Part shown: positions 1 to 32,779 of the stretch, piece by piece
Numbering within the stretch: position 1 is the first letter of the stretch
Layout: the number at the start of each line of letters is the position of its first letter
Notes under the pieces: model-generated
Databases searched by the model: none
Told to the model about the DNA's origin: nothing
The model's input: the letters and a program-made list of their open reading frames with translations, nothing else
Translations under genes and position numbers: made by a program
Assembly: GCA_026388535.1 (NCBI GenBank)
Contig: JAPLJP010000170.1
Location: 1 to 32,779, forward strand
DNA: 32,779 bases
Direction: 5' to 3'
Source of the DNA: Deltaproteobacteria bacterium
Lineage (GTDB): Bacteria > Desulfobacterota > Syntrophia > Syntrophales > Smithellaceae

Positions 1-119
1 TTATTCGTTTTTGTTCGGCCAAGTTAGAGGAAACCCAACGCCGCGTCGAGATGCTTCTGGGGAAAGAAGATTCCTTGCAAGTAAAGCGTTTTCAGGGTGA
101 AGACATTGACCGAGAATGA
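1..119 (+). CDS. xseB: exodeoxyribonuclease VII small subunit, C-terminal end (partial)
   Basis: Reading frame 3 is open from the window edge to a TGA at 117-119 and encodes a short charged tail with the stretch AKLEETQRRVEMLLGKE. This resembles the C-terminal helix of the small subunit of exonuclease VII, which with XseA degrades single-stranded DNA in the cytoplasm. The 5' part lies outside the window. Its end overlaps the start of ispA by 23 bases, so the two are probably translationally coupled, and xseB-ispA-dxs is a common bacterial gene order. The call rests on about 38 residues plus position, so the family is likely but not proven. Confidence 0.72.
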   Translation, partial: IRFCSAKLEETQRRVEMLLGKEDSLQVKRFQGEDIDRE

Positions 120-1011
120 GAATGCATTCTTAAAAGCTTATTTTCAGGATAGGCAAAAGATTGTGGAAGAAGCACTGCTATATTATCTTCCGAAGGAAGA
201 CAATATTCCGGCTGATATATATAAAGCTGTACATTACAGTGTTTTCAACGGAGGAAAACGGATCCGGCCGATTCTTTGTCTGGCGGCGGCGGAGGCGGTT
301 GGAGGCGATCTGGCGCCGGCCATGCCTATTGCCTGCGCCTTGGAATTAATTCACACTTACTCCCTTATTCACGACGATTTGCCCTCGATGGATGACGATG
401 ATTTCCGGCGCGGCCAGCCTACCTGTCACAAAGTTTTCGGAGAGAATATAGCGATTCTGGCCGGCGACGCGTTATTGACGGAGGCGTTTGTTCTTTTATC
501 CCGTGCGGAAAAAGTGAGGCTTTCTGCCGAAAGACGTCTGGCGGTAGTACAGGAAATAGCCAATGCTGCCGGAATTTGCGGCATGGTCGGCGGTCAGGCT
601 CTTGACGTGCTTTCGGAAAAATCCGAACCAAATGAAAACACCCTCCGTGAAATTCATCGTCGCAAAACGGGGGCGATAATTGTTGCCGCGGTGAAATCAG
701 GCGCTATTATTTTTAATGCCGGCAAAGATAAAATTCAAGCGTTGGCTGAATATGGAATAAATGTGGGTCTGGCTTTTCAGATAGCGGATGATATCCTGAA
801 TGTCGAAGGGGACCGTGAGTTAATGGGCAAGGAAACAGGCAGTGACGCTGCCCGCAACAAACTTACCTATCCATCCTTGCTGGGCATGGGAAAGGCGAAA
901 GAAAAATTAGCAAAGTATATAGACGCTGCAGTAGCGAGTCTTTCCGGTTTTGATGAACGTGCCATGCCGCTGATTGTCATTGCTCGCTATATAATGGAAA
1001 GAAAATCATAA
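97..1011 (+). CDS. ispA: polyprenyl (farnesyl/geranylgeranyl) diphosphate synthase
   Basis: Cytoplasmic trans-prenyltransferase that condenses isopentenyl diphosphate with allylic diphosphates to give C15 or C20 chains. The 304 residues contain both aspartate-rich motifs: the first at about residues 93-100 (HDDLPSMDD) and the second at about 231-232 (DDILNVEGD). The GGKRIRP substrate-binding stretch is near residue 52. Length is normal for the family. The start is a GTG at 97 inside the end of xseB. It is followed 28 bases later by dxs in the same direction, so substrate supply and chain elongation are made together. Chain length of the product cannot be read with certainty; an IspA-type short-chain enzyme is the best fit. 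Confidence 0.93.
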   Translation: MKTLTENENAFLKAYFQDRQKIVEEALLYYLPKEDNIPADIYKAVHYSVFNGGKRIRPILCLAAAEAVGGDLAPAMPIACALELIHTYSLIHDDLPSMDDDDFRRGQPTCHKVFGENIAILAGDALLTEAFVLLSRAEKVRLSAERRLAVVQEIANAAGICGMVGGQALDVLSEKSEPNENTLREIHRRKTGAIIVAAVKSGAIIFNAGKDKIQALAEYGINVGLAFQIADDILNVEGDRELMGKETGSDAARNKLTYPSLLGMGKAKEKLAKYIDAAVASLSGFDERAMPLIVIARYIMERKS

Positions 1012-1039
1012 AATATTTTAAAAATGGAAAGGCGTTATT

Positions 1040-2953
1040 TTGGTAAAAAAACAGGAAACAGTTAATTACAGTGTTATGAAGGATGTGGACCTCCCCGCGG
1101 ACATCCGCAAACTTAATATTGCGCAACTAAATACTCTGGCGAGGGAAATAAGAGAGTTGATTATTAATACAGTCGCGTCTTGCGGCGGCCATCTGGCTTC
1201 ATCTTTGGGAACAGTTGAGTTAACTTTGGCTCTCCACTATGTCTTTAATACGCCGCAGGATAAGATTATCTGGGATGTCGGCCATCAGGCTTACGCGCAT
1301 AAAATTATTACCGGACGCAAGGATAAATTCGCTACTTTGCGCAGACAAAACGGCATCAGCGGATTTCCCCGAAGAGAAGAAAGTCCTTATGACGCTTTTA
1401 ATGTCGGGCACAGCGGAACTTCCATATCGGCTGCCGCGGGATTTACCGAAGCCGGGTGTTTAAAAGGCGACAGCAATAAAGTAATCGCTGTTATCGGCGA
1501 CGGCTCCATGACCACGGGAATGGCCTTTGAGGGATTGAACTGGACTGGGGATCGCAAAAAAAACATGATTATCATTTTAAATGATAACGAAATGTCCATT
1601 TCTTCGAACGTGGGTGCGCTGTCTTCCTATCTGAATCGTGTAATGACGGGTCGTACGATAAACACTTTAAAAGCCGATATTAAAAATTTTCTTAAAAGCA
1701 TTCCCGGTGTTGGCGAGTACATGATCAGGTTTTCTCATCAGGTAGAAGAAATTCTAAAAACCCTGATGGTTCCCGGAGCGCTTTTTGAAGAAATGGGTTT
1801 TACTTATGTAGGGCCGCTGGAAGGACACCGATTGAATCACCTTATTAAGAATTTTGAAAACATCAGGGAATTCCCCGGTCCTGTGCTGGCGCATGTTATC
1901 ACAAAAAAAGGGAAAGGATATAGTTTCGCGGAAAATAAACCATTGAATTATCACGGCGTGGGTCCTTTCAATGTGGAAACAGGACAATCTCTTCCTTCAT
2001 CTTCTGATATTCCAACATATACCGAAATATTCGGTCAGACTATTGTTAATTTGGCGCGGTCTGATTCCCGTATTGTTGCTATTACCGCCGCGATGTGTGA
2101 TGGCACCGGACTGGATCAGTTCTGTCAGGAATTTCCTAAACGCTTTTATGACGTGGGCATAGCGGAACAGCATGCGGTGACCTATGCCGCAGGCTTGGCC
2201 GCACAAGGTTTTATTCCTGTAGTCGCCATATATTCAACTTTTCTGCAAAGAGCCTATGATCAAATTGTATATGATGCTTGTCTGCAAAAACTGCCGGTTG
2301 TTTTCGCTATCGACCGCGGCGGGCTTGTTGGTGAGGATGGCGCTACACATCAGGGCCTCCTTGATTATTCTTATTTGCGTTCTATTCCTAATATTATTGT
2401 CATGGCGCCCAAGGATGAAAATGAACTGCAGCACATGATTAAGACTGCCGTTGATTGCGGCCGTCCGGTTTCGTTGCGTTATCCGAGGGGTAAAGGAGTA
2501 GGCGCACGTTTGGATGATGAAATAAAAAAATTGGAGATAGGCAAAGGCGAAATACTGCAGGATGGATCCGATCTGGCCCTCATCGCCATCGGTTCGGTGG
2601 TAACTCCGGCTCTTGCCGCGGCAAAGCGTCTTTCTGAAGAAGGATTTAATGTCAAAGTTATTAATGCCCGTTTTGTTAAACCTCTTGACGAAGAACTGAT
2701 TCTGAATACGGCGGCAACAATTAGAAAAATTATTACAGTTGAAGAAAACATGCTTCAAGGTGGTTTCGGTAGCGCTGTTCTGGAATTATTGGCTGAAAAG
2801 AATATAACCGGTGTTCAGGTAAAGCGGTTGGGTATTCCTGATGAATTTGTCAGTCATGCCACTCAGGCGCAGCAACGCCATAAGTACGGCATTGATGAAG
2901 AAGGTATTATTCTGGCAATAAGAGAAATGCTGTCAAACAAATCCGATAAATAA
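1040..2953 (+). CDS. dxs: 1-deoxy-D-xylulose-5-phosphate synthase
   Basis: Thiamine-diphosphate enzyme joining pyruvate and glyceraldehyde 3-phosphate, the first step of the non-mevalonate isoprenoid pathway. The 637 residues match the usual length. The TPP-binding motif begins at about residue 153 (GDGSMTTGMAFEGLN) and continues to the asparagine-rich end NDNEMSIS; the central part carries DVGIAEQHAVTYAAG and DRGGLVGEDG, and the C-terminal transketolase domain follows. The start is a TTG at 1040 with GGAAAGG about 8 bases upstream. In many bacteria tlyA follows directly; here a minus-strand insert comes next. Same strand as ispA and probably the same transcript. Confidence 0.96.
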   Translation: MVKKQETVNYSVMKDVDLPADIRKLNIAQLNTLAREIRELIINTVASCGGHLASSLGTVELTLALHYVFNTPQDKIIWDVGHQAYAHKIITGRKDKFATLRRQNGISGFPRREESPYDAFNVGHSGTSISAAAGFTEAGCLKGDSNKVIAVIGDGSMTTGMAFEGLNWTGDRKKNMIIILNDNEMSISSNVGALSSYLNRVMTGRTINTLKADIKNFLKSIPGVGEYMIRFSHQVEEILKTLMVPGALFEEMGFTYVGPLEGHRLNHLIKNFENIREFPGPVLAHVITKKGKGYSFAENKPLNYHGVGPFNVETGQSLPSSSDIPTYTEIFGQTIVNLARSDSRIVAITAAMCDGTGLDQFCQEFPKRFYDVGIAEQHAVTYAAGLAAQGFIPVVAIYSTFLQRAYDQIVYDACLQKLPVVFAIDRGGLVGEDGATHQGLLDYSYLRSIPNIIVMAPKDENELQHMIKTAVDCGRPVSLRYPRGKGVGARLDDEIKKLEIGKGEILQDGSDLALIAIGSVVTPALAAAKRLSEEGFNVKVINARFVKPLDEELILNTAATIRKIITVEENMLQGGFGSAVLELLAEKNITGVQVKRLGIPDEFVSHATQAQQRHKYGIDEEGIILAIREMLSNKSDK

Positions 2954-3022
2954 TAATTTTTGTACCAGCGTCCCCCAATTATTCCCCCTTTATATTATAT
3001 ATACAGTGCGGCTAAACTCGGT

Positions 3023-4114
3023 TTAGAGAAAATTCTCGTGCGGGACAGGTTTCTTGAGGCTTTCCAAACATCGATTGATGTTGCTGGCCCGGCATTCCAA
3101 ATAGCATTTTTTCATATCAAGGTTTTTTATGATCTTCTGCCTCCTCGACATGATGGTAGCAATGGGCTCATTGATGGCGTTACCAAAGCACAGCTGTTTA
3201 TTGCGGGTTTCAATCTGATGGCAGCAGACATAGTAGTCGCCATGCACATCGATTGCGGCGATCATCATGTAGGCGTGGCAGAAAGAAAAGCCATGGAGAC
3301 GCTTCTTCAAAAAGGGGTTGATAATGTCCCATTTGTTGCTGCGAATGATTTTGAAACAGGGGTGTTCCAGCGGTGAGCTGCGCTCAAGTTGATCCATTAT
3401 GCGGATGTACTGGGCCTTGCTGTATTTCATCCTCTCACCAGGCATGGTTTCCACCGGACGGATCTGGATATAGTCCACGCCCAGACGTGAGGCCAGATTG
3501 ATTTCATCCAATACGTCCTGAAGGTTGTGTTTGTTGATTACCGACTGGAGCCCGATAGTGGTTGTGGATCCCAGCTGCGTTTTAATTTCTACCAGACGGC
3601 GGATGTTCTTGATGACCTCTGAGAAGCCGGCGGTGCCCCTGATTTGCCGGTAAACGTCTGGAGTAGAAGCATCCAGCGAGATGCGGCACCAGGTGCAATG
3701 GCGAAGAATGCTTTTAAAGAGTTGATCGTTGCCCTGCAGCAGATTGGTGATCAGGCCTGAATCCATTTGATGCTTGGCAATCATCCTTATTGCCCTGGCG
3801 CAGCCGGGATGCAAAGTGGGTTCGCCGCCACCACTTAAAATAATCGCTTTGGTTCCGGCTCTGGAAAGTTTGCCAAGAATAATGTCAAAATCTTTTAGTG
3901 TCATGGAGGATAGTGATTTTGGGTATTGACAATAATAACAGGAGTTATTGCAACGTTCGGTGAGATGAATTTCTACTGTAACCGGGGGGACAAGCGTGCC
4001 TTGCTTCCATCTGTTTATAATTTCAGGGTGATGGAAAATCTTGTCGGTGCTTATATAAATGCTGCCTGCTTTTATGGATGAACCCGGGGCCGGGAGTCTA
4101 ATTGGATTCGTCAT
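3023..4114 (-). CDS. radical SAM protein with SPASM-like C-terminal cysteine cluster
   Basis: 363 residues. The N-terminal half has the radical SAM cluster motif CNNSCYYC (Cys55, Cys59, Cys62), which binds a [4Fe-4S] cluster and S-adenosylmethionine, then a GGGEPTLHP stretch typical of the AdoMet barrel. The last third is cysteine-rich (FCHAYMMIAAID, YYVCCHQ, KKCYLECR, NRCLESL), as in SPASM/Twitch proteins that carry extra Fe-S clusters. Such enzymes modify peptides, sugars or other small molecules; the substrate here is unknown. Its ATG overlaps the stop of the DUF5672 gene upstream by 4 bases (ATGA), so the two are translationally coupled. It is antisense to, and sits between, dxs and tlyA. 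Confidence 0.82.
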   Translation of the reverse strand: MTNPIRLPAPGSSIKAGSIYISTDKIFHHPEIINRWKQGTLVPPVTVEIHLTERCNNSCYYCQYPKSLSSMTLKDFDIILGKLSRAGTKAIILSGGGEPTLHPGCARAIRMIAKHQMDSGLITNLLQGNDQLFKSILRHCTWCRISLDASTPDVYRQIRGTAGFSEVIKNIRRLVEIKTQLGSTTTIGLQSVINKHNLQDVLDEINLASRLGVDYIQIRPVETMPGERMKYSKAQYIRIMDQLERSSPLEHPCFKIIRSNKWDIINPFLKKRLHGFSFCHAYMMIAAIDVHGDYYVCCHQIETRNKQLCFGNAINEPIATIMSRRQKIIKNLDMKKCYLECRASNINRCLESLKKPVPHENFL

Positions 4115-4932
4115 TTTTCACCTTTCACCTGATATCCGAGTTGTTTGAGAAAGGGCAGCCAGAAATCCGGTCCATGCTTCTCCCAGGCATGACAGGCAAA
4201 GGGCAGCTGCCGGTGGTTGCGCTTGAAACAGTAGGCCGGATTGCATTCGAAGGAAAAGCTGGCTGCCACCTTGAAGGTAGGAACGCGGAATTGTTTGTAG
4301 AAGGTTGGTACCAGGATAGACCAGAAAAAATCTTCATTGGTGGCTGTTTTGTAACCTTGCTGCCATAACTTTTCCGCCCAGATACGGAAGCGTGTCACTT
4401 CTTCCCGATGGTCGGTTAACACTCTGATAAAAGTCTGCACTTTGCGAAGCGAAAAACCGCCATTGCCCACCTGATAATCCCTGCCGAAGATGGAGCGAAG
4501 CCGCAGGAATTTCTGGGAACGATGCCAGGGAGACATAAAGTCCCTGGCGTAAGGATGTTCACGGGCAAGATTAAACACCCAGGGAGCTCCGATAAAATCG
4601 TAGGGCTGCTGACACCAGAAAGCCAGCTGATCTGAAAAGACAATGGAATCCAACTGGGCCACCAGGATGTGTGAATAGTTGTTAAAGGTTTCATAGAATT
4701 CCAGTGAACAAAAAAGGCGGTCGTAGTTGAGGATGCTTTGGAAGTGGATGGCGGGAAAGTAGATGGTCTGCCCTCCGGAAGCTTTAACAAAAGCCGGATC
4801 AATGCCCGCAGGCAGGGCAAAAAGCAGGGGATAAGATTTCAGAGTTTTTACTATTTGGGAAAGGGCAAAGGCTTCATTGACTGTTAGGGTGCTTTTATGA
4901 AAAGGAACTACCACCGCCACCTTTTCCAGCAT
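4111..4932 (-). CDS. DUF5672-type protein, probable glycosyltransferase-like
   Basis: 273 residues. Features typical of the DUF5672 family as I know it are the N-terminal VAVVVPFHK strand, LVAQLDSIVF (a possible metal-binding DxD-like site is not clear), YDFIGAPW near residue 120, and GNGGFSLRK near residue 155, followed by NEDFFW. These patterns recall a GT-A fold, and the family usually occurs near glycan genes, but no reaction is established. No signal peptide or membrane segment is visible. The gene starts 2 bases after the stop of a truncated glycosyltransferase, whose tail supplies its ribosome binding site (AAGAGG), and it overlaps the radical SAM gene by 4 bases. Confidence 0.7.
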   Translation of the reverse strand: MLEKVAVVVPFHKSTLTVNEAFALSQIVKTLKSYPLLFALPAGIDPAFVKASGGQTIYFPAIHFQSILNYDRLFCSLEFYETFNNYSHILVAQLDSIVFSDQLAFWCQQPYDFIGAPWVFNLAREHPYARDFMSPWHRSQKFLRLRSIFGRDYQVGNGGFSLRKVQTFIRVLTDHREEVTRFRIWAEKLWQQGYKTATNEDFFWSILVPTFYKQFRVPTFKVAASFSFECNPAYCFKRNHRQLPFACHAWEKHGPDFWLPFLKQLGYQVKGEK

Positions 4933-4934
4933 AA

Positions 4935-5135
4935 TTACCTCTTGAGGAGTGCAAAGAGCGCTGCTTCCAGATTAGTTTTTGCTTTGAGGAGATTCCAGTT
5001 TTCTTCTACATGCCTTCTCGCCCTCTGGCCGAACTGGTGGGTGTAGCTCTTGTCTTTGAGCGGACTGCAGGGGAGCCTGCCAAGGAGTTCAGGGTTGTCG
5101 TCAGGGGCCAAAAGACCGTTCACACCTTCCTCAAT
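4935..5135 (-). pseudogene. glycosyltransferase family 4, C-terminal remnant
   Basis: The stretch EEGVNGLLAPDDNPELLG followed by FGQRARRHVEENWNLLKAK is the end of a GT4-type (GT-B fold) sugar transferase, where a glutamate near the start contacts the nucleotide sugar. A complete enzyme has 350-400 residues; here only about 66 are recognisable and the sequence upstream of 5135 has no glycosyltransferase similarity in any minus frame I read. An ATG at 5162 would give a 76-residue product in frame, starting almost exactly where the upstream promoter should initiate. I treat it as a truncated gene whose 3' end survives because the next two genes depend on it for translation. Confidence 0.62.
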
Positions 5136-5168
5136 TTTTTTGATAAGAAACTGCTTTTGCATGGTTGA

Positions 5169-5197
5169 ACTATAGGAAGGCTGGTCCTGTATGTCAA
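5169..5197 (-). promoter_or_regulatory. sigma-70-type promoter for the glycan/radical SAM insert
   Basis: On the minus strand TTGACA (5192-5197) and TATAGT (5169-5174) are separated by 17 bases, close to the housekeeping consensus. Predicted initiation is near 5162. A dyad GTCAAG-5 bases-CTTGAC (5193-5209) overlaps the -35 box and could be an operator. It would transcribe the glycosyltransferase remnant, the DUF5672 gene and the radical SAM gene. Confidence 0.6.
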
Positions 5198-5272
5198 GGT
5201 AATCTTGACCACAAAATATGCAGTGCGACACGAATAACAGCACTGATTGTCGAAGGGGAAATTCTAGGAAGT

Positions 5273-5300
5273 TTGATTCAATCTTGTTTTACCTTACAAT
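5273..5300 (+). promoter_or_regulatory. candidate promoter of tlyA
   Basis: TTGATT (5273-5278) and TACAAT (5295-5300) are separated by 16 bases. Initiation would fall near 5307, just ahead of the chosen tlyA start at 5332. It would give tlyA and the genes after it a promoter of their own now that the insert cuts them off from dxs. Confidence 0.45.
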
Positions 5301-5331
5301 ATCTGGTAGTTCACAATACAGGAATGGGCGA

Positions 5332-6078
5332 ATGAAAGAAACTCAAAAAATTCGTTTGGATAAATTGCTGATTGACCGCGGAATCGCGCCCACGCTGGAA
5401 AAAGCCCGCGCGCTGATTCTGGCCCGGGCGGTCAAAATCAACGAAACATTTGTGGATAAAGCCGGCACCCCTGTTCCTGTTGACGCTGAAATACATATAA
5501 AGGGTGAAGACAATCCTTACGTGAGCCGCGGGGGATTAAAACTGTCCGGGGCCTTAAAAGAATTTCAACTGGATGTGGAGAATATTGTCGCTTTTGATGT
5601 CGGGGCTTCCACCGGAGGTTTTACGGATTGCCTTTTACAGGCGGGCGCCCGCAAAGTTTACGCTCTCGATGTCGGCTATGGCCAGTTGGCGTGGAAATTG
5701 CGCGAAGATAAGCGTGTTGTTGTGATCGAGCGCACGAATGTTCGTTATTATGACGGCGCTGATCTGGATGAACAAATTGATTTAGCCGTCATCGACGCTT
5801 CTTTTATTTCTTTGAAAATTGTTATTCCCGCGGTTGTAAAATTTCTGGGAGATGGGGCGCGAATTCTGGCGCTGATTAAGCCGCAGTTTGAAGCCCGGCG
5901 GGACGAAGTAGGCGAGGGAGGCGTGGTCAGGGACGCCGCTGTTCATGAGCAAGTGGTGCGGGATATCAGCGGATTCTGCGAGTCACTGCAATTGGAAGTG
6001 GAAGGAACCTGCGCATCGCCTATTTTAGGCCCGGCGGGTAACAGAGAATTTTTTATTTTGGCGCGAAAGAAAGAGTAA
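5332..6078 (+). CDS. tlyA: TlyA-family rRNA (cytidine-2'-O)-methyltransferase
   Basis: 248 residues from the ATG at 5332. The N-terminus (RLDKLLIDRGIAPTLEKAR) is an S4 RNA-binding domain, and the rest is an FtsJ/RrmJ-like methyltransferase with the SAM-binding motif FDVGASTGGFTDCLL near residue 85 and ALIKPQFE near residue 185. Family members methylate 16S and/or 23S rRNA cytidines; some were first described as haemolysins. The frame is open further upstream to 5218, but that extension has no S4 similarity and would run across the likely promoter, so I use 5332, which has AGGA 6-9 bases upstream. It ends 1 base before ispH. Confidence 0.9.
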   Translation: MKETQKIRLDKLLIDRGIAPTLEKARALILARAVKINETFVDKAGTPVPVDAEIHIKGEDNPYVSRGGLKLSGALKEFQLDVENIVAFDVGASTGGFTDCLLQAGARKVYALDVGYGQLAWKLREDKRVVVIERTNVRYYDGADLDEQIDLAVIDASFISLKIVIPAVVKFLGDGARILALIKPQFEARRDEVGEGGVVRDAAVHEQVVRDISGFCESLQLEVEGTCASPILGPAGNREFFILARKKE

Positions 6079-6079
6079 A

Positions 6080-7807
6080 ATGGAAATTAAACTTGCCGAG
6101 ACCGCTGGATTTTGCATGGGCGTGCGCAGAGCCGTGGATATTGTGCTGGAAATAGCCCAGCATGAAACCAGCCGCCGGATTTATACTTACGGTCCATTGA
6201 TTCATAATCCGCAAACAATTGAATTGCTCAAGAGCCGCGGCGTCAAACCGATCGAAAATATCGAGGAAATAAAAGACAAAGAGAACGCTATCCTGATTAT
6301 TCGCGCTCACGGAATCGCTCCGGCCGAAAGAAAAAAAATCAAGGAAAGCGGAATTAAAATTGTTGATGCCACCTGCCCAAAAGTTGGTTACGTGCAATCC
6401 ATCATCAAGAAACATGCGGCTCTTGATTATACAGTGGTGATCGTGGGCGATAAAGAACATCCGGAAGTTGACGGCCTTTTGGGTTACACCGGCGGCCGGA
6501 GCATTATTCTGGCCACGTTGGATGATGTGGATAAATTATCTTCCATTGATAAAGTTTGTGTTGTTGCTCAAACAACGCAAGATTCTGATAATTACGGCAA
6601 GATTGTTGAAAAAATAAAAGAAATCTGCCCTCAGGCAATTGTCTTTAATACTATTTGTTCTTCAACGGAACAAAGGCAGGCGGAAGTTATAGCAATGGCA
6701 GGCGAGATGGATGCGATGTTCATCGTCGGCGGGAAAAACAGCGCCAATACAAGAAGACTGGCTGACCTTGCTCAAAAACAACAATCTTCCACTTTTCACA
6801 TCGAAACAACAGCTGATATGGAAAATATTAATTTCGGTCCCTACAATCGCATTGGAGTTTCGGCGGGCGCTTCCACTCCGAACTGGATCATCGATAGAGT
6901 GATGGATAAACTTATGGAAGGTCAAAGCCGTAAGCTGAAAATGATGGGCAAATTGCTCAATCTTTGGATACTGGCAATTAAAACTGATATCTATTCAGCT
7001 CTTGGTGCCGGCTGTCTTTGTCTGGTTTGTATGCTGTTGCAGGGAATACCCGTGAGTCTGTCCTTCATAATGATTGCCTCTTTTTTTGTATACGCGATGC
7101 ATGTTTTAAACCGGCTGCTTGGCCGCAAACCGGTCGGTCTTGTCGGTTCCTTCCGGGAAGAGAGTTACCGCCGGTATGGGAAATTATATTGTTACACAGC
7201 TTTGCTTTCTATCGCGGTTGCTCTTGTGCTGGCTTTTAATAAAGCGTTTTTTCTTTTTCTTTTTTTATTTATGATTTCGCTTGCCGGTGTAATTTATAAT
7301 ATAAAAATTCTGCCTAAAAAATGGCACTTCCAGAGTTTTAAAGATTTACCCGGTTCGAAGAATATATTTATGTCCGCCGCGTGGGGAATGGTAACGGCAA
7401 TTTTACCTGCTTTAAACAAAGAATATTACTATCAAGCCGGTTTAATTATCGCTTTCAGTTTTACCTTTGGACTCGTTTTTATCCGTTCGGCAATGTCGGA
7501 TATTCTGGAAATTCAAAGTGATAAATTAATAGGACAAGAAACGATTCCCGTGTTTTTCGGCAAAAAAAGAACGATAACAGTTCTCGAAATTATTTCATTG
7601 ATATTATTAGCTCTTCTTCTTTTTTCTTATCCGGCAGGTTGGGCTTCGTCTTTGAGTTTTTTTCTGCTTGTCTGTGTATTATATCTATGGATTTGTTTTC
7701 AGTTTTGTGATAAAAAACCTGGGCTTTCCGGGGCTGTTAAGGAAGGCCTTCTGGAAACCAGCTATATTATAGCTGGTTTTTGTGTTTTCATGTGGCGTAT
7801 TTTCTGA
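6080..7807 (+). CDS. ispH: 4-hydroxy-3-methylbut-2-enyl diphosphate reductase fused to a UbiA-like prenyltransferase domain
   Basis: 575 residues against about 280-310 for ordinary IspH. Residues 1 to about 280 are a complete IspH, the last enzyme of the non-mevalonate pathway, with the three cysteines that hold the [4Fe-4S] cluster at Cys12 (GFCMGV), Cys99 (TCPKV) and Cys193 (NTICSST). From about 290 onward there are seven to nine hydrophobic segments resembling the UbiA superfamily. Its second aspartate motif is present near 474-481 (SDILEIQSDKLIGQETIP). At the place of the first motif there is HVLNRLLGRK (about 341-350), without the usual aspartates, so catalysis is uncertain. No stop or frameshift separates the halves. 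Nfu and ferredoxin genes lie downstream. A terminator-like hairpin lies within the last codons. Confidence 0.9.
   Translation: MEIKLAETAGFCMGVRRAVDIVLEIAQHETSRRIYTYGPLIHNPQTIELLKSRGVKPIENIEEIKDKENAILIIRAHGIAPAERKKIKESGIKIVDATCPKVGYVQSIIKKHAALDYTVVIVGDKEHPEVDGLLGYTGGRSIILATLDDVDKLSSIDKVCVVAQTTQDSDNYGKIVEKIKEICPQAIVFNTICSSTEQRQAEVIAMAGEMDAMFIVGGKNSANTRRLADLAQKQQSSTFHIETTADMENINFGPYNRIGVSAGASTPNWIIDRVMDKLMEGQSRKLKMMGKLLNLWILAIKTDIYSALGAGCLCLVCMLLQGIPVSLSFIMIASFFVYAMHVLNRLLGRKPVGLVGSFREESYRRYGKLYCYTALLSIAVALVLAFNKAFFLFLFLFMISLAGVIYNIKILPKKWHFQSFKDLPGSKNIFMSAAWGMVTAILPALNKEYYYQAGLIIAFSFTFGLVFIRSAMSDILEIQSDKLIGQETIPVFFGKKRTITVLEIISLILLALLLFSYPAGWASSLSFFLLVCVLYLWICFQFCDKKPGLSGAVKEGLLETSYIIAGFCVFMWRIF
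7756..7782 (+). terminator. terminator-like hairpin inside the 3' end of ispH
   Basis: AACCAGCTA (7756-7764), a 5-base loop and TAGCTGGTT (7770-7778) form a perfect 9-bp stem followed by a T run (5 T's at 7777-7781, then GTGTTTT). It lies 25 bases before the ispH stop codon, so translating ribosomes would cover it. It may attenuate transcription into the lipoprotein gene when translation is weak. Confidence 0.5.
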
Positions 7808-7848
7808 TATGGAATTATTTCCCGGGGAAGAAGGGGGGTTTTAAAATT

Positions 7849-8448
7849 ATGAAAAAAAATATTTTCGCGAAACTTATTTTAATGATTTTTGTTTTGACAA
7901 CAATCGCTTGCAGCGGATTGCGTTTTTCTGAATCAGCGCCGGAGGCAAAAGGTTTTCATCCGCAAAATGTGGCCATATTCCCGGTGGAAGTTTGGAATAA
8001 TGAAGAAACAAAAGCTGTAAAGGTAGTAATGGAACAAGTTATCGCGGGTTCACTCGTTGAAAAAAAATGGTTCGCCAAAGTAATAGATAAGGAGAGCCTG
8101 GATAATCAGCTTCTGGCCGATGAAGAATTGAATAAGGCAATGAAGGAATATCTTTCTAAATTGCAGGAAGTTAAATTTTCCGATCCTGATTTAAGCCAAA
8201 AAATCGGCGAATTAGCCAAGGTTGACGCGTTTTTGCTGGTGTCAATTGATGAGTGGAATTATGTCGTCGAGAAGGATGAAAACGTGGCTAAGGTTGGCAT
8301 GACCATGAAATTATACGAGGCTTCTACTGGCAAGTTAATGTGGAAAGCCGGACAGGATATAAAGAAAAATTATTTAGTGATAAAACCGGATTTGACGAAA
8401 ATAGCCCGTGATGTTATTCGTCAAATGATTGATTACATGCCGCATTAA
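7849..8448 (+). CDS. putative lipoprotein, GNA1162/CsgG-like
   Basis: 199 residues from the ATG at 7849. A lysine-rich start, hydrophobic segment and lipobox TIAC with Cys21 mark a lipoprotein signal peptide, so the protein is probably anchored in the periplasm or outer membrane. The body (NVAIFPVEVW, KVDAFLLVSIDEW, KLYEASTGKLMWKAGQD) resembles families that follow the pattern of GNA1162-type and CsgG-related periplasmic lipoproteins, but the match is from memory and weak. The open frame extends upstream to 7780 inside ispH; the ATG is preferred because the signal peptide starts there and AAGGGGGG lies upstream. The function is unknown. Confidence 0.72.
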   Translation: MKKNIFAKLILMIFVLTTIACSGLRFSESAPEAKGFHPQNVAIFPVEVWNNEETKAVKVVMEQVIAGSLVEKKWFAKVIDKESLDNQLLADEELNKAMKEYLSKLQEVKFSDPDLSQKIGELAKVDAFLLVSIDEWNYVVEKDENVAKVGMTMKLYEASTGKLMWKAGQDIKKNYLVIKPDLTKIARDVIRQMIDYMPH

Positions 8449-8489
8449 GCGGATGGAAAGATGATTTAAACCGATGAGGGAGAAAGTAT

Positions 8490-8711
8490 ATGAAAGAAGA
8501 GGTGCAAAAAGCTATTGATCTTGTCAGGCCAAGTCTGCAGGCTGATGGCGGGGATGTTGAACTTGTAGATGTCAGCGCGGATGGAATAGTAAAGGTGAAG
8601 CTGACCGGAGCTTGCCGCGGTTGTCCCATGTCTCAAATGACTTTGAAGTCGGGGATAGAAAAGATAATCAAAAAACAAGTGCCCGATGTAAAAGAAGTCG
8701 TCGCCGTTTAA
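8490..8711 (+). CDS. Nfu/NifU C-terminal-domain iron-sulfur cluster carrier
   Basis: 73 residues, made up of only the NifU C-terminal (Nfu) domain: IDLVRPSLQADGGDVELVDV, then the CRGCP motif whose two cysteines bind a bridging [4Fe-4S] cluster in a dimer, then MTLKSGIEKIIKK. These small cytoplasmic proteins pass clusters to apo-enzymes. It lies 41 bases after the lipoprotein gene with GAGGGAG ahead of the ATG. IspH upstream and the ferredoxin downstream both need [4Fe-4S] clusters, so a role in maturing them is plausible but inferred. Confidence 0.92.
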   Translation: MKEEVQKAIDLVRPSLQADGGDVELVDVSADGIVKVKLTGACRGCPMSQMTLKSGIEKIIKKQVPDVKEVVAV

Positions 8712-8957
8712 TGTTTTGCGGCGTGGCAAGAAAAATGTTTTGATTTACGGCAATATGGTTAATGGCTCGATGTTTTCCCTGGATGAACCGCTTGTTTTGT
8801 CGTCGCTGTTTATGATAATGGTAAAACAATAAAATCAGCTTTTGTGAATTGATGGTTATAATTTGATTTCATTTAACAAAGATTTCCTGACAGAGAAATT
8901 TGTGAGGGAATTTTAATTTTGTTGAAATAATTATTAATAAAAGGAGCATAAAGAATT

Positions 8958-9137
8958 ATGGCGTATGTTATTACTGACGAATGTATCGCTTGCGGTTCTT
9001 GTGAAAGCGAATGTAGTGTGGAGGCGATTTCTGAAGGCGAAGATAAATATGTTATCGACGCTAAACTTTGCACCGATTGTGGTAGTTGCGCTGAGCAATG
9101 TCCGGTGGAGGCAATCGTGCCCGGTGAAGGGAAATAA
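8958..9137 (+). CDS. 2x[4Fe-4S] bacterial-type ferredoxin
   Basis: 59 residues with two CxxCxxCxxxC clusters: Cys9, 12, 15, 19 and Cys38, 41, 44, 48. This is the clostridial-type ferredoxin that shuttles low-potential electrons in anaerobes. After Cys19 the usual proline is replaced by serine (ECSVEAI), while the second cluster keeps CPVEAI. AAGGAG lies 11 bases before the ATG. A strong terminator follows. Possible clients are IspH, which needs an external reductant, and oxidoreductases elsewhere. There are 246 bases between this gene and nfu in which I see no convincing gene; a TATAAT at 8857-8862 could be a -10 box but its -35 partner is poor. Confidence 0.95.
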   Translation: MAYVITDECIACGSCESECSVEAISEGEDKYVIDAKLCTDCGSCAEQCPVEAIVPGEGK

Positions 9138-9157
9138 TATATTTGCGGCAGACTTAT

Positions 9158-9204
9158 AACTGGGAATAAATCCGTATTAAATCGGATATATTCCCAGTTT
9201 TCCC
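9158..9204 (+). terminator. rho-independent terminator after the ferredoxin gene
   Basis: AACTGGGAATA (9158-9168) pairs with TATTCCCAGTT (9189-9199), and inside it ATCCG pairs with CGGAT, giving a long interrupted stem followed by TTTTCCCTTT. It ends the ispH-nfu-ferredoxin group and separates it from tmk. Confidence 0.82.
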
Positions 9205-9335
9205 TTTAAATACAAAAAATACAAACCATCCTCACTTGTCACTGAGTACGTCTTGTTATTTTAAAGAAAATCGGGCCAGTTATTTCAGGTGCTGTAAAAT
9301 AGTTTCTTAAAGATTAGGCGTGGGAGTTTGATCCA

Positions 9336-9983
9336 GTGAAAAAATTTATTACTTTTGAAGGTATCGAAGGTTCAGGAAAATCAACTCAAATAAAACTCGT
9401 TGCCGAATATTTAGTTGAAAAAAATATACCGCTTCTTGTTACCCAGGAACCATCAGGGACCAATATAGGCCGGAAAATTGGCGGCATTCTTTTTAACAGG
9501 GAGCATCATAATATGTGCGCGGAGACGGAAATATTTTTATTTTGTGCGGCGCGGGCGCAACATGTCCGGGAGATGATTATGCCCGCATTAAAACAAAACA
9601 AGGTTGTTTTATGCGACAGGTTTTCTGATGCCACTTATGCCTATCAGGGTTTCGGTCGCGGCCTCGATCAGGAATTTATCAAACTGATAAACGACTATTC
9701 AGCGATGCTTTTAAAACCGGATTTGACTTTACTTTTTGATTTGCCGGTAGAAATCGGATTGCAAAGAGCGACCGAGCGAAATAACCGCCTTGCAAAACCG
9801 TCTTCCACCGACAGATTTGAAAAAGAAAATATGGATTTCCATAGGCGAATTCGTGAAGGTTATCTCAATATTTTGAAAAATGATCCTGACCGTTTCCGCT
9901 TAATTGACGCGGCGCGTGATGTTGAAACGATTCAAAAAGATGTGCGCACGTATATTAATAATTTCATAAATCTGAAAGATTGA
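9336..9983 (+). CDS. tmk: thymidylate kinase
   Basis: 215 residues. Cytoplasmic kinase that phosphorylates dTMP to dTDP. The P-loop is near the N-terminus (FEGIEGSGKST), the DR(F/Y/H) motif is CDRFSDATYAYQG near residue 92, and the LID region follows at about 145. Translation begins at a GTG (9336) with GGGAG upstream. It is 22 bases from holB, the usual partner, since both serve DNA replication. The stretch between the ferredoxin terminator and this start holds no obvious strong promoter. Confidence 0.95.
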   Translation: MKKFITFEGIEGSGKSTQIKLVAEYLVEKNIPLLVTQEPSGTNIGRKIGGILFNREHHNMCAETEIFLFCAARAQHVREMIMPALKQNKVVLCDRFSDATYAYQGFGRGLDQEFIKLINDYSAMLLKPDLTLLFDLPVEIGLQRATERNNRLAKPSSTDRFEKENMDFHRRIREGYLNILKNDPDRFRLIDAARDVETIQKDVRTYINNFINLKD

Positions 9984-10005
9984 TTTTTAAAAGTATCATT
10001 TAATT

Positions 10006-11025
10006 ATGTCATTTCACGATATATACGGTCATGAAAAAAAGATAGAAATTATCAAAAAAACCCTGGCTCAAAAACGGGTAGGGCACGCTTATCTTTTCAG
10101 CGGTATTCAAGCTATCGGCAAAAAAATTTTAGCCCGGGAATTTGTCAAGGCTCTCAACTGCGAGAAGGGCGATATGCTCCATGATTCTTGCGGTGAATGC
10201 TCTTCCTGCCGGAAAATACAGAAGGGAGGACATCCTGATGTCTTTTCCGTCGAAGCAGATGGTCAATTTATTCGCATTGACGCCATTCGCGAAATTCAGG
10301 AGCAGATGAAATGTAAGCCGCTGGAGGCGAGGCGGCGCGCTTTTATTATTGATGATGCCGATAAGATGAACGATCAGGCGGCAAACGCGCTTTTAAAGGT
10401 GCTGGAAGAACCATCTTCAGCCAATATATTAATTCTGGTTACAGCCCGGCCCTACTCAATGCCCTCGACAATCATTTCCCGTTGCCAGCATATGCGTTTT
10501 AATCCGTTGCGTTTTGATACAGTGGCGAAATTTCTTGTCGATAGAGAAGATATGGATAGCCAAAGCGCTTTGCTTTTGGCCGGATTATCAGGCGGCTCAA
10601 TTGGCCGCGCTGTGGAATTAAACAAAGATGATATCGTCGCCTATCGCGCCGCATTGCTTCAACTGTTTTCCACAACACGCAGCAATGATCTGTTCAGTTT
10701 AATTAATTTCGCGTCCTTTCTGGGACAGGGGAAAAAGGAAGTCAAACAAGGGCTGAATATTCTTAATGCTTTTTTTCGCGACGTTCTCGTTTTTAAGGAA
10801 ACCCAAAAAGAAGAAATGTTAATTAATCAGGATAATTCTTCTTTTATTTCCAATCATGCGGCGCGTTTATCCGGCGAGCAAATTCTTCAGAATATCGCGC
10901 TGGTGGAAAAAGCGGAGAAGATAATGGAGCAGAATGTCAACAAATCATTGACATTGGAAACAATGGCATTTAAGTTAAATTATAGTGAGTCCCAGATTTC
11001 AGAAGCAAAGCGAGCTGAAATTTGA
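10006..11025 (+). CDS. holB: DNA polymerase III subunit delta'
   Basis: 339 residues. Clamp-loader AAA+ subunit that with gamma/tau and delta opens the sliding clamp. The start YGHEKKIEIIKKTLAQKRVGHAYLFSG is typical; the Walker A position is degenerate (GIQAIGKKI), as expected for delta' which does not need to hydrolyse ATP. A zinc-binding cysteine set (CGECSSCRK with an earlier Cys) is near residues 50-66, DDADKMNDQAANALLKVLEEP is the Walker B/sensor region, and the SRC motif follows (IISRCQHMRF). Downstream, instead of ricT following closely, there are about 350 bases of structured non-coding sequence. Confidence 0.94.
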   Translation: MSFHDIYGHEKKIEIIKKTLAQKRVGHAYLFSGIQAIGKKILAREFVKALNCEKGDMLHDSCGECSSCRKIQKGGHPDVFSVEADGQFIRIDAIREIQEQMKCKPLEARRRAFIIDDADKMNDQAANALLKVLEEPSSANILILVTARPYSMPSTIISRCQHMRFNPLRFDTVAKFLVDREDMDSQSALLLAGLSGGSIGRAVELNKDDIVAYRAALLQLFSTTRSNDLFSLINFASFLGQGKKEVKQGLNILNAFFRDVLVFKETQKEEMLINQDNSSFISNHAARLSGEQILQNIALVEKAEKIMEQNVNKSLTLETMAFKLNYSESQISEAKRAEI

Positions 11026-11279
11026 TGGACATAGTGATACTCGTTGAGAACGAGTGAAACGAAGCTCGAAACGTAAGTGGAACTATCCAATAGCCTTTGG
11101 CTATTGGGAACTATCCCAGAAGCGAAGCGAAAGGGGATTGAGGCTCACTGAAAACAAACGAAGTTAAGTTTGAAGCATTAGTCGAACAATCCCGCGACAA
11201 GCGGAGGGTAGTGAAACTCAAATTTTAAGAATGTAGTGAATAACCTAAAGGTCACACGTTAAAATTTGTTAGTTGAACT
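11026..11279. repeat. non-coding block of hairpins and short direct repeats between holB and ricT
   Basis: No convincing gene. I see an array of inverted repeats: ACTCGTT/AACGAGT (11039-11055), CCAATAGCC/GGCTATTGG (11087-11107, 3-base loop), ATCCC/GGGAT (11113-11138), CCGC/GCGG (11192-11204) and CAAATTTTAA/TTAAAATTTG (11219-11268). The phrase GAACTATCC recurs at 11080, 11108 and 11275, with the variant GAACAATCC at 11184. The unstructured parts are purine-rich (GAAACGAAG, AAGCGAAGCGAAA). It interrupts a gene order that is usually tight. It may be a mobile repeat element, a structured RNA or a long leader of ricT; I cannot assign it to a known family. Confidence 0.6.
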
Positions 11280-11370
11280 ATCCTGCATAAACACGGGTAT
11301 AATGCCCCGCTTCTCGGGGCTAATTAGAGTCGCCAGGGGATTTATACCCGTGATTAAAAAAAGGCAGGAT
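11280..11370 (+). promoter_or_regulatory. nested inverted repeat covering the ricT ribosome binding site
   Basis: Three co-axial stems: ATCCTGC (11280-11286) with GCAGGAT (11364-11370), CACGGGTATAA (11292-11302) with TTATACCCGTG (11342-11352), and GCCCCG (11304-11309) with CGGGGC (11315-11320) around a CTTCT loop. The right outer arm contains the AGGA that precedes the ricT TTG start at 11376, so the folded RNA would hide the ribosome binding site. No known riboswitch consensus is recognised. Confidence 0.6.
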
Positions 11371-11375
11371 GAAAA

Positions 11376-12125
11376 TTGCTTACAAATATTATCGGAGTTA
11401 AGTTTAAAAAAGAAGGCAGAATATACAATTTCAACGCCGCCGATCTTATTCTTCATAAAGAAGATCAGGTTATTGTCAATACCGATAACGGTCTTTCGCT
11501 GGGTGTTGTCGCCGCTGATGTGAAAAGGTGTGCGCCATCGGATGTGCCGGCAAATCTTAAAAAAGTCGTCCGCAAAGTTACGGCGGAAGACATGCGGCGT
11601 AAAGAAGAAAATGATAAGTTAGAAGACGAGGCCTGGGATTTTTGTTTGGAAAAGATTCAGAAAAGAGAGCTTTCCATGAAATTGATTGATGTAGATTGCC
11701 TCTTCGAAAAGAATAAAATTATTTTTTACTTTACCGCGGAAAACAGAGTAGATTTCCGTGATTTGGTTAAAGACCTCGTTCAAAGATTCAAGATACGAAT
11801 AGAACTGAAGCAGATCGGCGCCCGTCAGGAAACACGCATTACAAAAGGTATCGCCGTTTGCGGCCGGGTGGTTTGTTGCGCCGGGATATTGCAGAATCTG
11901 GAGAGAGTTACGGTTAAAATGGCCAAGGAGCAGAGCATGTCGCTTAACCCGGAAAAGATTTCCGGATTGTGCGGCCGGTTGATGTGTTGTCTGGCTTTTG
12001 AACATGAAGGATACGCTGGACGGAAAAAATGTCCTAAGGCTGTTAAGGACATCGGCAATGACGCGACGGCAGACATGCAGACAATGGATTTGGAAAAAAT
12101 GGACGAAGATGAAGATTTTCAGTAA
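11376..12125 (+). CDS. ricT: PSP1-domain protein RicT (YaaT)
   Basis: 249 residues. The central PSP1 domain carries the cysteine pattern of the family: GRVVCCAGIL and CGRLMCCLAFEHEGY near residues 167 and 199. In Bacillus the homologue works with two partners in an Fe-S-bearing complex that assists RNase Y and RNA maturation; in Gram-negative anaerobes the role is not established. The start is TTG at 11376, with AGGA 6 bases upstream; the frame opens no earlier with a plausible site. It is followed by metG 22 bases later. The C-terminus is acidic (MDLEKMDEDED). Confidence 0.9.
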   Translation: MLTNIIGVKFKKEGRIYNFNAADLILHKEDQVIVNTDNGLSLGVVAADVKRCAPSDVPANLKKVVRKVTAEDMRRKEENDKLEDEAWDFCLEKIQKRELSMKLIDVDCLFEKNKIIFYFTAENRVDFRDLVKDLVQRFKIRIELKQIGARQETRITKGIAVCGRVVCCAGILQNLERVTVKMAKEQSMSLNPEKISGLCGRLMCCLAFEHEGYAGRKKCPKAVKDIGNDATADMQTMDLEKMDEDEDFQ

Positions 12126-12147
12126 TTAGTATGGAGATTCTTTTAAT

Positions 12148-14046
12148 ATGTCAAAATCATTTTATATAACAACGCCGATTTATTACGTTAACGCTTCGCC
12201 GCATATCGGACATGCCTATACGACAATTGTCGCCGACGTTCTGGCCAGATATCATCGTATGGCCGGCGAGAAAACTTTTTTTGTCACCGGTACCGATGAA
12301 CACGGCGATAAAATAGCTGAAGCGGCGCAGAAAGCCGGAGTAACTCCCCAGGAATACGCGGATAAAATCAGTGCGCAGTTCCACGACTTATGTCCTAAAC
12401 TTGACATTACGAATGATTATTTCATCAGAACAACCGATGCCAACCATATCGAAACAGTGCGTTACATTTTGCAGAAAGTTTATGATTCCGGCGATATTTA
12501 TTTCGGTAGTTACGGTGGTTATTATTGTTTCGGCTGTGAGAGATTTCTGACTGAAAAGGAGATAGTCGATAATAAATGTCCCGAGCACGGTAGAGAGCCT
12601 GAGTATATAGAAGAAAAAAATTATTTTTTCAAAATGAGCAAATATCAGGATTGGCTAATTGATCACATTAAGAAAAATCCTGATTTTATAAGGCCGGAAA
12701 GATACAAAAATGAAGCGCTGGCGTTTTTGCGCGATCCTCTGGAGGATCTTTGCATATCGCGTCCCAAATCCCGCCTGCAATGGGGTATTACCCTCCCATT
12801 TGATGAAAACTATGTAACCTATGTCTGGTTTGACGCTTTGATTAATTACGTTACCGCTCTTGATTATCCCAACGGAAAAAAATTTAAGACATTCTGGCCT
12901 GCGGCCGAACATCTTATCGCGAAAGATATTTTAAAACCGCACGGCATTTACTGGCCGACAATGCTCAAGGCGGCCGGTATTGAACCTTTTCAGCACTTGA
13001 ATGTGCATGGTTACTGGAATTCAGATCAGAGCAAAATGTCCAAAAGCCTTGGTAACATTGTCCGGCCGCTTGATTTAAAGGATAAATACGGTTTGGACGC
13101 TTTCCGTTATTTTCTTCTGAGAGATATGGTCTTCGGGCTGGATTCCAATTTTTCCGAGGAAGCTTTTGTCCAGCGTTTAAATTCCGATTTAGCCAATGAT
13201 CTGGGCAATCTGGTCAGCCGCGCCATTACCATGGCCATTAAATATTGTGACGGAAAGGTGCCGGAAATCAGCAGCAAAGAGAAAAATCCGGCGCTACACG
13301 AAGCCGCTCTGAAAACAGTCGCGGAAGTCGAAGCCAGTTTTAAGGATATGTCTCTGCATAAGGCCTTAATTGCCATCTGGGATTTTATAAATATCACCAA
13401 TAAATATATTGTCGAGAATGAGCCTTGGACTCTGGGAAAAGATCCGGCGAACAAGGGAAAATTAACGGCGATTATGTATAATTTACTTGCCGCCATGCGG
13501 GCGATAGCTATTTTGCTCACACCTTTTATGCCGCAGACCGCGGGGAAAATTCTGCGGCAAATCGGAGTGAAGGAATCTCAAAAGATGAATTTGTCCGTTA
13601 TCCGCAAAGATGATACTTTAACCGCGGGGAGTCCTTTGACCCGCGGCGAATCTTTATTCCCGCGGATCAGCCAGGAAAAAGAAAGCCAGACTTTAGAAAA
13701 GACAAAACCTGTAATTGATTTAAAACCGGAAATTGACTATGAGGAATTTGCCAAGGTCGATTTACGTGTAGGGAAAATTCTGGCGGCTGAATCTGTTCCC
13801 AAATCCAATAAACTTTTAAAACTTAAAATCGATATCGGTGAAGAGCGGACAATCGTTGCCGGAATCGGAAAAGATTACACTCCCGCGGAATTAATCGGCA
13901 GAAAAATAGTAGTTGTTGCCAATTTAAAGCCGGCGAAATTAATGGGAGTAGAATCTTACGGTATGCTTCTGGCTACCGATACTGATAAAGGGTTGACCGT
14001 TCTGACATTTGACCGTGAAGCGCAAACAGGTGGAAAAATCCGGTAA
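12148..14046 (+). CDS. metG: methionyl-tRNA synthetase
   Basis: 632 residues. Class I aminoacyl-tRNA synthetase that loads methionine on tRNA. The HIGH motif is HIGHAY near residue 20, the KMSKS motif is KMSKSLGN near residue 296, and a zinc knuckle is seen at CFGCERF...CPEHG near 128-150. The C-terminal part from about 530 (VDLRVGKILAAESVPKSNK) is the tRNA-binding EMAP/Trbp111-like domain that makes the enzyme dimeric. A low-complexity linker of about 50 residues precedes it. It ends in a terminator hairpin that begins at the stop codon. Confidence 0.97.
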   Translation: MSKSFYITTPIYYVNASPHIGHAYTTIVADVLARYHRMAGEKTFFVTGTDEHGDKIAEAAQKAGVTPQEYADKISAQFHDLCPKLDITNDYFIRTTDANHIETVRYILQKVYDSGDIYFGSYGGYYCFGCERFLTEKEIVDNKCPEHGREPEYIEEKNYFFKMSKYQDWLIDHIKKNPDFIRPERYKNEALAFLRDPLEDLCISRPKSRLQWGITLPFDENYVTYVWFDALINYVTALDYPNGKKFKTFWPAAEHLIAKDILKPHGIYWPTMLKAAGIEPFQHLNVHGYWNSDQSKMSKSLGNIVRPLDLKDKYGLDAFRYFLLRDMVFGLDSNFSEEAFVQRLNSDLANDLGNLVSRAITMAIKYCDGKVPEISSKEKNPALHEAALKTVAEVEASFKDMSLHKALIAIWDFINITNKYIVENEPWTLGKDPANKGKLTAIMYNLLAAMRAIAILLTPFMPQTAGKILRQIGVKESQKMNLSVIRKDDTLTAGSPLTRGESLFPRISQEKESQTLEKTKPVIDLKPEIDYEEFAKVDLRVGKILAAESVPKSNKLLKLKIDIGEERTIVAGIGKDYTPAELIGRKIVVVANLKPAKLMGVESYGMLLATDTDKGLTVLTFDREAQTGGKIR

Positions 14047-14085
14047 CCGCTCTTCTTTTAAAGAAGAACGGCTACCGGTGTTTTT
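14041..14085 (+). terminator. rho-independent terminator overlapping the metG stop
   Basis: CGGTA-CCG-TCTTC on the left pairs with GAAGA-CGG-TACCG on the right (14041-14077) with single-base mismatches, followed by GTG and TTTTT. It closes the tmk-holB-ricT-metG group and faces the convergent dsbC-like gene. Confidence 0.8.
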
Positions 14086-14100
14086 ATATAATATCCCGTT

Positions 14101-14808
14101 CTAATCTTTAAGGAGTTTCTCAATTACTGGAGGATCAAATCCGTCAATCACCTGACCTTTTATATAAAATAACGGTGTTCCTCTGAGTCCGATCTGCGAG
14201 GAGATCTGCATATGCGTTTTCACAATATCATCCACTTTTTTGTCGGTACAGATAGACAGAGGGGCGTTATTGTCAAGCTTTCCGTTCATGACATCCTCGT
14301 ATGTCTTTAATACATCTTTTGAACATAAGATATGTTTGATCTTATCTCCCGATTCTTTAGACAGCGGGAAAAAGAAAACATTCACGGTTACGTCCTTACG
14401 CTGGGAAAAGAATTTATAAGCCTGACGGCAGTGATAACAATTGGGATCCATAAATTCCACGACAGTTATTTTTCCGTTGCCGATTTTCAGAGCGCTGTCC
14501 AGAGGTAATTTAGTCATCTTTTGCGCCATCTTCTTTAAATAGCTTTCCCGTGTTATGTTTACTCCGTTTTTGGAAACTAAACTGCCATAAAGTATCACAT
14601 CATCTTTCGGCATGTAATAGTAAAGCTGATTGCCGGTATAGACTTCATAAACTCCTTTAATCCCCGTAGGAGTAATGCTCTCAAAATTATTTTTGGGAAA
14701 GTCTTTCTTGAACTTATCTGTGGGAGATACCGAGGTTACATTTTTAGCAAACACACAAGTTGGAAAGAGTAAAAGAATAAATAAAAAGATTGCCGTTAAT
14801 TTTTTCAC
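14101..14808 (-). CDS. DsbC/DsbG-like periplasmic thiol-disulfide protein
   Basis: 235 residues. A signal peptide (KKLTAIFLFILLLFPTCVFA) directs it to the periplasm. The N-terminal part resembles the DsbC dimerisation domain, and the C-terminal part is a thioredoxin fold with the active-site pair CYHC in FMDPNCYHCRQAY near residue 125 and a cis-proline loop RGTPLFYI near 215. Family members shuffle or reduce wrong disulfides; with CYHC instead of CGYC the redox potential cannot be inferred. The start is a GTG with AAAGGAGG upstream. A good promoter lies just ahead. It is convergent with metG and divergent from the acyl-CoA dehydrogenase. Confidence 0.87.
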   Translation of the reverse strand: MKKLTAIFLFILLLFPTCVFAKNVTSVSPTDKFKKDFPKNNFESITPTGIKGVYEVYTGNQLYYYMPKDDVILYGSLVSKNGVNITRESYLKKMAQKMTKLPLDSALKIGNGKITVVEFMDPNCYHCRQAYKFFSQRKDVTVNVFFFPLSKESGDKIKHILCSKDVLKTYEDVMNGKLDNNAPLSICTDKKVDDIVKTHMQISSQIGLRGTPLFYIKGQVIDGFDPPVIEKLLKD

Positions 14809-14836
14809 TGCCCGCCTCCTTTAAAAAAGATTTGTA

Positions 14837-14865
14837 ATTATAAATATAATTTACGTCCATGTCTA
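14837..14865 (-). promoter_or_regulatory. promoter of the dsbC-like gene
   Basis: On the minus strand TAGACA (14860-14865) and a perfect TATAAT (14837-14842) are separated by 17 bases. Initiation near 14829 leaves a short leader with the ribosome binding site before the GTG at 14808. Confidence 0.7.
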
Positions 14866-14939
14866 GTTAAAAATTAATTGTATTGCCTTAAGATTTAATA
14901 TTCTGCAATATTTTGAATCGTACTGAAATCAATTTAACC

Positions 14940-14992
14940 TTGACAAGGAAACCTTTCTGCCTTTATACTCCGCGACTCAAAGGTAAGTTTCC
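14940..14992 (+). promoter_or_regulatory. promoter and dyad ahead of the acyl-CoA dehydrogenase gene
   Basis: A perfect TTGACA (14940-14945) and TATACT (14964-14969) are separated by 18 bases. Around the -10 box is an interrupted inverted repeat: GGAAACCTTT (14947-14956) and AAAGG-TAA-GTTTCC (14979-14992), which could be an operator for a dimeric regulator. The leader to the ATG is about 80 bases and ends in AAGGAG. Confidence 0.7.
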
Positions 14993-15054
14993 GTGAAAAT
15001 AGAAAAATCGCCTATGTGCGTAAAAATTAGCATCGTTTAAGAAAGGAGAAAGAT

Positions 15055-16770
15055 ATGAATTTTTTACTGCAACCGAAAAACTACAAGAGTCTCATGGCCG
15101 ATAAAGGCTCAAAGGCCATTATGGACAAGACTATCGCCTTCTTCGAGAAGATGGGCAAGACCAGGCTTCTTGATGACTACAACAAAAAGGTCTGGTACCG
15201 TGAGTTTGTTGATTTCATCGGCAAGGAACAGATATTTGCCAAACTGCTCACTCCCAAACAATATGCCGGAGGCGATCCTGATGCCCGCTGGGACACGGCG
15301 CGCAACAGTGAATACGCAGAGCTTCTGGCCTTTTACGGTCTGGGCTACTGGTATTGCTTTCAGGTAACCATTCTGGGACTGGGCCCCATCTGGATGAGCC
15401 CTAATGAAACGGCAAAAAAGAAAGCGGCCAAGCTCCTCAAGGAAGGGGCGATCTTTGCCTTCGGTCTCTCCGAGAGGACTCACGGCGCTGACATCTATTC
15501 TGTGGAGGCAACACTCACCCCGAAAGGTGATGGTACCTATTTGGCTAACGGTGAAAAGTATTACATCGGCAACGGCAACGAGGCCGAGATGGTCTCCACT
15601 TTAGGTAAGATCAAGGATGGCTCTGATGACTATACTTTCTTTGTTACCAACTACCGCAATAAGGCCTATGAACTGAAGAAAAATGTCATCTCCCATCAGG
15701 AGTATGTATCCAACTTCGCATTGCACGACTACCCCATAACCGAAGACGATATCCTCTCCCGTGGTTCCCATGCCTGGGACTCAGCGCTGAATACCGTAAA
15801 TATCGGTAAGTTCAACATTGGTCCGGCTTCCATCGGTATTGCCGAACACTGCTTCTATGAGGCCATCACTCACGCTTCCAACCGTATTCTCTACGGTATG
15901 AAGGTTACGGACATGCCGCACGTGAAAAAGAACTTCATGGACGCCTGGCTGCGCTTAGTAGGGATGAAACTCTACCAGCGCCGCGCCACCGATTATTTCC
16001 GGGGCGCGTCAGACAATGACCGCCGGTATCTGCTGTATAACCCCACGAGCAAGATGAAGGTGACCCTGCAGTCCGAAGAAGTTATCAATCTGCTCTGGGA
16101 CGTGATCGCCGCCAAGGGATTTGAGAAGGATACCATTTTCCATATGGCCGCTACTGATGTACGCGGCCCGTCCAAGCTCGAGGGCACAGTGCACGTGAAC
16201 GTACAGCTCATTCGCAAGTTCATCAAAAACTACTTCTTTAGCCCGGCTGAGTATGTCCCTGCGGCACCCGACTTCTCATTTAATGATGACTCGTTCCTGT
16301 TCAACCAGGGCCCTACCAAGGGCTTGGGCAAGGTCCAGTTCCACGACTACAAACCTGTCTTTGAGGCTAATAAAGGCCTGCCCAATGTGGCCACCTTCAT
16401 CAAGCAGATCGATATCTTCAAAGAAATGCTGGAGAAGGCCGGACCCGACAAGGCGCAGGATATGGACCCCACCTTCTCTCTGCCGGTGGGCGAGATGTTT
16501 TCCATCGTTGTCTACGGCCAGCTGATTCTGGAGCAGGCTAAGTTCGACGGACTTGATTCGGATATTCTGAATCAGATTTTCGACTTCATGGTGCGTGACT
16601 TTGCTCACTTTGCTCTGCAGATTTATGGCAATCACACGACCACCGACGAGCAACGGACATACTGCACAAAGATCATGCTCATTAAGGCAGTCGCGAATCC
16701 CGAGCAGTACAACAAGGTCTGGGAAAAGTATGTTTCTGTTTTGGATGGCGAGTACCAGATGAACGAATAA
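15055..16770 (+). CDS. acyl-CoA dehydrogenase family protein
   Basis: 571 residues, larger than the usual 380-residue enzymes. FAD-dependent dehydrogenases of this family form a double bond next to the acyl-CoA thioester and pass electrons to electron-transfer flavoprotein. The middle domain shows FAFGLSERTHGADI and YLANGEKYYIGNGNEAE (about 140-185). SKLEGTVHVN at about 374-383 matches the family's catalytic loop, with Glu376 in the catalytic position. About 190 further residues follow, as in longer ACAD families. The codons are strongly biased (AAG, CTG, ATC, GGC), unlike neighbours, and the promoter is strong, so high expression is likely. A role in fatty or aromatic acyl-CoA metabolism is inferred; the substrate is unknown. 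Confidence 0.88.
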   Translation: MNFLLQPKNYKSLMADKGSKAIMDKTIAFFEKMGKTRLLDDYNKKVWYREFVDFIGKEQIFAKLLTPKQYAGGDPDARWDTARNSEYAELLAFYGLGYWYCFQVTILGLGPIWMSPNETAKKKAAKLLKEGAIFAFGLSERTHGADIYSVEATLTPKGDGTYLANGEKYYIGNGNEAEMVSTLGKIKDGSDDYTFFVTNYRNKAYELKKNVISHQEYVSNFALHDYPITEDDILSRGSHAWDSALNTVNIGKFNIGPASIGIAEHCFYEAITHASNRILYGMKVTDMPHVKKNFMDAWLRLVGMKLYQRRATDYFRGASDNDRRYLLYNPTSKMKVTLQSEEVINLLWDVIAAKGFEKDTIFHMAATDVRGPSKLEGTVHVNVQLIRKFIKNYFFSPAEYVPAAPDFSFNDDSFLFNQGPTKGLGKVQFHDYKPVFEANKGLPNVATFIKQIDIFKEMLEKAGPDKAQDMDPTFSLPVGEMFSIVVYGQLILEQAKFDGLDSDILNQIFDFMVRDFAHFALQIYGNHTTTDEQRTYCTKIMLIKAVANPEQYNKVWEKYVSVLDGEYQMNE

Positions 16771-16912
16771 GACAAAAAAGGTTTTGCTCGTGCTTAATAG
16801 TTTGTAAATGATTGTGAGAAAAGCAGGCAGATTATAGAACAGATGGAAGAAGCGTTTGAGTCTTTCATCTATAAACGATTTTATGTTCTAAACTGTTGAG
16901 ATAATCAACATT

Positions 16913-19498
16913 TCATATCATCTGGTAGCTTTTTTCCCGAAACAGCCGTAAGCACGCGTCTGCCGCTTTGCTATCATAGAGAGTTCCCGCGTTTTTTTCG
17001 ACCTCTGCAAGCGCGATTTCAATTCCCAGCGCCGGTCTGTAAGGACGGTATGACATCATGGCTTCGACCACATCCGCGACGGCAATAATACGGGCCTCGA
17101 TGAGGATGTTTCCGTCCTTTAAACCCTGCGGATATCCGGAACCGTCAATACGTTCATGGTGCTGGTGGACGATGTCGGCTAATGGCCAGGGGGATTCAAC
17201 GCCTTTAATGATTTCGTAACTGTACTGAGAGTGATTTTTAATAAGACAAAATTCAAGGTCAGTAAGAATAGCAGGTTTGCAAAGGATTTCTGATGGCACC
17301 GAAATTTTTCCGATATCATGAATGGCGCCGGCCATACGGATTGCTTCAATTTTGTCGTGAGGAAGTTTCATCTCCGTGGCAATGGCGCGGGCGAGATCGG
17401 CAACCCTCTTCTGATGACCAGCCATATAAGGATCTCTTGCTTCCGATGCCGTGCCCAATACCTGAATAGTTGTTTTAATGGACTGCCTCAGGTTTTCCAA
17501 TATCTCGTTGAGTTTTTCTTCGGCCCGCCTGCGCAAGGTGATGTCCTGATATATAACCTGAGACTGATTTTTTCCGTTCCAGAATATTTGCTTGCGAAAA
17601 ACATAGAGATGGCGCAGTTCGCCGTTTTTTCTCACGATGCTTACTTCATATTCAGACGGGCCAAATTCGCCCCGCACTCTTTTTCTTTTTCTTGTCTGAA
17701 ATTCAGCGTAGCTCTCCGGTGTATAACGTTCTTTCGGGGTCGTGTTTTTCAGTTCCTCAATGCTGTCAAATCCATATATATCCAAAATTGCGCTGTTGGC
17801 GTAAATTGTCTCGCCTTCCGCGGTTGATATACGCACGCCCAGCGGGGATTCATCAAAAGAATGACGGAAATTTTCTTCACTCTTTCTCAAAGAATCCTCT
17901 ATTTGTTTACGCTCGGTTATATTCCTGCCTTCGCCCAGAACGGATAATGGTTTTCCGTTTACATCCCGGATGAAACTGAAAGAACTTTCAATCCATAAAG
18001 TCTGGCCGTCTTTACAGTGGCATTCGAATTCCAGCAAACGTTTTAAGGAATAGCTTGGAGGGGCCGCCAGAGCCTTGGGCATTTCCATGAAAAAAAACTC
18101 CATCGCTTTCGGAAAAGATGCCTCAGTAAGGAACTTATCCAACGGGAGTTGTAAAAGCTCGTCCAATGTGTATCCCAGTAGCTTCTCCATAGACGGGCTG
18201 ATATATGTCCATTTTAAGTTCATATCCATGAGCCACACATGGTCTTTCATGTGGTCGGCCAGGAGACGGTACTTGGCTTCGCTTTGTTTCAGCAATTCTT
18301 CCGACCGCTTACGCTCGGTGATGTCATAAGTGATGGAATGAATCATATCCATTCCTCTTATTTTGATCATACTGCTGAAGACTTCGACATCTCTTACTGA
18401 ACCATCCGCAAGGCGATGTTTTGATTCGAACTGATTTTTCTCATTGAGGAGTACTTTCTTCGTTTCTGTATTAATTTCTTCACGTGAAAGAGTGTTGATC
18501 TGCGCTATATTCATCTGCATCATTTCTTCGCGTGTCCAGCCATAATATTGAGCTGCCGCATGATTTATATGGATAATTTTTCCGGTGCCAGGATCTATTA
18601 TAATGCCGGGTGCCACATGGTCTTCAAAGAATTTTCTATTGTTTTCAACGCTTTGCTTCAGTTCTTCTTCGAGCAGCTTGCGCTCGGTGATATCTCTGAT
18701 GATACCTATAACAGCCGGCTTGCCCTCATATTGGATAATCCTGGTGGAATTTTCCATTTCCTTGAAAGTCCCGTCCTTGCATAACATCTGAGTATTAAAT
18801 ATCTCGGAAACGGATTGGCCTCGCTCACGCTGGGAGAATCTCTCGCTTAGTTTAGGCGCGAAGTCGGGCGGTACCAGATCGAAAGTTGACATGCCGGTCA
18901 GTTCTTCAACGGTATATCCGGACATTTCCGCCATGCGTCTGTTGGCAAACTTAATAACCTTATCCTGAATGATGCTTACGCCATCCGTCGCGTTTTCCAC
19001 AAGAGTAGAATATTTTTCTTCGCTTGCCCGCAGGGCTTCCTGCGTGCGTTTGCACTCAGTAATATCTCTGAAGGTGGCCACCCTTAGTGTGCGATCTTTG
19101 TATTTATACGGTTTGCCAACCATGGAACATACAAAGGTAGAGCCGTCTTTTCTTACTGCGGTAATCTCATATGGTTTATCATTTCCTGTATCAATATGTT
19201 TCAGAATGAGTTTCCATGACTCAGGGGAGGCACCATTTTTTACATACTTGCCGATCATCTCGGATAACTTATAGCCGAACATGCTGGCTAGCGCCTGATT
19301 AGCCTCGATGATAACGCCTTTATCGTGAATGGCGATTCCCTCTTCGGCCGCCTCTGAAAGCAGTCGGAAACGTTCCTCGCTTGCCCTCAGCTTTTCTTCA
19401 GTCTTCTCTCGAAGCGCCTTATCTGTTCGTTCGCTTTGGTTGGCGACATCTTGGACTTCGGTATTATTTTTATGCGTTTCGTCACTCTTTCTTTTCAT
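16913..19498 (-). CDS. multi-PAS sensor with HD-GYP phosphodiesterase domain
   Basis: 861 residues from the ATG at 19498, which has GAGGAA 5-10 bases upstream; the frame is open to 19549 without a better site. Five PAS domains follow one another at roughly 40-155, 165-285, 290-410, 415-540 and 545-665, each ending in a DITER/NITER type motif and linked by charged helices. The last 190 residues are an HD-GYP domain: His727-Asp728 in HDIGKISVP, then HHERIDGSGYPQGL. HD-GYP enzymes hydrolyse cyclic di-GMP (some other cyclic dinucleotides). No membrane segment is visible, so it probably senses a cytoplasmic signal. Whether any PAS binds haem or flavin cannot be told. Confidence 0.93.
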   Translation of the reverse strand: MKRKSDETHKNNTEVQDVANQSERTDKALREKTEEKLRASEERFRLLSEAAEEGIAIHDKGVIIEANQALASMFGYKLSEMIGKYVKNGASPESWKLILKHIDTGNDKPYEITAVRKDGSTFVCSMVGKPYKYKDRTLRVATFRDITECKRTQEALRASEEKYSTLVENATDGVSIIQDKVIKFANRRMAEMSGYTVEELTGMSTFDLVPPDFAPKLSERFSQRERGQSVSEIFNTQMLCKDGTFKEMENSTRIIQYEGKPAVIGIIRDITERKLLEEELKQSVENNRKFFEDHVAPGIIIDPGTGKIIHINHAAAQYYGWTREEMMQMNIAQINTLSREEINTETKKVLLNEKNQFESKHRLADGSVRDVEVFSSMIKIRGMDMIHSITYDITERKRSEELLKQSEAKYRLLADHMKDHVWLMDMNLKWTYISPSMEKLLGYTLDELLQLPLDKFLTEASFPKAMEFFFMEMPKALAAPPSYSLKRLLEFECHCKDGQTLWIESSFSFIRDVNGKPLSVLGEGRNITERKQIEDSLRKSEENFRHSFDESPLGVRISTAEGETIYANSAILDIYGFDSIEELKNTTPKERYTPESYAEFQTRKRKRVRGEFGPSEYEVSIVRKNGELRHLYVFRKQIFWNGKNQSQVIYQDITLRRRAEEKLNEILENLRQSIKTTIQVLGTASEARDPYMAGHQKRVADLARAIATEMKLPHDKIEAIRMAGAIHDIGKISVPSEILCKPAILTDLEFCLIKNHSQYSYEIIKGVESPWPLADIVHQHHERIDGSGYPQGLKDGNILIEARIIAVADVVEAMMSYRPYRPALGIEIALAEVEKNAGTLYDSKAADACLRLFREKSYQMI

Positions 19499-19711
19499 TT
19501 TTCTTTTCCTCGTGCAGGGCCACTTGCATAGTGACTGATTCCGGCTCAAGTTTTTGTTGGATTATGGATACGCTGGGTAAAAGTACAGGAAGAATGATTT
19601 TGTGTCAATGAAATATAGACGATAAGATGTAAAAAAAGATGTTGTTATGCGATGGGCAATTGTTGGGAATGATGATTACTGTTGGTAATTAGTTTGGAGC
19701 CATTCATCAAA

Positions 19712-20338
19712 TCAATGGCAGATTCCCTTACCTTTAGCCATTTCCAGCAATTTGCAGTTTCCCAATGCGCACGCTTTCTGCGCGTCAGAACAGCCAAGGG
19801 TGTTGTTGCCCTGCGACAAATAATCAATCCCCCTGTTGTTGTAAGCTTTGGCATAATCCGGCTGTAAGCGGATGGCCTGATTGTAGTCCTCGATGGCTCG
19901 CTGTTGCTGGCCAAAGCGATCGTAGGCAAAACCCCGGCCAACATAGGCCTCGGCATCATTCGACTTCAGGCGGATGGCTTCATTAAAGTCTTCGATGGCA
20001 AGCTGATAATAGCCGATTGCGCTATAAATAGTAGCCCTGTTGTAGTAGGCCTCGGTATAATCCGGCTTCAGGCGGACGGCCTGATTATAATCCTTGATAG
20101 CGGGCTGATACTGGCCAAGGTTATCGTAAGCAACACCTCTGTTGTAGAAGGCTTCGGCATCATTCGGCTGGAGTCCGATGGCATTATTCAAATATTCAAT
20201 AGCCTTTATCGGGTCGGTATATTTTTTGCCGTCCGATAACGCGTTGGCCTTATCAAGCCAGTCCACCGCCGTTTCACTCATTGCCGTAGAGCAAAGAAAT
20301 GTTAAAATAAAAAAAATGGAAACGATAACCTTGCGCAT
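19712..20338 (-). CDS. secreted tetratricopeptide repeat protein
   Basis: 208 residues. A signal peptide (RKVIVSIFFILTFLCSTAMS) precedes four to five TPR units of 34 residues, the clearest starting AFYNRGVAYDNLGQY, AYYNRATIYSAIGYY, AYVGRGFAYDRFGQQ and AYNNRGIDYLSQGNN. The end is cysteine-containing (LGCSDAQKACALGNCKLL). TPR solenoids bind other proteins; no partner is indicated. The DNA of the units is similar enough to form tandem repeats of about 102 bases. RBS GGAGGTG is directly ahead of the ATG. It lies between the HD-GYP gene and the acyl-CoA synthetase on the same strand. Confidence 0.9.
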   Translation of the reverse strand: MRKVIVSIFFILTFLCSTAMSETAVDWLDKANALSDGKKYTDPIKAIEYLNNAIGLQPNDAEAFYNRGVAYDNLGQYQPAIKDYNQAVRLKPDYTEAYYNRATIYSAIGYYQLAIEDFNEAIRLKSNDAEAYVGRGFAYDRFGQQQRAIEDYNQAIRLQPDYAKAYNNRGIDYLSQGNNTLGCSDAQKACALGNCKLLEMAKGKGICH

Positions 20339-20367
20339 AACACCTCCGTTTATACGTTTACACCTTT

Positions 20368-20395
20368 ATCATAATCATCGAAAAAATTGCATCAA
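20368..20395 (-). promoter_or_regulatory. candidate promoter of the TPR gene
   Basis: On the minus strand TTGATG (20390-20395) and TATGAT (20368-20373) are separated by 16 bases, ending about 30 bases before the ATG at 20338. Confidence 0.45.
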
Positions 20396-20426
20396 TGATT
20401 TTGATTTACAATTCAGCCAATTTTTT

Positions 20427-22253
20427 TTAATATAATTTTTCTATTTCCGTTGAATAAGCCTTCAGAGCCTCTTTGCGCTTAAGTTTCATGGTCTGGGTAA
20501 CCAATCCATTTTCCAAGGTAAAATCTTCGCTGGTAAATATGAATTTCTGGGGTATTTCATATCCCCCATATGATTTTTTAAGATGCCTTTTAATTTCTTC
20601 CGATAAAAAATACTGGATATTCTTATCCTTTACTACTTCCCGAGGTGATCCCTGCGCCCATTTGGCGATCCGGTCATCTTTTTTCATTGTTGCGAAATCA
20701 GGGACGATCACAGCAATGTTGTAGGCCTTGCCTTCGCCCCATACAAATGCGTTGGTAATGTTATGTAACAGCTTGATGTCGGTTTCGATGGATTCAGGAT
20801 GAATGTATTTGCCGTTGGAAAGTTTATATTCATCTTTAAATCTGCCCGTAATATAGAGAAAACCATCGTCGGTCAGGCGGCCCTGATCTCCCGTGCGTAT
20901 TCCGGGAAAGCCTTTCCAATTGTCCTTCATCATGATTTTAGCGGTCTCATCCGGTTTATTGTGATATCCCATCATCACATGAGCGCCGTAAACTATAATT
21001 TCTCCATCATCGCTGTCATCATCAGTTACGGATTTGTCAATTTTTACGTGCATGTTTTCTACGCATTTGCCGACTGATCCATATCTGTTCCCCAGAAGCG
21101 GCGAATTCATTGTAATCGCGGGCGAGGTTTCGGTTAACCCGTAGGCATCGTAAGTGGGTATGCCGAGATCGGCAAAGAACATTGCTATCTCAGGATTCAT
21201 TACCGCGCTGGCCGTAAGAACGCCTGTCAGCTTTCCTCCGAATCTTTCCCTGATTTTTGAAAATACGATTTTATCGAGTATTTTAAATTTCAAGGATTTA
21301 TTCTCCTTGCCCCTGCATTTTACCGCTTCCCTGCACGTCATATCGAAAAGCATCTTTTTGAGCCCGCCATCTGCGTGCATTTTCGCCTGAATCCCGTCAT
21401 AGATTCTATTGAATACTTTCGGTACCGCAATGAGATATGTAGGCCTGACCTTGAGGAAATCTTCCGCCAGCGTGTCGACCGATTCCATCAGCGCGATAGC
21501 TCCGCCGAACTGCATGAAATTGTGCAGCTCCGCGCTTAGCCCATAGCTGTGCGCCCACGGCAGTATGGCCAGAGAAATGGAATTTTCATTAAGAGCAGGA
21601 TAGATGTGATAACCGGCCTGAGAACATGCGGACAGATTGCCGTGCGAAAGAAGCACGCCCTTGGGTTCTCCGGTAGTCCCGGAAGTATAAATCAATTCCG
21701 CCGGCTCTGCCCAATGAGGTTTATGCGACTTGACCGGATTTTTCTTTCCGGCTTCTTCCAGCGCCTGGAGGCTGTTGGGGCCTTCGCCGTAAATTATAAA
21801 AATATCTTTTAGACTTTCTATTTCATCTTTAAAATGTTTTATCTTTTCGAAAAGTTTTTCATCTTTGACAAAAAGATACTTTAGTCCGCTGTCCTTTATA
21901 ATGTATTGCCATATCTTCATTAATTCATTTTCATACATCGGCACAAACATCGCGCCCAAGCCCTGTGAAGCGTTTTCAAATACATACCATTCGACGGAGT
22001 TTCCAATAATAACGCCTACCGCGTCACCCTTATTTACACCCAACTGGTGAAGGCCGCCCCTGGCGTTATTTATTCTTTCGGCGAGATGTTTGTAGGTTAT
22101 CCATTCGTACTGTTTCGTTGTAAGATTTTTTGTTCCGATGGCGTTTCGATCGCCCCATTTGGCTGCCGTGTCTTCAAACAAATCGACGAGATTTCGCGGA
22201 TGTTTGTAAAATTTATCCAACTCTTCAATTTGCTTTTCCGTATATACGATCAT
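20427..22253 (-). CDS. AMP-forming long-chain acyl-CoA synthetase
   Basis: 608 residues. Activates a carboxylic acid with ATP and coenzyme A through an acyl-adenylate. The P-loop-like motif is YTSGTTGEPKGV near residue 188, the second core motif is YDAYGLTETSPAI near residue 360, and TGDQGRLTDDGFLYITGRFKDEYKLSNGKY (about 480-510, split here by family positions) holds the hinge. The C-terminal lid lysine region follows. The long form and sequence style match FadD15-type long-chain fatty acid-CoA ligases. The ATG has GAGGGGG upstream. It fits fatty-acid use together with the acyl-CoA dehydrogenase at 15055, though they are not in one operon. Confidence 0.92.
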   Translation of the reverse strand: MIVYTEKQIEELDKFYKHPRNLVDLFEDTAAKWGDRNAIGTKNLTTKQYEWITYKHLAERINNARGGLHQLGVNKGDAVGVIIGNSVEWYVFENASQGLGAMFVPMYENELMKIWQYIIKDSGLKYLFVKDEKLFEKIKHFKDEIESLKDIFIIYGEGPNSLQALEEAGKKNPVKSHKPHWAEPAELIYTSGTTGEPKGVLLSHGNLSACSQAGYHIYPALNENSISLAILPWAHSYGLSAELHNFMQFGGAIALMESVDTLAEDFLKVRPTYLIAVPKVFNRIYDGIQAKMHADGGLKKMLFDMTCREAVKCRGKENKSLKFKILDKIVFSKIRERFGGKLTGVLTASAVMNPEIAMFFADLGIPTYDAYGLTETSPAITMNSPLLGNRYGSVGKCVENMHVKIDKSVTDDDSDDGEIIVYGAHVMMGYHNKPDETAKIMMKDNWKGFPGIRTGDQGRLTDDGFLYITGRFKDEYKLSNGKYIHPESIETDIKLLHNITNAFVWGEGKAYNIAVIVPDFATMKKDDRIAKWAQGSPREVVKDKNIQYFLSEEIKRHLKKSYGGYEIPQKFIFTSEDFTLENGLVTQTMKLKRKEALKAYSTEIEKLY

Positions 22254-22573
22254 AATTTTCCCCCTCTATCTTTTGGTTCATTACTATGATCTGTCCCCGA
22301 AAAAATGGACACCTCTTTAATGTATTTTGACACTGTTTTGTTCGGAAAGCAACAGGGCTTTATCTGTGTTTATGGTTGATCAGGCGACGGTAGAAAGGGT
22401 AGGTAAAAAACGGCGCCGGTGAAAATGACATGACAAAAGGACAGTGAATTGCAGGGTTGTTTTTCCTGACGCGCCGCTTTTTAACTGTTCACAGAATTAC
22501 AAATTAAACGGAATTGTCCCTGATTATCATAATCGCGGTAAAAACAATTGGGGCAGCGCAGTTGCGCAACAAC
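22254..22573. other. intergenic stretch upstream of the acyl-CoA synthetase and downstream of the GH25-like gene
   Basis: 320 bases without a convincing gene. It holds the synthetase ribosome binding site, a segment starting near 22287 (TGATCTGTCCCCG followed by AAAAAATGGACAC) that resembles the terminal inverted repeat of some IS3-type elements, a copy of the intergenic repeat (22492-22526) and a palindrome GTTGCGCAAC (22561-22570). No transposase is left. Confidence 0.5.
22492..22526. repeat. intergenic repeat, copy C
   Basis: Core CAGAATTACAAATTAAACGG then AATTGTCCC and TGATTATC. It is about 22 of 24 bases identical to copy B at 23682 and related to copy A at 24431. All three read the same way and each follows the stop codon of a minus-strand gene; here it lies about 45 bases after the GH25-like gene. 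Confidence 0.65.
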
Positions 22574-23584
22574 TCATTTTTGTAACGTCTGAAGCTGCGT
22601 TTCCGTTCCGTTGTAATGCACCAGATTAACATTGCCGGTTATGCCGGTAACAACTCCGGTCATGGTATAATTCCAAAATGTCCATGCGGTCCAGGCATCA
22701 GGGGTGGAAGGAGAGGCAGTTGCATAATGACCGACCGTTAACGGCAAATCCCGGAAAGCCGTACACCCGCCAAGACAAGGATTCCCGCCAGGGGAATCAT
22801 CCCCATTCCAGAATATTGCCGCGGTATAGATAATCGGCACCATTCCGGTATTTTCCTCAACATAGGCTACCCATTGCGCGATTTTACCGGCATACTCTTC
22901 GGCCTTAAGAGTAGAAGATTTAAGTTCGACATCCAACATCGGTGGCAAATCCCCGCTTGTCAGCGTGAACTGTTTACAAAATTTATCGGCCTGCAAAACA
23001 GGATCCTGATCGGGTTCAAAGAACTGGTAGGGAGCCCTTAAAACACCGGCCGCTTTTGCAGCAGGCCAGTTGTCAGCAAATTTTGAGTCCACATATTCTG
23101 TGCCGTCGGCGGCGCGAATGAACGCGAAGACAATACCGGCTTCCTTGACCCTAGCCCAGTCAATAGGACTATTCAAGTCTCTCACCATAACACCTTCCGT
23201 CAGCGAAGCTCCCGGATCTACACTTTTGGATGTCGGGACGTAGGCATATTTCAGAGTCCACGAGGCGGTGGATTCCGCGGAAGCTTGCGAGCCGCCGTGT
23301 ACTGTTATTGCCCGGATTGTCACATTCGAGCCGTCGACGGTAACCGGTATCGGGAAAACGTATTTTGTTGATGAGAGTGTCGGCGCGGTATTATTAAGCG
23401 TGTAACGGATTTCATCACTCGCATTGGCTGAAGAGAGGGTTATTCTGAAAATCTTCGTATATTCACCACCGGCAGGCGCAATTACAGGTGGTTGTAATGT
23501 TGGTCCGTTACTGCTACCCCCACAGCCGAGAACGATAAAGACCGCAACCACCGCTATCATACTTTTTACCCAGTTGTATTTCAT
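22574..23584 (-). CDS. lipoprotein with chitobiase-like domain and GH25 lysozyme-like domain
   Basis: 336 residues. Lipoprotein signal ending in VLGC with Cys21. Residues about 30-115 (GGEYTKIFRITLSS, IRYTLNNTAPTLSS) resemble the Fn3-like chitobiase/hexosaminidase C-terminal domain. Residues about 125-335 resemble glycoside hydrolase family 25 muramidases: IDWARVKEAGIVFAFIRAAD, NWPAAKAAGVLRAPYQFFEP, and LPPMLDVE with the DxE acidic pair. At the first conserved motif, where GH25 enzymes normally have G-I-D-V-S, it has GVMVR, so one active-site aspartate seems to be missing. It may cut peptidoglycan in the periplasm or be a binding variant. A strong promoter lies ahead. Confidence 0.85.
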   Translation of the reverse strand: MKYNWVKSMIAVVAVFIVLGCGGSSNGPTLQPPVIAPAGGEYTKIFRITLSSANASDEIRYTLNNTAPTLSSTKYVFPIPVTVDGSNVTIRAITVHGGSQASAESTASWTLKYAYVPTSKSVDPGASLTEGVMVRDLNSPIDWARVKEAGIVFAFIRAADGTEYVDSKFADNWPAAKAAGVLRAPYQFFEPDQDPVLQADKFCKQFTLTSGDLPPMLDVELKSSTLKAEEYAGKIAQWVAYVEENTGMVPIIYTAAIFWNGDDSPGGNPCLGGCTAFRDLPLTVGHYATASPSTPDAWTAWTFWNYTMTGVVTGITGNVNLVHYNGTETQLQTLQK

Positions 23585-23643
23585 ATCGAGTCTCCTCTGC
23601 TGTGATTAATTATTTTGATAAGACATTGCTATCCAGCGGATGG

Positions 23644-23672
23644 AATATAGGGGAATTCCATTTGTCTGTCAA
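23644..23672 (-). promoter_or_regulatory. promoter of the GH25-like lipoprotein gene
   Basis: On the minus strand a perfect TTGACA (23667-23672) and TATATT (23644-23649) are separated by 17 bases. Repeat copy B ends 10 bases upstream of the -35 box. Leader of about 50 bases to the ATG, with GAGGAG ahead of it. Confidence 0.72.
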
Positions 23673-23681
23673 TTATTTTTA

Positions 23682-23720
23682 CAGAATTACAAATTAGACG
23701 GAACAGTTCAGAATTATTTA
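23682..23720. repeat. intergenic repeat, copy B
   Basis: Core CAGAATTACAAATTAGACGG then AACAGTTCAGAATTATT. It lies between the stop of the nitroreductase gene and the promoter of the GH25-like gene. It is nearly identical to copy C over 24 bases. Confidence 0.65.
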
Positions 23721-23738
23721 GTCCTGAAATGTCTTTGC

Positions 23739-24407
23739 TCATTCAACCCATGTGGTCAGGTTCTCAGCTGGCTCGCGCTCCGCGCGGATTTGATTGGCCG
23801 GGAAATCCGGGTCCGGATAGCCGAGAGCAATGGCAATCATCAGACGTTTGTTTTGGGGAATACCGGTGTGCTCGCGAACCACGTCCGGATATAAAACGCC
23901 TTGGTCTTCTATGCAGATGCCTAAGTTAAAATGCAGGGCCGCAAGACATATGTTCTGCATCACCGCGCCTAGATCCAGCAATGGGCCTGCTTCGCCCAAC
24001 ACCTTGTCGGTTGCGATGATAATGGCCGCCGGGGCATCGAAAAAGCGAAAGCCGCGCTCCAGCCACCAGGCACGTTTTTCCTTATCTTCGCGGGGAATGT
24101 CCATGGCCTTGAACAACTGCTTGGCCAGAGTTACCTGACGATCCTTGTAAACACCCTCATTTGGCCAGCCCACCACCAGATGATCCGGCACAATGGGCGT
24201 ACCTTTCTTTAGATTTTCCACTATGGCGGCTCTTAACCGGTTGAGCTTTTCGCCGCTTACCACCACAAATTCCCATGGCTGTGTATTCATAGCCGAGGGC
24301 GCCCGGCAGGCGATACTCAAAATTTCCTTGATTACGTCCTTGGGCACCGGCTTGTCTAAAAACGCCCGGATACTTTTGCGTTGTTGAATTCCTTCTATTA
24401 GCTCCAT
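23739..24407 (-). CDS. nitroreductase family protein
   Basis: 222 residues from the ATG at 24407, with AGGAG 9 bases upstream; the frame extends to 24446 but only into the repeat. FMN-binding family that reduces nitro groups, quinones or other small molecules with NAD(P)H. The N-terminal FMN-phosphate motif is RKSIRAFLDKPV, followed by ACRAPSAMNTQPWEFVVV; the C-terminal part has DLGAVMQNICLAALHFNLG and IALGYPDPD with PAEN near the end. Length fits the family. The physiological substrate cannot be read. Confidence 0.93.
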   Translation of the reverse strand: MELIEGIQQRKSIRAFLDKPVPKDVIKEILSIACRAPSAMNTQPWEFVVVSGEKLNRLRAAIVENLKKGTPIVPDHLVVGWPNEGVYKDRQVTLAKQLFKAMDIPREDKEKRAWWLERGFRFFDAPAAIIIATDKVLGEAGPLLDLGAVMQNICLAALHFNLGICIEDQGVLYPDVVREHTGIPQNKRLMIAIALGYPDPDFPANQIRAEREPAENLTTWVE

Positions 24408-24430
24408 CTTGCCCGCTCCTTTAATGTTTA

Positions 24431-24465
24431 AAGAATTACAAATCAAATAGAACCATTTCGATTAT
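24431..24465. repeat. intergenic repeat, copy A (diverged)
   Basis: Core AAGAATTACAAATCAAATAG then AACCATTTCGATTATT. It lies between the end of the HNH nuclease gene and the nitroreductase start, in the same orientation as copies B and C but with more changes. Confidence 0.55.
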
Positions 24466-24479
24466 TTTTAGAAGCGCTT

Positions 24480-24486
24480 GTTAGGT
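24480..24486. repeat. cassette-border-like inverted repeat, 3' side of the nuclease
   Basis: GTTAGGT, read on the minus strand as ACCTAAC followed by AAGCGCTTC. It includes the stop codon of the HNH gene. It fits the RYYYAAC box that opens an integron attC site and is the exact complement of the repeat at 25310-25316. The rest of an attC site is not present. Confidence 0.45.
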
Positions 24487-25290
24487 AACGTCCGTGGCAC
24501 TAGCCAGTAGACTTGTCGCCTGTTCGATGGTCAGTGGGGGCTTCTTCAAGTGGACAACTGCGTGACAGTTGGGACAAATCGGTCGCATGTCGCAGATAGG
24601 ATCAACTTGCCGCTTGCCAGGCTTCTCTCCTAATGGGCTCAGATGGTGGACTTGGATGAAGGAGGAAGCGATGGCGCCATAGCGGTCACCGAAAGTCATT
24701 CCACAGACAGCACACACACGCCCATAGTGCTTAAGGCACGCCTCGCGAGCAGCCGGATTGCGTTCGTACTTGTTCACGTAAACCTGTGTTGCGGCACCTT
24801 CCGCGAATTCAGTCGGAGATGCCATCTCGTCCGGGAAACCTAGGCCTCTGGCGCCGATGGCAGAAGCCCACGCACATTCGAGTACCAGAGCGATGTCCTC
24901 AGGAATATGGACCCCCGACATCTGCGTGCTCCAGTGGTAGTCGCGAAGTACACTCGACTGCAGTAGTTGATTGATGGGTAGCCGTGGCTCTTCGAAGAGC
25001 GCGTCGAAGGCGAGGTCAACGTAGTTCGTTACCATCCCCGTATTCGCACGGACGGGGTCCCAATGAGGCGCGGTGAACGGTGGGGACTTCGCCCATCCGG
25101 ATCCCACGATTCCTCGAGGATTCTGACCGAGGCGAATCAAGAAGAGGCGATCACCGGGTTCGACGCTTCGACTGTTGCCTACGCTCCAGCGAACCCACGA
25201 AGAGCCATCGCTACGAACCTCATTGAGTTCATCTTCAAGCGTGCCCCATGGATACTTAAGCGGGTTCCAAGCTAGCAAGTATGTATTCAA
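24481..25290 (-). CDS. HNH endonuclease with EVE/PUA-like N-terminal domain
   Basis: 269 residues from a TTG at 25290, with GGGGAGG 6 bases upstream; this gives the start NTYLLAWNP typical of the family, while the longer GTG start at 25311 has no site. Residues about 1-130 (GDRLFLIRLGQNPRGIVGSG) resemble EVE/PUA-like domains that read modified bases. The C-terminal 75 residues are an HNH nuclease: CAVCGMTFGDR, VHHLSP, CPNCHAVVH. The pattern suggests a modification-dependent restriction enzyme, by inference. The gene is richer in G+C than its neighbours and is framed by 7-base inverted repeats. It lies directly downstream of selC. Confidence 0.85.
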   Translation of the reverse strand: MNTYLLAWNPLKYPWGTLEDELNEVRSDGSSWVRWSVGNSRSVEPGDRLFLIRLGQNPRGIVGSGWAKSPPFTAPHWDPVRANTGMVTNYVDLAFDALFEEPRLPINQLLQSSVLRDYHWSTQMSGVHIPEDIALVLECAWASAIGARGLGFPDEMASPTEFAEGAATQVYVNKYERNPAAREACLKHYGRVCAVCGMTFGDRYGAIASSFIQVHHLSPLGEKPGKRQVDPICDMRPICPNCHAVVHLKKPPLTIEQATSLLASATDVT

Positions 25291-25309
25291 ATGATCCTCC
25301 CCAAGTTGC

Positions 25310-25316
25310 ACCTAAC
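25310..25316. repeat. cassette-border-like inverted repeat, 5' side of the nuclease
   Basis: ACCTAAC, read on the minus strand as GTTAGGT. It fits the GTTRRRY crossover box at which integron integrase joins cassettes, and it lies 20 bases before the TTG start of the nuclease, as in short-leader cassettes. Perfect complement of the repeat at 24480-24486. Confidence 0.45.
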
Positions 25317-25352
25317 AGTGTTTATATGGTGTAGAGGTATATTAAGTAGATA

Positions 25353-25450
25353 TGGCGGAAGTGCATGGGAATCGAACCCACCTGGGACGGTTTTAGCGCC
25401 CCACACCGGATTTGAAGTCCGGGAGGCCCACCAGTGACCTTGGCACTTCC
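25353..25450 (-). tRNA. selC: tRNA-Sec (anticodon TCA)
   Basis: Selenocysteine tRNA that inserts Sec at UGA codons when a SECIS element is present. It has the long 8-bp acceptor stem of this tRNA, GGAAGTGC pairing with GCACTTCC, discriminator G and an encoded CCA (25353-25355). The anticodon loop CTTCAAA holds TCA at 25413-25415 between stems CCGGA and TCCGG. A long variable arm (GGGGCG to GTCCC region) and the T-arm loop GGTTCGATTCC follow. The presence of selC implies SelA, SelB and selenoproteins elsewhere in the genome. moeA lies just upstream. Confidence 0.95.
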
Positions 25451-25457
25451 AGTTAGA

Positions 25458-25486
25458 AACTTAACTGCAAAATTGTAATGTGTCAA
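25458..25486 (-). promoter_or_regulatory. promoter of selC
   Basis: On the minus strand TTGACA (25481-25486) and TAAGTT (25458-25463) are separated by 17 bases. The mature tRNA 5' end at 25450 lies 7 bases after the -10 box, so the transcript may start at or next to the tRNA itself. Confidence 0.6.
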
Positions 25487-25508
25487 CATGCAAAAAAATC
25501 GGGGATTC

Positions 25509-26747
25509 TTAAAATTGAAGGGACTCTGACCGGGATAAAGAGTCATCCAGTAATTGAACCGTCACCTGCGCGCCCTTTTTGATTCGGCTTTCGTTTTCTC
25601 CCATGACAATAAGGCCGTTGGCGGTGACCATTGATTTCAGAATGCCGGAGCCTTGATCGCCGGTTGTGCTGGCAACATATTTATCTTTTTCTTTTTTAAC
25701 GACGGCACGGATAAAATGTCTGAAGCCCTCTTTTTTCTGAAATTCCTCAGTGCAGATTGCTTTTATCGTCTGGCGATATATTTTTGTATGCCCCTGCATT
25801 TTTAAAAGGGAAGGTCGCACGAACTGTTCAAAGGAAACCATCGCCGATACGGGATTACCCGGCAGGCCGAACAGGGGGACACCTTCAATGGCGCCGAAAG
25901 CCAGCGGTTTACCCGGTCTCATGGCCACCTGCCAGAAATGCATGGCGTTGCCGATTTCTCCCATGACGTTTTTCACAAAATCAAAATCGCCGACGGAAAC
26001 GCCGCCGGAGGAAATAATCACATCGGCATCCAGAGCGGTTTTGAATTTTTTCTGCAAGTCAGATTTTCTATCTCTGGTAATTCCCATCATTATTGGTATA
26101 GCGCCGCATTCCAGCACTTGCGCCGCCAGTGAATAACTGTTGCTGTTGACAAGTTTACCAGGCGGAGGATCTGTTTCGATATTGACAAGCTCATCGCCGG
26201 TGGACATGATCGCCACGCGCGGCTTTTGATAAACACTGACAAAAGATTTGCCTAAAGAGGCCAGCATACCGATATGCGCAGGCCTAAGAGCGCTTCCCCT
26301 TTTAACAACCAATTCTCCTCTCTTAACATCTTCACCGGCGAAACGAATATTCTCTTTTTTTTGTACTGAACTGTAGATGATGACAGTCTTGCCGTTTTTT
26401 TGAGTGTCTTCCTGACGAATAACCGCATCCGCGCCTTCAGGAATTACCGCGCCGGTCATGATGCGGGCGGCTTCTCCTGCTTTTATTTTTTTCAGGGCGA
26501 CTTTACCCGCCGGTATATCTTCGATGATTTTTAGTTGCAGAGGGTTGTTTTTTGTCGCGCCTTTAGTATCGGCATAGCGCACGGCATAGCCATCCATGGC
26601 CGAATTGTTGGCAGAGGGAATATTGCGCGGGGAGAAAATGTCCTCGCCGATGACTCTTCCGCGAGATTCCAGAATATTTATCTTTTCCAGACCCAGTGGC
26701 CGGAAATTAACGAGAATGGTCTTTAGTGCTTTTTCCACAGAAATCAT
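25509..26747 (-). CDS. moeA: molybdopterin molybdenumtransferase
   Basis: 412 residues from the ATG at 26747 (GGAG ahead); the frame continues to 26867 but those residues do not look like MoeA. It inserts molybdate (or tungstate) into adenylated molybdopterin, the last step of cofactor synthesis. Motifs include PSANNSAMDGYAVRY, AARIMTGAVIPEGADAVIRQED, MSTGDELV, SSGGVSVGDFDFV and RPGKPLAFG with LFGLPGNPVSAMVSFEQF. The family's C-terminal beta domain follows. It stands beside selC on the same strand, which fits molybdenum or tungsten selenoenzymes such as formate dehydrogenase, though none is seen here. Confidence 0.96.
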   Translation of the reverse strand: MISVEKALKTILVNFRPLGLEKINILESRGRVIGEDIFSPRNIPSANNSAMDGYAVRYADTKGATKNNPLQLKIIEDIPAGKVALKKIKAGEAARIMTGAVIPEGADAVIRQEDTQKNGKTVIIYSSVQKKENIRFAGEDVKRGELVVKRGSALRPAHIGMLASLGKSFVSVYQKPRVAIMSTGDELVNIETDPPPGKLVNSNSYSLAAQVLECGAIPIMMGITRDRKSDLQKKFKTALDADVIISSGGVSVGDFDFVKNVMGEIGNAMHFWQVAMRPGKPLAFGAIEGVPLFGLPGNPVSAMVSFEQFVRPSLLKMQGHTKIYRQTIKAICTEEFQKKEGFRHFIRAVVKKEKDKYVASTTGDQGSGILKSMVTANGLIVMGENESRIKKGAQVTVQLLDDSLSRSESLQF

Positions 26748-26776
26748 ATCTAATCTCCATTGAATTGATGGGCGAC

Positions 26777-26804
26777 AGTTTATCAAAGACGGAGCGCTTG
26801 TCAA
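26777..26804 (-). promoter_or_regulatory. candidate promoter of moeA
   Basis: On the minus strand TTGACA (26799-26804) and TAAACT (26777-26782) are separated by 16 bases; initiation near 26770 is compatible with the chosen moeA start at 26747 and would exclude the longer frame. Confidence 0.5.
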
Positions 26805-26935
26805 TATATATTGGAAGCATATCGGGATTGGGTTCGATGCCACGCTGCTTGCAGTGGGGTTGTTCATTGAAAATTTGAGGGGAAATTTTTTTCATTGAAT
26901 TATCCGGGAAAGAAGATTAGAAAACATTCAAACTT

Positions 26936-26984
26936 ACCCATTCTGGATTGAAGAGCTATTTTTGATTCAGAATGGGTTTTGGTG
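26936..26984 (+). other. hairpin upstream of mfd
   Basis: ACCCATTCTG (26936-26945) and CAGAATGGGT (26968-26977) form a perfect 10-bp stem, extendable with G-U pairs, followed by TTTTGGTGTTGTTTT. It may be a terminator or an attenuating leader structure; it lies 43 bases before the mfd start. Confidence 0.5.
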
Positions 26985-27019
26985 TTGTTTTATTTTAAAG
27001 GAAGGTTTGGTTGTAATCA

Positions 27020-30000
27020 GTGCGAAAAATTGTCACTCAAAAGAATAAGGAAGATATTGAGCCGCTTAATAATCTTATCCGGCAGATTAATCAGGGCGAG
27101 GCGAAGATTGATGTTAGCGGACTTAACGGCGCGGCTCGTCCCTTTTTAGTGTCTCTTCTTTTTGAACGTCTGGATAAGCCCCTGTTTGTTATTTGTCCGG
27201 AGGAGAAAGAAGCGGCGGTATTCGCGCGCGACTTGATCCTGTTTTCAGGACAAGATTCAGTATTTCATTACCCGTCTTTGGATTTTCTGACGATTGACAT
27301 GTTCGCTCTCCAGAAGGATGAAGAATTGGCCCGTCTGGAAGCTCTTGCCAATTTACAGGTAAATAACAAAACAATTGTTGTTACTTCCGTAATTGCTTTG
27401 ATGCAGAAAGTGATGCCGTTGCCGGAGTTCAATCAATATCTGCAAATAATTTCCACGGGCGATACAATTAACAGAGATGATTTATGTTCGTGCCTGATGA
27501 ACGGAGGTTACAAAAGAGTAAGTCTGGTGGAAGAAAAAGGGGAATTCAGTCTCCGGGGCAACATTATTGATATCTTTCCTCCCACTGAAAAAAATCCCCT
27601 GCGTCTGGAAATGCTGGGCGATGAAATCGAATCCATCCGAAGGTTTGATGGCTCCTCCCAGCGCTCAATAGGTGCGGCTTCAGCTTTTATTGTGCCGCCG
27701 GCTAGTGAAGTTATCATCAATCAGTCAACGCTGGAGATGGCTGTTCGCAATATCAGGCGGCGCGCCGATGATCTTTCTCTTCCCCGCGAGATTCGCAACC
27801 GCCTGGTGGATGCTCTGCAGAATAATTTGGCCAATTCCATCAACCCGATATTTTTGCCGCTGTTTTATGAAACATACGATAACGACAGCGGGCTTTCCCG
27901 CGATAAGTTATCCAGCCTTTTTGATTATCTTGCGAAAAATACTTTGGTGATTCTGGATAATCCGTTGGCTGTAAATCAGGCGATCCAGAACGCGGAACTT
28001 AGTATTGATAAATTATTGTTCAAAACAAAAAACAGCGGCAAATTTTATCTGGAAAAAGAAAACGCTTATATTGATCCGGCCAGTACCTTGGTTGGTTTGG
28101 ATAAATTCGGGCAAATTATTTTGGAAGGTCTCAATCTGGATCAGGAAAAGGATAACGCGGCAACTGCGATTGCATTTGAAACGAATCAATATATCTGCAC
28201 GGGAGAACTGCAAGCCTACGAGATCAGGGAAGATGCTTGCCTGCGATGGACGGCGGAAAAAATTAAATCGTGGCTGTCCGAAGGAACATTGATTCTTTTC
28301 TTCTGTCCGGCTTCGGATGCTCTGCACAGGATGAAGCATCTACTTTTGTCTTATGATTTGCCGGTACAGACTTTATCTTCGCAGGATTCAGCCTTGGAAA
28401 TTATCGGACGGTGGGAAGGAAACCCTCAACTAATTTTGCTGGAAGGAGAAATTTCCACCAGCTTTATTATTCCGGCGATGAAGCTGGTTTTTTTAAGCGA
28501 AGAAGAGATATTTGTCAAAAAAGCGCCCCGCCGCCGCTTCAGGCCTGTGCGGGAAGGTTATTTTCTCAAATCCTTCGGCGATCTAAAAGAAGATGATTTT
28601 GTTGTTCATACTGATTTTGGCATCGGCATTTATCGCGGATTGAAAAAAATTACCGTGAGAAAAATCGAAAACGATTTTTTGGTTATCGAATATGCGGACG
28701 GCGATAAACTCTACATTCCCGTCAATTCTCTGGATAGAATTCAACGCTATCTCGGCCCCGATGGTTATGTGCCGAAAATTGACAGGATGGGCGGGACTTC
28801 GTGGGAAGCGGTAAAAGAAAAGGTTAAAAAATCGGTGCGGGAATACGCCGAGGAACTGGTTGCCATTTATGCCGCCCGCGAAGCACTGGAGAGAAAATCA
28901 TTTGCCCCGCCCGACAGGATTTACGAGGAATTTTGCTCCACCTTTGAATTTGAAGAAACACCGGATCAGGCCAAAGCGATTGAAGATATTCATCTGGACA
29001 TGGATGAATCCAAACCGATGGATCGTTTGATTTGCGGCGATGCCGGTTTCGGCAAAACAGAAGTCGCGATTCGTTCAGCTTTCCGCGCTGTCATGGACGG
29101 CAAGCAGGCCGCTGTTCTGGTGCCCACGACTATCCTGGCGGAACAGCATTACCAAACATTCTCCCGTCGTTTCAAGGATTTTCCCGTTCGTGTGGAAGTG
29201 CTGAATCGTTTTAAAAGCGCCGCCGAACAGAAAAAAATAGTGGAAGAAATAAAAAATCAGAAAGTGGATATTGTCGTGGGGACGCATCGCCTGCTGCAAA
29301 AGGATATTGAATTTAAAGATTTGGGTCTGGTGATAATTGATGAAGAACAGCGCTTCGGCGTGGCGCACAAGGAAAAATTAAAAAAAATGCGTACTCTGGT
29401 TGATGTGCTCACGCTTTCGGCGACTCCTATTCCGCGCACTCTTCATCTTTCATTGGTCGGCATCAGGGATTTATCCATCATTAACACTCCGCCGGAAGAC
29501 CGTGTGTCCATAAAAACCTATGTGCTGGAATTTGATGAGGACTCGATTAAAGCCGCGGTGGAAAAAGAGTTGGCGCGGCAGGGCCAGGTATTTTTTGTCC
29601 ACGACCGGGTGCGCTCAATTTATTCGATTGCCCGTCTGGTCCAGCGTCTGGTGCCGCAGGCGAGGGTAGGGGTTGTCCATGGGCAGATGAAGCCGGCGGA
29701 AATTGAAAAAGCGATGGCCAAATTTGTCCGGCAAGAATGTGACGTTCTTGTATGCACCACTATTATCGGTTCCGGTCTGGATATTCCCACGGCCAACACG
29801 ATAATTATCAATCGAGCCGAAAAATTCGGATTGGCGCAACTCTATCAGATACGTGGCCGCGTGGGCCGTTCCAATAAGGAAGCTTTCGCTTATCTGTTGT
29901 TACCACAGGGAGCGATGCTTTCCCGAGAAGCGATGAAAAGACTACAGGTAATTAAAGAATTTTCCGAGCCGGGTTCAGGATTCAGGATAGCTTATAATGA

Positions 30001-30577
30001 TCTGGAAATCCGCGGAGGAGGAAATTTACTGGGCATTTCCCAGTCCGGGCATATTTCCGCGGTCGGTTACGAACTTTATACCGAATTAATGGAAAAAACG
30101 GTTCGGGAAATCAAGGGAGAACCAATTGTAGAAGAAGAATCATTGCCCGAAATTCAACTGGGAATTTCCGCGTTTATTCCCGAAGATTATGTGCAGGACG
30201 TTCATCAGCGGCTGGTTTTATATAAAAGGATATCTCTGGCCGGAAATGATGAAGACATTAATCAGATCAAAAGCGAATTGCAGGATTGTTACGGCAATTC
30301 GCCCCCATCAGTGGAAAATTTGCTGCAGGTAATAAGTATAAGAAATTGTCTTAAGCCCCTGAAGGGTAAAAAGATGGGCTATGATGGCAAGTATTTGTAT
30401 ATTTTTTTCCGGGATACTTCCCCTGTTGATCCCGCAAAGATTATTGCTCTTTATCACAAGAAAATTAAGGGATTACGTTTTACACCGGATTATAAATTGT
30501 TTGTGCCCACTCCCGCTCTTCCCGAAAAGGAAATATTGAACCAGGCTGATTTGTTATTAAAGATGCTTGCCCAATAA
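27020..30577 (+). CDS. mfd: transcription-repair coupling factor
   Basis: 1185 residues, the normal size. It removes RNA polymerase stalled at DNA damage and recruits UvrA. The N-terminal third is UvrB-like ([22 protein letters not shown]), then the RNA-polymerase-interacting domain ([16 protein letters not shown] near 530), then a RecG-like helicase with Walker [15 protein letters not shown] near 672, [17 protein letters not shown] and QIRGRVGRS, and the C-terminal TRCF domain. The start is a GTG at 27020; the best ribosome site, AAGGAAGG, is about 14 bases upstream, so a slightly later start is possible. uvrA begins within this window downstream. Confidence 0.96.
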
Positions 30578-30603
30578 CCGCAAGCAGGATATAAGAAAGT
30601 GTT

Positions 30604-31608
30604 ATGATTAATACAAAACCGCATTCCAATATTATTTCTCCCGTCAGCAAATCCAGAGGGATGTTTTTAATCTTTTATGGTGTTTCATTTTTACTGGCTC
30701 TGAGTTTTGTTGCTGCCTGCGATAAGATTAATATTTTTTCCCGGCCTTATGTCGCCACGGTTAACGGCTCCAAAATTTATCTCGAAGATTATCAGCGGCG
30801 GTTAGATCAAAAAATGTCCCTGTTACCTAAAGATTTTGTGGGTGAGCCTGACAATATGAAACGCTTTGAAGAAGAAGTTCTGGACGGCATTATCACAGAA
30901 AAAATAATGGATTTGCGCGCTCAGGAACTTAATATATCTGTAAGCGAGACCGAACTGGAAGGTAAAATTAAAGAATTTAAAAAGGATTATGGAGAAGATT
31001 TTACCGGCTTGCTGGCGCAGGAAAATGTAAAGTATGAACAATGGAAAGAAGAATTTAAAAAAGAAAGAGTTCTGCAAAAACTTGTCGCGATTGATGTAAA
31101 TGCCAAAATCAAAATATCGGAGAATGAGGCCGAAGATTATTTTAATGAGCACCTCGCTAATTACAAAACGGAATCCCGCGTAAGGGTCGCGCAGATAGTT
31201 GTCCGGGATTTGGAAATGGCAAAAAAAGTGGAAACACGGTTAAAAGCCGGCGAAGATTTTGCCTCGGTAGCCACCAAAGTATCTATCGGCCCGGAAGCTA
31301 GCCGAGGCGGAGATCTGGGATTTATCACCAGATGGATCATGCCGGAACCATTGGATAAGACTATTTTCAGCCTGCCGGTCAATAAAGTAAGTCCGATAGT
31401 GCAAAGTTCTTATGGCTTTCATATTTTCAAAGTTTTGGAAAGTCAGCCGGCAAAAACTCAAAATTTTTCTGATGTCAAGGAAGAGGTTATTGCTGATATT
31501 CGTTTGCAGAAGGAAGAAGCGGCTTTTTTAAACTGGCTGGAAGAATTAAAGAAAAAAGCTGTAATCAAAAAAGAAACCAATATTAAGATAAAAAAACCGA
31601 ATAAGTAA
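30604..31608 (+). CDS. PpiC/SurA-type peptidyl-prolyl isomerase, lipoprotein
   Basis: 334 residues. An N-terminal basic stretch, a hydrophobic segment and FVAAC (Cys at about 39) suggest an outer-membrane or periplasmic lipoprotein. Residues about 45-170 are a SurA_N-like chaperone domain (YVATVNGSKIYLEDYQRR), and about 185-285 a parvulin-type rotamase domain (ESRVRVAQIVVRD, GPEASRGGDLGFITR, SYGFHIFKVLES). Proteins of this type help outer-membrane proteins fold. It lies 26 bases after mfd and 24 before surA, an order known from related anaerobes. The two PPIases may divide the work between anchored and soluble forms. Confidence 0.9.
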   Translation: MINTKPHSNIISPVSKSRGMFLIFYGVSFLLALSFVAACDKINIFSRPYVATVNGSKIYLEDYQRRLDQKMSLLPKDFVGEPDNMKRFEEEVLDGIITEKIMDLRAQELNISVSETELEGKIKEFKKDYGEDFTGLLAQENVKYEQWKEEFKKERVLQKLVAIDVNAKIKISENEAEDYFNEHLANYKTESRVRVAQIVVRDLEMAKKVETRLKAGEDFASVATKVSIGPEASRGGDLGFITRWIMPEPLDKTIFSLPVNKVSPIVQSSYGFHIFKVLESQPAKTQNFSDVKEEVIADIRLQKEEAAFLNWLEELKKKAVIKKETNIKIKKPNK

Positions 31609-31632
31609 AATTTAAGTAATGGAGGAAACACT

Positions 31633-32607
31633 GTGAAGTTTTATAAAAAAATATTTTTGATTTTATTGGCTGTAATACTTTTATCCGCGCCTCTTCGCAC
31701 CGAAGTTGTAGATAGAATTATTGCTGTGGTAAATGATGAGATAATAACGCTTTACGAATTTAGTGCGGCGTTTGAGCCATACCGGAAGAATATCGAAAGC
31801 ACTTATAAAGGCAATAATAAAGAAGCGGTCATTAAACAGACTGGAGATGAACTGCTTCAGAGGCTTATTGATAATATACTGATTGAACAGGAAGCGAAGA
31901 AAGCTGGCATAGGCATTATCGTCAAAGATGAGGAGGTTATGATTGTAATACAGGACATGTTGAGTAAACAAAAATTGAGTATGCAGGATTTTTTGAAAAG
32001 TCTTGCCAGGGAAGGTAATTCCATCGAATCTGTTAAAAAAGATATAAGAGGGCAGATGATGCGCGCCCGGTTATTGCGGCGGGAAATAAAATCCAAAATA
32101 GTTGTTACTGACGAGGAAATAGGCGAGTATTACAATAAAAACCGTCAGGAATATGAAGGTAAAGAAACTGTCAGGATTAAACAGATTTTATTATTGCTGC
32201 CCCCCAATGCGGATAAAACCATTAAGGCGAAAGTGAAAAACGAAGCTCTGCAGCTGCAAAAACGTGTCATGAACGGAGAATCTTTTGATTTACTGGCTGT
32301 AAAATATTCTCAGGGACAGGAAGCCGCGCAGGGCGGTGATGTTGGTTTTATCGGAAGAGGAACAATTATTCCGGAAGTCGAAGAGGCGGCATTCAGCCTT
32401 CCCGTGGGTCAGGTAAGCGAAGTGATTGAATCCGGCGTGGGATTTCATATAATTCAGGTGGTGGATAAAAAGGGCGCCGGATTGAAACCGATCGCCGCGG
32501 TGCGGGACGAAATAAAAACGAAAATTGAAGATGAAAAACTGGATAAAAAATTTGATGAATGGATTGCTTCCGTCCGGGAGAAGTCGCACATTGAAATAAA
32601 GAAGTGA
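31633..32607 (+). CDS. surA: SurA-like periplasmic chaperone/peptidyl-prolyl isomerase
   Basis: 324 residues. Signal peptide ([19 protein letters not shown]) then the typical SurA start [18 protein letters not shown]. The chaperone part is about 25-165 and one parvulin domain is about 175-280 ([44 protein letters not shown]). E. coli SurA has two parvulin domains; one is common in this group. Translation begins at a GTG at 31633 with GGAGGAA upstream. It is followed 19 bases later by uvrA. Confidence 0.9.
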
Positions 32608-32626
32608 AAAAATAGCAAAACAAAAT

Positions 32627-32779
32627 ATGGATGCAATAAGAATCAAAGGCGCCTCCCAGCATAATTTAAAAAATATAAGTTTGGATATACCCCGCGATAA
32701 ATTTGTCATTATTACCGGAGTTAGCGGTTCCGGTAAATCATCGCTCGCTTTCGACACAATTTATGCTGAAGGTCAAAGG
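32627..32779 (+). CDS. uvrA: excinuclease ABC subunit A, N-terminal end (partial)
   Basis: The frame is open from the ATG at 32627 to the window edge and gives 51 residues: the start [20 protein letters not shown], then the first Walker [17 protein letters not shown] and YAEGQR. This is the UvrA damage-recognition ATPase of nucleotide excision repair. The gene continues beyond the window. There is no strong ribosome binding site ahead, so coupling to surA is possible. Its partner Mfd is encoded three genes upstream. Confidence 0.96.

Follow-up and report, generated by a model that had tools for sequence, protein, structure and literature searches.

An IspH-UbiA fusion protein of the Smithellaceae whose membrane domain has lost a first-motif aspartate and stays under selection

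Introduction

The window analysed here, 32,779 nucleotides of contig JAPLJP010000170.1 from a deltaproteobacterium of the Smithellaceae (GCA_026388535.1), encodes a protein in which IspH is followed, in the same frame, by a polytopic membrane domain related to the UbiA prenyltransferases. Its first Asp-rich motif is altered, which raises the question of whether the membrane half is a prenyltransferase, a module that handles isoprenyl diphosphates in another manner, or a simple anchor for IspH.

Such IspH-UbiA fusions were described in 2015 as ‘Rosetta stone’ proteins of sulfate reducers by Rao et al. (Chem Sci, PMC4746011), who counted 47 of them in sulfate-reducing anaerobes and filed the UbiA part as PT_UbiA_5. 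They reported separate UbiA/MenA proteins in the fusion genomes, and their attempt to express a whole IspH-UbiA protein failed (PMC4746011). The proposed roles were localization of IspH to the membrane or a local supply of IPP/DMAPP, the function being left open (PMC4746011). In the literature that we searched, we found no work on PT_UbiA_5 or IspH-UbiA after 2015. The architecture is thus not new, and the window gene is another copy of this published Desulfobacterota family. According to the original prediction, a long-known, annotated architecture with a defined function would have refuted it; the fusion itself proved to be in print, but without a settled function.

Results

An intact IspH joined to a UbiA-fold membrane domain

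The fusion is encoded on the forward strand by a single, uninterrupted open reading frame of 575 codons (6080-7807). Its IspH (LytB) domain comprises residues 1-284 (6080-6931, forward strand). It matches the Pfam LYTB family (PF02401) over residues 3-278 with an E value of 2.7e-90, over the curated cut-off, scores 282 bits for TIGR00216 against a cut-off of 187.85, and aligns with Escherichia coli IspH with a Z score of 31.9. The three ligands of the [4Fe-4S] cluster, C12 (6113-6115), C99 (6374-6376) and C193 (6656-6658, all forward strand), are invariant in 22 relatives together with H42, H77, H127, E129, T165, S221, N223 and S265, so that both the cluster Cys residues and the active-site His/Glu/Thr/Ser/Asn set that characterize IspH are present. 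As the fusion is the sole IspH of the genome, IspH activity is likely.

A linker that forms an amphipathic helix in the AlphaFold2 model precedes the first transmembrane segment (residues 287-301, 6938-6982, forward strand). It is loosely conserved, with the highest column entropy among the segments measured. The remainder of the protein (residues 302-575, 6983-7804, forward strand) is predicted to form nine membrane helices. The Pfam UbiA family (PF01040) matches residues 373-541 with an E value of about 1e-9, or 2e-10 when the C-terminal part is searched alone, again over the curated cut-off. The AlphaFold2 model of the whole protein has a mean pLDDT of 81.6 and was built from a shallow alignment of 22 sequences, all from Syntrophales; it contains the IspH domain, helix 287-301 and the nine membrane helices. 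Its second half aligns with ApUbiA (4OD4) with a Z score of 18.4 over 254 residues and with 4TQ4 with a Z score of 16.9, as compared with 15 and below for soluble isoprenyl diphosphate synthases. The C-terminal half thus has the nine-helix fold of the UbiA superfamily, to solved structures of which it shows 12-19% identity. These analyses bear out the original prediction of an intact IspH with three cluster Cys running in frame into a UbiA-like domain, and the model supports its proposal that the fusion may tie IspH to the membrane.

A chance or assembly join was ruled out, as the same open reading frame occurs in many independent Smithella and other Syntrophales genomes and also across the phylum.

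Distribution of the fusion family

In an even sample of 395 genomes from across the phylum, at least about 140 of the matches listed are fusions spanning both domains, and many further matches cover IspH only. Nearly every sampled Syntrophales genome carries a fusion, and in a sample of the class the UbiA part was matched in 95 of 99 genomes. The named relatives are from Smithella and other Syntrophales MAGs and share 47-87% identity with the window protein. A scan of a genome collection returned Syntrophales-type deltaproteobacteria only, because it was queried with peptides of the window protein. The pairwise distances of the IspH and UbiA halves are correlated (Mantel r 0.67, against at most 0.14 in 500 permutations), as expected for a fusion of old date whose halves have been inherited together.

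The window protein, with IspH and a C-terminal UbiA domain in one polypeptide of a deltaproteobacterium, shares with the fusions of Rao et al. the domain order, the phylum, a size of about 575 residues, the intact IspH cysteines and the presence of separate UbiA/MenA proteins in the genome. Unlike theirs, the hosts found here are syntrophs and not only sulfate reducers. The IspH-RPS1 fusions similarly represent C-terminal extensions of IspH in anaerobes, but their partner is ribosomal protein S1, which is soluble and binds RNA.

Some variants of this organization were also observed. The fusion is split into two frames or contains stops in a few genomes (L028:6001-7618, with 310 and 257 residues; L134; G024:C63), which may be MAG errors or a real split gene. 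In one MAG (isolate fen_1165), the fusion is present twice in full length (L005 and L013, with 86% and 73% identity to the window protein), because of either mixed binning or a genuine duplication. In another genome that has a UbiA fusion, a second IspH with 35% identity is found in an open frame of 912 residues (G028:C32:101277-102092), possibly another IspH fusion.

Genetic environment

Directly upstream of the fusion gene lies a gene for a TlyA-type S4/FtsJ methyltransferase (5218-6078, forward strand), assigned by Pfam and synteny, which adjoins the fusion in almost every Smithella locus of sufficient length. Further upstream, the same cluster contains an ispA-type polyprenyl synthetase gene (97-1011, forward strand; PF00348, E 5e-61) and dxs for the first enzyme of the MEP pathway (1040-2953, forward strand; DXP_synthase_N, E 3e-119), both of which are syntenic in Smithella. 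The gene directly downstream (7780-8448, forward strand) codes for a likely lipoprotein that belongs to no Pfam family and is found in all Smithella relatives examined. The order in Smithella is ispA, dxs, a variable insert, tlyA, ispH-ubiA and the lipoprotein gene, which places the fusion in an isoprenoid cluster. In the window, the dxs-tlyA insert holds a radical SAM gene, a DUF5672 gene and a 102-residue fragment on the reverse strand (3023-5243). The insert is missing from three close relatives (L005, L010 and L011), and three others (L006-L008) have gaps of 1.2-3.1 kb at this variable spot.

Across the phylum, no neighbouring gene was found that would name a prenyl acceptor, and the recurring neighbours outside Syntrophales have no link with prenylation. 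A PADLOC scan returned no match. All eight fusion genomes checked contain another UbiA-family gene. Thus, the idea that the fusion is the only quinone prenyltransferase of the cell is not supported, and it rather represents an added function.

The first motif has lost its Mg2+-binding aspartate

The consensus first motif of UbiA enzymes is NDxxDxxxD. In AfUbiA, N68 and D72 coordinate the first Mg2+, with D76 too distant for direct binding, and replacing N68 or D72 by Ala abolishes the binding of GPP (PMC4106721). The counterparts in MjDGGGPS are N62, D66 and D70 (PMC9385802). In the original prediction, the sequence HVLNRLLGRK was taken for a degenerate first motif. The position was right and an Asp is indeed lost, but the register had to be corrected. 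Based on alignments of 93 fusions, on a profile alignment of the fused domain with MjDGGGPS (6M31) in which N344 corresponds to N62, and on ordinary UbiA controls, we delineated a rebuilt motif H341xxN344R345xxG348...R359...Y363 (residues 341-363, 7100-7168, forward strand). N344 is the equivalent of AfUbiA N68, and G348 and V352 occupy the D72 and D76 positions. The Asn of the canonical pair of first-motif Mg2+ ligands is therefore kept, and what sets the motif apart is the replacement of D72 by Gly. An alternative register, with H341 as the Asp of ND and N344 as the next Asp, was dropped on the basis of the 6M31 profile alignment and the standalone paralogs. In the AlphaFold2 model, the loop that bears the motif has a pLDDT below 50 (residues 350-356), too low to read metal geometry.

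The ordinary UbiA/MqnP proteins of the phylum have a first motif of the form AMxxNRxxDxxxDxxNPRT. As the NRxxD form is usual, R345 is normal, and Arg after Asn was discarded as a sign of degeneration. The D72 equivalent is retained in 28 of the 29 readable ordinary UbiA-family proteins of the phylum and of the genome itself. One standalone UbiA-family gene of the same genome (L003, G000:C14:6115-6807) has the sequence NAFFGRDHD, with no Asp at the D72 position and the D76 position kept. The standalone paralogs nearest to the fused domain, from Smithella and other Syntrophales (L145-L149; 16-18% identity), harbour a QWNRLTDxxED motif with both Asp residues. The H341 residue, three positions ahead of the Asn, is specific to the fusion family.

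Among the 93 fusions, 44 have an acidic residue at position 348. This residue is found in 40 of the 54 fusions outside Syntrophales, seven more of which have an acid at 352 alone, as against four of the 39 in Syntrophales, where it is lost in 35. Most fusions outside Syntrophales keep both the Asn and the first Asp, which rules out a degenerate motif common to all and shows that being fused to IspH does not in itself entail loss of the first Asp. In a tree computed without the motif columns, the first-motif Asp changed about ten times, and well-supported branches force at least six of these events for the state with neither Asp. In Syntrophales, the cap loop L2-3 has also been rewritten, from NDPxRAxFY to G[ST]FRExxY with an invariant R359. 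Rao et al. reported two DXXXD motifs in the UbiA part of their fusions (PMC4746011), but the window protein has no DxxxD at motif 1, most Syntrophales members are without any first-motif Asp, and acids at both positions are found in only four of the 93 fusions. The two-DXXXD description is thus not general, and we correct it here.

These observations bear on the first alternative to the explanation that we prefer, namely that of an ordinary Mg2+-dependent prenyltransferase acting on some acceptor, with its donor derived from the IPP/DMAPP made next door and H341 or other residues replacing the Asp. This corresponds to the Rosetta-stone proposal of Rao et al. The fold, the equivalents of N68 and Y139 and the acidic set of the third motif are all shared with the UbiA/MqnP enzymes of known structure (AfUbiA 4TQ3, ApUbiA 4OD5, MjDGGGPS 6M31). 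In favour of this idea, most fusions outside Syntrophales have kept the equivalents of N68 and D72, the second motif and the Tyr are maintained, and ispA and dxs are nearby. Moreover, UBIAD1 is active with the sequence N102TYYDFSKG (PMC9314443), in which the final Asp of the motif is missing; this Asp is therefore not essential for a UbiA enzyme. Nevertheless, UBIAD1 retains the D72 position, while the window protein and 34 other Syntrophales members are devoid of any first-motif Asp. The D72A substitution abolishes GPP binding in AfUbiA and equivalent changes kill EcMenA (PMC4106721), and Ala substitutions of D66 or D70 strongly lower the activity of MjDGGGPS (PMC9385802). An ordinary transferase thus appears rather unlikely, although it deserves consideration.

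A conserved pocket under purifying selection

The original prediction also held that the second Asp motif is present. The acidic set has indeed been kept, but the motif reads D474xxE477xQxD481xxxGxET (residues 474-488, 7499-7543, forward strand), with ExxxD (E477xxxD481) at the strict DxxxD positions and D474 as the additional acid. D481 is found in 91 of the 93 fusions and an Asp or Glu at 474 in all of them. Y406 (7295-7297, forward strand), present in 61 of 62 fusions, probably represents the active-site Tyr of TM4 (Y139 in AfUbiA), as suggested by the conserved ‘lY’ that ends this helix. H341 and N344 are found in 91 and 89 of the 93 fusions, respectively, and these two residues with Y406, K427, W435, D474 and D481 are among the most conserved of the domain. 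Its most conserved segment is the cap that follows TM6, with a column entropy of 1.32 (cap3) compared with 2.0-2.9 for most helices.

The dN/dS values between Smithella sequences range from 0.11 to 0.23 for the UbiA half and mostly from 0.04 to 0.12 for IspH. At matched IspH distances of 0.25 or more, the UbiA half of the Syntrophales fusions that lack D72 is less diverged than that of the fusions that have it; the UbiA divergence ratios at IspH distances of 0.4-0.6 are 1.35 and 1.83, respectively. Below 0.25, the comparison comprises three pairs only. Decay of the UbiA half is ruled out by the dN/dS values and by the absence of a speed-up after Asp loss. Together, the loss of the Asp and the tight selection on this half suggest changed use rather than decay.

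Ligand-pocket residues that are conserved around an expendable catalytic Asp would also fit with a second alternative, that the UbiA half senses prenyl diphosphates and reports the levels of downstream isoprenoids to the IspH half. The model for this is UBIAD1, a UbiA-fold protein that senses GGPP and is physically tied to HMG-CoA reductase, which catalyses the committed step of the other isoprenoid pathway. Like the fused domain, it has a first motif short of the full NDxxDxxxD, and the partner in the fusion is the last enzyme of the MEP route. However, the argument is one of analogy. UBIAD1 is a separate polypeptide with a different reductase, it acts through protein stability rather than by fusion, it has kept D72, and GGPP binding and menaquinone-4 synthesis have been shown for it. 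A sensor of this kind therefore seems unlikely. Taken further, the Syntrophales UbiA half might be a receptor for isoprenyl diphosphates that performs no transfer and feeds back on the joined IspH, or channels substrate to or from it, which we regard as a doubtful proposition. Equally speculative is a parallel with the pairing of UBIAD1 and HMG-CoA reductase, of which such a receptor would represent a bacterial equivalent that arose by loss of the first Mg2+ Asp with the pocket kept.

Lastly, an inert membrane anchor devoid of catalysis, which the hydrophobic nine-helix domain and the repeated losses of the first-motif Asp might evoke, is the least likely explanation and a very improbable one, given that conservation peaks at the pocket and not in the helices generally, that no acceleration followed the loss of the Asp, and that dN/dS is well below 1.

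Discussion

The original prediction had offered a choice between a new prenyl transfer activity and an anchor that has lost catalysis. Our analyses narrow this choice, as they disfavour a pure anchor. The explanation that we prefer, with about even confidence and from sequence comparisons, is that IspH is tethered to the membrane by a UbiA half that still handles an isoprenyl diphosphate by means of a rebuilt metal site. This half would be neither a simple anchor nor a canonical prenyltransferase with two metals. The N-terminal half would convert HMBPP to IPP/DMAPP, as the full conservation of its cluster and active-site residues indicates, and it would probably be kept on the cytoplasmic side of the membrane. 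The UbiA half of most family members appears to have a minimal catalytic set made of the N68 and D72 equivalents, the Tyr and the second Asp motif, which could represent the minimum for handling prenyl groups in a Mg2+-dependent manner.

In Smithella and other Syntrophales, D72, the only Asp that binds the first Mg2+ directly, is gone and the cap loop is altered, with His341, Asn344, Tyr406, Lys427 and the second metal motif under strong purifying selection. The first metal site would be unable to function in the AfUbiA manner, but selection maintains the pocket, and the domain thus probably handles isoprenyl diphosphate in a changed way. It most likely binds this ligand in the membrane, beside the enzyme that makes the C5 units, possibly through one metal and contacts with Asn, His, Arg and Lys residues. 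The weakest point of this explanation is that AfUbiA lost GPP binding upon the D72A substitution in spite of its intact second motif, which argues against diphosphate binding by the window protein unless other residues compensate. Repurposing away from two-metal prenyl transfer might have yielded a modified transfer reaction, or a role in substrate handling or in the regulation of IspH.

What is new at this locus is that the Syntrophales/Smithella lineage has lost the key metal-binding Asp of the membrane half while that half remains under tight selection. The role of the IspH-UbiA proteins has been open since 2015. The fusions form a natural series. At one end, the first metal site has both Asn and Asp; the Asp disappears repeatedly and independently along the series, and at the other end stand the Syntrophales fusions, with none left but with a strongly conserved pocket. 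Beyond correcting the published statement on the two DXXXD motifs of the fused domain (PMC4746011), this series allows the two possibilities for the UbiA half, an enzyme or a module that handles ligands, to be tested directly by comparison.

What the first reader, a model, noticed from the sequence alone, without database searches (positions are those of the whole stretch)
24480..25316. HNH nuclease framed like an integron gene cassette, next to selC
GTTAGGT and ACCTAAC exactly bracket the gene: one 20 bases before the TTG start, the other containing the stop. They fit GTTRRRY and RYYYAAC, and are perfect complements, as the two ends of one cassette should be. After the stop comes AAGCGCTTC, common at the beginning of attC sites. 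The gene is single, GC-richer than its surroundings and of a defence type often carried in cassettes. The remainder of the attC site is missing, and a repeat copy starts there instead.
Basis: partly seen in the sequence, partly recalled or inferred. Interest (0 to 1): 0.56.

Follow-up and report, generated by a model that had tools for sequence, protein, structure and literature searches.

The report
Stranded integron cassette at stray attI
A single gene for a probable anti-phage DNA-cutting enzyme next to the selenocysteine tRNA gene is a stranded integron gene cassette that still abuts the core of an integron docking site, in a genome with no detectable integron integrase whose relatives carry such docking sites scattered around the chromosome.

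Summary
The 7-mers alone are not rare, but exact framing by complementary core sites is: 1 of 41 window ORFs (this gene) against 0 of 170 background ORFs. The left boundary is not a neighbour's attC but an attI core: CCATATAAACACTG|TTAGGT (25310-25329, minus strand) matches the core of the integrons of the same genus, ordered lexA-intI-leader-attI-cassettes. Only the core survives, 23 nt from selC. The attC is cut after ACCTAACAAGCGC(TTC); leader DNA of the nitroreductase gene follows. No IntI was found in this 96%-complete MAG; its main integron (C179) lacks intI. Four of 15 HNH homologue loci examined are cassettes with attC-like ends. The protein is an EVE-like sensor fused to HNH, probably a modification-dependent (type IV) restriction enzyme. 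So it is a stranded, probably immobile defence cassette. The wider surprise: 23 of 35 exact attI cores in 16 of 40 related genomes have no intI or lexA nearby.

The parts
25316..25329 (-). attI core (left arm) CCATATAAACACTG; crossover expected between 25316 (G) and 25315 (T)
   Evidence: 18-mer including it: 16 hits in 12 of 40 genomes, reversed control 0; 16-mer: 35 hits in 16 of 40, control 0; sits 166-167 nt after the IntI match in intact integrons
25310..25315 (-). cassette 5' end TTAGGT (with the preceding G, GTTAGGT)
24481..25290 (-). EVE-like/HNH nuclease gene, TTG start, 269 aa (276 aa if the GTG at 25311 is used)
24480..24486 (-). attC R'' box ACCTAAC, holds the stop codon; exact complement of the 5' core
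24471..24479 (-). remaining attC start AAGCGCTTC; the last bases (from 24474) may already belong to the neighbour's leader
   Evidence: like TGCTAACAAGCGCATTC in the complete attC of L098; homology to the nitroreductase leader of L073 begins at CTTCTAAAAATAA
24408..24470 (-). ancestral leader of the nitroreductase-like gene
   Evidence: about 72% to L073, about 80% to L070 and L076 over parts of it
25353..25450 (-). selC (tRNA-Sec), integration hotspot in the genus
   Evidence: ARAGORN, Rfam RF01852; tRNA fragments upstream of the nitroreductase-like gene in five relatives
25330..25352 (-). 23 nt between selC and the attI core, without counterpart in the loci held

Best explanation
It is an integron gene cassette that was taken up at an attI platform and then stranded. 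Shown: a single ORF is framed by exactly complementary core sites; the 5' core is joined to the attI core of this genus' own integrons; the attC is truncated after its first arm; no IntI was found in the assembly. Inferred: IntI inserted the circular cassette at a second attI platform (G|TT) beside selC, probably one carried by a selC island; deletions then removed the attI leader on the selC side and the rest of attC, with any later cassettes, on the nitroreductase side. Without attC and IntI the cassette cannot be excised, so it is now an ordinary chromosomal gene. Its product probably works like VcaM4I: an N-terminal EVE (PUA-like) pocket senses a modified base, probably a modified cytosine, and the C-terminal HNH domain cuts the DNA, restricting phages with modified genomes.
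For: Framing: 1 of 41 window ORFs, 0 of 170 background ORFs. attI core: 35 exact sites in 16 of 40 genomes, reversed control 0, 0 in 260,148 strand-bases of background loci, next to intI in intact integrons. attC start as in complete attC sites of relatives. HNH homologues in cassettes with attC-like ends: 4 of 15 loci examined. Own genome: main integron with lexA, attI core and cassettes but no intI, no IntI over cut-off. selC islands in relatives, one with an attI leader inside (G002). EVE link: residues 9-168 at 31% to a protein region that Pfam calls EVE, upstream of an McrC-type gene; HNH part: PADLOC mREase_IV E 3e-4, PDB 5-methylcytosine-specific restriction enzyme A E 0.001.
Against: No complete attC here. 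No full-length homologue in any cassette. Ten of 15 homologue loci have no complementary ends. No relative shows the same cassette with attI and attC intact at selC, so the deletions are inferred. The EVE call is indirect: Pfam gives no EVE match to the protein itself. The absence of IntI could be an assembly gap (193 contigs).
Confidence: 0.86

Rival explanations
1. IntI inserted the cassette straight into a chance secondary (attG-type) GTT site beside selC, not into an attI platform.
For: Off-target insertion of cassettes at GTT sites is documented (PMC10127599 and PMC12444791, passages); there is no leader in the window.
Against: The 14 bases on the left are the attI core of the genus; a secondary site would not carry them. 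The same 14-nt variant with ACTG also stands at a leader in G014 (L101).
Confidence: 0.06
2. Chance: an ordinary laterally acquired HNH gene whose ends happen to look like core sites.
For: The 7-mers alone are expected about 1.7 times in the window; no attC hairpin.
Against: Joint framing 0 of 170 in background and a 14-mer attI core exactly at the crossover.
Confidence: 0.04
3. The two 7-mers are terminal inverted repeats of a small transposable element.
For: They are perfect inverted repeats at the ends of one gene.
Against: Seven bases only, no target duplication visible, and at other attI sites the complementary pair changes from cassette to cassette (GTTAGCA/TGCTAAC, GTTAGCC/GGCTAAC and so on), as cassette ends do and transposon ends do not.
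Confidence: 0.01
4. The gene is simply the cargo of a selC genomic island and has no integron history.
For: selC is an island hotspot in the genus.
Against: There is no tRNA-Sec 3' fragment on the far side of the gene and no recombinase gene beside it; the attI core and the R'' box are left unexplained.
Confidence: 0.03

Closest known systems
Integron gene cassette in first position at attI (chromosomal integrons)
   Same: attI core, 5' TTRRRY end, single ORF with close ribosome site, R'' box holding the stop, exact complement of the two ends
   Different: attI leader and intI absent, attC cut after its first arm, place is selC and not the lexA-polymerase locus
CALIN and integrase-inactivated integrons (PMC9024848 and PMC12444791, passages)
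   Same: cassette DNA without a nearby integrase, at a locus away from the main integron
   Different: a CALIN is defined by attC sites (two or more by default in IntegronFinder 2); here there is no complete attC, but there is an attI core
Cassettes inserted at secondary or attG sites (PMC10127599 and PMC12444791, passages)
   Same: single cassette away from the main integron
   Different: the left flank here is an attI core, not an arbitrary GTT
VcaM4I, EVE-HNH modification-dependent endonuclease (PMC7897488, passages)
   Same: N-terminal EVE-like region, C-terminal HNH nuclease
   Different: the EVE assignment here is indirect, through a Sinorhizobium AAA protein; the PDB sequence search did not report it; substrate unknown

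Membership tests
Integron gene cassette | 5' end G|TTRRRY | tested here: met
   GTTAGGT 25310-25316 (-)
Integron gene cassette | R'' box RYYYAAC at the 3' end, complementary to the 5' core | tested here: met
   ACCTAAC 24480-24486 (-), exact complement; 0 of 170 background ORFs do this
Integron gene cassette | Complete attC with folded L''/L' stem and R' box | tested here: not met
   Only R'' and the first bases remain; fold z -0.03 against -1.0 to -3.0 for five attC sites of other loci. Filed therefore as a degenerate remnant of a cassette, not as a complete one
Integron gene cassette | Located at attI or in an attC array | tested here: met
   attI core at 25316-25329
Functional integron | intI in the same genome | tested here: not met
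   No TIGR02249 match over the cut-off in G000; C179 integron without intI
Functional integron | attI with full leader and cassette promoter | tested here: not met
   Only 14 nt of the core; no leader homology on the selC side
CALIN | At least two attC sites without integrase (IntegronFinder 2 default) | tested here: not met
   No complete attC at this locus
EVE-HNH type IV restriction endonuclease | HNH nuclease motif | tested here: met
   VHH 221, CPNCH 246, VVH 252; Pfam HNH E 0.001, just below its cut-off
EVE-HNH type IV restriction endonuclease | EVE domain | tested here: inconclusive
   No direct Pfam EVE match; 31% identity over residues 9-168 to a protein stretch that overlaps a Pfam EVE match
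EVE-HNH type IV restriction endonuclease | Cleaves DNA with modified bases | not testable with these tools
   Needs expression and assay

The most novel reading that the evidence does not exclude
In this lineage the integron is a distributed system: one IntI at the lexA locus, or none, serves many attI platforms scattered over the chromosome. These platforms share a leader of about 155 nt with hairpins and an attI core, recur at hotspots such as selC and a larB-larE-like interval, and each displays one or a few cassettes. The window is a worn-down platform of this kind.
Probability: 0.35. Interest if true: 0.75.

Novelty: new variant of a known kind. Interest (0 to 1): 0.52.

Why it matters
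It shows how a defence gene picked up as an integron cassette can become fixed in a chromosome after integrase, leader and attC are lost, a state that attC-based searches cannot see. The cognate attI core is a handle for finding such fossils. If the scattered attI platforms are live, the picture of one attI beside one intI fails for this group, and a source of integrase-less cassettes becomes testable.

Tried and rejected
Bare 7-mer count: not significant. Rfam scan of 24200-25600: only tRNA-Sec. RNAalifold on a MAFFT alignment of 17 attC sites gave no structure, so no covariance model was built. A home-made attC finder was too loose to count with. AlphaFold without an alignment gave mean pLDDT 39, so no fold search was run. 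A viral-contig scan with the protein found nothing. The 83-aa integrase-like frame at G000:C59 looks like a remnant of another tyrosine recombinase, not IntI. One common attC stem sequence gave only 14 hits in 8 of 40 genomes and was not used as a count of attC sites. L094 has a complementary pair (GTTCGGT/ACCGAAC) but CRISPR-like repeats beside it and no clear attC; not counted as a cassette. Of 18 homologue loci that searches brought in (L009-L017, L087-L095), 15 were examined for ends; L011, L013 and L095 were dropped as short or partial frames. Tallies 'of 40' include the window's own genome.

Full report
Setting. The window is contig C19 of a 2.86-Mb, 193-contig MAG (G000; 96% complete, 5.75% contamination). 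On the minus strand the order is a moeA-like gene, selC, the HNH gene, a nitroreductase-like gene and a 336-aa gene.

Check of the observation. What is unusual is their placing. For every ORF of at least 100 aa I asked whether a RYYYAAC at its stop has its exact complement within 45 nt upstream of a start. In the window 1 of 41 ORFs passes, this one. In 13 background loci of relatives 0 of 170 pass, and in 13 loci with integron or cassette DNA 6 of 210 pass. The gene has 56% GC against 45% for the window. The TTG at 25290, with GGGGAGG in front, is the likelier start and gives 269 aa.

The 5' boundary is an attI core. A BLAST of the flanks against all loci then held found CCATATAAACAATGTTAG, one base different, in front of another HNH gene, in G009 (L012). 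As an 18-mer (A or C at that place) the motif occurs 16 times in 12 of 40 genomes (own included); the reversed control gave 0. As a 16-mer ending in TGTT it occurs 35 times in 16 of 40 genomes, control again 0. It does not occur in 260,148 strand-bases of background loci. In the intact integrons of the genus (L131 G006, L132 G002, L133 G013, L134 G009) the order is a lexA-like gene, intI, a leader of about 155 nt, this core, then the first cassette, all in one direction; the motif starts 166-167 nt after the IntI match ends. So in the window the cassette TTAGGT... is joined to an attI core. Only the 14-nt left arm CCATATAAACACTG is kept, 23 nt from the end of selC; those 23 nt have no counterpart in the loci held. 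From memory, the core resembles that of class 1 attI; this was not tested.

The 3' boundary is a broken attC. After ACCTAAC come AAGCGCTTC and then DNA that aligns with the leader of the nitroreductase-like gene in relatives (72% to L073, about 80% to L070 and L076 over parts of it). Complete attC sites of relatives begin in the same way, for example TGCTAACAAGCGCATTC in L098, and five of them fold with z between -1.0 and -3.0; the 70 nt of the window give z -0.03.

Hotspot. The selC-nitroreductase interval differs in most relatives. tRNA-Sec 3' fragments lie upstream of the nitroreductase-like gene in G001, G002, G007, G008 and G013, as expected of islands integrated at selC. In G005 two contig ends overlap in an interval of about 140 nt without insert. 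The island of G002 itself contains an attI leader followed by an ATPase-like gene (C323, with TGTC in place of TGTT). The window has no second tRNA fragment. An integron platform brought by a selC island and later trimmed is therefore plausible, but inferred.

No integrase. TIGR02249 scores over its cut-off in 22 of 40 genomes; in G000 the best hits are below it, and by my reading their frames are XerC/XerD-like. The chromosomal integron of G000 is at C179: lexA-like gene, no intI, part of the leader, attI core, an array of cassettes, then a DNA polymerase IV-like gene (names from my reading of the translation). A third leader, with a variant core (TATATAAACAATG) and a cassette with exact complementary ends, is at C95. 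The cassette at selC thus lies in a genome that had integron activity and seems to have lost it. An assembly gap cannot be excluded.

Homologues. No full-length homologue was found: plasmids 205 records, one of which covers at least 80% of the query, at 26% identity; genome contigs 2 loci, C-terminal part only; same-order sample 8 of 60 genomes, own included, the rest C-terminal only; phylum sample 10 of 395 genomes at E 1e-20, own included, the other nine matching only from residue 140 on; phage records 7, three of them covering 83% at 23% identity; viral contigs 0. Of 15 homologue loci examined for ends, 5 have an exact complementary pair (L009, L010, L012, L016, L094) and 4 of these an attC-like site after it (all but L094); 10 have no pair. 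L009 lies inside a cassette array with attC-like sites on both sides. L012 lies at an attI core with a full attC, between genes that I read as larB and larE. L016 has the same GTTAGGT/ACCTAAC pair as the window and an attC-like hairpin.

The protein. The C-terminal part has CAVC, VHH, CPNCH and VVH, matches PADLOC mREase_IV at E 3e-4 and the PDB entry of the 5-methylcytosine-specific restriction enzyme A at E 0.001, and falls just below Pfam's HNH cut-off. Residues 9-168 align at 31% with a Sinorhizobium AAA protein; most of that stretch is called EVE by Pfam (E 1.5e-8), and the gene is followed by an McrC-type gene. The architecture EVE-HNH is that of VcaM4I, which flips 5mC or 5hmC into the EVE pocket and cuts with the HNH domain (PMC7897488, passages); EVE-HNH and EVE-McrB fusions are described as type IV restriction systems (PMC7641849, passages). 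The function here is inferred.

A wider pattern. Of the 35 exact attI cores, 7 have an IntI match upstream (in G018:C26, G001:C117 and G039:C16 only fragments or broken pieces), 2 have lexA without intI (G000:C179, G022:C33), 3 sit at or near contig starts and cannot be judged, and 23, the window included, have neither within up to 2.5 kb of the upstream DNA held. G008, a 10-contig genome of 98% completeness, has three cores and no IntI at E 1e-40. G009 has one IntI on C36 and a separate leader-attI-HNH cassette on C1. An exact complement of the first cassette's 5' core follows within 1.7 kb at 19 of 35 sites; 11 do not show it and 5 have too little DNA held; at least one of the 19 (G001:C53) does not look like attC, and about one in ten sites would show such a 7-mer by chance (the chance figure is my estimate). 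At the same larB-like interval as in G009, G015 carries a cassette-like start behind a different attI type, TATACAGACTGTATAAACATTG|TT, a sequence that occurs 25 times in 16 of 40 genomes with up to 2 mismatches. I found no description of scattered attI platforms in the library searches (listings only, plus the passages cited); CALINs at fixed loci in Xanthomonas are the nearest (PMC12444791, passages). The library lacks most subscription journals.

Verdict. The object is a stranded cassette at an attI core, not an active one. Taken alone it is a neat but modest case; the scattered attI platforms that it led to are the part a specialist would want to follow.

Noticed in passing
L116 (G000:C179), minus strand: Main chromosomal integron of the own genome: lexA-like gene, intI missing, attI core, an array of cassettes, then a DNA polymerase IV-like gene. 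The integron sits inside what looks like an SOS gene group.
   Followed up: partly
L115, L131-L134, L177, L181, L185, L191 and others: A conserved leader of about 155 nt precedes attI: a palindrome GGGATATTAT...ATAATATCCC and a hairpin GCCGACAG...CTGTCGGC, the latter with paired changes (for example GCTGAC...GTCAGC in L127). Copies are scattered without intI.
   Followed up: partly
L182, L186, L188, L178: Short platforms GGGATATTATGCCGAT[CCATATAAACAATG]TT, as if the leader palindrome had been fused to the core through their shared GATCCATATAA. The place is similar in G010 (L188) and G002 (L178).
   Followed up: no
L204 (G015:C11) and L195 (G009:C1): The interval after a larB-like gene holds attI platforms of two different types in two genomes and no such platform in others: a possible hotspot for platforms.
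   Followed up: partly
L208 (G000:C95): A third attI-type leader in the own genome, with a REP-like palindrome inserted in it and a cassette framed by GTTCTGC/GCAGAAC.
   Followed up: partly
window 22488-22527, 23678-23717, 24427-24466: A 40-nt repeat in three copies, each upstream of a minus-strand gene; the copy at 24427 belongs to the nitroreductase leader and has relatives in other genomes. Possibly a shared promoter or operator.
   Followed up: no
L182:3455-3548: ARAGORN calls a second tRNA-Sec just after a cassette at an attI core in G008, unlike the normal selC; it may be a false call.
   Followed up: no
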